A stretch of DNA of 64,000 bases from Haemophilus sputorum CCUG 13788 (GTDB taxonomy: Bacteria > Pseudomonadota > Gammaproteobacteria > Enterobacterales > Pasteurellaceae): assembly GCF_000238795.1 (NCBI RefSeq), contig NZ_AFNK01000031.1, positions 124,001 to 188,000 of the forward strand, given 5' to 3'. This document shows, piece after piece, positions 1-64,000 of the stretch; positions within the stretch are counted from its first letter, which is position 1; the number at the start of each line of letters is the position of its first letter. The position numbers and the translations under genes were made by a program. The notes under the pieces are model-generated. The model made no database searches, was not told where the DNA came from, and saw only the letters and a program-made list of their open reading frames with translations.

Positions 1-1775
1 ATCATGTTGCCAGTGCGTTTTTCAAGTAAATCGTCAAGGCTAATACCGTCAATCATATCGATTGGGTCAAGTACGTTACCTTTTGATTTCGACATTTTTT
101 GACCTTGCTCATCACGGATTAAGCCAGTTACATATACCGTTTTAAATGGTACTTGCGGTTTGCCGTTTTCATCTTTCACGAAGTGCATCGTAAACATAAT
201 CATACGCGCAACCCAGAAGAAGATGATGTCAAAGCCTGTGATTAACACATCCGTTGGATGGAACATTTTGAGCTCTTTAGTTTGCTCTGGCCAACCTAAG
301 GTAGAGAACGTCCACAAACCTGATGAGAACCACGTGTCTAACACATCTTCATCTTGTTTAAGTTCAACCACAGAATCTAAGTTGTATTTTGACCGCACTT
401 CTTCTTCGTTGCGTGCCACATACACGTTGCCTTCTGAGTCATACCACGCAGGAATACGGTGTCCCCACCAAAGTTGGCGAGAGATACACCAATCTTGAAT
501 ATCGCGCATCCAAGAGAAGTAAAGGTTTTCGTATTGTTTTGGCACGAATTGGATTTCGCCGTCTTCCACCGCTTTAATCGCCACATCAGCAAGCGGTTTT
601 ACGCTCACATACCATTGGTCGGTTAGCATCGGCTCGATTGGCACTCCACCACGGTCGCCATAAGGCACTTTGAGATCGTGTGGTTTAATTTCGTCTAATA
701 AACCTAGTGCTTCAAAATCTGCCACGATTTTCTTACGTGCAACAAAACGCTCTAAGCCACGGTAATCCGCCGGAATAGTCGCTTCATAGCCAGCAAGTGG
801 TTTGCCATCGGTGCCGATAATTTCTGCTTCATCACGAATATCCGCATTTAAAGTTAACACGTTAACCATCGGTAAGCTGTGACGTTTACCCACTTCATAG
901 TCGTTGAAGTCATGAGCAGGGGTGATTTTTACCACACCAGTACCGAATTCACGATCGACATATTCATCGGCAATAATCGGAATTTCACGATTTGCCAGCG
1001 GAAGAACCACGGTTTTACCGATTAAAGATTGATAACGTTCATCTTCAGGATGCACCGCCACCGCTGTATCGCCCAACATGGTTTCTGGACGCGTAGTTGC
1101 GACGACTAAATAATCTTTACCATCTGCCGTTTTTGCACCGTTAGCTAACGGATAACGGAAATGCCAAAGAGAACCTTTGCTCTCTTTGTTTTCTACTTCT
1201 AAATCAGAAATCGCGGTGTGAAGTTTTGGATCCCAGTTTACTAAGCGTTTGCCACGGTAAATCAACCCTTCTTCATGCAAGCGAACAAACACTTCTTTTA
1301 CCGCATTCGATAAACCATCGTCCATAGTGAAACGCTCGCGTTCCCAGTCGATTGAGTTACCTAAACGACGCATTTGTTGGCTAATTGTGCCGCCTGAATA
1401 AGCTTTCCAATCCCAGATTTTGTTGATGAACGCTTCACGACCATAATCGTGGCGGGTTTTGCCTTCTTCAGCGGCAATTTTACGTTCCACCACCATTTGG
1501 GTTGCAATACCCGCATGGTCTGTCCCCGCTTGCCATAAGGTATTATGCCCTTCCATACGGTTAAAACGGATTAAAGTATCCATTAAGGTTTGTTGGAAAG
1601 CGTGCCCCATGTGTAGGGAACCCGTTACATTCGGTGGAGGAATTGCAATGCAATAGCTCGGCGCGTTTTCATTTTCAGACGGTTTAAAATAACCGCTCTC
1701 TTCCCAATGTTGATAAAGGGCTTGTTCTACCGCAGACGGATTAAAACGGTCTGCCATTTCGAATTTTTGTGTCAT
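1..1775 (-). CDS. valS: Valine--tRNA ligase, N-terminal 591 residues (runs off the left edge)
   Basis: Charges tRNA-Val with valine and edits mischarged threonine; cytosolic class I aminoacyl-tRNA synthetase. Translating leftward from the ATG at 1773-1775 gives one open frame to the window edge. The HIGH-type signature HMGH is at residues 55-58 after PPPNVTGSL, and the KMSKS loop appears near the left edge (about position 80-100). The family is about 950 residues, so roughly 360 C-terminal residues, including the anticodon-binding and coiled-coil parts, lie outside. A Hin-type uptake core (AAGTGCGGT, minus strand 392-400) sits in the coding sequence. Identification is secure; only completeness is limited. 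Confidence 0.97.
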
Positions 1776-1812
1776 TTATTTTTTCTCTTTACCTAGCGTG
1801 AAATTTAATTAT

Positions 1813-2445
1813 TTAGCATTCAGGCAGATCCCATTTTTTTGCTGGAATTCCACCCTTATAATGAATAACGCTATCTGTTTTAGCTGGACTAAATTTAAAA
1901 TGATATTTTTTTATTTCTTTGAAATAAATTTCAGTATTATAAAGTCCCTTTTCATTTGGTAAAAGATAGAACACTTCATCAATAATTGTATCTCTATCTA
2001 AATTATAAATAGGTTTATTAGCTACTTGTTTAAGATAATAATATCCCTTATCTTGAACTATAAATTTAAAAACTTGATCTTCAATCAATGCATTATTGGA
2101 ACGTTCAACCAATTTAACATAAGTGTCAGCTTTTACCTTACTTTCAGATAAATACTTTTCTAAATGCTTAAACGGTGAGTTACTAAAAACACCTCTAGTA
2201 AAATTAGGTATCAGTGGTTCTTTTAAAGTTAATACTTGAGAAAAACCATCCTGAACCAGACACTGTCTAGCTTCATCTTTTTTATAAATAGAAATCATAT
2301 GCGTCGCAAAATTATTAACACTTAATATAGCATGATCTTCACCTGTATAATCTTCATACCTTGAAGAAACAACATCTAAATTCGTACATGAAATTAAGAA
2401 CTGTGAAATTGAAAATAATAAAATTGATTTAATATATTTTCTCAA
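1813..2445 (-). CDS. Hypothetical lipoprotein, 210 aa
   Basis: Function not recognised. The N-terminus has two lysine/arginine residues, a hydrophobic stretch and a lipobox (LISC, Cys about residue 20), so a signal-peptidase II lipoprotein is predicted. The mature part is mixed charged/polar with no motif I recognise and two further cysteines (RQCLVQ and the C-terminal PEC). It lies 12 bp downstream of the first yqfB copy and just upstream of valS on the same strand. It is the variable cargo of a duplicated block: the equivalent place beside the second yqfB copy is occupied by an unrelated lipoprotein gene. AT-richer than valS. Confidence 0.7.
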   Translation of the reverse strand: MRKYIKSILLFSISQFLISCTNLDVVSSRYEDYTGEDHAILSVNNFATHMISIYKKDEARQCLVQDGFSQVLTLKEPLIPNFTRGVFSNSPFKHLEKYLSESKVKADTYVKLVERSNNALIEDQVFKFIVQDKGYYYLKQVANKPIYNLDRDTIIDEVFYLLPNEKGLYNTEIYFKEIKKYHFKFSPAKTDSVIHYKGGIPAKKWDLPEC

Positions 2446-2457
2446 AACAAATTCCCT

Positions 2458-2772
2458 CTAATTTTTCAATCTAAAATTTATTAATATAAACTTATCTTCA
2501 TTCAGGTAAATACTCCGAATCACTTCTTTCAACTCCTCCAATCCCATATTTTCCTGTTTTGCATGTTGTTCCGTCAGCTCGTCAAGAGTAATCGGCGACA
2601 CACTTAACACTTCAATCGTGCGGAAATATTGGTTATCTTCAAATCGTCCAACACGTAAAATATCACCTGCTTTAAAATGGCTTTCGGATTTATCCCGAAT
2701 GGTGATGGTTTTACGCCCTGCGAGAATATCAGCTTCGAAACGTTGGTAAAAAGTGATGTCGTTTGGTTGCAT
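2458..2772 (-). CDS. yqfB: ASCH-domain N4-acetylcytidine amidohydrolase, copy 1
   Basis: Small ASCH-fold protein of the YqfB family, which hydrolyses N4-acetylcytidine to cytidine and acetate in nucleoside salvage. At 104 residues it matches the usual length. The conserved start [12 protein letters not shown], the RKTITIRD and ESHFKAGD segments and the [10 protein letters not shown] strand are visible; the catalytic Lys/Thr/Glu set of the family falls in the RKTITIRD to ESHF part. A nearly identical second copy lies about 540 bp upstream (3315-3629) on the same strand. The C-terminal tails of the two copies have diverged more than the N-terminal halves, so the duplication is not brand new. 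Confidence 0.9.
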
Positions 2773-2886
2773 TTTATTCCTTACAAGCGGTTAAATTTGA
2801 GCATTTTTTTGCAAAATCACTTACTGGCTAATATTTGATTCTGCCAAATCTCCCCTAACCCCTCTTTGCTAAAGAGGGGAATGGAT
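2458..2886 (-). repeat. Duplicated block, copy 1: yqfB plus its upstream DNA
   Basis: The stretch from the yqfB stop to about 2886 is repeated at 3315-3741. The similarity covers the gene and the non-coding upstream DNA, including the ACAAGCGGTTAAATTTGAGCA uptake-type segment and the CTCCCCTAACCCCTC palindrome element. A second shared piece (ATTTC, A/G, AATTTTTGTGTC and the following T-rich stretch) links the valS start region at about 1757-1793 with about 2883-2919, so the original duplicated unit probably ran from the valS start to beyond yqfB. Confidence 0.75.
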
Positions 2887-2950
2887 TTCAAATTTTTGTG
2901 TCATTTATTTTTCTCTTGCTTAGTAGGGTGAGTATAAACACACCGTTATA

Positions 2951-3277
2951 TTAATTTGCTTTTTTATCTTTTATCCAAGGATGTTTATTATTTGGGTCAC
3001 CGTATTGCCCACACGATTTTCTTGCTTCATCATCTGATAGATAGTAACGAGGAATATTGATCGGTAACAATGCTGTATCAGCCACAACAGATAAAGGCCA
3101 ATCGATAAAATATAATGGTCTGGTCATATGCTTAAAGCCAACACCATCATAAAAATTACCAGCCACCATATTGTAATCGTATCGAGTTCCAATATAAGGA
3201 CAAGGATCTTTCAGTGTCGTTAAGGTGCCACAACCATAAAGAGATAGACTTGATAAGATTAGAACAAGCTTTTTCAT
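2951..3277 (-). CDS. YceK/YidQ-family (DUF1375) lipoprotein, 108 aa
   Basis: Predicted outer-membrane or periplasmic lipoprotein. The signal ends in a lipobox (LYGC, Cys about residue 16) followed by GTLTTL. The mature part shows the family pattern of a YxGTRYD-like segment, RPLYFIDWPLSVVADTALLP and a short C-terminal tail. Small lipoproteins of this family are of unknown function in enterobacteria. The gene lies between the two yqfB copies, just downstream of the valS-leader-like repeat, and is read on the same strand. The family call rests on the DWPLSxVADTxLLP motif; no function is claimed. Confidence 0.75.
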   Translation of the reverse strand: MKKLVLILSSLSLYGCGTLTTLKDPCPYIGTRYDYNMVAGNFYDGVGFKHMTRPLYFIDWPLSVVADTALLPINIPRYYLSDDEARKSCGQYGDPNNKHPWIKDKKAN

Positions 3278-3314
3278 TTTGATTTCCTTTTTTAACTGTT
3301 ATCAAACCTTAGCA

Positions 3315-3629
3315 TTATTTAATCAGTTTAAAATGAATTACCCAAAACTCACTTTCATTGGGATAAATTGTTTTAATCACTTCTCGCAATTCAGCCAAAC
3401 TCATATTTTCCTGTGCTGCATGCTGTTCTGTAAGATTATCAAGCATGATCGGCGACATACTTAACACTTCAATCGTACAGAAATATTGGTTATCTTCAAA
3501 TCGACCAACACGTAAAATATCGCCTGATTTGAAATGGCTTTCGGATTTATCTCTAATAGTGATTGTTTTACGCCCCGCGAGAATATCGGCTTCGAAACGC
3601 TGATAAAAAGTTATGTCGTTTGATTGCAT
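3315..3629 (-). CDS. yqfB: ASCH-domain N4-acetylcytidine amidohydrolase, copy 2
   Basis: Second YqfB-family protein of 104 residues. It keeps the same start except Ser for Pro at residue 3, the RKTITIRD motif, ESHFKSGD and the [10 protein letters not shown] strand, so the active-site region looks intact and both copies should be functional. Differences cluster in the C-terminal half (for example [20 protein letters not shown] versus [20 protein letters not shown] in copy 1). The upstream DNA to about 3741 matches that of copy 1. Two genes for such a minor salvage enzyme is unusual. Confidence 0.9.
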
Positions 3630-3741
3630 TTTATTCCTTACAAGCGGTTAAATTTGAGCAATTTTTGCAAAATCACTTACTAGCTCAGGTTTGATTCTGC
3701 CAAATCTCCCCTAACCCCTCTTTACTAAAGAGGGGAATGAA
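3315..3741 (-). repeat. Duplicated block, copy 2: yqfB plus its upstream DNA
   Basis: Direct repeat partner of 2458-2886. Gene and flanking non-coding DNA are both conserved, so this is a DNA duplication rather than two independently acquired genes. The outer end coincides with the left arm of the 162-bp inverted-repeat element at 3697-3858. Confidence 0.75.
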
Positions 3742-3858
3742 TTAGAAAGTTTATCTATCTGTTTAATGTTTTAACATTAAAAGAAATTCGTTCAATAATA
3801 TTGAGTTGATAAAGGAATCCCCCTCTTTAGCAAAGAGGGGTTAGGGGAGATTTGGCAG
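3697..3858. repeat. 162-bp inverted-repeat (MITE-like) element
   Basis: The left arm (3697-3737) starts CTGCCAAATCTCCCCTAACC and continues into CCCTCTTTACTAAAGAGGGG. The right arm (about 3818-3858) is its reverse complement and ends GGTTAGGGGAGATTTGGCAG. Each arm also has its own inner palindrome around CTTTAxTAAAG or CTTTAGCAAAG. The centre (about 80 bp) is AT-rich with no ORF. Single arms occur at about 2846-2882, 14925-14946 and 34984-35020, so this is a dispersed family and 3697-3858 is its only paired form here. A mobile miniature element or a hairpin repeat are both possible. Confidence 0.75.
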
Positions 3859-3901
3859 TAGCAATCACGAAGAAAGCCGTTTTTCTCTTCCCCTAATCTA
3901 T

Positions 3902-4249
3902 TCAACGCTTGGTTTTACAATTCACAATTTTCGCTGAAGTCACGCCATAAATAAGCGCATCTTTCTCATAGAGATCAAGATTTGGCGTCACTTTCACGCA
4001 CTGGTTAGGCTTAGCATTGATAAGCACGCCAGCCGCTTTTAAATTTGTGCTAGAGTGAAACGCAAATAACCCTTGTGTCGTTTTCACTACAAAGCCGTCC
4101 AATTCGCCATTATCAGAAGCTTCTTGGACAAATTCCTTTTCTTCAGCAGTTAATTCAGAGACTTGAAGAATAGAATATCCTTCATCAGCAAAGGTTGTCT
4201 TGCTCGCTAATAACAGAATTAAAGGAAGCCATTTAAGATATTTTTTCAT
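3902..4249 (-). CDS. Secreted hypothetical protein, 115 aa
   Basis: Function not recognised. It begins with a clear Sec signal peptide (MKKYLKWLPLILLLASKTTFA, predicted cleavage after ADE/FAD near residue 22). About 93 mature residues follow, with two cysteines (NQCVKV and VNCKTK) that could form a disulphide in the periplasm. It is flanked by the inverted-repeat element downstream and about 270 bp of non-coding DNA upstream, and appears to be a single-gene unit. Base composition resembles the neighbouring housekeeping genes. Confidence 0.65.
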   Translation of the reverse strand: MKKYLKWLPLILLLASKTTFADEGYSILQVSELTAEEKEFVQEASDNGELDGFVVKTTQGLFAFHSSTNLKAAGVLINAKPNQCVKVTPNLDLYEKDALIYGVTSAKIVNCKTKR

Positions 4250-4523
4250 CTTGATTACCTATTAAATACCATAGTATAAAAGTTTGTTTCCAACCTAAAA
4301 TAGCCGACCTATCTCAAGAAAGATCAAGGCGTATCCTTTAATAGTTTTTTTCAAATTAAGTGCGAAATTTTAACAGAAAATCCTCAAAAAATCTTCTATA
4401 AGGGGCGGGATTCTTATCGATTAAATGCAAACAAGCGGTAAGATTCCAATCATATTTTGCAAAAAATCGTTGAAATCTCACTGCTTGTTGATTTGAATAA
4501 TAGTGGCGGTTACCCGCTATCAT
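4250..4523. other. Intergenic stretch with no gene
   Basis: No open frame with a plausible start. It holds one ACAAGCGGT-type uptake core (about 4432-4441) with a diverged partner of opposite direction nearby, and AT-rich DNA presumably carrying the promoter of the 115-aa secreted protein. Nothing else is supported. Confidence 0.6.
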
Positions 4524-5045
4524 TTATTCTTTGCGGAAAATTCCGCGAATGAGCTGTACAGAAAGGAAGAATAGCAACACGATAACACCATAAAGCACAT
4601 AGCTTACAATCGGTTTTGCTACCGTTTCCCCTTCTAACAATGGTTTAATTGAGACAATGTTGCGGAACTCATTCATCCAGTTAATCCGCCAGCCGTAGTA
4701 TTTAATTTGAACGCGCTGTTTTTCATTTGCATAGGCTTGCGCTTTTGCTTGAATATCTGCAGAGCCAAATTTGAAATACGGTGGTAAGCCCCAACCTGTA
4801 TCTTCATTGCGATATACCATGACTTTGTTTGGTTCACTTTCGGTAAACAAGAAATAAACATCGCGCACTTCGCCATCTGCTGGATTTGACTTGCTAATTA
4901 CGCCATCTTTGTCCATGCGACGCACTTCCATGCCGGTTACATAAGTTTCATCGTAACTTGGCATTGCATAATTCACAACCCCGCCAATAACAATAAAGAA
5001 TGAGAGAGAAACTAAAATCAAAAAGTATTTGATAATCTGTTTCAT
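4524..5045 (-). CDS. DUF1523-family membrane protein, 173 aa
   Basis: Inner-membrane protein of unknown function. One N-terminal membrane segment (residues about 5-27) is followed by a periplasmic domain of about 110 residues with the YDETYVTGMEVRRMD start typical of DUF1523. A second membrane segment (about residues 145-165) precedes a short basic tail. The family is found in proteobacteria and is sometimes seen near phage-related genes. It is the last gene of a leftward run after tatD (9 bp gap), so co-transcription with tatD-holB-tmk-mltG is likely. The family call rests on overall layout and the start of the soluble domain. Confidence 0.75.
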   Translation of the reverse strand: MKQIIKYFLILVSLSFFIVIGGVVNYAMPSYDETYVTGMEVRRMDKDGVISKSNPADGEVRDVYFLFTESEPNKVMVYRNEDTGWGLPPYFKFGSADIQAKAQAYANEKQRVQIKYYGWRINWMNEFRNIVSIKPLLEGETVAKPIVSYVLYGVIVLLFFLSVQLIRGIFRKE

Positions 5046-5054
5046 GGCAGCTCC

Positions 5055-5846
5055 TTATAACTGAATTTTAAATAATTTTTGTACATTTTCGGTGGTAATG
5101 CGAGCAAATTCTTCTGTCGAAACCCCTTTTAATGTTGCCACATATTCGCACGTTTCGCGCACATAGGCTGGCTGATTTGGTTTACCACGATAAGGAATTG
5201 GCGCTAAATAAGGCGAATCCGTTTCCACTAATAATCGATCAAGCGGTAATTTTCGCACAACATCTCGCAATTCTTCAGCATTTTTAAAGGTAATAATACC
5301 TGAAATGGAGATATAAAAGCCAATATCAAGGGCTCGTTTTGCCATTTCATAATCTTCGGTAAAGCAGTGTAGCACGCCGCCACATTTTTCTGCTCCTCCT
5401 TGAATTAACATATCCATCGTATCTTGGCGCGCACTTCTAGTGTGAATAATCAGTGGTTTATTCACTTTATTCGCAATCTCAATTTGCTGTTCAAAACTAG
5501 CAATTTGTAGCGGTTTAGATTCCAACGCATAATGGTAATCTAAGCCTGTTTCGCCCACGGCGACCACGCGTGGATCTTCGGCAAAATTCAGCAATTTATC
5601 GTAATCAAAAGGCTCTTCTTCAACATTGAGCGGATGCACACCACAAGAAAGCGATACTTCTGGGCGATGTGCCGTTAAATTTTTCATCGCTTCAAAACGA
5701 CCAACGGTGGTACAAATTGAAATAAAATGGTTTACTCCACGCGCTTTTGCATTTTCAATCACTTCATCAACATTTTTATGACGTGTTTCATAATCTAATG
5801 AATCTAAATGACAGTGGGAGTCAATAATAAATAAATCTTTTAACAT
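5055..5846 (-). CDS. ycfH: TatD-family metal-dependent hydrolase (YcfH type)
   Basis: Amidohydrolase-fold metal-dependent DNase/hydrolase of the TatD family, 263 aa, the usual length. Metal ligands are visible: DSHCHLD near the N-terminus, the GETGLDYHY segment (Glu ligand), the two later histidines (LIIHTRSA and VLHCFT), and [10 protein letters not shown] near the C-terminus. It sits directly downstream of holB (14 bp), the same holB-ycfH arrangement seen in enterobacteria after tmk-holB. Which paralogue is meant (YcfH rather than TatD) is inferred from this context. The true substrate is not known from sequence. Confidence 0.92.
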
Positions 5847-5860
5847 AAATTTTTAAATAA

Positions 5861-6850
5861 TTATCCAAATAAGGTCATCACTAATTTTGTAATGCCATCA
5901 AGCAACATTAACTCTTGATTCACGGCATTAATTTCGCGCAAATCGCGCTGAGTTTGTTGCACAATTCGATGTCCTTCAAGCAATAACGGTGCATCAAAAC
6001 GTTGGCTAAAAATCGGAATTGCATTTCCCAAATCGGTATTTATCCAGCCATGCTGAATGCCCATTTTTGCCTTAAGGCTGTCGGTAAAAAAGCTCTCTAA
6101 CCATTCCAGCTGTTCAAAAAGCCTCTCTTTATCAAAAGCGGAATAGAGCAAGAATACATCGCGCGTTTTCAGAAATTGCCAAAAGGTTTGTAAAAATGCT
6201 TTGCGCACTGGCAAGCGGTCATTTTCAAGAAAACTTTTGCAAATCAGTGGGCGATGATGGCAAATGTTCAAGGCAATTTGTCGTGTTTCAAACGATGTAT
6301 TCGGGCAAACTTCTGCAAGCCATTGCATCGCACTATCTGCCTTCGGCGCAGTGATTAAATAGGTTTGGCAACGGCTTTGGATAGTCGGTAAAATGGCATC
6401 TTGAATCGGTGCTTCTAACAGAAAATAAACGCCTGCATGCGGTTCTTCTAAGGTTTTCAATAAGGCATTACTACTGGCTTCATTCAGTTTATCTGCCCCT
6501 TGAATGTACACCACAATATTGCCACCTTGCTGCGCAAATGTTTGTAGCTGTTGGTTCAGCTCACGCACTTGGTCGATCAAAATTTCCTTACTTTCTTGTG
6601 GCGCAAGTAAGTGAAAATCCGGATGGTTACCACTTTGGCGTAACAAACAACTTTTACATTGGTGACAAGGCTTTTCGCCTTGTGGCATCTGGCAAAGCAA
6701 CCAATCTGCAAATTGGCTAATAAGTTGCTCAGTGCCTAGCCCAACTTCTGTTTTAAATAGCAACGCATGGTGGCCACGCCCTTGTAAAAAAGTGTGCGTC
6801 AGTTGCTGATAAATCGGCACCAACCAAGGATAAAGTGTCATCTTATCCAT
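5861..6850 (-). CDS. holB: DNA polymerase III delta' subunit
   Basis: Clamp-loader subunit of the replicative polymerase; with delta and gamma/tau it opens the beta clamp. The protein has 329 aa. It has the AAA+-like N-terminal domain with a degenerate P-loop region (TEVGLGTEQLI, no normal GKT, as expected for delta'), a zinc module with CHQCKSC after CQMP, and the SNALLKTLEEP sensor/SRC region ending IQSRCQTY, all characteristic of HolB. It lies 11 bp downstream of tmk in a tmk-holB-ycfH cluster. Confidence 0.95.
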   Translation of the reverse strand: MDKMTLYPWLVPIYQQLTHTFLQGRGHHALLFKTEVGLGTEQLISQFADWLLCQMPQGEKPCHQCKSCLLRQSGNHPDFHLLAPQESKEILIDQVRELNQQLQTFAQQGGNIVVYIQGADKLNEASSNALLKTLEEPHAGVYFLLEAPIQDAILPTIQSRCQTYLITAPKADSAMQWLAEVCPNTSFETRQIALNICHHRPLICKSFLENDRLPVRKAFLQTFWQFLKTRDVFLLYSAFDKERLFEQLEWLESFFTDSLKAKMGIQHGWINTDLGNAIPIFSQRFDAPLLLEGHRIVQQTQRDLREINAVNQELMLLDGITKLVMTLFG

Positions 6851-6861
6851 CTCTTTTCCAA

Positions 6862-7491
6862 CTATTTTGCAAATGACAAGAATTTTTCAACCGCTTGTTG
6901 AATATCTGCCACCACTTTTTCTAGTGGCTGTTCAGCATTGATAATCACCGCTTTTTCATTATTTTGCGTTAAAGCCAAATAACGCTGACGAGTGCGATAG
7001 AAGAAATCCAAGCTTTGCTGTTCAATGCGATCTAATTCGCCCCGACCGCGAGCCCGTTCTAGGCCGATAACCGGGTCGATATCGAGATAAATCGTAAAAT
7101 CTGGCTCAAATTTACCCAAAATTGTTTTCTTGAGCGTGTCTAATAAATGGCTATCAATCTGGCGGCCGCCGCCTTGATAAGCTTGCGTAGACATATCATG
7201 ACGATCCCCTAACACCCATTTGCCTTCAGCAAGTGCAGGTTTAATCACATTCTCTACCAACTGCACGCGCGCAGCGTATAACATCAATAATTCCGCTTTA
7301 TCGCATACGGGCTCTTCCAATTCATGCTTGATTAAGTGGCGTAATTTTTCAGCTAACGGCGTGCCACCCGGCTCTCGAGTCATGACGATATCCGTAATAC
7401 CTGATTTTTTCAGTTGTGCTAACACCGCCTGATGCGCGGTGCTTTTTCCTGCACCTTCTAAACCTTCTAATACGATGAATTTACCTTTCAT
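6862..7491 (-). CDS. tmk: Thymidylate kinase
   Basis: Phosphorylates dTMP to dTDP in thymidine nucleotide synthesis. With the start at 7491 ([10 protein letters not shown]) the protein has 209 aa, the normal length; an upstream in-frame ATG would add 14 unlikely residues that overlap mltG. The P-loop EGAGKST is at the N-terminus, the [11 protein letters not shown] thymidine/phosphate-binding motif follows, and the [15 protein letters not shown] segment holds the catalytic Asp-Arg. A LID region rich in Arg ([13 protein letters not shown]) marks the E. coli-type enzyme. The gene starts 11 bp after the mltG stop. Confidence 0.96.
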
Positions 7492-7501
7492 TATTTTTTC
7501 C

Positions 7502-8536
7502 TTATGGTTTAGCCACTTTTCGTTCACGCTCAATTTTCATCCATTCGCGCACCGCTTTATTATGTTCATCTAAAGTGCGGCTAAATTTATGCCCACCGCT
7601 ACCGTCTGCCACAAAATAAAAATACGGCGTACTATCAGGTTGAGAAACTGCTTTTAACGCCGCTTCACTCGGCATCGCAATTGGTGTAGGTGGCAAGCCC
7701 TCAATTACATAAGTATTATAAGGCGTTGCTTCTTCTAAATCTTTTTTACGAATATTGCCTGTGTAACGATCACCCATGCCATAAATCACTGTTGGGTCGG
7801 TTTGTAGCTTCATTTTCGCTCGTAAACGATTGATAAACACCGAAGCAACTTGTGGGCGTTCCTGCGCAATCCCCGTTTCTTTTTCCACAATGGAAGCAAG
7901 AATCAGCATTTCATAAGGATTTGCAAGCGGTAGATTTTCCGCTCGATTTTGCCAAGCTGCATCTAAAGCTTTTTGCTGCTTTTGATAAGCGCGCTTTAAA
8001 ATGTCTAAATCCGTCGATCCTGGCACATAGCTGTAAGTATCTGGTGCAATCCAACCTTCTAATTTCTCATGTGGAAGAGCAAGTAAATTCGCAATTTCTG
8101 CTTCAGATTTATCACTTAAAGTATGTTGCAAATAGCTGGCTTTTGAGAGTTGTTCACGCCAAATTTTGAAGGTTTTTCCTTCAATAAATTGCACGTTTAG
8201 CTGCGCTTCTTTACCTGAATTTAAGTGTTTAAGTAAATCTTCAACCGTTTTTAAACCATTAAGCGAATAAGTTCCTGCTTTGAATTTGCTTAATTGCGGG
8301 TTAAATCGAATCAAATAAGGCAAATATTGAACATCATCATGTTGAACAATCCCCTGTTCTTCAAGCAGTTGTGCTAATTTTTGGCTTGAGGTGCCTTTTT
8401 CAACAATAAAAAACTGATCTGCTTTTGCAGTTAATGGATGCTCGGCAAGCTTATTGAGTTTTTGATAGGCATAAAATGCTGCACCACTAATCATCGTGCC
8501 AAGCAAGCCTAATGCGATCAATATTTTCTTAAACAT
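7502..8536 (-). CDS. mltG: Endolytic murein transglycosylase MltG (YceG)
   Basis: Inner-membrane endolytic transglycosylase that cuts nascent peptidoglycan strands and may set glycan length. The protein has 344 aa, with one N-terminal membrane anchor (residues about 5-24), a LysM-like part, and the YceG catalytic domain containing [10 protein letters not shown], whose Glu is the catalytic acid, and the later QTDPTVIYG and [14 protein letters not shown] signatures. It is the first gene of the leftward mltG-tmk-holB-ycfH-DUF1523 run. About 110 bp separate its start from the tRNA-Lys cluster. Confidence 0.95.
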
Positions 8537-8650
8537 CTGTTTTACATTTTCTAAAATAATTCGAGAAAAGATTTTACACTATAAAAGCGAATAAGCGGGC
8601 AAATTTTAATGCCATTTCAGAAATGATTTAAAGAGAAAATAAAGAAATCA

Positions 8651-8726
8651 TGGTGGGTCGTGAAGGATTCGAACCTTCGACCAACGGATTAAAAGTCCGC
8701 TGCTCTACCGACTGAGCTAACGACCC
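8651..8726 (-). tRNA. tRNA-Lys (UUU), copy 1
   Basis: Minus-strand 76-nt cloverleaf including an encoded CCA. It starts GGGTCGTTAGCTCAG, the anticodon loop CTTTTAA gives anticodon UUU, and the T arm is GGTTCGAATCC. Identical to the two following copies. Confidence 0.97.
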
Positions 8727-8745
8727 AAAAGGGAGTGTTCTAAAG

Positions 8746-8821
8746 TGGTGGGTCGTGAAGGATTCGAACCTTCGACCAACGGATTAAAAGTCCGCTGCTC
8801 TACCGACTGAGCTAACGACCC
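8746..8821 (-). tRNA. tRNA-Lys (UUU), copy 2
   Basis: Identical 76-nt gene on the minus strand, 19 bp from copy 1. Anticodon UUU and CCA encoded. Short spacers indicate one precursor transcript for all three copies. Confidence 0.97.
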
Positions 8822-8842
8822 TTTAGAGAAATTCACATTAAG

Positions 8843-8918
8843 TGGTGGGTCGTGAAGGATTCGAACCTTCGACCAACGGATTAAAAGTCCGCTGCTCTAC
8901 CGACTGAGCTAACGACCC
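8843..8918 (-). tRNA. tRNA-Lys (UUU), copy 3
   Basis: Third identical 76-nt copy, 21 bp from copy 2, and first in transcription order. The promoter should lie just beyond 8920. Confidence 0.97.
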
Positions 8919-9047
8919 TTAATGTGTAACAGGCGTGTATAATACGGATTTTCAGACCGAATGCAAGCCCTTTTTATGTTTTTTGCTTTATCTGAATAAA
9001 TTCAACACAATCTGGTTATTTTTAAACAAACCGTTAGATAAAAAATA

Positions 9048-9067
9048 AGGCGGTTTTAAAACCGCCT
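9048..9067 (-). terminator. Intrinsic terminator after acpP
   Basis: AGGCGGTTTTAAAACCGCCT is a perfect palindrome directly downstream of the acpP stop (minus strand), followed on that strand by a T-rich run. Confidence 0.85.
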
Positions 9068-9074
9068 CACTGAA

Positions 9075-9308
9075 TTATGCGTTTGCTTTTGTTACATAGT
9101 CAATCGCTGATTGAACTGTTGTAATTTTTTCAGCTTCTTCATCAGGAATTTCGATATCGAATTCTTCTTCTAAAGCCATTACTAATTCAACAGTATCTAA
9201 AGAGTCTGCGCCTAAATCTTCGATGAATGAAGCTTCAGGTTTAACTGCTGCAGCGTCTGCGCCTAATTGATCAACGATGATTTTTTTTACGCGTTCTTCA
9301 ATGCTCAT
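9075..9308 (-). CDS. acpP: Acyl carrier protein
   Basis: Carries growing fatty acyl chains on a 4'-phosphopantetheine arm. With the start at 9308 ([10 protein letters not shown]) the product has 77 aa, very acidic, with the DSL attachment motif at Ser36 ([10 protein letters not shown]). The frame is open further upstream, but that extension is basic, cysteine-containing and unlike ACP, so it is not used. A terminator hairpin follows at once, and rpe lies 245 bp upstream on the same strand rather than fabG, so acpP looks monocistronic here. Confidence 0.97.
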
Positions 9309-9554
9309 TTTGTGTTTCCTATTATAGTAAATTCGCAAAATGCGAGAGTTAGTTAGTGTAGTCAAAAATTCACTAAATTCAACCTTAGCATAGCAAGGTC
9401 GAACCAGATAAGCTTTTCGATACACTCGAACTAAAAAGGTTCGCTAAACATAGTGCAAGCGAAAAAGCTGTTTCATTTTAACATTAAGACTAGGGTTTAT
9501 CCATTAAAAGCCGTGAAATTTGCAAAAAAATTGCAAAAAACGACCGCTTATTTC

Positions 9555-10229
9555 TTAAAGACCAGCAAGATTTGCTCTCATTTGGTCAATCACTGCCTTG
9601 TAATCCGGCTGATCAAAAATCGCTGAACCGGCAACAAAAGTATCTGCCCCAGCTTCAGCAATTTCAGCAATATTTTCGATTTTTACACCGCCATCCACTT
9701 CTAAACGAATGCTTCTGCCTGAGGCATCAATACGATGACGTACTTCACGCAATTTGTTTAATGTGCTTGGAATAAATTTTTGTCCGCCAAATCCCGGATT
9801 TACCCCCATCAATAAAATCATATCGATTTTATCCATGACATAATCTAAATAATGTAAAGGTGTTGCTGGGTTAAACACTAAGCCAGCTTTACAGCCTAAT
9901 TCACGAATAAGCTGTAAGTTGCGATCGATATGATCGGTTGCTTCTGGATGGAACGTAATGTAGTTTGCGCCCGCTTTAGCAAATTCTGGAATCAGGCGCT
10001 CTACCGGTTTAACCATTAAATGCACATCAATTTCAGCCGTAATGCCGTAGTTACGTAACGCTTGGCAAATGGCTGGGCCAAAAGTTAAATTTGGTACAAA
10101 GTGATTATCCATCACATCAAAATGAATAATATCGCCACCCGCAGCTAATACTGCATTCACATCCTCACCTAGTCGCGCTAAGTCGGCAGAAAGAATAGAA
10201 GGGGCAATTAGAAAAGGTTGTCGAGCCAT
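9555..10229 (-). CDS. rpe: Ribulose-phosphate 3-epimerase
   Basis: Interconverts D-ribulose 5-phosphate and D-xylulose 5-phosphate in the pentose phosphate pathway. The TIM-barrel protein has 224 aa, normal length. Seen are [16 protein letters not shown] at the start with catalytic Ser/Asp, [12 protein letters not shown] with metal-binding His/Asp, [18 protein letters not shown], and EVDGGVK with the second catalytic Asp. The ATG is preceded by GGAGGA-like bases (TAAGGAGGAGA on the minus strand), a strong ribosome site. No gene is tightly linked upstream. Confidence 0.97.
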
Positions 10230-10411
10230 AAATCTCCTCCTTAAAAGTTATGCTTAAAGTACCATAGATTTAAGCAAAATACAGAGAAACAAGTCACAAA
10301 ACAAAAAAAATTTAAAATCCATAAAAAATTTATTGAAATGTAAAAATTTTGTTGTATCATGCTTTCCCATAATTTAATAATGGATATTATTTAGTTTAGG
10401 AGACAAATAAA

Positions 10412-10684
10412 ATGAAACAAGGCATCCACCCAGAAAACTACCGTGAGGTATTATTTTATGATGCTTCAGCTCAACAAGGTTGGATTATTCGCTCATGCGC
10501 AGCAACCTCAAAAACAATGACTTGGACAGATGGTAAAGAGTATCCGTTCTACCCATTAGATACTTCATCAGCTTCTCACCCTGTTTATACAGGTAAACGC
10601 CGTGAAGCGAACACTGAAGGTCGTGCAAGCCGCTTTAGCGATAAATTCAAAGGCATGGCAAGCCTCATTCAACGCAAAGGATAA
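10412..10684 (+). CDS. rpmE2: 50S ribosomal protein L31 type B (zinc-independent)
   Basis: Alternative L31 used when zinc is scarce. The protein has 90 aa, starts [17 protein letters not shown] and has the [18 protein letters not shown] core. It lacks the CxxC pair of zinc-binding L31, as type B does. The ATG follows TTTAGGAGACAAATAAA, a good ribosome site. rpmJ2 starts 5 bp after its stop, so the two are co-transcribed. In many proteobacteria this pair is repressed by Zur; upstream I see only a half-site-like GAAATGTAA (about 10335) and no convincing palindrome. Confidence 0.95.
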
Positions 10685-10689
10685 GCAAA

Positions 10690-10815
10690 ATGCAAATTTT
10701 AAACTCATTAAAAAGCGCGAAAACTCGCCACCAAGATTGCAAAATCGTACGTCGCAAAGGCAAACTTTATGTCATTTGCAAAAGCAACCCGAGATTCAAA
10801 GCTCGTCAACGTTAA
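10690..10815 (+). CDS. rpmJ2: 50S ribosomal protein L36, second type
   Basis: A 41-aa basic protein ([16 protein letters not shown] ... [11 protein letters not shown]). The [20 protein letters not shown] end is diagnostic of L36. Its length and the inserted SAKTRHQD segment are those of the alternative YkgO type, which replaces zinc-binding L36, although two cysteines remain. It forms an operon with rpmE2 upstream (5 bp) and the DUF4198 gene downstream (12 bp). Confidence 0.92.
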
Positions 10816-10827
10816 CAAGGATCTTCA

Positions 10828-11609
10828 ATGAAGAAACTATTATTAGCTACTTCTTTATGTATTTTTGCAGCTTCTTCTCACGCACACCGTGTTTCACACC
10901 ATTAAAAGCGGGTGAAGTGTTACAAGCCGATTTAGGTTACGGCGAATTCCCAACGCTCGAAACCATTCCAGAAAAACGCCTCTCTTTTTTTGAGCAAGGA
11001 ATGCACTTATTAAGCGCTAAAGGCAGTGAAGCATTAAAACAATCAGGTGATAAAAACTATCACTTTGTTAGCCAAGCACCTTTAGCAGAAGGTAGCTATG
11101 TTATTTCTGCAACCTATAAACCAACTTTCTGGTCGCAAAATGCCGAAGGTTGGAAGCAAGCAGATATGAAAAATACGCCGAACGCAACCTACTGCGAACA
11201 AACCTCTATGTATGGGAAACAGATTATCAATGTCGGTAAAGATAGTGGTGTAGATGTTGTGGCTGATAAAGTAGGGCACAAATTGGAAATCGTGCCAATG
11301 GTTAACCCTGCATCAGTGAAAGTGGGTGAGCCATTTAAAGTTGTTGTATTATACGAAGGTGAGCCACTACCAAATGCAACGCTTACTGCAACGTTCAAAG
11401 GATTTGATATTCAAGACCACAGCCATTCGCATAAAGTGGAAGCGCAAGCATTCTCTGATACAACTGGCGAAGACGGTACAGTTAACATCATTCCATTAAA
11501 AGATGGTTTCTGGAAAGCTGCTGTGGTGCATGAAGTGCCATTTAGTGATCCTGCACAATGTCAAAAATCTAAACACTACGCAAGTATGACATTTGATATC
11601 GCGAAATAA
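10828..11609 (+). pseudogene. DUF4198 (NikM-like) secreted protein, frameshifted after the signal peptide
   Basis: The ATG at 10828 has a good ribosome site (AAGGATCTTC) and encodes a signal peptide (MKKLLLATSLCIFAASSHA) followed by HRVSHH and a stop. The rest of the protein (from PLKAGEVLQADLGYGEFP to the end at 11609) continues in another frame. One extra T at about 10891-10894 would give HRVFTPLKAGEVL, a seamless join. DUF4198 proteins are periplasmic and are often linked to nickel, cobalt or zinc transport. The conserved CEQTSMYGKQIINVG and CQKSKHYASMTFDIAK parts are intact. Position behind rpmE2-rpmJ2 suggests a metal-starvation role. A true one-base deletion or a sequencing error cannot be told apart here. 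Confidence 0.85.
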
Positions 11610-11628
11610 TTTTTCCGCTTTAAATCAT

Positions 11629-11660
11629 AACCCCCAGCCTGAAAATCAGATTGGGGGTTT
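11629..11660. terminator. Bidirectional terminator between DUF4198 gene and mpl
   Basis: AACCCCCAGCCTGA, short loop, TCAGATTGGGGGTTT forms a stem of about 12 pairs with one mismatch. T/A runs on both sides serve the converging genes. Confidence 0.85.
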
Positions 11661-11664
11661 ATTA

Positions 11665-13029
11665 TCAAGCGGTCAATTTTTCTAAAAGTTTTGCGTGAAT
11701 GCCACCGAAGGCACCATTACTCATCACAAGGATGTGATCACCGCTTTTCGCTTCATGCGTTACCGCATCAACTAGCTCATCTAAATTTGCAGACCATTTT
11801 GCTGGCTGAGTTAACGCATCAGTAATCACGCTCACTTGCCATGGAATAGTTTCCGGCTGATACACAAATACCGCATCTGCATCTTTCAAACTTGGTGCAA
11901 TCTCTTCCTTATGCACGCCCATTTTCATTGTATTAGAACGCGGCTCAAGCACCGCAAGAATTCGTGCATCTTTCCCCACTTTGCTACGCAATGCACCAAT
12001 AGTAGCTTCAATCGCGGTTGGATGGTGGGCAAAATCATCATAAACAGTGACTCCACGCACTTCACCTTTGACTTCTAAACGACGATTCGCATTAATAAAT
12101 GAACCTAACGCTTCACATGCCCCCGCCACAGAAACACCTGCATGATGGCTTGCAGCAATCGCCATTAACGCATTGTGCATATTGTGCGCACCGATAATCT
12201 GCCATTTCACCACACCCGCTTTTTCGCCAAAGTGATACACTTCAAATGCTGAGCAATCTGCCACTAATGGTTTGGCAAACCACTCTTTTCCTTCGCCAAT
12301 AAATTGTAATTGGCTATATGCGCCCATCTTCAGCGTATCTTGCACGTTTTGATCGGAAACTGCTGACAAAATGCAACCACTTTGTGGCATGGTACGCACA
12401 AGATGATGGAACTGACGTTGAATCGCTTTTAAGTCATCAAAAATATCAGCATGGTCAAATTCAATGTTATTGATAATTAACGTTCTCGGCGTGTAATGTA
12501 CGAATTTTGAACGCTTATCAAAAAAGGCTGAATCATATTCATCGGCTTCAATCACAAAGAATTTGCTTGAACCTGCACGCGCAGAAATCCCAAAATTACC
12601 CGCAACCCCACCGATTAAGAAACCCGCATCGATGCCGTTTTTCTCCAGAATCCACGCCAACATTCCTGTTGTAGTCGTTTTGCCATGTGTACCAGAAACG
12701 GCTAATACCCAACGATCTTTGAGCAAATTATCATGCAACCATTGCGGGCCAGAGGTGTAATTCAATTGGTTATCCAACACATATTCCACACATGGATTGC
12801 CACGACTCATCGCATTACCAATCACCACTAAATCTGGCGCAGGTTGTAATTGCGCAACATCATAATTCGGAATAATTTCAATGCCGTGATTTTCTAAAAA
12901 AGTACTCATCGGCGGATAAACGTTAGTATCCGAACCAGTAACATGGTAGCCCAACTCGCGCGCGATCATCGCCACACCGCCCATAAAGGTGCCACAGATA
13001 CCTAAAATATGAATATGTTTTTTTGTCAT
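11665..13029 (-). CDS. mpl: UDP-MurNAc:L-Ala-gamma-D-Glu-meso-DAP ligase
   Basis: Recycles cell-wall tripeptide by ligating it to UDP-MurNAc. The Mur-ligase protein has 454 aa from the start at 13029 (MTKKHIHILGICGTFMGG). Domain order: N-terminal Rossmann fold with GICGTFMGG, central ATPase with the P-loop SGTHGKTTT, then EADEYDSAFFDKRSKF, which distinguishes Mpl from MurC, and a C-terminal domain with VYDDFAHHPTAIEAT and EPRSNTMK. The upstream in-frame start would add only MKEGKI and is not preferred. Confidence 0.96.
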   Translation of the reverse strand: MTKKHIHILGICGTFMGGVAMIARELGYHVTGSDTNVYPPMSTFLENHGIEIIPNYDVAQLQPAPDLVVIGNAMSRGNPCVEYVLDNQLNYTSGPQWLHDNLLKDRWVLAVSGTHGKTTTTGMLAWILEKNGIDAGFLIGGVAGNFGISARAGSSKFFVIEADEYDSAFFDKRSKFVHYTPRTLIINNIEFDHADIFDDLKAIQRQFHHLVRTMPQSGCILSAVSDQNVQDTLKMGAYSQLQFIGEGKEWFAKPLVADCSAFEVYHFGEKAGVVKWQIIGAHNMHNALMAIAASHHAGVSVAGACEALGSFINANRRLEVKGEVRGVTVYDDFAHHPTAIEATIGALRSKVGKDARILAVLEPRSNTMKMGVHKEEIAPSLKDADAVFVYQPETIPWQVSVITDALTQPAKWSANLDELVDAVTHEAKSGDHILVMSNGAFGGIHAKLLEKLTA

Positions 13030-13222
13030 TATCTTGCCTTCTTTCACATCTATTTTTGCAAAAAACCGTAAAATTTCGACCGCTTAGTGCGATAAAAAGT
13101 TGCGATATTCTATCACATCTGCGCCTCGCTCACCTTACAAGCGGTCTGATTTACGATAAAATTTGCAAAACTTCGGGAAAAACAAACCGCTTGTAAACTA
13201 GTATTCAGACTCACGAAAAGAA

Positions 13223-13253
13223 AAAAGGCTTAGCATTTTATGCTAAGCCTTTT
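13223..13253. terminator. Terminator after dnaJ
   Basis: AAAAGGCTTAGCA, loop TTTTA, TGCTAAGCCTTTT is a perfect 13-bp stem just downstream of the dnaJ stop. A/T runs on both strands let it also protect mpl. Confidence 0.9.
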
Positions 13254-13259
13254 GCGTTA

Positions 13260-14402
13260 TTAGTGTTTACCTAAATTGCTAAAGAAGTTCTTCACGCTAT
13301 CTAAAAAGCCTTCTTGCTGTGGGCGATGTTTCCCTTTGCCATCGAAACTTTCTTCTAATTTGCGCAGAAGCTCTTTTTGTTCTTCGCTTAATTTTACTGG
13401 TGTTTCAACAATCACTTTGCAGATTAAATCACCCGCGTAGCCGCCTCTCGGGCTTGCTACCCCTTTACCACGTACACGGAAGAGTTTACCCGTTTGTGTT
13501 TCTGCTGGGATTTTGAGTTTCAATTTGCCTTCTAAAGTTGGCACTTCAATATCTCCGCCTAATGCCGCTTGAGTGAAGCTAATTGGCACTTCGCAGTAAA
13601 GGTTTGAACCATCACGTTCAAAAATCTCATGGTCACGAACGTGAATCACTACATATAAATCGCCCGCTGGTGCACCATTTTCCCCTGCAGCCCCTTCGCC
13701 TGATAAGCGTAATTGGTTACCGGTATCTACCCCCGCCGGAATAGTGACCGATAGGTTTTTCGCTTTTTGAACACGTCCATCACCGTGACAAGATTTACAT
13801 GGTTTCTCGATTTTTTTGCCTGAACCGTGACAGCTTGGGCAAACAGATTCACTCACAAAGAAACCTTGCTGGCGACGAATTCGACCAGAACCGTGACAAT
13901 GCGGACAAGTTTCCACTTTAGAATCTTTTTCTGCACCAGTACCGTGGCAAGTATCACACTCAGCTAATGTAGAAAGACGAATATCTTTTTTACAGCCTTT
14001 TACTGCTTCTTCTAAGGTGATTTCGATGTCGTAACGTAAGTCATCGCCCCGTACCACACGTTGACGGCGACCGCCTCCGCCAAAACCACCACCAAACATT
14101 TCGCTGAAGATGTCTTCAAAGCCGCCGAAACCGCCACCGAAGCCACCAAAGCCGCCGCCAGCACCGCCACCGCCTTGTTCAAAGGCTGCATGACCATATT
14201 GGTCGTAAGCTGCACGTTTTTCAGCATCGCCTAGTACTTCATAAGCTTCATTGATCTCTTTAAATTTTTCTTCTGCATCTTTGCTGCCTTGGTTTTTATC
14301 CGGGTGATGTTTAGACGCTAAACGTTTATACGCACGTTTGATGTCGTTCTCACTCGCCCCTTTTTGTAAGCCAAGGACTTCGTAGTAATCTTTTTTTGCC
14401 AT
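13260..14402 (-). CDS. dnaJ: Chaperone protein DnaJ (Hsp40)
   Basis: Co-chaperone that binds substrates and stimulates DnaK ATPase. The protein has 380 aa. The J domain (1-70) has HPD at residues 33-35; a Gly/Phe-rich linker spans about 75-115; the zinc domain carries four CxxCxGxG repeats ([32 protein letters not shown]); the C-terminal substrate-binding domains follow. It lies downstream of dnaK on the same strand but separated from it by a 134-aa gene and two apparent terminator/repeat stretches. Confidence 0.98.
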
Positions 14403-14464
14403 AGTATTTCCGTATTTTTATTTGCAAATATTTTGTTATTTCTGACCGCTTGCATTCGCTATTT

Positions 14465-14869
14465 TTAGCAATGTGGGCGAATTGAAATGTAAATATCCAC
14501 TTTGCCATTTGGATAATATTTCTCAAAATCCACTTTATAAGCACGTTTTAATAAGCCTTGCTTTTCCTTATTCCAAATATGTTGCCACGTTTGAACTACT
14601 GATTTGCCAGTCGTAGGGAAGATTTCATACCAAGTCAGATCTTCAATTTCAATGGTTGAGGAACTGTCTTCTGGTTTACTTTCTTGAGCAACAGCAACAT
14701 CATAATAGCCCGTAAAATCCGATTCGTAATTCAGATAAACACCATAATAAGGCTCATTTTTAGTCAATTTTGCAAAATTATTCTGCCAAAGCTGTCCAAT
14801 CTTTTCCGCGGTATTTTCCTTTATGTTATGCGTACGAATTGTAGCAAATGGATAAAGTGTAAGTGGCAT
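14465..14869 (-). CDS. GyrI-like effector-binding-domain protein, 134 aa
   Basis: Stand-alone protein resembling the AraC-type effector-binding (GyrI-like/SOUL-fold) domain. Seen are GVYLNYESDFTGYYDVAVA, the WYEIFPTTGKSVV strand, WQHIWN and a C-terminal YKVDFEKYYPNGKVDIYISIR, which fits the F-E-x-Y-x-x-G-x-V-D-I-Y-I ending of the family. No DNA-binding domain is present, so it is probably a small-molecule sensor or sequestering protein; ligand unknown. It lies between dnaK and dnaJ, 62 bp from dnaJ, and is preceded by a terminator after dnaK, so it need not be in the heat-shock transcript. Confidence 0.75.
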   Translation of the reverse strand: MPLTLYPFATIRTHNIKENTAEKIGQLWQNNFAKLTKNEPYYGVYLNYESDFTGYYDVAVAQESKPEDSSSTIEIEDLTWYEIFPTTGKSVVQTWQHIWNKEKQGLLKRAYKVDFEKYYPNGKVDIYISIRPHC

Positions 14870-14924
14870 AGCTATTCCTTAAATTTACAAAATTCTGGGT
14901 AAATTTGACCGCTTGTAACATACT

Positions 14925-14946
14925 CCTCTCTTTAGCAAAGAGGGGG
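14925..14946. repeat. Dispersed palindrome element, short copy
   Basis: CCTCTCTTTAGCAAAGAGGGGG matches the inner palindrome of the 3697-3858 element, without the TCTCCCCTAAC arm. It lies between dnaK and the 134-aa gene. Confidence 0.7.
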
Positions 14947-14963
14947 ATCATTTATATACACTA

Positions 14964-14987
14964 AAAGGGCGTGTTTCCACGCCCTTT
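14964..14987 (-). terminator. Terminator after dnaK
   Basis: AAAGGGCGTG, loop TTTC, CACGCCCTTT forms a 10-bp stem directly downstream of the dnaK stop. Confidence 0.85.
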
Positions 14988-15011
14988 ATTTATGCTCGAA
15001 GAGCCGTGAAA

Positions 15012-16919
15012 TTATTTGTTGTCTTTCACTTCTTCAAATTCAGCATCTACCACGCCATCATCTTTTGCTGATGATTGTTGTGGTTGCTCGCCACCAGCTT
15101 GTTGAGCTTTTGCTTGAGCTGCTTGCATTAATGGTTCAGAGGCTTTAATTACCGCTTCAATTTTCGCTTCGATCTCTGCTTTGTCTTCGCTTTTTGCTGC
15201 AGTTTCAAGTTCGCTTACTGCTGCTTCAATTTTCTCTTTGTCTGAAGCAGCTAACGCATCACCTGCTTCGGTAATTTGTTTGCGAGTTGCGTGTGCGATA
15301 CCGTCTGCTTGGTTACGCGCTTGTACTAACTCTTCAAATTTACGGTCTGCATCAGCATTTGCTTCTGCATCACGCACCATTTGTTGAATTTCTTCATCAG
15401 ATAAACCAGATGATGCTTGAATACGAATTTGTTGCTCTTTACCCGTATTTTTATCTTTTGCAGATACGTTGATTACGCCGTTTGCATCGATGTCGAAAGT
15501 AACTTCAATTTGTGGCATACCACGCGGTGCAGGGTTGATACCTTCTAGGTTGAATTGACCTAAAGATTTGTTGTCTGCCGCACGTTTACGCTCACCTTGT
15601 AACACGTGGATAGTTACTGCAGCTTGGTTATCTTCCGCAGTTGAGAACACTTGCGATTTTTTAGTTGGAATCGTGGTGTTTTTCTCAATTAAGGTTGTCA
15701 TCACACCACCCATGGTTTCGATACCAAGTGATAACGGGGTTACGTCTAATAATAGAACGTCTTTCACATCACCTTTTAATACGCCACCTTGAACCGCTGC
15801 ACCAATTGCCACCGCTTCATCTGGGTTTACGTCTTTACGAGCTTCTTTACCGAAGAATTCAGCCACTTTTTGTTGTACTAACGGCATACGAGTTTGGCCA
15901 CCCACAAGAATGATATCATGGATTTCGTTTACACTCTTACCTGCATCTTTTAATACTGCTTTTAATGAGTCAATTGAGCTTGCCACTAAGTCTTCAACTA
16001 ATGCTTCTAATTTCGCACGAGTTACGCTGATTGCTAAGTGTTTAGGACCTGTTGCATCTGCTGTGATATACGGAAGGTTCACTTCTGTAGATTGCGCTGA
16101 TGAAAGTTCGATTTTCGCTTTTTCAGCGGCTTCTTTCACACGTTGTAATGCCATTGGGTCATTACGTAAATCAACACCTTGTTCTTTTTTGAACTCATCA
16201 ATGATGTAGTCGATTACGCGGTTATCGAAATCTTCACCACCTAAGTGAGTGTTACCACCTGTTGCTAATACTTCAAAAGTTTGTTCGCCGTCGAAGTTAT
16301 CGATTTCGATGATTGAGATATCAAATGTACCACCACCTAAGTCGTAAACTGCGATCACTTGATTCTCTTTGCTTGAACCTAAACCAAACGCCAAGGCAGC
16401 CGCCGTTGGTTCATTGATAATGCGTTTAACATCTAAACCTGCAATTTTACCTGCATCAATAGTTGCTTGACGTTGTGCATCGTTGAAGTACGCAGGCACA
16501 GTAATTACTGCTTCAGTTACAGATTCACCCAAGAAATCTTCTGCCGTTTTTTTCATTTTTTTCAATACTTCGGCAGAGATTTGTGGCGGCGCTAATTTAT
16601 CGCCTTTTACATTTACCCACGCATCGCCGTTATCTGCACGCACGATTTCGAAAGGCATAATTTTAATATCGCGTTGTACTTCTTCGCTCTCAAAACGACG
16701 ACCAATTAAACGTTTAATTGCGAATAATGTATTTTTCGGGTTAGTGATTGCTTGACGTTTTGCTGGCTGACCAACTAAGGTTTCATTATCTGTATAAGCA
16801 ATAATTGAAGGGGTGGTGCGCGCACCTTCTGCATTTTCAATTACGCGCGCTTTGTCGCCATCCATTACTGCTACACAAGAGTTTGTTGTACCTAAGTCAA
16901 TACCAATGATTTTTCCCAT
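15012..16919 (-). CDS. dnaK: Chaperone protein DnaK (Hsp70)
   Basis: ATP-dependent Hsp70 chaperone of the cytosol, 635 aa. Nucleotide-binding domain: [16 protein letters not shown] phosphate loop, the Gly-rich [15 protein letters not shown] strand and [11 protein letters not shown]. The [14 protein letters not shown] linker/substrate-binding start follows, then the helical lid and an acidic EEVKDNK-type C-terminus (EEV motif). Upstream is a good sigma-32-like promoter. dnaJ is downstream but not immediately adjacent, which is a small departure from the usual dnaK-dnaJ pair. Confidence 0.98.
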
Positions 16920-16969
16920 AATTTTTTCCCTCTAGATAAATTCGTTTGAATTAGTTTATGTTGCCGAAA

Positions 16970-16997
16970 AGATAAGGTTCGTTTAACGCTTTTCAAG
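16970..16997 (-). promoter_or_regulatory. Sigma-32-type heat-shock promoter of dnaK
   Basis: On the minus strand CTTGAAA (16991-16997) is followed after 13 bp by CCTTATCT (16970-16977). This fits the heat-shock consensus CTTGAAA - 13 to 15 bp - CCCCATnT with two changes in the -10 box. It lies about 50 bp before the dnaK start. Confidence 0.7.
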
Positions 16998-17178
16998 CCC
17001 AGCGTAGAAAATTCTTATCGGCTGTGATTCAAAAGAATGGAGCGTTTGAATTCGCTCATTCAGACGGAGCAATAAATAAGGACAAAAAAACACGCTTCAA
17101 GGGCAAAATTAAAAAAATTTGCAAATTTTTGCTAAAATCTGCCCGCTTGTCAGGAAATATTATGTGTTGAGGAAAATT

Positions 17179-17409
17179 ATGGCATTACATCGCTGCCCTG
17201 AGTGTCGCCGAAAAATTAGCGAAAGCGCAATACTTTGCCCGCATTGTGGCTTCTCGTTTGATGCCGCAAATTTAGAAATTTATAAACAAAAATTAGAAGA
17301 GCGCCGTTTGCATAATCAGCAATTAACTCGGCAAAATGTGAAAATTCAGCTATTTTGGTTAGCCGTATTTGCATTGGTGATCGGATTTGCTGCTTGGTGG
17401 AAAAACTAG
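17179..17409 (+). CDS. Small zinc-ribbon membrane protein, 76 aa
   Basis: Starts MALHRCPECRRKISE at 17179, with TGAGGAAAATT ahead as ribosome site; the longer upstream frame is not needed. Two knuckles, CPEC and CPHC, form a zinc ribbon at residues 6-26. A charged, probably coiled linker follows, and one membrane segment (IQLFWLAVFALVIGFAAW) ends the protein. This is the common zinc-ribbon plus C-terminal anchor layout; role unknown. It is divergent from dnaK and ends at a strong bidirectional terminator before the capsule export genes. Confidence 0.75.
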   Translation: MALHRCPECRRKISESAILCPHCGFSFDAANLEIYKQKLEERRLHNQQLTRQNVKIQLFWLAVFALVIGFAAWWKN

Positions 17410-17450
17410 CCCACTCAATCATCAGCTTTTATACTTGTAAAAAAGCAATA

Positions 17451-17491
17451 AAAAATGACCGCTTGTACAAACATTACAAGCGGTCATTTTT
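17451..17491. terminator. Bidirectional terminator made of two inverted uptake signals
   Basis: AAAATGACCGCTTGTA, loop CAAACAT, TACAAGCGGTCATTTTT is a perfect 16-bp stem. Both arms contain the ACAAGCGGTC uptake core. It separates the zinc-ribbon gene from bexA. Confidence 0.9.
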
Positions 17492-17495
17492 AGTC

Positions 17496-18149
17496 TTATT
17501 TTTGCGTCTCGTTGTAATATTGATACGCTTTGTCCATATCTTCAAAATGGTGCATGATGCCATTTTCTAACACCACCGCATTATCACAATAAGACTTCAT
17601 CGCACTCGGGCTATGTGAAACTAAAATGATAGAACGGTCTTTGCGTTTTTCAAACAACTCATACTTACATTTTTCTGCAAAGCGAGAATCCCCTACTGCA
17701 ATTACCTCATCGATTAAGTAGCAATCAAACTCAACCGAAAGTGAGAGAGCAAATGCAAGTCGAGCTTTCATCCCTGATGAGTACTTCTTCACTGGCTCAT
17801 AAAGATAATCGCCTAATTCCGAAAACTCTTTTGTAAAACGAGTCACATAATCTGGATCAACATCATACAAACGACAAATAAAACGTAGATTATCCATCCC
17901 TGTTAAACTACCTTGGAATGCCCCACTAAAAGCTAACGGCCAAGAGATGCTCATAGAACGTTCAATCGTGCCACTTGTTGGGGGCTCAACTCCGCTCATC
18001 AAACGAATGAGCGTAGATTTACCCGCACCATTTCGCCCTAAAATCCCGATTTTTTCGCCTTTTTGTAGCTCAAAATTGATATCCTTTAACACGGTTTTCC
18101 AACCGTTATTTGTGTGATACTTCTTACACACATTATTTACGCGAATCAT
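17496..18149 (-). CDS. bexA: Capsule exporter ATP-binding protein
   Basis: ATPase of the ABC-2 exporter that moves group 2 capsule polymer across the inner membrane (BexA/CtrD/KpsT/CpxA family). The protein has 217 aa, standard length. Walker [10 protein letters not shown], signature [14 protein letters not shown], Walker [12 protein letters not shown] and switch SHSPSAM are visible in order. The [17 protein letters not shown] insert after [12 protein letters not shown] is typical of capsule KpsT relatives. Its ATG overlaps the bexB stop (last gene of the leftward bexDCBA operon). Confidence 0.96.
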
Positions 18150-18943
18150 TGTGGCTCAACTCCTTTACTGAAGTTTTTAACCATCACTAAGCCCATTAAC
18201 AACAAGGCAAGATCACTCACAACTAAAAAACCGACACTTTCATAAGTAACCACGGTATCGCCAAAATAGCCATGGCGGAACATTTCTGTACCATGAATCA
18301 TCGGAAACCAAAGTGCAATAGATTGTGCCTGTGCTGGAAGGTTATGAACGAAGAAAAATGCGCCAGAAATTGGTAATAAAACGAAACTCAGTGTTCCCCA
18401 AATTTTACCAAACACATCAAATTGTTGCGCAATCGCACAAATGATTAACCCCAAACCAAAAGCAAACATTGCCATGAGGAACCATGCAATAAGCATATAA
18501 AACACATCATGCGGTGCATCAATCCAATCAATCATGACTAAGATTGCCATAAAAAGAATTTGAGCAATTGAAGCGCCAGCAACTTCGAGTAGCACACGTG
18601 TGAAGATGGTATCAAGTACACGCACGTTACGGTGATAAAGCAAACTCAAGTTTGCCGAAATCGAACCAATCGCGCGGTTTGAAGCATTTCGCCACATCAT
18701 TGCCATTGGATACCCCGTCATCACAAAGGCAATCATATTTAAAGTAGAGAATTTATCAGCACGGATAAATTTCCACATCATTACAATAAAAAAAGTCATG
18801 AGCAAAGGCTCAATAAATAGCCATAAAAAGCCGACATTTTGACGCCCATAACGGGTGATAATTTCACGCATAAGCAATGCGTTAATCACCCGTCCTTGAA
18901 TCGCTAATGACTGTTTAAACGTTGTTTCGTCACCATATTGCAT
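18146..18943 (-). CDS. bexB: Capsule exporter inner-membrane permease
   Basis: Transmembrane partner of BexA (ABC-2 family, KpsM/CtrC type), 265 aa with about six membrane helices. The conserved [20 protein letters not shown] start and the periplasm-facing [16 protein letters not shown] segment identify the family. Stop and start overlap with bexA (ATGA-type overlap) and abut bexC, indicating translational coupling in the export operon. Confidence 0.95.
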
Positions 18944-20076
18944 TAGTTTTTATGCTCTCTTACGCTGGCGATGAGTAAGCTCAATACGCCATATAACATT
19001 AAGCCAATAATAAAGGTCGCAATGATATTGTAAATTCGGTTTGGCTCTAACGCCCAGTCCGGTTTGCTTGGTTGGCTAATCACTTCCAAATAAAGTTGTT
19101 GGCGATCTGCTTCTCCACGCGTATTTTGTAATGAAGTCATTGCGGCTGTCAGTTGTTGTTGCGCTAACTCATTCGCTAACATTAAACGTTGGTAATCCGC
19201 AGTTTGTGTCGCAGCTGAGTTGCCATTACCTGATAATTGGCGAGTTTGTTCATCAATCTCTTTTTTCAAGCTTTTTTGGCGCATTTGTAACGCTGGCACT
19301 TGCGGGTTATCTGGTGTAATTGAAACTAATTGTGCTAATTGCGTTTCAACACGAATCAACTCACTTTTCAAACTTGAAATTAACGAAATTTGTACGCCAG
19401 ATTGCGCCGGTAAATCGAAAATCTTATTTTTGATACGATATTGACTCAAAGCCTGTGCAGTTTCCTTCACATTTTTCTCTGCATCTGCGACTGCTTGCTC
19501 AGCAAATTCGATAGTATCTTTTCTTGCTCGTTCATTTAAGCGATTGATTAACGACTCACCTTCTTTTAACAAACGTTCGTTAATTTGCTGACCTTCTTCT
19601 GCATTAAATGCTCGCACACGAAGGGTTGCAATACCAGAAATAGAATCTACATCAACACTCAAACGCTCTTTAAAATAACGATAGAATGCCTCTTGAGTAT
19701 CGTTTAATCCAAATCCATTAAAACGACTTAATACATCACCTTTTTCGGTATAGAAAGCACGAAGTGGTAAATTTTGTTCTAACTCTGCTAATGCGGTGCG
19801 TGAACGCATATATTCTTGCACAGAATAAGTATCATCTTGTGAGCGAGAAAAACCTGTGCTTTGTAATAATGCGCCAACGCCAGTTAAAGAAGATTGGCTA
19901 CCAGGTGAGCGCACAACGAAACTTGATTCTGAAACATAAATATCAGAAGCAAACATTCCAAAATAAACGCCAGCAAAGGCGGTTGGGAACAATACTGTTA
20001 ACCAAAAAAGTGGATTCAGTTTTTTCCAGAGTGATTTTTTCTTTTTCGTCGGCATCGCCGAATTTTCGATAGTCAT
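18943..20076 (-). CDS. bexC: Capsule export polysaccharide co-polymerase / periplasmic adaptor
   Basis: Inner-membrane PCP-3 protein of the KpsE/CtrB/BexC family that bridges the BexAB exporter and the outer-membrane BexD channel. The protein has 377 aa: N-terminal membrane segment (about residues 25-45), a periplasmic part starting DIYVSESSFVVRSPG, long coiled-coil helices (about 170-310), and a second C-terminal membrane segment after PSKPDWALEPNRIYN, the conserved proline-rich motif. Overlaps bexB by one base. Confidence 0.95.
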   Translation of the reverse strand: MTIENSAMPTKKKKSLWKKLNPLFWLTVLFPTAFAGVYFGMFASDIYVSESSFVVRSPGSQSSLTGVGALLQSTGFSRSQDDTYSVQEYMRSRTALAELEQNLPLRAFYTEKGDVLSRFNGFGLNDTQEAFYRYFKERLSVDVDSISGIATLRVRAFNAEEGQQINERLLKEGESLINRLNERARKDTIEFAEQAVADAEKNVKETAQALSQYRIKNKIFDLPAQSGVQISLISSLKSELIRVETQLAQLVSITPDNPQVPALQMRQKSLKKEIDEQTRQLSGNGNSAATQTADYQRLMLANELAQQQLTAAMTSLQNTRGEADRQQLYLEVISQPSKPDWALEPNRIYNIIATFIIGLMLYGVLSLLIASVREHKN

Positions 20077-20089
20077 GTCATCCCCTTAA

Positions 20090-21274
20090 TTAGTAACTTC
20101 TGATAGTGTTGGTCGTGCTGGTTACCGGAGAGGTAATCGAGAAAATCATTCTCAAGAATTTTTGGAATTCTGAAAGTGGTGCATTCGACACATACACAAT
20201 ATCTTTATCTTGAATCGGGAAACGTTGTAATAAGAACATCGTTTCCGGCGCTAATAAATTCGCACGATAAACGGTTGGTACTTCCATCCCGTTACCATAA
20301 CCTTTTTCTGCCCATTCTTGCTGTGCGTGAGCATCTAACTGTGTAAATGGTGTATAACGGAAGACAAACACCCCGCGCGGGTCAGAACGCGTATCAATCA
20401 AACCACCCATTTTCCCAATAGCTTCTGCAAGTGTGATACCACTGCTTGAAAAACGCAGTTGTTGGTTATTGCCTACGGCACCTAAACCAGTAAATTTATA
20501 CGGTGTGTTTAAAAGTGAAACAACATCACCCGCACGCAATACAATATTTTGTGCAGGATCTGCGATTAAGGTTTCAAATGCTAATGTTTTAACTTGATTA
20601 CCACGGGTCAGTTGAACGGTCACATCTTCAATGTTTTCCATTGCACCACCTACAGCGGCCACCGCATCTAACACACGTTCATTATTAGCACTTAATGGCA
20701 TACGTACTGTACTGCCTTGGCGAATAACAGTCACATCTGATGAATTATTGTTAGCAATTTTTACTACAGCTTGTGGCTGATTCGCTTTACGGCTAAGGCT
20801 GGCTACAATTTGTGATTGAATAGCTTCTGGTGTTTTACCCGCAACACGAATATTGCCAACGAATGGCACTGTGACTGTTCCATTTTTATTTACCATTTGT
20901 GCTGGCAGTTGGGTTACATGCCCACTTCCTTGTCCTTCGCTACTAAATGTTGAACCAAATAAAACCGCAGGTGGTGCTTCCCAAATCGAAATCTCTAACA
21001 CATCACCAACATTAACAGCACCAGCATAGCCACCATTACCACGCACATCTGCAAAACCTGAAAAACGCTGGCTTTGTTGAGCTGCATACATTTGCTGCAC
21101 TAACGACTCATTTAATTCAATTACATTCACTTTTGCTGCTAATTCAGAAGCATCAGCACCTTGGTTCATCTCTAATACCGCCGAATGACTCGGTCCTGAA
21201 GTGGGTAGCGAAGAACAAGCTGACAGCCCTAACATTAACCCTGCACAGACTGCTTTTAATCGATAATTTTTCAT
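20090..21274 (-). CDS. bexD: Outer-membrane capsule export channel lipoprotein
   Basis: OPX-family (Wza/KpsD/CtrA) channel that carries capsule through the outer membrane. The protein has 394 aa, with a signal peptide and lipobox LSACSS. The polysaccharide-export domain runs from about residue 95 (VGDVLEISIWEAPPA) through PFVGNIRVAGKTPEAIQ. Two SLBB-like segments follow (around RVLDAVAAVGG and LAEAIGKMGG). First gene of the leftward bexDCBA operon, 13 bp ahead of bexC. Divergent from the serotype-specific genes across about 310 bp. Confidence 0.95.
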   Translation of the reverse strand: MKNYRLKAVCAGLMLGLSACSSLPTSGPSHSAVLEMNQGADASELAAKVNVIELNESLVQQMYAAQQSQRFSGFADVRGNGGYAGAVNVGDVLEISIWEAPPAVLFGSTFSSEGQGSGHVTQLPAQMVNKNGTVTVPFVGNIRVAGKTPEAIQSQIVASLSRKANQPQAVVKIANNNSSDVTVIRQGSTVRMPLSANNERVLDAVAAVGGAMENIEDVTVQLTRGNQVKTLAFETLIADPAQNIVLRAGDVVSLLNTPYKFTGLGAVGNNQQLRFSSSGITLAEAIGKMGGLIDTRSDPRGVFVFRYTPFTQLDAHAQQEWAEKGYGNGMEVPTVYRANLLAPETMFLLQRFPIQDKDIVYVSNAPLSEFQKFLRMIFSITSPVTSTTNTIRSY

Positions 21275-21585
21275 TGATGTATCATCTCATAATAAGGAAG
21301 ACAAGCGGTCAAATTTGCCAATTATTTTGCAAACTACTACGCCTATATTCGTGAAAATAATCTTAAGAGTATAACATTTATTCAAGAAGGAAAAAAATGG
21401 TATTACACTTCCCCCATTGACAAATTTGACATTCATTTGGCGCTTCTAATGACTTTTTCTTATAAAAGTAAATAAATTCATCTTTACTGACAACCCTTAT
21501 GGAATAAGGTATAATCAAAATTTGGCTTTGCTATGAAAACATACAAAATAATATTCAATATAATTATCTTAAGGTTATATTAAAT
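21275..21585. other. Divergent capsule promoter region
   Basis: About 310 bp without a gene between bexD (leftward) and the first serotype gene (rightward). It holds an ACAAGCGGTCAAATTT uptake signal at about 21301, AT-rich DNA and the rightward promoter at 21487-21515. The bexD promoter must be here too, but I see only a weak TATACT-like -10 (about 21367-21372, minus strand) without a clear -35. Confidence 0.7.
21487..21515 (+). promoter_or_regulatory. Sigma-70 promoter for capsule region 2/3
   Basis: CTGACA (21487-21492), exactly 17 bp, then a perfect TATAAT (21510-21515). A start near 21522 would leave a leader of about 64 nt before the ATG at 21586. Best core promoter in the window. Confidence 0.75.
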
Positions 21586-22686
21586 ATGAAAAAACTTAAA
21601 AAATTTATCACTAAACCACATATATTTTTTCGTGATGCACTAAATAATAAATATCCAGTTATAAATAATGAACAAGGAATTAGTGAATTTGATGAAAATG
21701 CCGTTATTGACCATCAAGAAAAATTAGAAAAATTAGAAAACTCACTAATGAATACATCAATACCAGTTGATGTCGTTTTTACGTGGGTTAATGATAAAGA
21801 TCAAAAATGGCAAGAAAAGAAACAATACTATTCAACACTAGCAAACAACTGTGCGCTTTATGCGAAAGATAATGCCAGATTTGAAGAGCATAACGAGTTA
21901 TTTTACTCGGTTAAAAGCGTGCAAAAATTCTTACCTTGGGTAAGATATATTTTTATTGTAACAGATAATCAAATACCAGATTGGCTTAACAAAGAAGAAC
22001 AGCAAATTAAAATTATTGATCATCGTGAAATTATTGATAAAAATTATCTTCCTACATTTAATTCTCATGTAATTGAAGCTAATCTACATAAAATTCCAAA
22101 CCTGAGTGAGCATTTTATTTATTTTAATGATGATGTATTTGTCGCTAAACCTTTACAAAAAAGCCATTTTTTCAAACCTAATGGGCTAGCCTCTATTTTT
22201 TTATCTATTAAAAACCTAGATAAAATGTATGCAAAAGGTACAAGTACTCCAACATTACTTGCCTCAATGAACTCTAGAAGATTATTGAGAAAATTATATG
22301 GACGAGAATTAAACGCACAAACTCCATTAATCCATTCTTATATTCCACTCAAGAAAAGTATTTTTGAAAAAATATGGGGTGTATTTAGAAACGAAATAGA
22401 AGAATTCTTATCAAATAGATTTAGAGGGAAAAATGACCTTAATTTAGCTACTTTTTTCGTCCCTTATGCGATGTATCTAGAAGGAAAGAGCGTTCTCACA
22501 CCAGAAATTTGCTATTACTTTAATATTCGCTCAGCAAATGCCAAAGCGCAATATAAAAAACTACTAAAGAAAAAATATATGGCAAAGCAACCACACTCTT
22601 TTTGTGCTAATGATTTTAATAGCAAAACAAAGATATCTAGCTATAAAAACAAATTGACTGAAACCCTAAAAGAATATTACAAATAA
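21586..22686 (+). CDS. Stealth-family capsule phosphotransferase (sugar-1-phosphate transferase)
   Basis: Stealth proteins transfer sugar 1-phosphate and build phosphodiester-linked capsules, as in meningococcal A and X polymerases. All four conserved regions are seen in this 366-aa protein: CR1 VDVVFTWVND (61-70), CR2 with RFEEHNELFYSVKSV to FIVTDNQIPDWL (98-134), CR3 NSHVIEANLHKIPNLSEHFIYFNDDVF-type (159-185; Asn-Asp-Asp metal site), and CR4 KNDLNLATFFVPY (about 283-295). The N-terminus (KKFITKPHIFFRDALNN) is a basic amphipathic segment shared with the next protein. First gene of AT-rich region 2; 8 bp ahead of the next gene. Donor sugar cannot be read from sequence. Confidence 0.85.
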   Translation: MKKLKKFITKPHIFFRDALNNKYPVINNEQGISEFDENAVIDHQEKLEKLENSLMNTSIPVDVVFTWVNDKDQKWQEKKQYYSTLANNCALYAKDNARFEEHNELFYSVKSVQKFLPWVRYIFIVTDNQIPDWLNKEEQQIKIIDHREIIDKNYLPTFNSHVIEANLHKIPNLSEHFIYFNDDVFVAKPLQKSHFFKPNGLASIFLSIKNLDKMYAKGTSTPTLLASMNSRRLLRKLYGRELNAQTPLIHSYIPLKKSIFEKIWGVFRNEIEEFLSNRFRGKNDLNLATFFVPYAMYLEGKSVLTPEICYYFNIRSANAKAQYKKLLKKKYMAKQPHSFCANDFNSKTKISSYKNKLTETLKEYYK

Positions 22687-22694
22687 GGAAAACT

Positions 22695-25322
22695 ATGAAA
22701 CCTATAAATAGAAAAATCAGAAAACTAAAAAATAACCCAAAATTATTTTTCAAAGACTTCTTAAAAAATAAAAAAACAAAGTTAATAAATAACTTTTATA
22801 AAATTGCACCTAAGAAATATAGTAAAAACAAGAAATTTACTATTATCAGCGCAGTTTATAATGTAGGAGATTACCTAGATGAATTTATCATATCTCTAGA
22901 AAATCAGAGATTAGACTTTAGAACAAATATAAATATCATATTTGTGGACGATGGTTCTAAAGATAACTCTAAAGAAATAATTAACAAATGGATTAAGAAA
23001 TATCCATCAAATATTTTCTATATCTACAAAGAAAATGGTGGGCAGGCTTCTGCTAGAAATCTAGGACTAGAATATATAAAAACAGAATGGGTTACATTTA
23101 TTGATCCAGATGACTTCCTAGATGTTAATTATTTTTATCTAATCAACAAAAATATTGAATCAGAAGAAAATGTTGGAGCTGTTATTACTAAATTTAAACT
23201 ATTCAAAGAAAAATTTGGAACATTTCATGATGGTTTCCAAACAGACTTCTGTTTTACAAAACCAATTAGAATATTAAATAGCAAGAATTTGGAAGATTGT
23301 GTACAGTTTTCTTCTAGCTCATCTGTTTATAGAACAGATATAATTCAAAAGAACAATATAAGATTTGATCATAAACTTACAGCTTCTTTTGAAGATACTA
23401 AATATTTTTATGAATATCTATACCATCTTCCTGAAAGTAAAGTTATTTATGTTAAAGATGCATTATACTATTATAGATTAAGAGCAAGTGAAAATTCATC
23501 ATCTAATAACCAATGGAAAAAGAAAGCAAAATATATTGAATTCTTTAAAAATGGTTTATTAGAAACTGTAAATCTTTTTAAAGATCACAACAATAAAATA
23601 CCTAACTTCATTCAACGACTAGTACTTTTTTCTATAATACCTTATTTACAGGTTGGAATGATTAATAGAAACAGAATAGAAAATGTTCTCAATGAAAAAG
23701 AGAAGGAATTACTGTTAGAATATATTACTGAGTCTTTAAGCTTTGTTGAAAATAAAACTATTGAAGAATTCTATAATTCCCCTGGCAATTTCTTCTGGAT
23801 TTCGGCTATTCTAAATTACTTTAGAAATGAACAACCTAATGAAATACGAGTTTACATTAATAAAGTTGATATAGAGAATAATCTTATTTACTTTAGAAGT
23901 TACGGCAAGAAAAACTCGAAAAATGAATTGTATATTGATAATCAAAAGCTAGAGGCTGTATCAGAAAGAAAAATATCATATAATTTATTTGAAAAAGAGT
24001 TAATAACTGAATTTAACTCATGCTATAAAATAGAGGAAAATACGCTCCAAAAAATAATGTTTAAGATAAATGATCGCCCTACAAAAATATATACCGACTT
24101 TAAAGTCATGTTGCCTAATGACACTAATATTTATGAGGGATATCATAAAAAACTTAATAGTTTCAAAGATATTCTTATCTTTGTAGATTCTGGGTATAAA
24201 GCAGATGATAATGCAGAGCACCTTTATAGAAACTGGTATAAAAATGGCTATTTAAAAAATAAAGAAGCGTATTACCTATTAGATAGGAATAGTTCTCATT
24301 GGAATAAATTGCTTTTGGAAGGTTTTAACTTAGTAGATATAAACTCATTGAGATGTATCAAAATCTTAAAAGAAGCAAAATATATATTTTCTTCCTATCT
24401 ACCAGGCCATTTAAATCAATGGGTTAAAAATCATTCTTTTAAGTTTCAGAAATTTATATTTCTACAACATGGAGTGGTTACATCAAATTTATCTAAACCA
24501 TTTAACGCATCTTATTCTCAAATAAGCAAAATGGTTATTTCAACAACCTTTGAAAAGGAAGAAATTCTCACCGATAAATTTAATTATATATTTCATGAAA
24601 ATGATCTCATCTATTCTGGAATACCTAGATTAGATAATTTATTTAGTAAATCTAAGAATATTAAGATTCATAAAAAAGGAGCGAAACATATTCTTATTTG
24701 CCCAACTTGGAGGACCTCACTAAGTTTATTAAATCTTTCGCTAGAACGAAATGTTAATGATTTTTTTAATTCTGAATACATTCAAAAATGGGTAACATTG
24801 TTAAATAACAAACACCTTTCTGAATTAATAAATAAACAGAAGATAAAAATAACATTTTGTATGCACCAGGAATTATTTTCACTATTAGAACAAAATGAAT
24901 TAGAACAAAGATTTATTAACCTTATTGAAAATAAAAACATTACTATTATTAATCCTAGAGAAATAAACTATCAAGAATTATTTCTTAACAATGATGTTTT
25001 AATCACTGATTTTTCTTCCTTGCATTTTGATTTTGCATCACTCAATAAACCTGTAATATATTATCAATTTGATAAAGACAGTTTCTATGGAGTAAGCCAT
25101 TCATATCAAAAAGGAATATTTGATTTTAATGAACACGGATTTGGCCCAGTATTAGTAGAACAAGAGCAAGTAATTAAATACATAAGAGAATATTTGTCTC
25201 AAGGAAGTAAGAGATTCAAGAATTTCTCAAATAGATATAAATCCATATATCTACATACTGATGGTCAATCATCAGAAATTATTTTCAATACTATTTTTAA
25301 AGGAACTCAAAATGAACAATAA
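22695..25322 (+). CDS. Bifunctional GT2 glycosyltransferase - TagF-like polyol-phosphate transferase (capsule polymerase candidate)
   Basis: An 875-aa fusion. N-terminal GT-A (GT2) domain, residues about 45-300: FTIISAVYNVGDYLDEF, IIFVDDGSKDNS, GGQASARNLGLEY and the DxD-like FIDPDDFLD. C-terminal CDP-glycerol:glycerophosphotransferase (TagF/GT-B) domain, about 480-870: DILIFVDSGYKADDNAEHLY, FLQHGVVTSNL, a PTWRTSL motif and ITDFSSLHFDFASLNKPVIYY, typical of teichoic-acid-type polymerases. The family moves glycerol- or ribitol-phosphate from CDP-polyols. It probably adds a sugar and a polyol phosphate alternately. The start motif RKLKNNPKLFFKDFLKN resembles the Stealth protein's. No CDP-polyol synthesis gene is nearby. 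Confidence 0.85.
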   Translation: MKPINRKIRKLKNNPKLFFKDFLKNKKTKLINNFYKIAPKKYSKNKKFTIISAVYNVGDYLDEFIISLENQRLDFRTNINIIFVDDGSKDNSKEIINKWIKKYPSNIFYIYKENGGQASARNLGLEYIKTEWVTFIDPDDFLDVNYFYLINKNIESEENVGAVITKFKLFKEKFGTFHDGFQTDFCFTKPIRILNSKNLEDCVQFSSSSSVYRTDIIQKNNIRFDHKLTASFEDTKYFYEYLYHLPESKVIYVKDALYYYRLRASENSSSNNQWKKKAKYIEFFKNGLLETVNLFKDHNNKIPNFIQRLVLFSIIPYLQVGMINRNRIENVLNEKEKELLLEYITESLSFVENKTIEEFYNSPGNFFWISAILNYFRNEQPNEIRVYINKVDIENNLIYFRSYGKKNSKNELYIDNQKLEAVSERKISYNLFEKELITEFNSCYKIEENTLQKIMFKINDRPTKIYTDFKVMLPNDTNIYEGYHKKLNSFKDILIFVDSGYKADDNAEHLYRNWYKNGYLKNKEAYYLLDRNSSHWNKLLLEGFNLVDINSLRCIKILKEAKYIFSSYLPGHLNQWVKNHSFKFQKFIFLQHGVVTSNLSKPFNASYSQISKMVISTTFEKEEILTDKFNYIFHENDLIYSGIPRLDNLFSKSKNIKIHKKGAKHILICPTWRTSLSLLNLSLERNVNDFFNSEYIQKWVTLLNNKHLSELINKQKIKITFCMHQELFSLLEQNELEQRFINLIENKNITIINPREINYQELFLNNDVLITDFSSLHFDFASLNKPVIYYQFDKDSFYGVSHSYQKGIFDFNEHGFGPVLVEQEQVIKYIREYLSQGSKRFKNFSNRYKSIYLHTDGQSSEIIFNTIFKGTQNEQ

Positions 25323-25932
25323 TCTAATTGAATTTGTTACTAAAGATGGAAGTCGAAGATCTATTGGACCAAATGACATAAAAGGTCTTAGATTTAACTT
25401 TCTAGGTGAAAATAACCATATCGTGATTCATGAGGGAACAACTTTTTCTGACTGCTCAATGTCATTAATCAAAGACTCATATATTGAAATTGGTGCTTCA
25501 CAATATCTAATAAATAAACTCTATTTATTTGCAAACCAAAGCAGAATAGAAATAGGCACTGATTTTTCCTGTTGGGGAGTAGAAATAAGATGTCACGAGC
25601 CAAAATGTTTGGTTACAATTGGAAATGATTGCATGTTTTCTGAAGAAATTCTTATTTATCCTACAGACTGCCATACGATATATGATATCACAACTAAAGA
25701 GGTACTTAATATTGCTAAACCTATTGTCATTGGAAATCATGTCTGGTGCGGTAGATCTGTGAAAATTATGAAAGGTAGTGTAATTGCTTCGAATTCAATT
25801 ATAGACTTAGGTGCACACATAAATCGTCCATTTAATAAAGAAAATACCTTACTAACAGGAGTACCTGCTCAAATTATTCGCGAAAATGTAAACTGGTCTA
25901 GAAAAAGCCCCTTCGATTATATAAACAAATGA
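25312..25932 (+). CDS. Hexapeptide-repeat (LbH) O-acetyltransferase of the capsule locus
   Basis: With ATG at 25312 (AAAGGAACTCAAA before it) the protein has 206 aa and overlaps the end of the preceding gene by 11 bp, so it is translationally coupled. The left-handed beta-helix pattern is seen in IEIGTDFSCWGVEIRCHE, VTIGNDCMFSEEILIYPTD and IVIGNHVWCGRSVKIMKGS, with the acceptor-proximal HTIYD motif and the C-terminal GVPAQIIRENV that is usual for sugar O-acetyltransferases. Likely adds acetyl groups to the capsule polymer using acetyl-CoA. The substrate is inferred only from location. Confidence 0.8.
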   Translation: MNNNLIEFVTKDGSRRSIGPNDIKGLRFNFLGENNHIVIHEGTTFSDCSMSLIKDSYIEIGASQYLINKLYLFANQSRIEIGTDFSCWGVEIRCHEPKCLVTIGNDCMFSEEILIYPTDCHTIYDITTKEVLNIAKPIVIGNHVWCGRSVKIMKGSVIASNSIIDLGAHINRPFNKENTLLTGVPAQIIRENVNWSRKSPFDYINK

Positions 25933-26016
25933 TTATTTTAATGTATAAATCATTTTTGAAAAAAATAGGGCTATTAGCCTTACTTTTTTATTAAAGCTAA
26001 TAGAGAAAATAAAACC

Positions 26017-28059
26017 ATGCCAACTGCACTGATTTTCTCGCACGGAATCAAAAAAATTCCCCATTTAGCCTCATTTTTTCCTAATGAGGAATTGGCTTTC
26101 GCGCGCATTTTTTCTGTGCCGAAGGCTGATTCTGTATTGGGTTGGGGGCTGCGTCCTTCTACGAAAAAATCACGTGCATATGCACAAAAGCATAACTTAC
26201 CATTTATCGCCTTAGAAGACGGCTTTTTACGTTCTTTAGGTCTGGGGGTTGATGGTTATCCACCACTTTCTATGGTCGTAGATAAATTAGGTATTTATTA
26301 CGACACGACTCGTCCCTCAACATTGGAACAGCTTGTTCTAGCGAGTGAATGTGATGAGGTTTTAGCGGAAAAAGCTCGTTTACAAATTGTGACGCATCAA
26401 CTTTCAAAATATAACCAAACATTGGTGGATTATGAGAAAGAAGGTGATGAGCAGTTAGTGCTTGTCATCGATCAAACCTTTAGCGATATGGCGGTGAAAT
26501 ATGGTCAAGCCGATGCAGAGCATTTTGCGCAAATGTTGCAAGCTGCCATTGCAGAAAATCCAAACGCTAAAATTTTAGTGAAGACCCATCCTGATGTATT
26601 AAGTGGTAAAAAGCAGGGCTATTTTTCGCCAAATGAAAACTATCCAAGCAACGTGCATTTTTTTAGTGATCCCGTCAATCCGATTTCGCTGATTAAAGCC
26701 GTAGAGAAAGTTTATTGTGTTACCTCTCAAATGGGGTTTGAAGCATTACTGGTGGGTAAACCGGTGGTAACTTTTGGCGTACCATGGTTTGCTGGCTGGG
26801 GCGTGACGGATGATCGTCATCCGAATGCTAAAGCGCTAGCACAAAGTGAGCGCCGTAAAGTGCGGTCAGTTTTACAACTGTTTTATGCGGCATATTTTCA
26901 ATATACCCGTTATTTGAATCCGAATACCGGCAAGGCTGGAACGATTTTTGATGTAATCAACCACATCATTCACACCAAAGCACTTAACTTGCGCTTACAA
27001 GGCAATCTCTATTGCGTTGGAATGTCTCTGTGGAAACGTGCGGTTATTAAACCGTTTTTCCGATTACCAAGCTGCAAGCTACATTTTGTTAAAGATGTGA
27101 GCAAACTCAGTGGTAAAACATTCACCAAAAATGACCGCTTGTTGCTATGGGGAACGGGTAAAGAAGCTGCGCTAAATTATGCTAAAGCGCATAATATTAA
27201 CGTACTCAGAATGGAAGATGGCTTTATTCGTTCAGTTGGGCTTGGTTCAAACTTGGTTGCGCCACTTTCTTTAGTGTGTGACGATTTAGGCATTTATTTC
27301 AATGCAGAAAGTCCTTCTCGCTTAGAAGAGATTTTGCAGCATCAACAATTTACCGAAGTGGATTTAATTGAAGCCAAGCAGCTACAACATGCATTGGTAT
27401 CGCAACATATCGGTAAATATAATGTCGGGGAAGGTAAATTTTCTTTACCGAATACAGTCAAAAAGAAAATTTTAGTGGTGGGACAGGTCGAAGACGATGC
27501 GTCTATTCGAACCGGCTCCCCAAATATTCGTACTAATTTAGATTTATTAAAAACAGTACGTGCAACAAACCCAGAAGCTTATATCGTTTATAAGCCACAC
27601 CCGGATGTTGTAAGCGGTAACCGCATTGGTCATATTACAGAATCGCAAGCGGTCAAATTAGCGGATCAAATTGCAAAAACAGAAAACGTGCTTGACTGTA
27701 TCAATGCCGTGGATGAATTGCACACCATGACATCTCTTGCTGGCTTTGAAGCCTTGCTAAGAAACAAAACTGTACATTGCTATGGTTTACCGTTTTATAG
27801 CCACTGGGGATTGACCATTGATCACTGCTCTTTTAACCGCCGCAATCGAAAACTTTCATTGTTAGAACTTATTGCTGGCACATTGGTCTATTATCCGCAA
27901 TACGTCAATCCAAATACTGGCGAGCTAACCAATGCTCAAACAGCGATTGAAATTTTAAAAGCACAGCGTTTAGCGCTTAATCACAGTGGCATTCATCGCC
28001 ATTGGCTAGCTAAACAATATGGCAAATTGCAGCATTTAGTGCGCGCATTGCGTACTTAA
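26017..28059 (+). CDS. hcsA: Capsule lipid-linker Kdo transferase HcsA (KpsC/LipA family)
   Basis: With HcsB it builds the poly-Kdo linker on lysophosphatidylglycerol to which group 2 capsules are attached. The protein has 680 aa and is an internal duplication: EDGFLRSLGLGVDGYPPLS in the first half and EDGFIRSVGLGSNLVAPLS in the second, each with a later KTHPD or KPHPDV motif and a GVPWFAGWG or GLPFYSHWG motif. These are the two KpsC transferase modules. GC content is back to the genome level, so this is the conserved region 3. It carries one Hin-type uptake core (26858-26866). Confidence 0.95.
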   Translation: MPTALIFSHGIKKIPHLASFFPNEELAFARIFSVPKADSVLGWGLRPSTKKSRAYAQKHNLPFIALEDGFLRSLGLGVDGYPPLSMVVDKLGIYYDTTRPSTLEQLVLASECDEVLAEKARLQIVTHQLSKYNQTLVDYEKEGDEQLVLVIDQTFSDMAVKYGQADAEHFAQMLQAAIAENPNAKILVKTHPDVLSGKKQGYFSPNENYPSNVHFFSDPVNPISLIKAVEKVYCVTSQMGFEALLVGKPVVTFGVPWFAGWGVTDDRHPNAKALAQSERRKVRSVLQLFYAAYFQYTRYLNPNTGKAGTIFDVINHIIHTKALNLRLQGNLYCVGMSLWKRAVIKPFFRLPSCKLHFVKDVSKLSGKTFTKNDRLLLWGTGKEAALNYAKAHNINVLRMEDGFIRSVGLGSNLVAPLSLVCDDLGIYFNAESPSRLEEILQHQQFTEVDLIEAKQLQHALVSQHIGKYNVGEGKFSLPNTVKKKILVVGQVEDDASIRTGSPNIRTNLDLLKTVRATNPEAYIVYKPHPDVVSGNRIGHITESQAVKLADQIAKTENVLDCINAVDELHTMTSLAGFEALLRNKTVHCYGLPFYSHWGLTIDHCSFNRRNRKLSLLELIAGTLVYYPQYVNPNTGELTNAQTAIEILKAQRLALNHSGIHRHWLAKQYGKLQHLVRALRT

Positions 28060-28088
28060 AAAATCAGGGTAAAATACCCTTTGATTAC

Positions 28089-29330
28089 ATGATGAATAAC
28101 GGTTTTAGAATGAAACATTATTTAGATGAATTAGCCCAAACTTCCCAGCGGATCTTGCTTTTGCAAGGGCCAATCGGCCATTTTTTTGCCGATCTTTCTG
28201 CTTGGTTAGTGGGACAAGGAAAAACCGTTTATAAAATCAATTTTAACGGTGGCGATGAGCATTTTTATCCGTCATCGATTGAAAACACGATTGCTTATCG
28301 TGGCTCAGTGAGTGAGTTCTACCCTTACCTGCAACTATTTTGCAAACAACACAATATTGATGCGATGGTTTGCTTTGGTGACAACCGTAAATACCACAAA
28401 ATCGCAAAAAAAATATCACAAGATGAACAGATTCCATTTTGGGTGTTTGAAGAAGGCTATTTCCGTCCTGATTACGTGACACTCGAAAAACAAGGGGTTA
28501 ATGCGTTCTCTCCTCTTCCTCGCCAGGCAGACTTCTATCTTGAGCAAGCCGAAAATTTACCTGAGCCAGCAGTACCACTTAAATTAGCCAAAGGTTTTTT
28601 ACCAATGGCAAAAGTGGCAATAGCTTATTATACCAAAGCTTACTTTGGGCGAGATAATTACCCAAAATATCAACATCACCGCATTCTGAATCTGAAATAT
28701 TATATAAAACTCTGGGTGACATCAGGCATCAAGCGCGCTTGTTATTACTTGCGTGATCGTACCTTTGCAAGAAAAGTCAACCGAGGGAAATTAGGTAATT
28801 TCTTTGTTGTGCCATTGCAAGTTTATGATGACAGCCAAGTGAAAGTACATTGTGATTTCAACAGTGTCGGCGCATTCTTGCGTGAAGTATTGCAATCTTT
28901 TGCAGAATCGGCCCCAAGCAATCTCAATCTAGTCATTAAGCATCACCCAATGGATAGAGGTTTTATTCATTATGATCCCGTTATTCAAGAATTTGAAAGC
29001 CGCTATCCGCACTTAAAAGGGCGATTATTCTATGTGCATGATGTACCACTGCCCGTTCTGCTTCGTCGCGGTAAAGGCATGGTAACGCTGAACAGCACAA
29101 GTGGTATTTCAGCATTATTACATGGTATGCCCGTTATAACACTTGGACGCGCTAATTATCATTTTGAAGGTCTCACACACCAAGGGGATTTAGCTTCATT
29201 TTGGCAAAATCCAACCGAGCCAGATATGCAACTGTTTGAGGCTTACCGCAAATATCATCTCAATAAAACCATGATTAATGGTAGTTTCTATAATCGAGTG
29301 ATATTGAGATGCCCATATAACCCATACTAA
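28089..29330 (+). CDS. hcsB: Capsule lipid-linker Kdo transferase HcsB (KpsS/LipB family)
   Basis: Adds the first Kdo to the phospholipid acceptor; partner of HcsA. The protein has 413 aa, or 406 if translation starts at 28110 (MKHYLDELAQ). Seen are LLLQGPIGHFFADLSAWL at the start, FEEGYFRPDYVTLE, VVPLQVYDDSQVKVH and IKHHPMDRG plus TLNSTSGISALLHGMPV, the KpsS signature. It is 29 bp downstream of hcsA in the same transcript and ends the capsule locus. The C-terminus (RCPYNPY) is ordinary for the family. Confidence 0.94.
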   Translation: MMNNGFRMKHYLDELAQTSQRILLLQGPIGHFFADLSAWLVGQGKTVYKINFNGGDEHFYPSSIENTIAYRGSVSEFYPYLQLFCKQHNIDAMVCFGDNRKYHKIAKKISQDEQIPFWVFEEGYFRPDYVTLEKQGVNAFSPLPRQADFYLEQAENLPEPAVPLKLAKGFLPMAKVAIAYYTKAYFGRDNYPKYQHHRILNLKYYIKLWVTSGIKRACYYLRDRTFARKVNRGKLGNFFVVPLQVYDDSQVKVHCDFNSVGAFLREVLQSFAESAPSNLNLVIKHHPMDRGFIHYDPVIQEFESRYPHLKGRLFYVHDVPLPVLLRRGKGMVTLNSTSGISALLHGMPVITLGRANYHFEGLTHQGDLASFWQNPTEPDMQLFEAYRKYHLNKTMINGSFYNRVILRCPYNPY

Positions 29331-29394
29331 AGCGGTCTAATTTTGCTGAGACTTTGCAAATTTTTCGAGAAATTTAACCGCTTGTATTAAGTCA

Positions 29395-29421
29395 TAAAAA
29401 AACCGCCTTTCGGCGGTTTTT
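29395..29421. terminator. Bidirectional terminator between capsule locus and fumC
   Basis: AAAAAAACCGCC, TTTC, GGCGGTTTTTT hairpin with A and T runs on both sides. Just upstream (about 29330-29388) is a pair of oppositely directed uptake cores. Confidence 0.9.
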
Positions 29422-29434
29422 TATTATGAGGCAA

Positions 29435-30829
29435 TTATTTCAAGCTGCCTACCATATCTTCTGGACGAACCCATTCATCAAATTGTTCAGCGGTTAATAA
29501 TCCTAAGTTAATCGCTTCTTCTTTTAAGGTTGTGCCATTTTTATGCGCAGTTTTCGCAATTTTCGCTGCATTTTCATAGCCGATGTGCGTATTTAACGCA
29601 GTGACTAACATTAATGAGTTTTCTAACTGTTGTTTGATGCGTGGATAATTCGGCTCAATACCTACTGCACAATGCTCATCAAATGAAATTGCGGCATCTG
29701 CTAATAATTGTGCAGATTGTAAGAAGTTCGCAATCATCACTGGGTTATATACGTTTAATTGGAAATGACCTTGTGAACCCACAAATGAAATCGTAGTATC
29801 GTTACCTAACACTTGTGAGCAAACCATGGTCATCGCTTCACATTGCGTTGGGTTAACTTTACCCGGCATAATTGATGAACCAGGTTCATTTTCTGGGATT
29901 AAAATCTCACCAATACCTGAACGAGGGCCTGAAGCCAATAGACGAATGTCATTAGCAATTTTGTATAGGCTAACGGCTAATTGTTTTAACGCACCGTGCG
30001 TTTCCACAATTGCATCATGGGCGGCAAGCGCTTCGAATTTATTATCAGCAGTCACAAATGGTAGCTTAGTGAATTGAGCAATGTATTCTGCCACTTTCAC
30101 ATCATAGCCTTTCGGCGTATTCAAACCTGTACCCACGGCTGTACCACCTAATGCTAATTGACGTAAGTGCGGTAAGGTGTTTTTCAATGCAATTAAACCA
30201 AAGTGTAATTGTGCTGCATAAGCTGAGAACTCTTGACCTAATGTTAATGGTGTTGCATCCATTAAGTGCGTACGACCAATTTTTACGACATCTTTGAAAG
30301 CTTCAGATTTTGCTGCGAAAGTTTTTTGTAAGCGCTCAATTGCAGGAATAGTGGTTTCAACCACTTTTTTGTATGCAGCAATATGCATTGCTGTTGGGAA
30401 AGTATCGTTAGAAGATTGTGATTTATTCACATCATCATTCGGGTGAATAATAGATTTTTCACCTAATTTTCCACCGTGCAATACATGTGCACGATTCGCA
30501 ACCACTTCATTCACATTCATGTTTGATTGTGTGCCTGAACCGGTTTGCCAAATCACTAACGGGAATTGATCATCAAGTTTATTGGCAAGAATTTCATCAC
30601 AAGCTTGCGCAATCAGATCGCGTTTTTCTGCCGATAACACACCTAAATCATGGTTAGCAAACGCAGCTGCTTTTTTCAAATAACCGAAAGCCTCAATAAT
30701 TTCATGTGGCATAGATGCTGCTGGCCCGATTTTGAAGTTATTACGTGAACGTTCAGTTTGCGCTGCCCAGTATTTATCTGCTGGTACTTTTACTTCGCCC
30801 ATAGTGTCTTTTTCAATACGAAATTCCAT
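29435..30829 (-). CDS. fumC: Fumarate hydratase class II
   Basis: Interconverts fumarate and malate; iron-independent, oxygen-stable enzyme. The protein has 464 aa. Seen are [33 protein letters not shown] with the catalytic residues, [16 protein letters not shown], and the fumarase/aspartase superfamily signature [11 protein letters not shown]. Pasteurellaceae with an incomplete TCA cycle use fumarase in the reductive branch toward succinate. Single gene, divergent from cyuA; a CRP-like site lies between them. Confidence 0.97.
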
Positions 30830-30936
30830 AAAATACTCCGTTAGTGGTGAACAAGAAAAACAACAATGTTTGATGTTTCGATCGGGTTTTATAGTACCTA
30901 TTTAGGTCTATTCTAGCCATGTTTTTCTCTTGGTTT

Positions 30937-30952
30937 TATGATGTAGATCACA
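30937..30952. promoter_or_regulatory. Candidate CRP site between fumC and cyuA
   Basis: TATGA-TGTAGA-TCACA fits TGTGA-N6-TCACA with one mismatch in the core and has T/A flanks. It is about 105 bp from the fumC start and 140 bp from cyuA. Regulation of either gene is inference. Confidence 0.45.
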
Positions 30953-31093
30953 AAATCTTTCCAGGAGCCTATCTGGTTTCAGCACACTTTTTCATGCTCC
31001 AATTGGGTATAGTAGTTAATCATAATGATAAAAAACGATACAATATGCCCCATTTTATAAAATACAGTTTATTTTTTAGATTAGAAAAAAGTG

Positions 31094-32392
31094 ATGAGAA
31101 CCTTTGACCCGACTATTGAACAAAATATTTTACGTATCGTACAAGAAGAAGTTGTACCCGCATTGGGTTGTACTGAACCCATTTCTTTAGCGCTCGCCTC
31201 TGCAACCGCGCGCCATTATTTAGGTAAATTACCTGAACGAATTGAAGCGAAAGTGTCCTCAAACTTAATGAAAAATGGAATGGGCGTTACCGTGCCAAAT
31301 ACGGGCACGGTTGGTCTTCCAATGGCAGCAGCCATAGGCGCTATTGGAGGCGATCATCAGGCAGGTTTAGAGGTATTAAAAGCGATCTCAGCAGAACAAG
31401 TTGCGCTTGCAAAAGCGATGCTCAACCAAAATCTGGTTAACGTCACTATTTCTGATACTGAACATATTTTGTATTCTGAAGCAACGCTATTTGCAGCGAA
31501 TGATAGCGTAACGGTTCGCATCGCCGCTCATCACACCAACGTTATTTATATTGAGAAAAACGGAGAAGTTCTGTTTTCCGTGCCTTGCTTAGTCGATAAC
31601 GGTAATGCGCTTTCTGTGTTTTCAGAACTCACAGCCAAAGATATGTATGATTTCTCACTGTGGGTTGATTTAGAGAAAATTCGTTTTATCCAACGTGCCG
31701 CGGAACTGAATTCTGCCCTTTCACAAGAAGGCTTACGAGTCGATTACGGCTTACATATTGGACGAACCTTGCAAAAGCAAATTGGGCGAGGGTTGATTAG
31801 TGATGATTTGCTTAACCGCATTGTGATTGAAACCACTGCAGCGAGTGATGCTCGAATGGGCGGCGCCAATTTACCAGCCATGAGTAATTCAGGTTCAGGC
31901 AACCAAGGCATTACTGCCACGATGCCGGTAGTGGTGGTCGCTCGCCATATCAACGCCAGTGAAGAACAGCTTATTCGCGCCCTATTCCTTTCGCATTTAA
32001 TGGCGATTTATATTCACAGTAAACTACCTAAACTCTCAGCTCTCTGTGCGGTAACTACTGCGGCAATGGGCAGTTGTGCAGGTGTGGCATGGTTGCTGAC
32101 CGAGAGTTTTGATGCAATCAGTATGGCAATCAGCAGTATGATCGGCGACATCAGTGGCATCATCTGCGATGGTGCGGCAAACAGCTGTGCAATGAAGGTT
32201 TCTACCAGTGTAACTTCCAGCTATAAATCGATTTTAATGGCATTAGATAATACGCAGGTAACAGGTAATGAGGGGATTGTGGAACACCAAATCGACCGTT
32301 CGATCAACAATCTTTGTGCGATAGCCAGTCGAAGTATGCAGTATACGGATAGACAAGTGATTGAAATAATGGTGAGTAAGCCGAAAAGCTAA
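31094..32392 (+). CDS. cyuA: L-cysteine desulfidase / serine dehydratase-like protein (CyuA/YhaM, UPF0597)
   Basis: Iron-sulphur enzyme family that degrades L-cysteine to pyruvate, ammonia and sulphide under anaerobic conditions. Length 432 aa from ATG 31094 (an overlapping GTG at 31091 is possible). Seen are [15 protein letters not shown] at the N-terminus, [17 protein letters not shown] in the middle and [19 protein letters not shown] near the end; the conserved cysteines in these motifs likely bind the cluster. No transporter or regulator gene (cyuP/cyuR) is adjacent. Substrate assignment follows the E. coli homologue. Confidence 0.88.
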
Positions 32393-32453
32393 AAATACAA
32401 GCGGTCAAAATCTGTAAATTTTTTGCAAGTTTTAACCACTTGGATTTTTAATA

Positions 32454-33380
32454 CTATTTAAAAATGTCTTTTATTTCATCTTCCGTTAAAACATATTTGG
32501 CATTAAGAATTTTAAAATCGTCTTTTTCTAGTTTTTTGAGTACTTGACTTTCTGAATTGAAAGATTTTATCCAAGTAAGTAACTCGCAATAAGAATAAGA
32601 ATTCTTATTTTGATTATACTCATCTTTAGCTAAGTAATATATAAGATAGAAGGCTCTTTTTTCTAGTGATATTAGTATTCCAGAAAAACATTTTTCTAGT
32701 AGTTCAGCGTCAAGATCTCTATTTCTCACACCTGCAGCAATAAATTCATAATAGTTTATTAAATATATTAAACTATCTAATGCTGAAATTATATTATCTA
32801 GTTTCTCATTTTTATCACATTCCTTTTTTAATAACTCTTGTTTTTTTCCTTTAGTATAATAATTTATAATTTCTTCATTTACGATTTTATCTGTTCCCAA
32901 ATATGTGCGTGCATTTAAAACATGATGATTGAAATCAGAGCTATTTCTTTGATTCATAACAACATTTAATGTATGACTTCTTCTAGATGTTGTCTTTGAG
33001 ATAATATCTTGAACCCACCATCCAGCAGCTACAAATATAGATGTGATAATAAATGAGAATACGGTTTGATAATCTTTTAAGATACATCCTGAATAGGCAG
33101 CAAATAATAATCCCAATACACTAATTTGAAATAACCAAAAAATATAGAACATTCCATTTCTAGTTTCTGGATGTTTTCTGACAATTTTATTATAAAGCCA
33201 AGCGGATATAGAAACAGAAAATAGCAATAAAGTGATACTATTTAAAAATGGTAAAGAAGTAATTTTTGCTAATATGAACTCTTTATTTAAATATGATATT
33301 ACTAAAAATAAAACAAATGTTGTCCCATATATAAAAAATCTTATTTTTTCAGATTTTAGTAATCTATCTAGAATGTACAT
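32454..33380 (-). CDS. DUF4760-like membrane protein, 308 aa
   Basis: Four hydrophobic segments fill residues about 15-130. A soluble C-terminal half follows, beginning SRRSHTLNVVMNQRNSS and containing YLINYYEFIAAGVRNRDLDAELL, the pattern I associate with DUF4760. Function unknown. The gene is markedly AT-rich compared with cyuA and hslU on either side and reads opposite to cyuA; this suggests later acquisition. A tiny ORF with a strong ribosome site and a hairpin lie just upstream, perhaps its leader. The family call is tentative. Confidence 0.6.
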   Translation of the reverse strand: MYILDRLLKSEKIRFFIYGTTFVLFLVISYLNKEFILAKITSLPFLNSITLLLFSVSISAWLYNKIVRKHPETRNGMFYIFWLFQISVLGLLFAAYSGCILKDYQTVFSFIITSIFVAAGWWVQDIISKTTSRRSHTLNVVMNQRNSSDFNHHVLNARTYLGTDKIVNEEIINYYTKGKKQELLKKECDKNEKLDNIISALDSLIYLINYYEFIAAGVRNRDLDAELLEKCFSGILISLEKRAFYLIYYLAKDEYNQNKNSYSYCELLTWIKSFNSESQVLKKLEKDDFKILNAKYVLTEDEIKDIFK

Positions 33381-33403
33381 TTTTAGTCCTTTAAATATGA
33401 AAA

Positions 33404-33427
33404 GAGGCTACATTAGAATGCAGCCCC
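33404..33427 (-). terminator. Hairpin upstream of the DUF4760 gene
   Basis: On the minus strand GGGGCTGCATT then CTAATGTAGCCTC followed by TTTT. The stem GGCTGCATT/AATGTAGCC has one mismatch. It sits between the tiny ORF (33448-33489) and the DUF4760 start (33380), so it could be an attenuator or a simple terminator. Confidence 0.5.
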
Positions 33428-33447
33428 TATAAACAAAATGCTTCAGC

Positions 33448-33489
33448 TTATTCAAAAGCACCGTGGCCAAAAATTACAATATTTTTCAT
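33448..33489 (-). CDS. Tiny ORF, 13 aa, with strong ribosome site
   Basis: MKNIVIFGHGAFE, preceded on the minus strand by TTAGGAGTTATTT, a near-ideal Shine-Dalgarno at good spacing. Followed by a terminator-like hairpin and then the DUF4760 gene. Could be a leader peptide, a very small toxic peptide or chance. No family recognised. Confidence 0.35.
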   Translation of the reverse strand: MKNIVIFGHGAFE

Positions 33490-33557
33490 AAATAACTCCT
33501 AAGTTAAGTAAATATGATTGAATACAATATACTCTTTTTGAGGAAAAGGCAACTATA

Positions 33558-34880
33558 TTATAGAATAAACCGACTCAAATCCTCATTCTCCACCACATCA
33601 TTTAATGCAGTTAAAACGTAATTTTCATCGATCACAATTTTCTCGCCACTGCGTTCATTTGCATCAAATGAAATACCGTCCATTAAGCGTTCTAATACCG
33701 TGTGTAAACGGCGGGCGCCGATGTTTTCGGTTTTTTCATTTACGCGGAAAGCAGATTCGGCAATTTTGCTAATACCATCTTGGGTAAATTCCACTTCTAC
33801 TCCTTCGGTTTTCATTAGCTCGCGATATTGTAGTGTCAAAGAAGCATTTGGCTCAGTTAAGATACGCTCAAAGTCATCTTTGGTAAGTGATTTGAGTTCT
33901 ACACGAATTGGTAGACGACCTTGTAATTCTGGCAATAAATCTGATGGGCGAGCTACTTGGAATGCGCCTGAACAGATAAAGAGAATATGGTCTGTTTTCA
34001 CCATACCATGCTTGGTGTTTACCGTTGAGCCTTCGATAATTGGTAGTAAATCACGCTGAACCCCTTCACGAGAGACATCACCACCTGAATGCTCACCTTT
34101 TTTGCAGATTTTATCGATCTCATCAATGAAGACGATGCCATGTTGTTCAACCGCTTCAATCGCTTGTTGCTTCAACTCTTCAGGATTGACTAATTTTGCT
34201 GCTTCTTCATCTAACATCACTTTTAACGCATCTTTGATTTTCATTTTGCGTTTTTTCGTTTTGTTTGGCGACATCCCTTCAAATAGAGATTGCAGCTGAG
34301 AAGTCATATCTTCCATGCCTGGCGGCGTCATAATTTCTACGCTCATTTGTGCCGCCACATCAATTTCGATCTCTTTGTCATCAAGTTGACCTTCACGTAA
34401 TTTTTTACGAAAAACTTGACGAGTTGAGGTGTTATCAGATTCTTGCACGTTACCCCACTGATCTTTTGCTGGTGGTAACAATACATCTAAAATACGATCT
34501 TCTGCTGCATCTTGTGCACGCATACGGTTTTTCTCGACCGCTTGCGATTTCACTAATTTGACTGCAACATCAGTTAAGTCTTTAATAATCGACTCCACTT
34601 CTTTACCCACGTAACCCACTTCGGTAAATTTTGTGGCTTCGACTTTGATAAATGGTGCATTGGCTAATTTTGCTAAACGGCGAGCAATTTCAGTTTTCCC
34701 CACGCCAGTTGGCCCGATCATTAAAATATTTTTTGGGGTCACTTCTTGGCGAAGCTCTTCTGGTAACTGCATACGGCGCCAGCGGTTACGTAATGCGATT
34801 GCCACTGCACGTTTAGCTTCTGTTTGTCCGATAATATGTGCGTCTAATTCAGAGACGATTTCACGAGGGGTCATTGACAT
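33558..34880 (-). CDS. hslU: HslU ATPase subunit of the HslVU protease
   Basis: AAA+ unfoldase that feeds proteins to the HslV peptidase. The protein has 440 aa. Seen are the N-terminal [17 protein letters not shown], Walker [10 protein letters not shown], the pore motif GYVGKEVE, the inserted I-domain with low-complexity [13 protein letters not shown], Walker [17 protein letters not shown] sensor 2 and the C-terminal DLSRFIL tail that docks into HslV. It is downstream of hslV with about 145 bp between, which contain one copy of the dispersed palindrome repeat. Confidence 0.98.
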
Positions 34881-34983
34881 AATTTATTCCTTGAAAAACG
34901 CCCCTATTTACTTATGAGGGGCTGGGGAAGATTTGTTACAAGCGATGATTTTTTCGCTAATATTTGCAAAGGGAAGATCGTTT

Positions 34984-35020
34984 CAAATCTCCCCTAACCC
35001 CTCTTTTCTAAAGAGGGGGA
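34984..35020. repeat. Dispersed palindrome element, full arm
   Basis: CAAATCTCCCCTAACCCCTC followed by TTTTCTAAAGAGGGGGA, the same arm as in the 3697-3858 element. It lies between hslU and hslV. A diverged copy in the other direction (about 34900-34935) precedes it. Confidence 0.75.
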
Positions 35021-35025
35021 CTTTT

Positions 35026-35547
35026 TTACACTTCTTCGATAACGTGATTGTGATTTGAGTAAATATCAATATCACCCGCAATTTTCAGTGCTTCTGCCAC
35101 AATTTCTTTCGCAGTCAGATTATTTTCTGTTCTTAATAAGGCTAATGCTGCCGATTTGGCATAGTTACCGCCAGAACCGATAGCTAATACATCAAATTCT
35201 GGCTCAATCACATCACCAGAACCTGAAACTAATAAAAAGTCTTCATGGTTAGCAACAATCATCATCGCTTCTAACTTGCGTAGTGAGCGTTCTGTGCGCC
35301 ACTCTTTTGCTAATTCAACGGCAGATTTCACTAAATGCCCTTGATGCAATTCTAATTTTTTCTCAAACAAATCACGCAAAATAAATGCATCAGCTGTTGA
35401 ACCTGCAAAGCCTGTGACGACTTTATCTTTGTATAAACGGCGGACTTTGCGCACTGTACCTTTTTCTACGCAATTACCTAAAGTTGCTTGGCCATCTCCA
35501 CCGATAGCAATTTTGCCATTTTTGCGAACGCATACGATCGTTGTCAT
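35026..35547 (-). CDS. hslV: HslV peptidase subunit
   Basis: Proteasome-like threonine peptidase forming a double ring with HslU, 173 aa. The start [20 protein letters not shown] shows the nucleophile Thr exposed after Met removal. The [22 protein letters not shown] segment with the conserved Lys/Arg and [14 protein letters not shown] complete the family pattern. First gene of the operon, with a heat-shock-type promoter ahead. Confidence 0.98.
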
Positions 35548-35582
35548 TTTTTATCCTTGGTTTTAAATAAAAACTGCCCTCT

Positions 35583-35611
35583 AGATTGGGGGATTTTTTC
35601 CGTTTTTCAAG
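35583..35611 (-). promoter_or_regulatory. Sigma-32-type promoter of hslVU
   Basis: Minus strand CTTGAAA (35605-35611), about 12-13 bp, then CCCCCAATCT (35583-35592). This matches the heat-shock consensus closely. It lies about 40 bp ahead of hslV. Confidence 0.75.
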
Positions 35612-35661
35612 AGAGCCGTTAAAATTAGTTTGCCCTGTATTTCATTTTTAGCATACAAAAA

Positions 35662-35677
35662 TGCGAATGCGATCACA
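35662..35677. promoter_or_regulatory. Candidate CRP site ahead of the PTS permease gene
   Basis: TGCGA-ATGCGA-TCACA within A- and T-rich flanks fits the CRP pattern with one core change. The left half TGCGA is the form found in competence-type (CRP-S) sites. About 58 bp upstream of the permease start. Confidence 0.55.
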
Positions 35678-35734
35678 TTTTTATCCCTTTAAATGGCGTA
35701 ATATTTCAAACATAACTCAATGGAGGGATACATT

Positions 35735-37228
35735 ATGTTTAAACAACTTCAACAGGTTGGCAAAGCCTTTATGTTGCCGATTGCCATTTTACCGGCAGCA
35801 GGTTTGTTATTAGGCATTGGCGGTGCGCTATCAAATAAAGCGACTATTCAAGCCTACCCAATGCTTGACCATCCAACATTACAAAACATTTTCCAAATTA
35901 TGTCGGCGGCAGGTAGTGTCGTTTTCGGCAATTTGGCATTATTACTCTGTATGGGGCTAGGCATTGGCTTGGCAAAACGGGATAAAGGCGTAGCAGCATT
36001 AGCCGCAGTGGTAGGTTACTTAATTATGACCGGCACAATTGCGGCACTAATTCCGTTATTTAATCCAGAAATTAAAAGCATTGATACCGGTGTGATTGGT
36101 GCGTTAGTGATGGGGTTGATTACTGTCAGCTTACATAACCGTTACCACAACATTCAATTACCGCAAATTCTAGGCTTCTTCGGTGGCTCTCGCTTTGTAC
36201 CAATTGTTACCGCCTTTGCTGCTATTTTTGTTGGTGTCTCCTTCTTTTTAATTTGGCCAACTTTCCAAGGTTGGTTAGTCACGTCAGGTCAGAAAATCGC
36301 ATCTCTCGGCGCATTCGGTACTTTTCTTTATGGTTTCTTAATGCGATTAAGTGGCGCGGTTGGTTTGCATCATATGATTTATCCGCTCTTCTGGTACGGC
36401 GAATTAGGCGGTACAGAAGTAGTGAATGGCGAAACCATTATTGGGGCACAAAAAATCTTCTTCGCACAATTAGCAGACCCAAACCATCAAGGCTTATTTA
36501 CTGAAGGAACACGTTTCTTTGCTGGCCGTTTTGATACCATGATGTTCGGTTTACCTGCTGCTTGTTTAGCCATGTATCACTGCGTACCAAAAGCACGCCG
36601 TAAAGCGATTGGCGGTTTATTCTTAGGTGCCGCATTAACTTCATTTATTACGGGTATTACCGAGCCAATCGAATTTATGTTCTTATTCGTTGCCCCTTGG
36701 CTTTATGTCTTCCACGCGTTTTTAGATGGGGTATCGTTCTACATTGCAGATATATTAAATATCTCGATTGGTAATACTTTCTCTGGCGGTTTCATTGACT
36801 TCTTGTTATTCGGTATCTTACAAGGCAATGAAAATACGAACTGGATTCTCGTCATTGTTGTAGGCATTTTCTGGGCGGCGCTCTACTACTTTAGCTTCCG
36901 TATCCTCATTACCAAATTTAATGTAATGACACCAGGCAGAGGCGATGAACAAGAAGAGGAATTAAGCCCGCAAACTACCTCACTCACTGAAAATGCTCAT
37001 GCGATTATTCAAGCCTTAGGCGGTGCAGAAAACATTGAGCATGTTGATGCTTGTATTACCCGTTTACGCGTTTCTGTTAAAGCAGTAGAAAAAGTCAATA
37101 AACCAACATTAAAAGCGCTTGGTGCAATTGATGTGCTAGAAGTTGGCGGTGGCGTACAAGCCATTTATGGTGCAAAAGCTGTGCTCTATAAGAGTGAAAT
37201 CAATCAGATTTTAGGCAAAGAAGACTAA
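35735..37228 (+). CDS. ptsG: PTS glucose-type permease, fused EIICB
   Basis: Membrane component that imports and phosphorylates a hexose, most likely glucose (maltose/glucose subfamily). Start at 35735 (MFKQLQQVGKAFMLP); the ribosome site GGAGGG lies inside the longer frame, so that start is rejected. Length 497 aa. EIIC (about 1-400) has GSVVFGNLALLLCMGLGIGLA, the GLHHMIYPLFWYGE region and the signature GITEPIEFMFLF. EIIB (about 415-497) has the phosphorylated cysteine in VDACITRLRV. No EIIA is attached, so Crr is presumably used. Specificity within the glucose/maltose/GlcNAc group is not certain. Confidence 0.85.
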   Translation: MFKQLQQVGKAFMLPIAILPAAGLLLGIGGALSNKATIQAYPMLDHPTLQNIFQIMSAAGSVVFGNLALLLCMGLGIGLAKRDKGVAALAAVVGYLIMTGTIAALIPLFNPEIKSIDTGVIGALVMGLITVSLHNRYHNIQLPQILGFFGGSRFVPIVTAFAAIFVGVSFFLIWPTFQGWLVTSGQKIASLGAFGTFLYGFLMRLSGAVGLHHMIYPLFWYGELGGTEVVNGETIIGAQKIFFAQLADPNHQGLFTEGTRFFAGRFDTMMFGLPAACLAMYHCVPKARRKAIGGLFLGAALTSFITGITEPIEFMFLFVAPWLYVFHAFLDGVSFYIADILNISIGNTFSGGFIDFLLFGILQGNENTNWILVIVVGIFWAALYYFSFRILITKFNVMTPGRGDEQEEELSPQTTSLTENAHAIIQALGGAENIEHVDACITRLRVSVKAVEKVNKPTLKALGAIDVLEVGGGVQAIYGAKAVLYKSEINQILGKED

Positions 37229-37230
37229 CA

Positions 37231-37258
37231 AGAATCCCCGCAAATGCGGGGATTTTTC
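37231..37258 (+). terminator. Terminator after ptsG
   Basis: AATCCCCGC, AAAT, GCGGGGATTTTT hairpin with T run on the plus strand. Confidence 0.9.
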
Positions 37259-37301
37259 CGTTTACAAGCGGTCAGATTTTTTCAATGTTTTACCAAATCG
37301 G

Positions 37302-38678
37302 TTATAAGAAGAATGCGCCAATTTGAAAAAGTTTTTCAATATCCGATACCTGTTTTTTATCATTGACGAAAATAATCACATGATCATTCTCTTCAATGCG
37401 CGTGGATTTATGCGCAATCATCACGGTTTGGTTACGGACAATCGCCCCTACAATAGCCCCTTGTGGCAATTTTAGCTCTTTAATCGTGCGACCCACTACT
37501 TTTGAAGATTCCTCATCGCCATGCGCAACAATTTCGACGCCTTCCACTAAGCCTTGTTTAAGTGAAGCCACTTTTACAATATCGCCCTTACGCACATAGC
37601 TTGAAAGCGCAGAAATGGTTGATTGTTGTGGAGAGAGCGCAATATCAATGGTGCCGCCTTGCACCAAGTGTAAATACGCCATTTGTTGCACTAACACAAT
37701 GGCCTTTTTCGCACCCAATCTTTTAGCTAATAAGGCAGACATAATGTTCGCTTCATCATCGCTAGTAAGTGCTAAAAAGAGGTCAATATTTTCGATATGT
37801 TCTTCAAATAAAAGTGCCTGATCTGAAGCATTTCCTTGCAACACTAACGCTTTTTCTAACTGCTCTGCTAATTTTTGCGCTTTGCGTTGGTCACGCTCAA
37901 TAATTTTTACACTACAACGCTGTTCTAAATCTTTCGCAAGCCCCAAGCCAATAGCACCACCGCCTACAATCATCACACGTTTGTGCGGATGTTCTAAGCG
38001 TTGTAGCTCGCTCATCACTGCTTTAATGTGATGGGTCGCGCAGATAAAAAATACTTCATCGCCCGCTTCAATAATCGTTGAACCTTGCGGAATAATTGGA
38101 CGTTCTTGACGGAAAATCGATACAAATCGCGCTTCAATATGCGGCAGATGATCTCGAATCGCTGAAATAGGGTTTCCCACCAACGGGCCACCATAATAAG
38201 CGCGAACACTCACCAGACTCACCATTTCATTGGCGAAATGGGCAATATGCAGTGCGCCTGGATAATCAATTAAACGCAGAATATCCTTACGTACTAAAAT
38301 TTCCGGCGCAATAAGGTGATCGACAGGCAACGCTTCACGGCTGAATAGCTCGTCTTTTTCACGCACATAGTCTGCATTACGAATCCGCGCGATTTTAGTT
38401 GGAATATTAAATAAGCTAAAAGCCACTTGGCTTGCCACCATATTCACTTCATCGCTTTCGGTTACTGCCACCAACATATCTGCATCGCTTGCGCCAGCTT
38501 CACGCAGAATACGCGGAGAAGCCCCATGCCCTTTGAGTACGCGTAAATCGTGCTTATCTTGCAGTTTATCGAGTCGATCTTGGTTGTCATCAATCAGCGT
38601 AATATCGTTTTCTTCACTGGCAAGCGATTCAGCTAAGGTCGAACCGACCTGCCCTGCGCCTAAAATAATAATTTTCAT
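37302..38678 (-). CDS. trkA: Trk potassium uptake regulator TrkA
   Basis: Peripheral NAD-binding regulator that gates the TrkH/TrkG potassium channel. The protein has 458 aa, built of two RCK units. Each Rossmann fold starts with a Gly-rich loop ([17 protein letters not shown] and [17 protein letters not shown]), followed by an RCK_C subdomain. Usual family length. It is last in a selB-rsmB-trkA run, 10 bp after rsmB; rsmB-trkA (sun-trkA) order is conserved in enterobacteria. Confidence 0.97.
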
Positions 38679-38688
38679 AACTTTTTGC

Positions 38689-39990
38689 TTAACGCGCCTG
38701 TTTGGTTAATTTGGCATAGAAAAAGCCATCACCGCCCTCGTTTTGTGGGAAGAATTGCTTCATTGCCGTTTTTTCAGTGTGGAAATCCATCTCTGTAAGC
38801 TGTGCATCCGCGTTTTCTGCGACAAAACGCTCAATCTGTTCACGGTTTTCGCTTGGCAAAATCGAACAAGTTGCATAAAGCAATACACCATTTGGTTTCA
38901 GTCTTGCCCATAAAGCGGAAAGAATTTGAGCTTGTAATGCGGCCAATGCTGGAATATCACTTTCTTGGCGGAGCCATTTAATATCTGGATGGCGGCGAAT
39001 AACCCCAGTGGCGGAGCAAGGGGCATCTAACAAAATGCGGTCAAACATCACCCCCTCTGCCAACCATGTTTCAGGACGGCTAGCATCACCGCAAATGACT
39101 TCTGCTTGCTGACCTAAACGCGCTAAATTCTCTTTTACACGTTGTAAACGGCCCGCTTCAATATCCAGCGCTATCACTTTTGCTTTAGGCGCTTTTTCCA
39201 AAATATGCGTAGTTTTGCCACCAGGCGCTGCACAAGCATCTAAAATCAATTCGCCATCTTGCGCATCTAGTAATTCAGCTGACCACTGCGCATGCGCATC
39301 TTGCACGGTAACACGCCCTTCATCAAAATGCGGTAAGCGACTAACCGCTGTTGGCTGGTTCAATAAAATTGCACAATCTGGCACACAAGCGGTCGGATTT
39401 GGAGAACGATTTGCTAATTCACCCAACAACGCCTGATAATTTTCACGAGAACTTTGCTGCTGATTCACGCGTAACCACATTGGCGGGCGCGCATTATTCG
39501 CTTCAACAATATCTCGCCAATTTGGATAAGCTTTTTTCAGTTGATTAACCAGCCATTCTGGATGCAAGGTTTGCCAATGTTTATCCACTTTCGCCAAAAT
39601 GGCTTCTTGCTCACGTAGAAAACGGCGCAGCACAGCATTTGTTAATGCGCGGAAATTATCTAGCTTCAGTGGCTTAGTCGCACCAACCACTTCATCAACT
39701 GCCGCGTGTGGCGGAATACGCAAATAAAGCAGCTGATAAAGCCCAACCAATAATAAGCAATGCACCAAACGGGTTTTGCCTTTAAGCGGTTTATCCAACA
39801 ACAAGCTTAAAATACGCTCAAGGCGAGGCAGCACGCGACAAACGCCAAAAGTAATTTCTTGCACTAATGGCACGTCTTTCTCTTTTAATTGGCTCGCAGC
39901 TTCCGGTAAGAGGCTAGAAAGCGACTTGCCTTGGTCAAACACTTGCAACAAAATTTGTGCCGCAACGGCACGGGATGAATAAGGTTTCAT
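38689..39990 (-). CDS. rsmB: 16S rRNA m5C967 methyltransferase RsmB (Sun)
   Basis: Methylates C967 of 16S rRNA. Start at 39990 ([18 protein letters not shown]) gives 433 aa; a longer frame overlapping selB is less likely. N-terminal NusB-like domain (1-140). The C-terminal SAM-dependent domain has [15 protein letters not shown], the motif [20 protein letters not shown] and motif [14 protein letters not shown]; the two cysteines are the resolving and catalytic residues of m5C enzymes. Its start lies 1 bp after the selB stop, so translation is coupled. fmt/def, its usual neighbours in E. coli, are not here. Confidence 0.96.
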
Positions 39991-39991
39991 A

Positions 39992-41851
39992 TTAGGCTTT
40001 AAAAGTCTCTTGATCTCGAAGTAAATGAACGTTGCCTTTGCGGCGTAAAAAACCGGTGCGATCAAAGTATTCGATCAGTTGTACGGTTAACTTACGTCCA
40101 TATTGAATTTCATCACGCAGCTGATTGACCGAAATCTCGCCATGCTCGGCAATAAAGGCACGAATCAGGTCGGCAAATGCGGCGATTTGTTCGCTGAGTA
40201 AAAATCTATCTTTCACAATAGGAATCAAATACCCTAGTTTGCCAGCTTTGTATAATAAATTGCGCGTAAAAGTTTCATCTAAGCTCAAGGCTTGTGCCAC
40301 TTCTCGCACCCAAAGCGCTTGGGTGGTTGCGGCAAAAAGCGGTTGGATTTGTTGCCAAATTGGCAATTCTTTCGCATCAAACTCAATACGGTGATCTGGT
40401 AGATGAATCCAGCCACGGGTTTGCAGCAGCTGTTTTTCTTCAATGAGGGTATCAATTAAAAAATTGGCTAACGCTTCAGGCTGCGCCAACAATGCCATAC
40501 GATACAAACGCGCTTTAGTTACACCTAACTGGTCTTGGTGTTCTGCATGGTACGCTGCCATTTTTTCTAACACTTGCGCTTGTAACTGTTGTTTAAACCC
40601 AGCTTGATACAGCCATTTTTGGCTGCTACCTAAATCCAGCGCAGCAAGTTCTGCCTCGCTTAATTGCAACATCCATTGTAATTTTGCCGCTTCTACTGCT
40701 TTTTGCGCTAAATAGACCGCCGCATAGGCAGATGGCGTTTGTGCCGCAGCTAATTGAGCCACTTCGGCTAAACGTGTTTCTGTACGTTTATGACGTTTTG
40801 GAGAATCAATTTCGACTACCACCGCACCTGCAAGTGTTTGTTGGTCGTCTCCGCTACGCAAAATGAGCTTATCGCCCACAGCAATATGCAATGGTGTATC
40901 TAGAATAATTTCTGCAAATCCTTGCGCAAATTTGACCGCTTGTTTATCACTTAATAGGTTACATTTAGCGGTAGTGTGAGAGGCAAAATGATACAAATGC
41001 ACCGCATTGCTTTCTTTCAACGGTGCTTGTGCTTGAAAACGTACGGTAATGCGATCTGTTGCAAAGTCTGGCGCAAGTGCCGTGAGCCAATCGCCGCGGG
41101 TCATCTCTGCTTTTTCTACGTTCGCCAGATTCAACGCTAAACGCTCACCCGCAACGCCTTGTTCTGATGGCTGATTTTGTGCATGAATCGCTTTAATACG
41201 TACTTTCTCACCATGAGAAAGATAAAGCGAATCGCCGACTTTAACTGTGCCACTCACTGCTGTGCCTGTGACAACAACCCCCGCGCCTTTCACACTAAAG
41301 ACACGGTCAATCGCATAACGGAATGGCTTTTCTGTCAGTTGTGAAGCCGCTGCATGCGCAATTAAATAATCCCGTAATTCAGTGATGCCCTGTCCCGTAT
41401 AAGCAGAAGTGACAAAATATGGTGCATCCGCAAGTTGCGGAAATTTCTGATGAATTTGGTTAATCAGCGTTTCAATTTTGGCTGGTTCAACACGATCCGC
41501 TTTGGTAATCACCAAAGTAATTTGACGAAAATGCAGCAAGCCTAATAAGGTTAAATGCTCCACAGTTTGTGGCTTCACCCCTTCTTCGGCACTAACCACC
41601 AACAAAGCGTGATCTACACCACCTAAGCCAGCTAACATATTAGAAAGAAATTTCTGGTGCCCAGGTACATCAATAAAACCTAGCACAGCAGCTTGCCCAT
41701 TCGCATCGGTATAAGGCATGTAAGCGTAGCCTAAATCAATGGTAAGCCCACGCTTTTTCTCTTCCGGTAAGTGAGCGGTATTGGTGCCGGTCAGCGCTTC
41801 TAATAATGCGGTTTTGCCGTGGTCAACATGGCCTGCGGTGACAAAAATCAT
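39992..41851 (-). CDS. selB: Selenocysteine-specific elongation factor SelB
   Basis: Delivers selenocysteyl-tRNA to UGA codons by binding the SECIS hairpin. The protein has 619 aa. GTPase domain: G1 [16 protein letters not shown] at the N-terminus, [13 protein letters not shown] (G3), VITKADRVE (G4). EF-Tu-like beta domains carry [17 protein letters not shown]. The C-terminal third has winged helices (about 430-619) ending in [19 protein letters not shown], the mRNA-binding end. selA and selC are about 12 kb away (51.6-53.2 kb) instead of next to selB. Confidence 0.96.
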
Positions 41852-41967
41852 ACATTTCCCCTTTCAAAAATAATGTCGCATCATACCACAAAAAGCCCGT
41901 CAATTATTGCCCCAACGGCGACAACAAGCGGTATAATTTGCACAATTTTTTGCAAATTGAGGCGTTT

Positions 41968-43833
41968 ATGGAATCTCTTCTCTCTTATCTTCCCAACTTT
42001 ATGTTACAACCCTTGTTCTGGGTGCTAGCTTGGCTTGGCGTGGCTATTTTTCTCTTTCTTCAAAACAAACTCCGCTTAGATGTGATTGCTCTGATTATTC
42101 TCGTGGGTTTCGCCCTCAGTGGTATTTTGACACTTGAAGAAGTGCTTGCCGGCTTTAGTAACCCAAATATGTTGTTATTAGCCCTGTTGTATGTGGTGGG
42201 AGAAGCGCTTTCTAGAACGGGTATTGCCTATCAAATCAGCGAACACCTGATGCGGATTGCTGGCGCTAATGAAGCGAAAATTATTATGTTGCTAATGTTT
42301 GCTATTACCACCATCGGTTCATTTATGAGCTCTACAGGGATTGTGGCGATTTTCATCCCTGTTGTGGTGGCAATTTGCAGCAGCATGAATATTGCCCCGC
42401 GCCGTTTAATGATGTCGTTAAGTATGGCAGGCTTAATTAGTGGGATGACGACCTTAATCGCAACCGTGCCAAACCTTGTGACCCATGCAGAACTGGTCAA
42501 AGCCGGCTATGCGGGATTTGAATTCTTTGATTTCGCACCAATCGGCTTTGTTGTGATGGTTGTAGCGATGCTGTATATGCTAATTGCGCGTAACTGGTTA
42601 GATAACGGCGAACAAGCCGCAACGTCAACGAGCAAAGAAGAAACGATGTCGAACTTGATTGCCGAATATCATCTAAACGGACGCGCGAAAATGGTTATTC
42701 TTACCGAACACTCGCCTTTTATCGGTAAAACGATTGATCAGCTCAAACTACGTTCAGCCTATCACCTTAACATTATTGCCATTCAGCGTTATAAAAATTT
42801 CCGCAACATCACGCTAGCGGCTTTTGGCAACGACCAACTACGCAAAAAAGATATTTTATTGATGGATATTGATGTCGATGAAGCACGTTTCACAGAACTT
42901 TGCCAAGAGTTCAAACTGCAAATCATCGAATTAAAAGGCGAATATTTCTCTACCCACGCGAAATCTGTGGGAATGGCAGAATTTACCGTGAAACCTGAAA
43001 CGGAAACTATCGGGCGGACGATTGACAGCCTCAATTTCCGCTCACGCTACGGCTTGAGCGTTGTGGGCATTAAGCGTGATGCACAAATTCTGCAACAAGA
43101 ATTACTCAAAGAAACGGTGAAATCGGGTGATGTGCTACTTGTGATGGGCGTGTGGCAAAAAATTACTGTGATGGCGCAAAATATGAAAGATCTGATTTTG
43201 CTCGACATGCCCAAAGAGAGTAAATTAGCGGCGCCCGCCGCAAGCCAAGCGCCTTATGCACTATTTTCTGTTGCAGTGATGGTGGCATTGATGATGAGCG
43301 GAGTCGTACCGAATGTGATTGCAGGTTTTATTGGCTGTTTACTGCTTGGGGCTTTCCGTTGTATTGATATGAAAACCGCCTACAATGCGATTCACTTCCC
43401 AAGCATTATTTTGATTATCGGGATGATGCCGTTTTCAATTGCGCTACAAAAAACGGGTGGGGTCGCCATGATGGTGCAAGAGTTTGTCGCCTTAACCGGT
43501 GGTGCAAACATCAGCATTTATTGGGTATTGATGGGGCTATTTGCTGCAACCGCGATGGTCGGATTATTCATCTCTAACGGCGCAACGGCGGTATTGATGG
43601 CACCATTTGCGATTGAAGTTGCCCGCCAATTAGGGCAATCACCAAGCGCATTTGTAATGGTAGTGGCGATTGCGGCATCCGCTGCATTCATGACGCCATT
43701 CTCGCCAGTTAATACGATGGTGGTGGCACTTGGTAACTATCGTTTCAGCGATTTCCTCAAAGTGGGCTTACCGATGACGATTATGACAATGCTCATTACC
43801 ACGTTCTTGGTGCCTGTCTTATTTCCATTATAA
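41968..43833 (+). CDS. SLC13/DASS-type carrier with two TrkA_C domains
   Basis: Ion-coupled anion transporter family (citrate, sulphate, dicarboxylates). Start at 41968 (MESLLSYLPN) follows TTGAGGCGTTT. Length 621 aa. Membrane half 1 (about 15-215) includes the SSTGIVAIFIPVVVAI segment. Two RCK_C/TrkA_C domains follow (about 240-420), each with an IGxTID-like start (FIGKTIDQLKLRSAY and TIGRTIDSLNFRSRY). Membrane half 2 (about 435-621) contains SNGATAVLMAPFAIEVA and FMTPFSPVNTMV. This layout matches SAC1/CysZ-independent sulphate-type carriers, but substrate is not readable. Divergent from selB. Confidence 0.85.
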   Translation: MESLLSYLPNFMLQPLFWVLAWLGVAIFLFLQNKLRLDVIALIILVGFALSGILTLEEVLAGFSNPNMLLLALLYVVGEALSRTGIAYQISEHLMRIAGANEAKIIMLLMFAITTIGSFMSSTGIVAIFIPVVVAICSSMNIAPRRLMMSLSMAGLISGMTTLIATVPNLVTHAELVKAGYAGFEFFDFAPIGFVVMVVAMLYMLIARNWLDNGEQAATSTSKEETMSNLIAEYHLNGRAKMVILTEHSPFIGKTIDQLKLRSAYHLNIIAIQRYKNFRNITLAAFGNDQLRKKDILLMDIDVDEARFTELCQEFKLQIIELKGEYFSTHAKSVGMAEFTVKPETETIGRTIDSLNFRSRYGLSVVGIKRDAQILQQELLKETVKSGDVLLVMGVWQKITVMAQNMKDLILLDMPKESKLAAPAASQAPYALFSVAVMVALMMSGVVPNVIAGFIGCLLLGAFRCIDMKTAYNAIHFPSIILIIGMMPFSIALQKTGGVAMMVQEFVALTGGANISIYWVLMGLFAATAMVGLFISNGATAVLMAPFAIEVARQLGQSPSAFVMVVAIAASAAFMTPFSPVNTMVVALGNYRFSDFLKVGLPMTIMTMLITTFLVPVLFPL

Positions 43834-43913
43834 TCTCAAAGTGGCTGATTTTAGCAAAAAACTCTAATCGGTTATAATTTAAAACCAGCCGCTTATAATG
43901 AGATTAAATTAGG

Positions 43914-46900
43914 TTAAATAACCTCACCAATCCCAACAAACTTCTCAACAAAGGCAACAATCTTTTGGAAAATACTTTGTTTTTTCGTGAGATATTGCGG
44001 ATTAAGTGGACTCATTTTCGGTAGAGCTTCATTTAAATCCGTACCTTGTTCACTGGCGTATCCGCGTTTTAAGGATACGTTAATATAACGCTTCGCGGCA
44101 TTAATATTCAGGCCTTCATTGCTAATTAATTCTTCAGCTTCCTTCTGTTGCTCTTTTTGAGCAAATTGGAAGAAGGATTCAATAATACCGGCTTTATCGA
44201 CAATGCTATCTAAGTCAGTTTGATTGATAAAATCGACGATTAAACTTTCTTTGGCTCGATTACCTAGACTCGCTCTGATTGTGGTTCGAATTTCATCAAT
44301 CAGTTCAGCTTTATTTTTCATTTTTTTGTTGTGTTCAAAAATCAATTCTAAGATGTAATCTAGATTGATTTCTTGGGATTTTAATAAATCCACTTCAAAT
44401 ACCACATCATCCCAATCAATGGTCGATTTTGCTTTTTCCTCGCCATCTTTTTGACGACGTAGCCAATCCCGAATATCGTTGTAAGTTGAACGGTAATTTT
44501 GAATGCTACGTTCGCTTGGCATATCAATAGGTTGCATTTCAGCAAAAGCTTCATCCGTTAAATAATATTTTTCTTTAAAGGCTTCAACAGCTTTTGCATC
44601 ACTGGTATCGAGCGATTGAAATGCTTGTAAAGCAGCGAACTCATCATAGTTTTGCAGAATATTTTCAACTCGCAAATATTCACCAAATAATTTTACAAAG
44701 TCTTTCTTGTCTTTTTCCGTTTGAATTACATCTGGATCCGGGAAGCGTTCTTGCAATTCAGCAATAACCTCTAAATACCCGCGACGGGCGACACCTGCAT
44801 CGGTAAAACCTTCCATATATTCTTGGTAACTTTTTTCTAATACGATATTGCGCGTATTAGATTTACCGAAAAGGGTAATCGCATCAATGGTATCTTGTTC
44901 TAAATCACGGAAAGTAACGATATTGCCAAAACTTTTGGTGCTGTTGTAAATGCGGTTTGTACGAGAATAAGCTTGAATCAAACCATGGTAACGCAAGTTT
45001 TTATCCACAAATAACGTGTTTAAGGTTGGGGCATCAAAACCAGTTAAAAACATTCCAACGACAATCAGTAAATCCACTTCTTTGTTTTTAACGCGTTTGG
45101 CGAGATCACGATAGTAGTTTTGGAACGATTTCGCATCCACATCATAATTGGTGGCAAAATAACCGTTGTAATCATCAATGGCAGATTTTAAAAATTCCTT
45201 AGCCGAGGAGTTCATCGCCTCCACTTCAAAACTTTCATCAACAATATCTCCAATCGCATCTTGCTCTTCATTCGCGGCAAATGAAAAGATTGTTGCAATT
45301 TTAAGTGAATTTTTGACCGTACTTTGTAACTGTTTAAAAGTTTGATAATAAGCTTTGGCTGCATCCACGCTACTTACTGCAAACATGGCATTAAAGGCAT
45401 TGTTACCAGCATTAAAGCGATGGGTCTTTTGTTTGAAATTATCTAGAACATATTGGGCAATTTGCTCAATACGTTTAGGTTGTAAAAAGGCTTGTTTTTT
45501 CTCGAGTTTTGTTAGCTCTTCAAGATTCTTTTCAGTTTCAATGCTCTTAAATTGTGGCCGTACATCATTGTAATCCACTTTAAATTTCAGCACTTTTTCG
45601 TCACGAATCGCATCGGTGATAATATAAGAGTGGAGTGGGCTTCCAAATACACTTTTTGTTGTATCCTTACCTAATGCGTTTTCTGGGAAAATCGGTGTAC
45701 CAGTAAACCCAAATTGATAGTATTTTTTGAATTTTCTCGTGAGATTTTTTTGCGCTTCACCAAATTGAGAACGATGACATTCATCAAAGATAAAAACGAC
45801 CTGTTTATCGTAAATCGGTAATTTATCTTCTGATTTCATTAGATTATTGAGTTTTTGAATGGTGGTAACAATGATCTTATTATCGTCTTTTTCGATATTG
45901 CGTTTTAGCCCTGCCGTACTTTCCGAACCATTCACACTATCGGGTGAAAAACGTTGGTATTCTTTCATAGTTTGATAGTCCAAATCTTTTCTATCTACTA
46001 CGAAGAATACTTTTTCAATAAAGTCTAATTCCGTTGCAAGGCGTGCGGCTTTAAAGCTGGTAAGCGTTTTGCCTGAGCCTGTAGTGTGCCAAATGTAGCC
46101 ACCACTGTCTGTATTGCTCCAATTTTTCGCCAGATATGAACTTTTAATTTTCCATAAAATACGCTCGGTAGCGGCAATTTGATATGGGCGCATAATCAAT
46201 AGAGTGTCAGAAACATCAAATACACAGTAATTCACCAACACATTGAGTAGGGTATGTTTTTGTAGGAATGTCGCCGTAAAATCCTTTAAATCTTTAATCA
46301 GAGTATTTTTTGCCGTTGCCCAATTCATTGTGAAGTCGTAGCTGTTCTTATCGCGTTTGGTGGTATTGGCAAAATAACGGGTATCCGTGCCATTAGAAAT
46401 GACAAAAATCTGAATATATTTAAAGAGAGAATTTTCTTTATTGAAACTTTCTTTGCTATAGCGGTGAATTTGATTAAAGGCTTCACGAATAGCCACACCG
46501 CGTTTTTTCAGTTCGATGTGCACAAGTGGTAAACCATTAACCAAAATTGTCACATCATAACGATTATCATAGCTGCCGGTTTGTTCAAATTGATTGATAA
46601 CTTGCACGGCGTTATTGGCAAGATTTTTCTTATCTAGCAGATAGATATTCTGAATTCGCCCATTATCAAATACAAAATCATAAATATAGTCATCATGAAT
46701 TTTGCGGGTTTTCTCAATCAAACTATCGCTCGGTTTATCCAAATATTCCTCTAAAAAACGTTGCCATTCCGCATCGGAGAAAACTACGTTATTTAAGAGT
46801 TGTAATTGTGCCCGTAAATTTTTAACCAATGCATCATGATTATTGAGACCTTGTAAATAATCATAGCCTTGTGCCTGTAAATCACAAATAAATTCACGCT

Positions 46901-47015
46901 CAAGGCTCCCTTCTGTTTGATAACCAGCATTGGGTTCTTCCATAACAAACTTTTTGTATTGATCTAAAACGATAAAATTATTGGATTCAGCGATGATGGT
47001 GGAGTAGTTGATCAT
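43914..47015 (-). CDS. hsdR: Type I restriction enzyme R subunit
   Basis: Motor and nuclease subunit of a type I restriction system; translocates and cuts unmethylated DNA with HsdM and HsdS. The protein has 1033 aa. The N-terminal PD-(D/E)xK nuclease has [19 protein letters not shown] with catalytic Glu and Lys. SF2 helicase motifs follow: [11 protein letters not shown] (Q-like), [11 protein letters not shown] (Walker A), [10 protein letters not shown] (DEAD-like), FTGTPI (motif III) and [10 protein letters not shown] (motif VI). Seems intact. Last gene of hsdM-hsdS-PrrC-like-hsdR, 17 bp after the ATPase gene. Confidence 0.97.
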
Positions 47016-47032
47016 AGGTTTTCCTTATCTAT

Positions 47033-48391
47033 TTAATCCTTACCAAGTTTAATAAATTTACTTCTAAAATTATATTTTGTATTTATATGTTCGACTAAAC
47101 CTTTAAGAACGCGTTTGTCATTATCTGAAATGAGTATAGTTTCTTCTCCTGAATGTTTTGAATGACTTGATAGGTTAACTATACGATTCATATATGGGTC
47201 TGGTCCACTTCTATCTTGAGGAAGCATATCTTTCATTTCTTGGTATCCAAGAAATGTAGCAAGTTTTTCTAGAATGTTTCTAATTAAATTAAAATGATAC
47301 TTTTCTACTTCACATTCTTTTATTTCTTTTTCTTTAAATAAGGATAGTGTAAATTTATCTCCAACATAATTTTTTCTAATATAAAAAAGACTGCTCATTG
47401 TTCGATTGCTAATCAATCTATAAAATTCAGATAGTTCATTATCATTCAATGCATCTTTTTTTAGTATGGTTTCTACTTTGTTTTTATATCCATGTTTTAT
47501 TTCTTTTAGAAACTCCTGAATTTGTATTTCCTGCTTAAATATGCTTTCAAGTTTATCTATTAAGTGAACTTGATATGCAAAAGGTGAATCATTACTTTGA
47601 CTACATAAATTGTGATTATTGTCTTCCATTTTTTCTAATCTAAACTTTCTACATCCTTTTTTTAAGTTCCTAAATTCGTTACATAGAATATTATAGAATA
47701 GAGGATTATGAGTCGTGATAATGAACTTTAGATCTGACTCACTCTCTTTAATCAGGCAGGATATATTAACAGCTAGTTCAATTAAATGATTTTCATCTAA
47801 GGAGCTCACAGGGTCATCAATAAATATATATTTTAGATTATTAAAGTCTTGAGTCTCTCGTTGTGTTGGTTCAACAATATTAAGAACGGATATTATTTGT
47901 TCAAAGAGACTGTAAAAAATACTCCAAATAAAGCAACTTTCTTCCCCTTTAGAAATTTTAATATTATCTTCTTTTACATCATTTCCTCTTTCAAATGAAA
48001 AAGTAACCTGAGAGTAGTTTTCATTGAATTTAGGAGTGAGTTTATCATTTGTGTAGCGTTGAAAATTACTAATAATATTATTTTCTTGACCTTGAACTCT
48101 TAAAATCCAGTCAGTAAATTGATTTGGTTGTATGTTTAGGGTGCGGGTAGAATCTTTCTCTAAATCATTATTCCAGAAAAATAAATCTTCTGTAAATGCA
48201 CTAAAATAAATTATTTTCTTATCTTTAAAGCCAAGACTAATATCTTCTTCATTTTTAGGTGATATTAAGTTTTGAAATTCTTTTGATAATCTAGTCTTAC
48301 CAGAACCATTAAATGCATAAATCAGGTTAACTTTTGAAGTTGAGTGTTTTTCTGTTAATTCCTTTGCAATATCTTCTAATTTTTTACTCAT
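47033..48391 (-). CDS. PrrC-like ATPase with predicted anticodon-nuclease (HEPN-type) C-terminus
   Basis: A 452-aa protein placed between hsdS and hsdR, exactly where E. coli prrC lies. ABC-type ATPase: Walker A AFNGSGKT (26-33), signature ISKGEES (146-152), Walker B and D-loop YIFIDDPVSSLDENH (188-202), switch His TTHNP (226-230). C-terminus: R371-x3-E375 (RNILE) and His410/His413 (SSHSKH). PrrC uses R320-x3-E324 and H356 with similar spacing to cleave tRNA-Lys when the restriction enzyme is disabled by phage. No zinc-hook coiled coil, so not RloC. AT-richer than hsdM/hsdR. A plain AAA ATPase without nuclease activity remains possible. Confidence 0.75.
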   Translation of the reverse strand: MSKKLEDIAKELTEKHSTSKVNLIYAFNGSGKTRLSKEFQNLISPKNEEDISLGFKDKKIIYFSAFTEDLFFWNNDLEKDSTRTLNIQPNQFTDWILRVQGQENNIISNFQRYTNDKLTPKFNENYSQVTFSFERGNDVKEDNIKISKGEESCFIWSIFYSLFEQIISVLNIVEPTQRETQDFNNLKYIFIDDPVSSLDENHLIELAVNISCLIKESESDLKFIITTHNPLFYNILCNEFRNLKKGCRKFRLEKMEDNNHNLCSQSNDSPFAYQVHLIDKLESIFKQEIQIQEFLKEIKHGYKNKVETILKKDALNDNELSEFYRLISNRTMSSLFYIRKNYVGDKFTLSLFKEKEIKECEVEKYHFNLIRNILEKLATFLGYQEMKDMLPQDRSGPDPYMNRIVNLSSHSKHSGEETILISDNDKRVLKGLVEHINTKYNFRSKFIKLGKD

Positions 48392-48409
48392 ATTATAATT
48401 TTCCTTTTT

Positions 48410-49540
48410 TTAGAAATTTAAGAGAAGCTCTCTGTAATACTCATACCGCTTTTGGCTTTGTTGAATCGCCAAAGGTAAGCCTTCAGTGATGGAATGGGTT
48501 AAAGTTTCAAATTTATCTAGTATTGAAGCAATACTCTGTTGTTCTGAAAATGAGGGAACTGGAATGCGTAGATCCTCGATCATTGGTTTCGTTAGTTGAG
48601 GAATACCACTTTCAGGAACTTTATAATTTTTTTCAATCATTTTCATAAAATGGTATGCATATTTTAAATTTAATTCAATTTTTGGCGTTAATACAAGCAA
48701 TCTCACAATTGGATAGAATGGTTCTTCACGATAACTTGTCCAACCAATTGTTCCTCTAGCTGAAATTGTTAAGCTAGGTTTATTAATTTTTGCTTTATTT
48801 GTCCAACCATATAAAGATTTATTACCAGTGCCGTTTGATAAAATAGGAATATTGAATTCTTGAGTTTTATGTTGTGAATAAAATTCCTTAGGAACATCCC
48901 CCCCTGCAAAGATATTAAAAATATTTTTTAAACATTTCCACTCAAATCCAACCTTCCCAAGCTCTTCCTCACTTAATAATTTCTCCCGATAGTATTCATA
49001 CTGCTTCCGGCGTAGTGTAAGCTCGCTGGTAAGCTCGCTGGTAAGCTCGCTGGTAAGCGCTGTCAATGCGTCCAAAATTTTTACGATTTCGGTTTGGACA
49101 GGGAGTGGGGGGATGGGAATTGGAATTTGTTGTAGTTTAGCTTTTGTTAATTTTGCACGTTCCTTTCCAGCTAAGAATGGAATGAAATTCATATTAGTTA
49201 AATAATGGTATAAAAAACGATTATTTAATTTTTCTTTGCCATTCACTACATGAACGTGGTTATTTGCCCAAAATTTACCTACAGCCCACTGGATAGAGTA
49301 ATTTTCTAGACTAGCAGAACCATCTTCAGCAATTAATACAAATTCGCCATCGTGAGTATATCCCTCAACATAATCCTGGATATTATTTGCGCCATAATAT
49401 GGAATGTTTCCTGATATTCGTAAGGATGATTTGACAGGTTTTCTTGCATTATTAGCGATGTTAGCAACTTCATCTAAGGGCATCCACTTCACCTCAGCCC
49501 CATCCAATAATTTTTCTAAAAAAGTGCGGTTGTTTTTCAT
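48410..49540 (-). CDS. hsdS: Type I restriction specificity subunit
   Basis: DNA-recognition subunit that gives the restriction and methylation complex its target. Length 376 aa with two target-recognition domains (about 15-155 and 200-350). Each is followed by a helical spacer that ends in a similar box, [12 protein letters not shown] (178-189) and [12 protein letters not shown]. The central spacer has three TSEL repeats (163-174). In EcoR124-type HsdS the number of such four-residue repeats sets the gap between the two half-sites. Gene starts 8 bp after hsdM. Its start region contains one Hin-type uptake core (AAGTGCGGT, 49522-49530). Confidence 0.94.
49021..49056. repeat. Three perfect 12-bp tandem repeats inside hsdS
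   Basis: GCTCGCTGGTAA three times without change, encoding [12 protein letters not shown] on the minus strand. Length 12 keeps frame for any copy number, so slippage alters spacer length and not the reading frame. Confidence 0.95.
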
Positions 49541-49548
49541 AGTATTTT

Positions 49549-51096
49549 TTACCCCTCAATCTCCGCCACAATCTTATCAATCTCGGCACGCAAGCGGTCG
49601 ATATTGGCAACGGTTTGCTTAATTTCTGCGTTGAGTTTATCAATATCAATGACTTCTCGGGTGTCTTTTTGTTCTACATAAGAACTCACCGCAAGGTTGT
49701 ATTCCTTGTTAACGATTTCTTCAAAGGACACGGATTTGGCTAAATGCGGCACATCTTCTTTATCGGCAAACAGTTTGAGAATTTGCTCAATATGTTCCTC
49801 TTCCAAAATATTGTTATTGGTGGCGGATTTAAATAAACCGCTGGCATTGATAAATTGCGTTTGAGTATTGGGTTTATGTTTGGAAAGCACCAAAATATTT
49901 ACCGCAATACTCGTGCCGAAAAAGAGATTTGGCGCAAGCGCAATTACCGTTTCCACATAGTTATTATCCACCAAGTATTGACGAATTTTTTGTTCCGCAC
50001 CGCCGCGGTAAAAAATGCCGGGGAAGGAGACAATCGCTGCGCGGCCTTTTGCAGAAAGATAGCTTAACGCATGCAAAATAAAGGCAAAGTCTGCTTTCGA
50101 TTTTGGTGCAAGCACACCGGCAGGGGCGAAGCGTTCATCGTTAATTAGCGTTGGATCGTCTGAGCCAATCCATTTCACGGAGTAAGGCGGGTTAGAAACG
50201 ATAGCATCGAAGGGTTTATCATCGCCGAATTGCGGATTCATTAAGGTGTTGCCAAGGGCGATATCAAACTTGTCGTAGTTGATGTTATGCAAAAACATAT
50301 TCATACGGGCAAGGTTGTAAGTGGTGTGATTAATTTCCTGCCCAAAGAATCCTTCTTCAATGATGTGTTCATCAAATTGTTTTTTAGCTTGTAACAATAA
50401 AGAACCGGAGCCGGCTGCTGGGTCGTAAATTTTATTGACCTTGTCTTGTCCATACAAAGCCAGTCGAGCAATCAGCTTGGAAACGCATTGTGGCGTAAAG
50501 AACTCACCACCCGATTTACCGGCATTAGCAGCATAGTTGGAAATTAAAAATTCGTAAGCATCACCGAATAAATCAATATGATTATCTTCAAAGTCACCAA
50601 AATCTAACTCAGCAACGCCTTTTAATACATCGGCTAGGCGGCTGTTTTTATCGGCAACTGTATTACCCAAGCGGCTGCTAGTGGTATCAAAATCGGCAAA
50701 TAAACCTTTGATATCCTGTTCGGAAGGGTAGCCAGTAGCGGAGTTTTCGATAGCTGTAAAAATGTTTTTTAGGTCTGTATTTAAATTCGGATTAGTGTTG
50801 GCTGTTGCCACGACATTTTTAAATAATTGGCTTGGGTAAATAAAATAGCCTTTTGCTTTGATGGTGTCTTCTTTGATCGCTGCAATAATAGGGTCGTCAT
50901 CATTAAAAGTAGAATAATCAACGCTATCATCTCCACCTTCAATGTAGTTGGCAAAATTTTCGCTGATAAAACGATAGAAAAGCGTACCTAAAACATATTG
51001 TTTAAAATCCCAACCATCGACAGAACCGCGGACATCATTAGCGATTTGCCAAATGCGGCGTTGAAGTTCTGCGCGTTGTTGAATTGCTGCTGCCAT
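49549..51096 (-). CDS. hsdM: Type I modification methyltransferase subunit
   Basis: N6-adenine methyltransferase subunit, 515 aa. The N-terminal helical HsdM domain begins [27 protein letters not shown]. The SAM-binding region is [17 protein letters not shown] and [13 protein letters not shown]. Catalytic NPPY is in [13 protein letters not shown]. The C-terminal coiled-coil tail ([20 protein letters not shown]) contacts HsdS. First gene of the restriction operon, which ends about 25 bp from the mioC gene upstream. All conserved motifs look intact. Confidence 0.97.
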
Positions 51097-51121
51097 AAAA
51101 TCCTCTTATTTCTTAAATTAA

Positions 51122-51568
51122 CTATTCCAATCCCGCTAAGAAACTAGGCAGCCAAGCTTCTGCAGTCGCATCATGGTCAAAATTATTCACCACATCAATG
51201 CGTTCTGATTCGCATACTTGCTGCGCGCCTTTTGCTTTTAGCCCATTTTCAGCAATCACAACTGCGCCACAGAAAGTATCATAATCACTGCTGCCCAACC
51301 CAACTACACCAAATCGCATCGCAGATAAATCGACATCACTATTCGCTAAGGTATTAAACAAGGGTTGAATGTTTTCTGGTAACTCGCCTGCACCGTGCGT
51401 GCTTGTGACCACAATTAACGCAGATTGGTTTTGAATATCGGCTAATGTAGCTTGATTAAACAGAGAAACTTGAAAACCTTGTTCGGTTAAACAATGTTCG
51501 AGATGGTCAGCAACATATTCGGCACCGCCTAAGGTGCTGCCAGTAATAATACAGATAGATTGGGTCAT
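51122..51568 (-). CDS. mioC: Flavodoxin-like protein MioC
   Basis: FMN-binding electron carrier of the MioC type, implicated in biotin synthase activity. Start 51568 (MTQSICIITGSTLGGAEYVAD) gives 148 aa, the family length; the longer frame would run through the selC terminator. The phosphate loop TGSTLGGAEY, STHGAGELPENIQPLF and GLGSSDYDTFCGA are the flavodoxin FMN-binding segments in order. In E. coli mioC lies near oriC; here it is beside selC and the restriction operon. Confidence 0.9.
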   Translation of the reverse strand: MTQSICIITGSTLGGAEYVADHLEHCLTEQGFQVSLFNQATLADIQNQSALIVVTSTHGAGELPENIQPLFNTLANSDVDLSAMRFGVVGLGSSDYDTFCGAVVIAENGLKAKGAQQVCESERIDVVNNFDHDATAEAWLPSFLAGLE

Positions 51569-51603
51569 GTTTCCCCCTATATCGGTCAATTTTGAAAATA
51601 AAA

Positions 51604-51622
51604 AACCCCGCATAATGCGAGG
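51604..51622 (-). terminator. Terminator after selC
   Basis: Minus strand GCCTCGCAT, ATGCGGGG, then TTTTTTATTTT. Directly downstream of the tRNA-Sec 3' end. Confidence 0.85.
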
Positions 51623-51631
51623 CTTGGAATT

Positions 51632-51726
51632 TGGCGGAGGGGAATGGGAGTCGAACCCACCCAAGAACGCTGGCGTCCTTAACAGGATTTGAAGTCCTGC
51701 CACCTCACCGGAGATGACGCCCCTCC
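51632..51726 (-). tRNA. selC: tRNA-Sec (UCA), selenocysteine
   Basis: A 95-nt gene including encoded CCA. It starts GGAGGGGCGTCATCTCCGGT, has the anticodon loop ACTTCAAAT (anticodon UCA), a long variable arm and the T arm GGTTCGACTCC. Length and the 8-bp acceptor stem match E. coli selC. Confidence 0.97.
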
Positions 51727-51793
51727 GTGGAAAATGTGGCAGTATTGTACTTTATTTATTAAAATTGTCCAAAATTTCTTTTATGAGTTAAAT

Positions 51794-53188
51794 ATGCAAT
51801 CTCTTTTCCGTCAAGTTCCTTCTATTGATAAACTTCTCCGCCATCCGCAAGCGGTCGAATTTTTACAACAATTTGCACATACTGCAGTAGTCGATGCCTT
51901 GCGCACGTTATTAACTGAAGCACGCAGCTTCATTCAACAGCAACGCCAACTGCCCGACTATTTAGCCAATGAATCCACCCTATTTGCGGCGCTGCATGAA
52001 CGTTTAAACCAAACGCATCAACCCAATATGCACCCCGTGTTTAACCTCACTGGCACCGTGTTGCATACAAATTTAGGGCGGAGTTTATGGTCTGAAAAAG
52101 CAATTGAAGCAGCAAGCGATGCCATGCGTCATAATGTTGCGCTAGAGTTCGACTTAGCAGAGGGCAGCCGTTCGCATCGCGATAATTATATTAGTGCCTT
52201 AATGCAACGTTTAGTCGGGGTCGAAGCCGCTTGCGTGGTAAATAACAACGCAGCTGCGGTGTTATTGATGTTAGCGACTTTTGCCGCTGGTAAAGAAGTG
52301 ATTGTTTCACGTGGGGAACTCGTAGAAATCGGCGGGGCATTTCGTATTCCAGACATTATGAAACAAGCGGGTTGTACTTTGGTAGAAGTCGGCACCACTA
52401 ATCGCACCCATCTGAAAGATTATCGCCAAGCGATCACAGAAAACACTGCATTTTTGATGAAGGTACATACCAGTAATTATCATATTGAAGGTTTTACCAG
52501 CAGCGTTAGTGAGGCTGAATTAGTTGAACTTGGGAAAGAATTCGGCTTACCTGTTATCAGCGATTTAGGCAGTGGTTCTCTCACTGATATGCAAGCCCTT
52601 GGCTTACCAGCAGAGCCAATGGTTCAAGAGAAAGTGGTAGCCGGTGTCGATTTAGTTTCCTTTTCTGGCGACAAACTTTTAGGCGGCCCACAAGCGGGCA
52701 TTATTGTGGGGAAAAAGGCACTCATTGACCAGTTGCAAGCGCATCCACTCAAACGTGTATTACGCTGCGATAAAGTGATTCTTTCAGCGCTAGAAGCCAC
52801 CTTGCAAAGCTATCTCACCCCAGAAAAATTAACACAAACCTTGCCAACCTTAGCGCTCTTAACTCAATCTGTTGAAGCGCTCACGCAAAAGGCGGAACAG
52901 TTGCGTGCCGTACTTTGCAAGCGGTTAGATTCACGCTATGAATTGCAAATCGAACCAAGCCTTGCGCAAATTGGTAGCGGTGCGTTGCCGAGTGAGAGAT
53001 TGCCTTCTGTCGCGCTAACTATCAGTGCAGACTCTCAAGCAGATTTACTGGCACTAGAAAATCAATTTAAGCAACTTCCAAATCCAATAATTGGTCGCTT
53101 TGCTCAACAGAAATTCTGGTTAGATTTAAGATCCGTTGCGCAATTTGAGTCATTATTGGCAATGTTAGAAACCGCAGAACTAAAATAA
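51794..53188 (+). CDS. selA: L-seryl-tRNA(Sec) selenium transferase
   Basis: PLP enzyme that converts seryl-tRNA-Sec to selenocysteyl-tRNA-Sec. Start at 51794 ([18 protein letters not shown]) gives 464 aa; the longer frame would overlap selC. Seen are [49 protein letters not shown] and the PLP-lysine motif [14 protein letters not shown]. It diverges from selC with 67 bp between. With selB elsewhere in the window, the machinery is complete apart from selD. Confidence 0.97.
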
Positions 53189-53219
53189 AAATAGGGCGTG
53201 CAATGCACGCCCTATTTTT
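53188..53219. terminator. Bidirectional terminator between selA and the outer-membrane protein gene
   Basis: AAAATAGGGCGTGC, AAT, GCACGCCCTATTTTT, a perfect stem of about 14 pairs with A/T runs on both sides. Confidence 0.9.
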
Positions 53220-53225
53220 GCTAAA

Positions 53226-54182
53226 TTAGAAAATCGCTTCAATTCGAACAAAGGTACGGATGTAATGACTATAATCGTTATCTCTATCGTTGTAGAAGCT
53301 GATTTCTGGTTTAATAAAGAGCCAATCTTTATAAATCGGCTGACGATAAGTCACAAATGGCCCCCAGCTATTCAGTTTAGAGTGATTACGGTCTAAACGC
53401 CCGCCAACATACAACCCGTAGTTAAAGGTTTTCATATTGCCAAAATCGTGTTGACGATAAAGGCTATTCCCCCAATAACGGCGCTCATCTTTCTTGCGGT
53501 TTGTATATTCAAAATAGCTATGATTCATGATGAAGGTGGTTTCGCCATCAATGAATTTATTTTCTAAATTGGTGCGCAAGTAGTGCTGGCTTTTATGCCC
53601 GTAACGATAAATTTGCTCTAAACGGGTGCTGTATATATCATTCCATGCCCAAATTTTACTGACACGCAAACGACCAAAAATATCCCCACGCGAACGGATA
53701 CCGCCATCTAAATCGCTTTCAATCCCATATTTAGCAATTTCTCGAGACCAACGTAAACCGATAGAAGCACTGTCGTTACGAGCTTCTTTGCTATTGTAAT
53801 ATTTCTCACGCTCTAAATTTCGGTAGTTCCCCCCTACATGACCTTTATCGCCTTCTCGGTTCTCTATATCTTCATCCCCGAATACCACGCTCAGGCGTTT
53901 TTTCAGCACGGGTAATTTAATTTTCCCACGAACACGCGGTTTCACAGAAAATCCGTTGTGTTTATCCCACTCAGAATCCGCCATGACACGTAATGATGCT
54001 TTTGCAGGTTTATTTGGGTCGGTTTCGCCTAACCAATCGTTAATGCCATTTGACCAACTATGCAATTTATTTTGCACATTTTGATGTTGTTTATCCACCC
54101 AGTTGGTATCTTCAGCCAGTACATTAGCACTAACCGCCACACCAAGCGCGGTGATAATAAGAGAAGATGTTTTCATAGCCAA
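53226..54182 (-). CDS. Predicted outer-membrane beta-barrel protein, 318 aa
   Basis: Signal peptide at the N-terminus (hydrophobic IITALGVAVSANVLA, cleavage before EDTN). The rest is rich in Tyr, Trp, Arg, Gly and Asn with alternating strands (for example RVRGKIKLPVLKKRLSVVFG and FNYGLYVGGRLDRNHSK). The protein ends in Phe (VRIEAIF), the usual C-terminal residue of barrels inserted by BamA. No named family recognised. Single gene between two housekeeping genes. A translation start six bases later (MKTSS) is equally plausible. Confidence 0.7.
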   Translation of the reverse strand: MAMKTSSLIITALGVAVSANVLAEDTNWVDKQHQNVQNKLHSWSNGINDWLGETDPNKPAKASLRVMADSEWDKHNGFSVKPRVRGKIKLPVLKKRLSVVFGDEDIENREGDKGHVGGNYRNLEREKYYNSKEARNDSASIGLRWSREIAKYGIESDLDGGIRSRGDIFGRLRVSKIWAWNDIYSTRLEQIYRYGHKSQHYLRTNLENKFIDGETTFIMNHSYFEYTNRKKDERRYWGNSLYRQHDFGNMKTFNYGLYVGGRLDRNHSKLNSWGPFVTYRQPIYKDWLFIKPEISFYNDRDNDYSHYIRTFVRIEAIF

Positions 54183-54325
54183 TTCCTTTGATTTACAACT
54201 TTCCCATCATAATAAAGCAAAAAGCGGTTAGATTTCATTAGGAATTTGCAAATTTTACCGAGATACATAGAGAACAAGGCATAGTTGCGCTATGATAGCG
54301 CATCATTTTTTCATTTAGATTCATT

Positions 54326-55306
54326 ATGCAACTAGATTTAACACAAATTGATTGGAAGCCAACCGCTTCTATCGATAACTTACTTAAACGCGCAGAAATC
54401 ATGCGCCAAATTCGCCAATTTTTTACCGATCGTGGCGTATTAGAAGTTGAAACACCGGTTTTAAGCGAGTTTTCGGTGACCGACATTCATCTTTCGACCT
54501 TCAGCACACAATTTTTAGCACCTTTCGCTAGTGAAGCAAAAACACTACATCTGATGACTAGCCCAGAATATCATATGAAACGCTTATTAGCGGCGGGATC
54601 AGGGGCAATCTTTCAGTTGTGCAAAGTCTTCCGTAATGAAGAGGCTGGCCATCGCCATAATCCTGAATTCACGATGCTAGAGTGGTATCGTCCTTATTTT
54701 GATATGTATCGTTTAATCAATGAAGTGGACGACTTACTGCAACAAATTTTAGATTGCCCACCAGCAGAATCTTTTAGTTATCAATTTGTCTTCCAAACCC
54801 ATGTTGGTATCGACCCACTCTCTGCCACTAAAGCTCAGCTTGTGGAAAAAGCGCGTAAACATGGCTTGCAATGTGAAGATGATGAAATGCGTGATACCTT
54901 GTTGCAATTTCTCTTTAGCGAAGTCGTAGAGCCAAACATTGGTAAAGCTTGCCCAATAGCCGTTTATCACTTCCCTTCCACTCAAGCGGCATTGGCACAA
55001 GTGAGTTCAGAAGATCACCGTGTTGCCGAGCGCTTTGAGTTCTATTATCAAGGATTAGAACTGGCTAACGGCTTCCATGAATTAAGTGATGCACAAGAAC
55101 AAATGCGCCGATTTAACGCTGATAATTTAGAACGGGAAAAAATGGGCTTGCCACAACAACAACTCGATAGCCGTTTTCTGGCAGCATTAAACGCAGGCTT
55201 GCCAAATTGCTCAGGCGTCGCACTAGGTGTGGATCGCTTGATTATGTTAGCCCTTGGAGCAAAAAGTATTGAAGAAGTGATCTCATTTGGTATCGATCAC
55301 GCATAA
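54326..55306 (+). CDS. epmA: EF-P beta-lysylation protein EpmA (GenX/PoxA)
   Basis: Attaches (R)-beta-lysine to elongation factor P; a class II LysRS-like catalytic domain without the anticodon domain. Length 326 aa, as usual. Motif 1 is [16 protein letters not shown], motif 2 [20 protein letters not shown], motif 3 [15 protein letters not shown]. Single gene followed by a hairpin at 55397. epmB and efp are not in the window. Confidence 0.96.
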
Positions 55307-55396
55307 ACACAAGCGGTCTAATTTGCAAAATTTTTCGGTATTATGTAGCAGTTGCATAAAGAGCTAAAAATCATCTTACCTGCAGTAAAAATCAAT

Positions 55397-55416
55397 GCCC
55401 TTAGCTCAATAAGGGC
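55397..55416 (+). terminator. Terminator after epmA
   Basis: GCCCTTA, GCTCAA, TAAGGGC followed by GTTTTCC on the plus strand, about 90 bp beyond epmA. Confidence 0.75.
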
Positions 55417-55503
55417 GTTTTCCTTTTCTCAATTTAACCGATTTTCCTAAACATATCTTCTATTTCCCTTATTACAGCCGTAGCTCATCCGCTCACCCTT
55501 GTT

Positions 55504-55702
55504 TCACGAATTGATGACTAATGCCAAAGGTGATACACAGTTGGGCATAGGAATACCTAATAACTTACCCAAGTTGCTAGTATTTTCATAAATATAATCG
55601 TCAAAATTATTCATTGTTGACTTCTTAAATATCAATCTTTTTAAAATCATAATAAACTTGATCAAATAAATTATTTAAATCTTCTTTCTTTAATAAACTC
55701 AT
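55504..55702 (-). other. Two tiny ORFs at the end of the immunity-like cluster (probable gene remnants)
   Basis: A 25-aa ORF (MSLLKKEDLNNLFDQVYYDF start, 55625-55702) begins with an ATGA overlap on the stop of the 135-aa gene. A 36-aa ORF (MNNFDDYIYENTSNLGKLLG start, 55504-55614) follows. Composition is protein-like, but no family is recognised. They may be the cut ends of one further immunity-type gene. The remaining DNA from 55307 to 55503 has only the epmA terminator. Confidence 0.35.
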
Positions 55703-56106
55703 TTATTCATACCTATTAAATATTTAAGCTCTTTAACTACTCCTTGAATCTCATGAATATTTATCTCACAAGAAAAAACTCTATTTATTTGATTTTTATG
55801 ATATGTAAAGAATGGAGCATCAACAATCTTCCATGTTAAATAGGTCTTATCATTATACATATAAATATATATATAATAATCATCAAAAGAATCACCTAAC
55901 TTCAGTCTATACCTATACAAATCTTCCCCTAAAGAATGAATATAATTAAATAAATTTAACTCATCAAACTCTTTAAGATTAATGTCCAACTCAAATAAGT
56001 GCTCCAACTTAAACATAAAATTATTAATAAAACTTATAATATAAGTATAATCATCTAGCGTTCCTATAGGGTTGTTTTTTATAAATAATCTTAAAGGAAC
56101 TAACAT
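55699..56106 (-). CDS. Hypothetical protein, 135 aa or longer, AT-rich island
   Basis: Function not recognised; small, acidic and aromatic-rich (repeated Tyr/Phe/Asp), with no signal peptide or membrane helix, the profile of many toxin-immunity proteins. The same frame remains open upstream of the ATG at 56106 for about 24 codons and reads as good protein (LEEVVIILGNISSFGIEVD), with GAGGAGG near 56170 but no ATG/GTG/TTG at the right place. So the true start may be unusual, or the 5' end was lost when it was joined to the preceding gene. It ends with an ATGA overlap with a 25-aa ORF. Low GC compared with epmA and hldD. Confidence 0.5.
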   Translation of the reverse strand: MLVPLRLFIKNNPIGTLDDYTYIISFINNFMFKLEHLFELDINLKEFDELNLFNYIHSLGEDLYRYRLKLGDSFDDYYIYIYMYNDKTYLTWKIVDAPFFTYHKNQINRVFSCEINIHEIQGVVKELKYLIGMNK

Positions 56107-56176
56107 ATTATCTTTCTTATTAAGATCAACCTCTATTCCAAATGAAGAAATATTTCCTAGTATAATAACAACCTCC

Positions 56177-56860
56177 TCAAGACCAATAAAAAACCAACAC
56201 AGTTTGCTTTGAAATTAAACATATATATATATATTCAAAAAGTTCATAATTTCTCTCTGTTAATGAATAAATGTAATTTTTATTTTTATTCCACTTATAA
56301 TAAGATGTAATAAGTAACTTTTTATAATAAATCGGCTTCTCATTGCTTTTTAAAAGATAACTTTCTTCATAGTCTGGATCTAGATTCTCTAAAAACAGAT
56401 TGAAGTTGAAATCTGAAACGTTATGAAATCCAATTATCGTGGAATCATCTAAAAGTAATAAATTACTAATAGCCACCGAACTTTCTGATTCATCTAACGA
56501 CTCAATAAAGGAATTATAAAAGAAATAATCACTCTTATTTTCTAGCAATAGACAAAACACTGGAATAAAATCAACATTTGCTCTTATACATTTTCTACTC
56601 ATGCATTTTTTTATCATTTCCTTTAATTTTGTTTTGTTTTTTAGTATAAAGCTAGCAGAAATATTTTTTAAAACAAAAGCTATTGATATTATTGAGATAT
56701 ACTCTTGAGAGTTAGATAATAAAGACAATAGTTCGATAGAATAATCATTATCTATGCTTTCGATTTCTAATAAAACATTAACTGCCCTCCCCCAATCTTC
56801 GGAGTTGTATTCTAATTTGCCGCTCAATATATCTTTAATTATTTCTTCGTATATTTTCAT
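56177..56860 (-). CDS. Hypothetical protein, 227 aa, predicted orphan immunity protein
   Basis: No named family recognised. All-helical look, with repeated Leu-rich amphipathic helices in the first 170 residues (LLEIESIDNDYSIELLSLL, AIVLKNI-type patterns), suggesting HEAT-like folding; no signal peptide. Its ATG is 1 bp after the stop of a toxin-like C-terminal frame (56862-57158), the tight toxin-immunity spacing of CDI-type and other polymorphic toxin modules. Immunity function is inferred from this position only. AT-rich. The C-terminus (FYWS) may be abnormal, because a second protein-like frame starts right there. Confidence 0.5.
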   Translation of the reverse strand: MKIYEEIIKDILSGKLEYNSEDWGRAVNVLLEIESIDNDYSIELLSLLSNSQEYISIISIAFVLKNISASFILKNKTKLKEMIKKCMSRKCIRANVDFIPVFCLLLENKSDYFFYNSFIESLDESESSVAISNLLLLDDSTIIGFHNVSDFNFNLFLENLDPDYEESYLLKSNEKPIYYKKLLITSYYKWNKNKNYIYSLTERNYELFEYIYICLISKQTVLVFYWS

Positions 56861-56861
56861 A

Positions 56862-57158
56862 TTATTTTAACTCCTTCAATATTATATTTACTTTATCTAA
56901 AGCATCTTGCTCAATTCTGATTCTTTCCTTATGTCCAGAATCTAAACCACCTCTAAATTTATTTTTCTCTAATTTTCTTACTTTTATACTATTTTCTAAT
57001 ATTGTTTTAATCTCTAACAGTTCGTCTTTATTGTATCCGATGGAATTTACTTTTTGCTGTCAGGAGTTTCCATTCATATGAATTCTGCCATTATTTGTAA
57101 CCGATGATCTAATATCAGCTACATTCGTATTTAAATCACCGCATTTAGCATTATGCAT
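56862..57158 (-). pseudogene. Polymorphic-toxin C-terminal domain relic with in-frame TGA
   Basis: Reading from 57158: MHNAKCGDLNTNVADIRSSV, then NGRIHMNGNS, a TGA at 57060-57062, and in the same frame QQKVNSIGYNKDELLEIKT through to RGGLDSGHKERIRIEQ and a final KELK stop. The end is Lys/His/Arg/Glu-rich, like nuclease toxin tips. A TAG (57174-57176) closes the frame upstream, and the delivery part of the protein is missing. One base change (CGA to TGA) explains the stop. It is immediately followed by the 227-aa gene. Family not recognised. Confidence 0.55.
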
Positions 57159-57216
57159 CGGGCTTTTAGTGTGCTATCTCTATCAGGTTTGGATTGGCGA
57201 TGATAGAAGAAAGTGC

Positions 57217-57486
57217 TTCGAGTTAATTGTCCCACTACTAGCAATACTAAAGAAAATGGATTGAAAGATACTATGTTTAAATTCAGGAGAGTAAAGTCTT
57301 TTGTGGCGTAATACCGCTAATCGACCTGAATATTTGTATTGTGCAATCCAACATCTAACTGTTTTTGTCGCTAAGCTGAAATACTTCAATGTGAAAGCAA
57401 GGTTTTCGTGATGTTCGAAATAGAAATTCACGACTTGTTGTTTGAAAAGTTGATTGTATTTAGTCATAAAAAAATCTGTACCGCAA
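57217..57486 (-). mobile_element. IS3-family orfA fragment (remnant A)
   Basis: DNA closely matches 59291-about 59555 of the element at 58849-59601. It encodes the start of an IS3-type OrfA (MTKYNQLFKQQVVNFYFEHH, helix-turn-helix region to PEFKHSIFQS). It lacks six bases present in the other copy (TSGRL versus GTNRLAVL region) and has no terminal repeats, so it is a dead piece. It adjoins the toxin relic. Confidence 0.8.
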
Positions 57487-57581
57487 AGCCCCTGTTTTCA
57501 ATAATCCACGCCCATTTAATCCCGTTTTTTCCCACCAAATCCCATATTCTTTTGTTTTCTTTGTTTTGGTGGTTTTTAACA

Positions 57582-57682
57582 CAAATTGTATGCTAGTGAT
57601 AAAACGATCTATTAAAGAAGCCCTAGTTTTAAGGTTTTAATACGGTTTAATTTATACACAGCATACTTTTTGAAGCACCTCC
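57582..57682. repeat. 101-bp direct repeat, copy A
   Basis: Begins CAAATTGTATGCTAGTGATA and ends GCATACTTTTTGAAGCACCTCC. It aligns without gaps to 57849-57949; by hand count 79 of 101 positions agree. Confidence 0.8.
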
Positions 57683-57727
57683 ACGTTGCTCATAGAAACC
57701 ATCGCCCAGGCGTTGTTGAGTTTTGCT
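57647..57727 (-). pseudogene. Relic of a filamentous haemagglutinin / CdiA-type exoprotein
   Basis: The frame reads SKTQQRLGDGFYEQRGGASK then a stop. RLGDGFYEQ(R/K) is a motif I know from the conserved part of large FHA/CdiA-type secreted proteins. Only about 15 residues match. Directly upstream another frame reads NNDEQTLLESYF, which may be the same gene after a frameshift. Too short for certainty. Confidence 0.4.
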
Positions 57728-57848
57728 GAAAATAACTTTCTAGTAATGTTTGTTCATCATTATTGATTAAAATACAAGCGGCATGATTCTAGATGAAATT
57801 TGCAAATTTCTTGGTAAATCGTATCGCTTGGCAAGTACACTGGTGTTT

Positions 57849-57949
57849 CAAATTGTATATTGGTGATAAAATGACCTATTAAAGTTCACCGAATATTAAG
57901 GCTTTAATACAGATTACTTTATGCAAAGCATACTTTTGGGAACACTTCC
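57849..57949. repeat. 101-bp direct repeat, copy B
   Basis: Begins CAAATTGTATATTGGTGATA and ends next to the stop of the 282-aa gene. Partner of 57582-57682. In both places the repeat lies just downstream (minus strand) of a coding end, like a cassette boundary. Confidence 0.8.
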
Positions 57950-57955
57950 CTCATA

Positions 57956-58804
57956 CTAAAAATCCTTCGCATATATCATAAAATCAAACTCATCTTCGTT
58001 TATTGAAAAAATATGTGCGGCATAGTGATCTATTGCTTCTGCAGGATTTATTAATTGCTTGATACTAAATACATCTGCATTTTGAATAACATATACATTT
58101 CTTTCATTATTATGTGATGACACAAATAATTGAAAGCCACTTTCACTCCAATCATCATTGGCTCTAGTATCTAATAAACAACGTAACTCAAAATACTTTT
58201 TATCGTTAAATACTTCATCTTGGTAACTTTGTCTAAATAAATGTTTGAACTTTTCCTCTAAAAACTCCGTGTATTTAGGCAAAGATTTTCCAGACTCATC
58301 TTCAAATCCCTTTATTAAAGTATGTAATGGCCTTAATAAAAGAGATGGAAGATTTGTTTTCTCAACAGACGTATACGTCTCCACAGAACTCCAATTTTCA
58401 CTATAAAAGAACCAAGAATTTAGTAATTCTATAGGAATATAGTAATGCCCTATAGTTTCTTTTATAGAATAAGAATAAGGATCATAACTAATATAATAAG
58501 CCATATTATTGATAATAATCCCAAACTTTGTACTATCCCCTATTACAGGAATAGGATTCCTATCAATAGCATAAAAAAACTCTCCTTTAGTTAAATATTG
58601 ATAAGTTAATGGTTGATATTTACTAAAATTATTTACCAACATATGATAAATATTATTTTTAATTAAATTAAACCCATCATATTTAACACTAACATTCTTG
58701 GTCAATTTAAGAAAATTTATTGAATGAAAATCAATCTCAGCAAAATTTGCTTCAAAATATATTTCTTTATGTTTATTTTTCAATTCTTCTCTATTAAAAA
58801 ACAT
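57956..58804 (-). CDS. Hypothetical protein, 282 aa, AT-rich island
   Basis: Function not recognised. Intact frame with AAGGATTAAAA ahead of the ATG. No signal peptide and no clear membrane helix; rich in Tyr, Phe, Asn and acidic residues, including an acidic end (SINEDEFDFMIYAKDF). The profile and AT-rich context fit an immunity or effector-associated protein, but nothing in it proves this. It lies between the 101-bp repeat and the deleted IS3 element, isolated from other genes. Confidence 0.55.
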   Translation of the reverse strand: MFFNREELKNKHKEIYFEANFAEIDFHSINFLKLTKNVSVKYDGFNLIKNNIYHMLVNNFSKYQPLTYQYLTKGEFFYAIDRNPIPVIGDSTKFGIIINNMAYYISYDPYSYSIKETIGHYYIPIELLNSWFFYSENWSSVETYTSVEKTNLPSLLLRPLHTLIKGFEDESGKSLPKYTEFLEEKFKHLFRQSYQDEVFNDKKYFELRCLLDTRANDDWSESGFQLFVSSHNNERNVYVIQNADVFSIKQLINPAEAIDHYAAHIFSINEDEFDFMIYAKDF

Positions 58805-58848
58805 TTTTAATCCTTATTTTTGTAAGATTTTATTACATCATTAACAAT

Positions 58849-59601
58849 TGATCTGCCCCAAAAAGTTAGACTGTTATTTAAAGGACTGCTTTCGATATTG
58901 TATCGGACTCAGTCCTTTTAATTTTAATTGGATTCGTTCTTCATTATAGTACCGCACATAATCATTGATAACCTTTTCCAGTTCATCAATGCTAGTAAAC
59001 GAGTTTCCGTGAAAACACTCTGTTTTCATTCGCCCAAAAAAGCTTTCCATTGCCGCATTATCCAAACAATTCCCTTTTCGCGACATACTTTGAGAAATCC
59101 TATTTTTCGCTAATAGGCGTTTATAGCTAGGCATTTGATAATGGATTCCTTGGTCTGAATGTAATATCAAATTCGCATTTCTCGGCAATTTTTTAACCGC
59201 TTGTAACAGCATTTCTTGCACTAACTAAAATCCCGTTGTAACAGGTTCGGCGCAATTTTGCCTTGTTCACCTTTATATGAAATATATTCGAGTTAATTGT
59301 CCCACTACTAGCAATACCAAAGAGGATAGATTGAAAGATACTATGTTTAAATTCAGGAGAGTAAAGTCTTTTACGGTGTAATACCGCTAATCTATTAGTG
59401 CCTGAATATTTGTATTGTGCAATCCAACATCTAACGATTTTTGCCGCTAAGCTGAAATGCTTCAATGTGAAAGCAAGGTTTTCGTGATGTTCGAAATAGA
59501 AATTCACAACTTGTTGTTTGAAAAGTTGATTGTATTTAGTCATAAAAAAATCTGCACCTTAATCAGTTAGAAGGTTAGTCTAACTTTTGGGGTGCAGATC
59601 A
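58849..59601 (-). mobile_element. Internally deleted IS3-family insertion sequence, about 753 bp
   Basis: Ends are inverted repeats: TGATCTGCCCCAAAAAGTTA at the left and the reverse complement of CTTTTGGGGTGCAGATCA at the right. AATT stands outside the GATC on both sides, a possible target duplication. Inside, on the minus strand, is an OrfA start (59193-59543) and the C-terminal third of the OrfB transposase (58874-59221) with HSDQGIHYQ (second Asp) and NAAMESFFGRMKTE (Glu) but without the first catalytic Asp. The OrfB start (YKGEQGKIAPNLLQRDF) is in a third frame and breaks at about 59218. Some 450 bp are missing relative to a normal 1.2-kb element. It cannot transpose by itself. Confidence 0.85.
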
Positions 59602-59650
59602 ATTTGCAAAATTTTTTACAAATTAGACCGCTTGTTAATTAACGAAACGA

Positions 59651-60580
59651 TTAAGCTCTATTTAACCATGCCATATACTCAGCGGTACCTTCTGCAACCG
59701 TTTTAAAGGTTCCTTGATAACCCGCTGCACGCAATGCTGTTAAATCCGCTTGGGTAAAGGTTTGATAGCGAGATTTTAAATGCGCTGGGAATGGAATTGT
59801 CTCAATTTCCCCTTTTCCATGGAATTTAATCACCGCTTCTGCTACAGCTTTGAACGATTCAGCTTTACCTGTACCAAGGTTATAAATGCCAGAAATGCCA
59901 TTTTGCCACGCCCAAATGTTAACTTTTGCAACATCTTCCACATACACAAAATCACGCAAGAACTCTTCTGAACCTTCAAATAATTTTGGATTTTCGCCTT
60001 TTAACATTTGATTGTTAAGGTGGAATGCCACGCTTGCCATTGAGCCTTTATGCTGTTCACGCGGGCCATAAACGTTGAAGTATTTAAAGCCACAAACTGG
60101 AGAGTCTGCCTCTGGTAAAACTTTACGCACATATTCATCAAATAAGAATTTTGAGTAACCGTAAGCATTCAGTGGGCCTTCAAATTCACGTTTTTCAATA
60201 AAGTTATCTGAACGACCGCCATAAGTTGCCGCACTTGATGCATAGAAGAACGGAATTTGGCGATCTAAGCAGAAATGCAACAACTCTTTAGAATACTCAT
60301 AATTATTGTGCATTAAGTATTTACCATCCCATTCTGTGGTTGCTGAGCAAGCACCTTCGTGGAATACCGCATCAATATCGCCAAAATCATCTCCTGCAAT
60401 AATTGAAGCGATGAAATCTTCTTTATCGCAATAGTCTGCAATATCTAAATCAACTAAATTGATGAATTTTTCCCCGTTTTTGAGGTTGTCCACCACTAAA
60501 ATATCTTTACGACCTAGTTCATTTAATGCTTTAACGATGTTGCTGCCAATCATCCCAAAGCCGCCTGTTACGATAATCAT
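59651..60580 (-). CDS. hldD: ADP-L-glycero-D-manno-heptose 6-epimerase
   Basis: Makes the ADP-heptose used for the LPS/LOS inner core. The protein has 309 aa, an extended SDR. Gly-rich loop [15 protein letters not shown] at the N-terminus, [15 protein letters not shown] with the epimerase-specific Ser/Thr, the [12 protein letters not shown] catalytic Tyr-x3-Lys and [13 protein letters not shown]. Single gene, downstream of def (minus strand). Formerly rfaD/gmhD. Confidence 0.97.
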
Positions 60581-60642
60581 ACGTTTTCCTTATATTGATA
60601 GAATTTGAGGGTATTATCAGTTTATCGGAGTTAGTTTGCAAA

Positions 60643-61158
60643 CTACTTCGCTGCTCTCGCAAGTTGCTTTTTGAGCTTTTGCATTTTTTCTTTAATACGT
60701 TGGCGTTTTAGGGCTGAAATATGATCAACGAATAACACGCCATTGAGGTGATCAATTTCATGTTGAATACAAATTGCAAACAAACCATCTGCATCGTAAA
60801 TCACTTCTTCGCCCTGGCGATTAAGCGCTTTCACTTTCACTTTCTCTTTGCGAGGCACTAATGCTCGGTGACCCGGAATAGACAAACAACCTTCTTCAAT
60901 GCCCGTTTCACCACTGCTTTCTAAAATTTCTGGATTGATTAACACCACTTGATTGGTTTTATCGCCTTCAATGTCAATCGTAATCACCCGATTTAGCACG
61001 CCCACTTGTGGCGCAGCAAGCCCGATGCCTTCATGTTCATACATGGTTTCAAACATATCATCGATAAATTGATTTAATTCTGCATCCACTTTCGCAACAG
61101 GTTCACACACCGTTGCTAATTTTTCATCTGGGTATAATACAACCTCTAATACTGCCAT
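60643..61158 (-). CDS. def: Peptide deformylase
   Basis: Removes the formyl group from new proteins; Fe2+ enzyme. Start at 61158 ([17 protein letters not shown]) gives 171 aa; five extra upstream residues are unlikely. Motif 1 [10 protein letters not shown], motif 2 EEGCLSIPG with the metal Cys, motif 3 [14 protein letters not shown] with the HExxH type site. Its usual partner fmt is not next to it; instead it diverges from dprA with 94 bp between. Confidence 0.97.
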
Positions 61159-61162
61159 TTTT

Positions 61163-61178
61163 TGTGATCTCACTCGAA
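61163..61178. promoter_or_regulatory. Candidate CRP/CRP-S site between def and dprA
   Basis: TGTGA-TCTCAC-TCGAA flanked by T- and A-runs (TTTTTT before, AAAATTTTT after). In Pasteurellaceae dprA belongs to the Sxy/CRP competence regulon whose sites look like TGCGA-N6-TCGCA. This site is a mixture. It lies about 75 bp before dprA. Confidence 0.45.
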
Positions 61179-61252
61179 AATTTTTAATAATTTAATTGGT
61201 TATTTTAGCGGTTTTCTTATGATTAGGGAAACATTACTGCGTCTATCATCTT

Positions 61253-62404
61253 ATGAACCATTTAGTCTCTTTATTAAAACTCCTCCAAGTGCCACAAATT
61301 GGCGCACAACGTATTGCACGCCTGATGAGTGAAGTTGATTTTGCTGAATTCTGCCAATTCGATAAAACCCAACTTCGACAAATTGGCTGGAATGAAAAAC
61401 AAATTCAGCGTTGGCTTCAGCCAGATATGCGTTGGATTGAAACCGCCCTCAACTGGCAAGAAGCACACCCTAAACATCATATTCTGACCTTATTTGATGA
61501 TACCTACCCTTTTTTACTCCACCAAATTAACACTGCCCCGCCAGTGCTATTTGTTAAAGGCTCCATAGAAAGTTTATCTCTGCCACAAATTGCGATTGTT
61601 GGCAGCCGAGACTACTCTCACTATGGCGAATACTGGGCTGGAACTTTCACGTCCGAATTAGTAAAAAATGGCTTAGCGGTGACTAGCGGTTTGGCGATTG
61701 GCATTGATGGATTTTGCCACCAACGCGCGGTGGCAGAAAATGGTGTAACAATTGCCGTACTGGGTTCTGGCTTGAATCAGGTTTATCCAGCTCGTCATAA
61801 AAAACTCGCCGAACAAATCGTAGATTGTGGTAGTGCATTAGTGTCAGAATTCTTTCCCAACCAACCCCCTGTCGCGGAAAATTTTCCGCGCCGTAATCGT
61901 ATTATCAGCGGGCTTTCGCTTGGCACGCTAGTGGTGGAAGCCACTATCAATAGCGGTTCGCTGATTACTGCACGCTACGCGCTAGAGCAAGGTCGAGAGG
62001 TGTTTGCCTTACCAAATACCGCGCAAAATCCCTATTCTGCAGGGTGCCATAAGTTGATTCGAGAAGGGGCGCTACTGACTGAATCGATTGAAGATATTTT
62101 GCAAGCGATACAATACCAACTTCAGCCGTTTCCAACCGTACAACCTACGTTGTTTGAGCATGAACAAGCGGTCGATTTTCTGCCAAAATCTGCAAAAAGC
62201 GTAACACCACCAATTGCAAAAAATTTGCCAGAAATGACCGCTTGTCAGCAGCAAATTTTCCAACAGATTGGGCTTGAACCAATATCCATTGATGATATTG
62301 CCAAAGCCTGCAATTTAGAGGTTTCTATGTTATTAGTAGAAATGTTGAATTTAGAATTACTGGGTGTAGTGAAATCAGTAACAGGCGGCTATGTGCGGGT
62401 ATGA
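61253..62404 (+). CDS. dprA: DNA processing protein DprA (Smf)
   Basis: Protects incoming single-stranded DNA and loads RecA during natural transformation. Length 383 aa. N-terminal helix-hairpin domain; the Rossmann-type DprA core with LPQIAIVGSRDYSHYG, SGLAIGIDGFCHQRAV, VLGSGLNQVYPARHKKL and EFFPNQPP to FPRRNRIISGLSLGTLVVEA; a C-terminal winged-helix (about 320-383). All core motifs are intact, consistent with the many uptake signals in this DNA. Terminator follows. Confidence 0.97.
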   Translation: MNHLVSLLKLLQVPQIGAQRIARLMSEVDFAEFCQFDKTQLRQIGWNEKQIQRWLQPDMRWIETALNWQEAHPKHHILTLFDDTYPFLLHQINTAPPVLFVKGSIESLSLPQIAIVGSRDYSHYGEYWAGTFTSELVKNGLAVTSGLAIGIDGFCHQRAVAENGVTIAVLGSGLNQVYPARHKKLAEQIVDCGSALVSEFFPNQPPVAENFPRRNRIISGLSLGTLVVEATINSGSLITARYALEQGREVFALPNTAQNPYSAGCHKLIREGALLTESIEDILQAIQYQLQPFPTVQPTLFEHEQAVDFLPKSAKSVTPPIAKNLPEMTACQQQIFQQIGLEPISIDDIAKACNLEVSMLLVEMLNLELLGVVKSVTGGYVRV

Positions 62405-62406
62405 AA

Positions 62407-62426
62407 AAGGCAGGTTTCCCTGCCTT
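62407..62426 (+). terminator. Hairpin after dprA
   Basis: AAGGCAGG, TTTC, CCTGCCTT. Short T tail, so a weak terminator; it also lies downstream of mltC on the other strand. Confidence 0.7.
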
Positions 62427-62435
62427 GATGAACAA

Positions 62436-63539
62436 TTAACGAATGCTTACGTATTTCTCACGCGCTTTTGATACTTTATTTAAGTAGTTTCGCGCCTGCG
62501 CAGATGGGTGCGCGGTGGTGAGAATTCGATACACCGCATCCGGCGAAAGATCGTTAATGCGGTCGATTGCGGAGTATTTATCATAATCAAATACTTTCAA
62601 CACTGCGCCTGCTCCACTGTTATAAGCAGAAATCATCGCATAACGTCTAGAAACCGGATCAGAAATCCCGTCTAAGTATTCATCACGCAAAATGGTGAGA
62701 TACATCGTTCCCGCATCAATGTTACTTTCTGGGTGGTAAAGATACTCGCGATCTGGCTGACCACCTAACCCTTTACGGGCGAAAATATCACGACCAGCTG
62801 TACGTGGTACCACCTGCATTAAACCAATTGCGTTAGCATAACTCACCGCATACGGGTTGAACGCGGATTCGACTTCCATAATCCCTAAAATCAACGCAGG
62901 TTCAATACCATAACGTTTTGACATTTTACGCACTAATGGTAAATATTGACGTGCACGCACCTCAATATGTCCCGCCACCATTTTGATGTTCACATAGGTC
63001 GCAGTACGTCCATTTTTTAAGCGACGTGTTTGTGCATTCTGTAAAAGATAGGTTGCGAAATCATTCGCTATTGCAATGTTGGTAATATCTCTACCAAATT
63101 GATCTTGTACCTGTCCGCGTAAGAATGGGTTTTGGCTAATTGGAGTATCACCAGAAGCAAATAAGTCAATCCCTTTCGGGTCAGAACCCATCAATAAGGT
63201 ATGAATGATTGCATTACGCAAGCGGTTTTGGTCAGCAAGCGTTTCAATGGTAATCGCCCCCTCTTCAAAAGAGATATGGCTACGCGTGTAGAATTGGTCA
63301 GTATATTTTACGTAATCCTTTTTACTTGCCACCAATAACTCATTGCTTCCCCAAATATCATCAATATTATGAGAAAACTGTCCGGTTAGAATATCTAAGC
63401 CGTTAGTATCTTTGGTGTCGTAACTACGTGTTTTTTTGCCGGTGGTACGTTTTTTGGTACCTTTTTTTCCACTACTAGAACAAGAAGCTAAAAACGGAAT
63501 AATTAACAATAAAGAGAGATATTTTGCATACTTTTTCAT
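62436..63539 (-). CDS. mltC: Membrane-bound lytic murein transglycosylase C
   Basis: Exolytic muramidase that trims peptidoglycan. The protein has 367 aa. Signal with lipobox FLASCSSS; a basic linker ([14 protein letters not shown]); an N-terminal MltC-specific domain; then the SLT catalytic domain with [21 protein letters not shown] (catalytic Glu) and [16 protein letters not shown], plus the [14 protein letters not shown] helix. Order mutY-yggX-mltC is the same as in E. coli; 11 bp separate it from yggX. Confidence 0.96.
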
Positions 63540-63550
63540 CGGACACTCTC

Positions 63551-63820
63551 TTATTCAACCGGTTTATAGCCATCAATTACGACTTCTTTTCCTTCGAATA
63601 AGAAGTTAACCATTTCTGATTCTAATAATTTACGATGCTCTGGATTCATCATATTTAATTTTTTCTCATTCACTAACATGGTTTGCTTTTTAATCCATTC
63701 GCCCCATGCTTGTTTGCTAATAGAATCGAAAATGCGTTTACCCAATTCGCCCGGGTATAATTGAAAATCTAAGCCTTCTGCTTCTTGTTTTAAATATTCA
63801 CAAAATACGGTGCGTGCCAT
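63551..63820 (-). CDS. yggX: Probable Fe(2+)-trafficking protein YggX
   Basis: Small protein that protects Fe-S clusters and takes part in iron handling. Length 89 aa. Starts [19 protein letters not shown] with the conserved Cys7, then [18 protein letters not shown] and [13 protein letters not shown]. Starts 2 bp after mutY, so they are co-translated. Confidence 0.96.
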
Positions 63821-63822
63821 GT

Positions 63823-64000
63823 TTAATCCTTTTTCTGCTCACTTAAAGTTAAAGTGCGTGTAAATTCGTCTAATATGCGCTTAACTGGGGTCGCTAACCC
63901 TATCTGATTGGCATTATTCAGATCATACCAATAATTAGCCTTTGAAGATACTAATTCGCCGAAAAAACCCTGCTTTTCTAAGCCTGCAAGCGGTAAAGTT
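63823..64000 (-). CDS. mutY: Adenine DNA glycosylase MutY, C-terminal end (runs off right edge)
   Basis: The minus-strand frame entering from the right reads [16 protein letters not shown] and ends [20 protein letters not shown] plus a short tail. The WYxLxxxxxxGLAxPVxxLL ending is that of MutY, which removes A opposite 8-oxoG. Only about 58 residues are visible, from the NUDIX-like C-terminal domain. The yggX neighbour supports the call. Confidence 0.88.

Follow-up and report, generated by a model that had tools for sequence, protein, structure and literature searches.

A putative PrrC-family anticodon nuclease with an insert-bearing, exchangeable C-terminal module in a type IC restriction-modification operon

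The window analyzed in this study, a 64-kb stretch of Haemophilus sputorum DNA taken as a whole, carries a prrC-type gene that encodes a 452-aa protein on the minus strand (47033 to 48391; ATG start; ORF call and profile matches). Its neighbors in a restriction-modification (R-M) operon, likewise identified as ORFs with profile matches and likewise on the minus strand, are hsdM (49549 to 51096), hsdS (48410 to 49540), and hsdR (43914 to 47015), which gives the order hsdM-hsdS-prrC-hsdR. This agrees with the position between hsdS and hsdR of a type I operon that an earlier note on this DNA had assigned to the gene. HsdR carries an EcoR124_C domain (250 bits, Pfam), so the operon is of the EcoR124-like type IC, and the prrC stop codon is separated from the hsdR start by 17 nucleotides. 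The GC content of the prrC ORF is 27%, and that of the hsd neighbors is 35 to 41%. Across the 64-kb window there are 22 copies of ACAAGCGGT versus 4 copies of AAGTGCGGT; we take these to be the two Pasteurellaceae uptake signals, and the genome of the window presumably resembles the ACAAGCGGT group. The predicted substrate is encoded by three tRNA-Lys(UUU) genes (8651 to 8918, minus strand), all with a CUUUUAA loop. The R-M operon region is flanked by a tRNA-Sec gene (51632 to 51727) and by putative selA-like (51689 to 53188) and selB-like (39992 to 41851) genes. Within hsdS, a 12-bp tandem repeat (49017 to 49058, minus strand; 3.5 copies, 100% match) encodes TSEL, similar to the TAEL spacer repeats of EcoR124-type enzymes (PMC3874165). 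An altered copy number of this repeat could shift the spacing of the recognition sequence, as in EcoR124I/II.

Profile and pairwise comparisons support the proposal of the earlier note that the protein is PrrC-like. The PADLOC PrrC model PDLC02360 matches it with 422 bits (E=4.4e-127), Pfam AAA_13 matches with 57.4 bits against a cut-off of 36, and alignment with our E. coli reference, a PrrC (L002, CP057689.1) that is annotated as anticodon nuclease and has Arg at position 320 as in the literature, covers 371 residues with 51.8% identity. No NCBIfam family matches the protein, and the best chain in a PDB sequence search, from a Rad50-like ATPase, reaches only E=0.24. The N-module (residues 1 to 234; 47690 to 48391; here and below, all features are on the minus strand) is the ABC ATPase half and was found to hold every motif that had been claimed for it: Walker A, NGSGKTRL (residues 28 to 35; 48287 to 48310); the ABC signature, SKGEE (residues 147 to 151; 47939 to 47953); Walker B with the D-loop, YIFIDDPVSSLD (residues 188 to 199; 47795 to 47830); and the H-loop His228 (47708 to 47710). 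The module ends just past the H-loop (TTHNPLFYN); the junction between modules seen in relatives is located a few codons downstream of this His. By alignment, the C-terminal half contains QSNDSPFAY (residues 265 to 273; 47573 to 47599), the equivalent of the tRNA-recognition segment whose function is taken from PMC3014915, followed by catalytic R371-x3-E375 (47267 to 47281) and His410 (47162 to 47164), which corresponds to E. coli His356. PrrC proteins have a 15-residue PrrC box in the N half; a strongly conserved A-x-TEDLF-x-W-x-ND stretch is present in the window protein.

An alignment of 60 PrrC proteins shows R371, E375, and H410 to be invariant, as are the ATPase residues N28/G31/K32/T33, E150, D192/D193, and D199; G149 is kept in 58 of the 60 proteins, and E151 and H228 are each kept in 59. 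Of 35 viral loci, 7 were excluded from the set as duplicate or partial; also excluded were L108 (junction pattern absent), the split genes G071, G084, and L065, G111 (protein identical to that of G112), and, among others, the distant members G002, G106, and L047. The four residues named in the earlier note, R371, E375, H410, and H413, all occur at the positions given there, but H413 falls outside the conserved catalytic set, because this position is Leu or Tyr in 37 of the 60 proteins (Leu in 24, His in 23, Tyr in 13). On the sequence evidence, the catalytic triad consists of R371, E375, and H410, and H413 marks the lineage: according to the four types that we define by motifs in the C half, type A has Leu at this position, types B and C have His, and type D has Tyr (His in one case). 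Type A has 24 members, type B 17, type C 5, including the window protein, and type D 14, after two rows (vL094 and vL110) were moved from type D to type A upon inspection of their sequences.

The earlier note had also described the protein as longer than E. coli PrrC and divergent from it. The length stands, and it is mainly due to one insert of ~72 aa (residues ~282 to 353, ends approximate from alignment; 47333 to 47548) rather than to general divergence. In E. coli-type PrrC, 28 residues separate Phe292 of the recognition segment from Arg320, and this spacing is 27 to 30 in 55 of the 60 proteins; in the five intact type C proteins it is 100, 100, 105, 105, and 204. The insert lies between the recognition segment and the catalytic helix, starts about nine residues past the segment, and ranges from 72 to 176 aa across type C. 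Within the 60-protein set, all intact type C proteins come from one family, in which a PrrC-like match was found in 21 of 140 genomes searched and the insert in five intact genes (G000, G017, G092, G093, and G061) and one gene split by a frameshift (G071). The insert of G061 (L011/L074) is far longer than that of the window, with 176 residues past the usual spacing and a KEEE-type repeat. At the DNA level, the split G071 gene (L077) and its G061 counterpart are 94% identical, although the two genomes belong to different genera.

The insert was sought elsewhere. A phylum sample yielded it only in the genome of the window itself (1 of 398); in the class sample, a whole-protein query matched 16 of 369 genomes, and none of nine loci inspected had the insert. 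No match to the insert at E<=0.01 was present in 72,556 plasmid records, none of 510 pattern stretches in viral contigs was confirmed, and PrrC had no match in phage records. A pattern scan of genome contigs recovered a single relative among 110 pattern stretches and therefore carries little information on distribution. The only Pfam match to the insert, DUF2192 (E=0.011), is below cut-off. A weak match in G053 (E=6.8e-4) was rejected as chance, since it contains stop codons and no adjoining hsd or prrC ORF was recognized, and a longer Klebsiella PrrC (L064) was rejected as an insert carrier because the additional residues are in its ATPase half.

The insert is under constraint, although weaker constraint than its flanks. 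In two close pairs of type C genes (Nei-Gojobori), dN/dS is below 1 for the N-module, insert, and C-module alike, at 0.51 and 0.29 for the insert versus 0.09 to 0.30 for the other parts. Within the pairs, the insert is 87.5 and 72.4% identical, versus 93.8 and 90.2% for the rest of the C-module, and between the two type C sub-lineages insert identity is 28 to 33%; these values come from a small sample of five intact proteins that includes the two close pairs. The AlphaFold2 model of the whole protein has a mean pLDDT of 73.1 and that of the C half alone 66.5. The insert is modeled as mostly helical with low confidence and is probably helical. Foldseek pairs the whole model with Rad50/SMC-type and retron/PtuA ATPases, and the C-half model alone has no solved relative at E<=0.001. 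The C-half model (pLDDT 66.5) overlaps with 1wty_A (VIA row; Z 4.4, 89 residues, rmsd 3.6) at model residues 112 to 208, which are protein residues 346 to 442; we take 1wty to be HEPN-like.

Comparison of relatives provides good evidence at the sequence level that PrrC C-terminal halves have been exchanged as modules, with the junction at the border between the H-loop and the C half. The clearest case is a pair of genomes of one genus, G061 (type C) and G063 (type A), whose N halves are 99.6% identical in protein sequence while the C halves are 35.3, 37.1, and 34.3% identical in three alignments. The two prrC genes differ by 7 mismatches in the first 690 nucleotides, similarity then drops abruptly past the H-loop (TTHNPLFYN), and homology returns at the start of hsdR; the hsdM and hsdR DNA is 91% identical. 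The prrC loci of this pair (L074/L075) thus display a sharp N/C recombination junction just past the H-loop. Between the 3' end of hsdS and the breakpoint, identity is 96.9%, above that of the flanks, and this stretch may therefore also have moved between lineages. G063 has a RhuM-family gene 3' of its type A half, which is missing behind the type C half of the window.

Across all 60 proteins, module type needs 3 changes on the C-half tree, the smallest number possible, versus 14 on the N-half tree, many branches of which are unresolved. Because motifs in the C half define the types, grouping by type on the C tree is to some extent built in, and the N tree is the test. On the C tree, types A, C, and D each occupy one side of a branch; type B is the remainder between them and is not a clade (3 changes). 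On the N tree, the starred branches alone force at least 3 changes for type A, 2 for type B, and 2 for type C, and AU tests on the N-half data reject a type A clade (p=5e-93) and a type C clade (p=2.6e-4). Type D is a single clade on both trees. Among types A to C, 613 pairs of different type have mean identities of 60.8% in the N half and 39.9% in the C half, versus 62.1% and 57.5% for 422 pairs of the same type. No exchange was seen in E. coli, where megablast found the L002 prrC in 6 of 5,426 genomes, whole at >=99% in each. Two Klebsiella plasmids, L064 (type B) and L066 (type A), are 95% identical upstream and in hsdM and 91% identical on the hsdR side, and only patches of 65 to 68% similarity remain in both halves of their prrC genes. 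The difference in both halves argues for replacement of the whole gene rather than a clean C-half exchange. A third locus, L065 on K. pneumoniae plasmid OW969859.1, has its type B prrC annotated as two ORFs; the L064 copy is intact. We found no description of exchange inside prrC in the literature searched, which lay mostly outside subscription papers and was seen in part.

From sequence comparison, the prrC gene as a whole is also exchangeable within the hsdS-hsdR slot. Compared with G020, the window has HsdM and HsdR identities of 97.5 and 92.4% and a PrrC N-half identity of 58.6%. We compared 14 genomes of the family, taking a shorter ORF (452 aa) as the HsdM of G083. The identities of hsdM and hsdR vary together (Spearman 0.71), and the PrrC N half has a correlation of about 0 with hsdM/hsdR and the C half of -0.20 and -0.08. 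We had expected the ATPase half to be matched to its own HsdM/HsdR, and the N-half value of about 0 does not support this. In the same 14 genomes, the N and C halves of PrrC are moderately correlated with each other (0.35, p=0.0065), which indicates that exchange is not free. We surveyed the slot in 13 relatives whose hsdR matches that of the window in one piece at >=92%. PrrC occupies it in four (G017, type C; G071, type C, split; G020, type A; G129, type B), an Abi_2/AbiD protein in two (G074 and G066), and RhuM in three (G067, and G018 and G078, which also have an IS200-type transposase). The remaining relatives have RhuM remnants plus a transposase (G079), a transposase alone (G081), RhuM remnants only (G059), and 37 nucleotides (G076). 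RhuM also sits in the slot of G073, whose hsdR matches in two pieces. On more distant chassis we found an AAA_13/PDC-S06 protein taken as RloC-like together with RhuM (G109), a Schlafen/AlbA_2 protein (G004), and Pycsar genes (G118). A 733-aa reading frame in G068 (same genus; L127) has a weak match to the PrrC model (E=5e-12) and is possibly RloC-like. The loci surveyed (L130 to L154) present the slot as a place for defence genes inside the R-M operon. A defence system between hsdS and hsdR, at a potential recombination hotspot, is on record (PMC12255303), and the presence of HEPN and RhuM genes within R-M operons had been reported before (PMC3710099).

We think it likely, judging from sequence, that the gene encodes a PrrC-family anticodon nuclease that is held latent in its own type IC R-M complex and bears an exchangeable alternative C-module. 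PrrC typically cuts tRNA-Lys 5' of the wobble base, is silenced by Hsd proteins, and is activated by Stp/dTTP. E. coli PrrC is latent in the Hsd complex, is released by an anti-restriction factor, and cuts the anticodon loop of tRNA-Lys (PMC2610378, PMC3014915, PMC3874165). By homology, the ABC ATPase half of the window protein would sense both nucleotide state and the status of the Hsd complex. A phage anti-restriction factor that disables the complex would release PrrC, whose C-terminal half would then cleave a host tRNA, most likely tRNA-Lys UUU, on the 5' side of the wobble base, and translation would stop. Module exchange could let one kind of ATPase half bear different nuclease modules, and it may serve to evade phage tRNA repair, decoy tRNAs, or inhibitors or shift tRNA preference.

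The earlier note had raised the possibility of another tRNA target, and the evidence on this is mixed, with relatives in the literature speaking slightly against it. A doubtful form of the idea is that PrrC is a cartridge-type toxin whose nuclease half recombines at the H-loop junction independently of the ATPase half and the R-M genes, with the insert-bearing type C cartridge of Pasteurellaceae seeing a tRNA, or a modification state of the anticodon loop, to which E. coli PrrC is blind. Stated more narrowly, the type C module would have a different tRNA target, its shorter recognition segment and the insert together forming a new surface that binds the anticodon loop, and its exchange would retarget PrrC as TRD exchange does HsdS; this is a sub-question of the latent-nuclease explanation, with which its odds overlap, and we regard it as improbable, though by no means negligible. 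In its favor, the recognition segment is shorter (QSNDSPFAY versus KYGDSNKSFSY) and the insert follows it about nine residues on, the exchange boundary parts the ATPase from the recognition and nuclease regions, and a review notes that PrrC substrates may vary because the recognition segment varies (PMC3014915). That segment comprises residues 284 to 294 in E. coli PrrC, whose Asp287 is reported to contact the wobble base (PMC3014915). This Asp, however, aligns with D268 of the window protein, in a segment two residues shorter that leads into the insert, and its equivalent is kept in all five type C proteins, in all 17 of type B, in 20 of 24 of type A, and in 7 of 14 of type D. The authors of PMC2610378 mention unpublished results of similar activity for the H. 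influenzae and S. mutans proteins, and PrrC170, which is 35% identical to E. coli PrrC, still cleaves tRNA-Lys (PMC11555353). A protein of K. quasipneumoniae, 35.5% identical to the E. coli one, resembles type D, and we infer that it stands for PrrC170; types A and D therefore probably share tRNA-Lys as a target, so a change of module need not change the target. The tRNA-Lys loops of the window are the standard CUUUUAA, and 8 of 8 genomes that bear type A or C modules have the loop CTTTTAA, according to a search whose pattern itself contained the loop and was blind to other tRNA-Lys genes, so nothing suggests that the types answer to a changed host tRNA-Lys. Because D268 is kept, the loops are standard, and PrrC170 cuts tRNA-Lys, we favor tRNA-Lys as the probable target of type C.

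The insert and the exchange might instead serve regulation or escape from counter-defence rather than target choice, for example, by binding an Hsd subunit or a phage inhibitor or by shielding the cut end from phage repair. We give this reading, which is compatible with a latent PrrC-family nuclease, a substantial chance that falls somewhat short of even: the insert changes more quickly than the remainder of the C-module yet is constrained, and its range of lengths is that expected of an accessory surface, but no convincing homologue outside PrrC was found, the lone weak match, in G053, having stop codons. A further possibility is decay: the protein would be an inactive or degenerate relative of PrrC, and its insert a product of drift. 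The rapid fall of insert identity between sub-lineages and the frameshifted sister gene in G071 point that way; every catalytic and ATPase residue is intact, however, dN/dS is below 1 in all three parts, and the ORF is intact in two genera at 91% identity, which makes decay very improbable. Finally, the ABC/R-x3-E/His layout is common to PrrC and RloC, and Pfam AAA_13 also matches a 707-aa protein taken as RloC-like, but the window protein, at 452 aa and without a zinc-hook CXXC, scores 422 bits with the PADLOC PrrC model versus 48.6 bits for the next model, PDC-S06, and we consider it scarcely conceivable that it is an RloC.

PrrC is the textbook example of a protein that guards a restriction enzyme. 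If the nuclease half of this PrrC-family protein is swappable, a phage countermeasure against one PrrC, such as tRNA repair, decoy tRNA-Lys, or an inhibitor, may fail against another PrrC behind a like restriction operon. Were the doubtful cartridge idea true, nucleases aimed at different tRNAs would occur in one type of operon, with phage tRNA repair and decoy tRNAs as the selective forces. The natural pair G061 (type C) and G063 (type A) offers a ready comparison of C halves; as their ATPase halves are near-identical, the C half should account for any difference in target or trigger.

The window protein shares its operon order, ABC motifs, R-x3-E...H triad, and Asp287 equivalent with the EcoprrI-type PrrC of E. 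coli (type A). E. coli PrrC (L002) differs in lacking the insert, in its segment KYGDSNKSFSY, and in having Leu three residues past the catalytic His, where the window protein has His. The five type A halves from the protein's own family are 31 to 38% identical to the C half of the window. The type B proteins of an Enterococcus faecalis plasmid (LR962108.1, L005) and of Paracoccus kondratievae pKON1 (L004) are 57 to 58% identical to the window protein and share with it an NDSPF/TDSPF recognition segment, RNxLEK, and the SSHSKH motif, but they have the 28-residue spacing and no insert. To our knowledge, PrrC has no dedicated immunity gene. RloC is alike in fusing an ABC ATPase to a nuclease with R-x3-E...H; it is described as having a zinc-hook coiled coil, excising the wobble base, and occurring seldom in R-M loci (PMC2610378). 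DarTG2 in EPEC occupies the same hsdS-hsdR slot (PMC12255303), and the exchange of prrC differs in that it additionally cuts inside the embedded gene, where the ATPase joins the nuclease. In polymorphic toxins, recombination diversifies the C-terminal toxin part behind a conserved N-terminal part (PMC3482391). These toxins are secreted, whereas PrrC is not, and its alternative C halves are homologous PrrC domains. To what is known of PrrC, this locus and its relatives thus add a rare insert-bearing nuclease module and an exchange of the nuclease half, for the latter of which there is good evidence.
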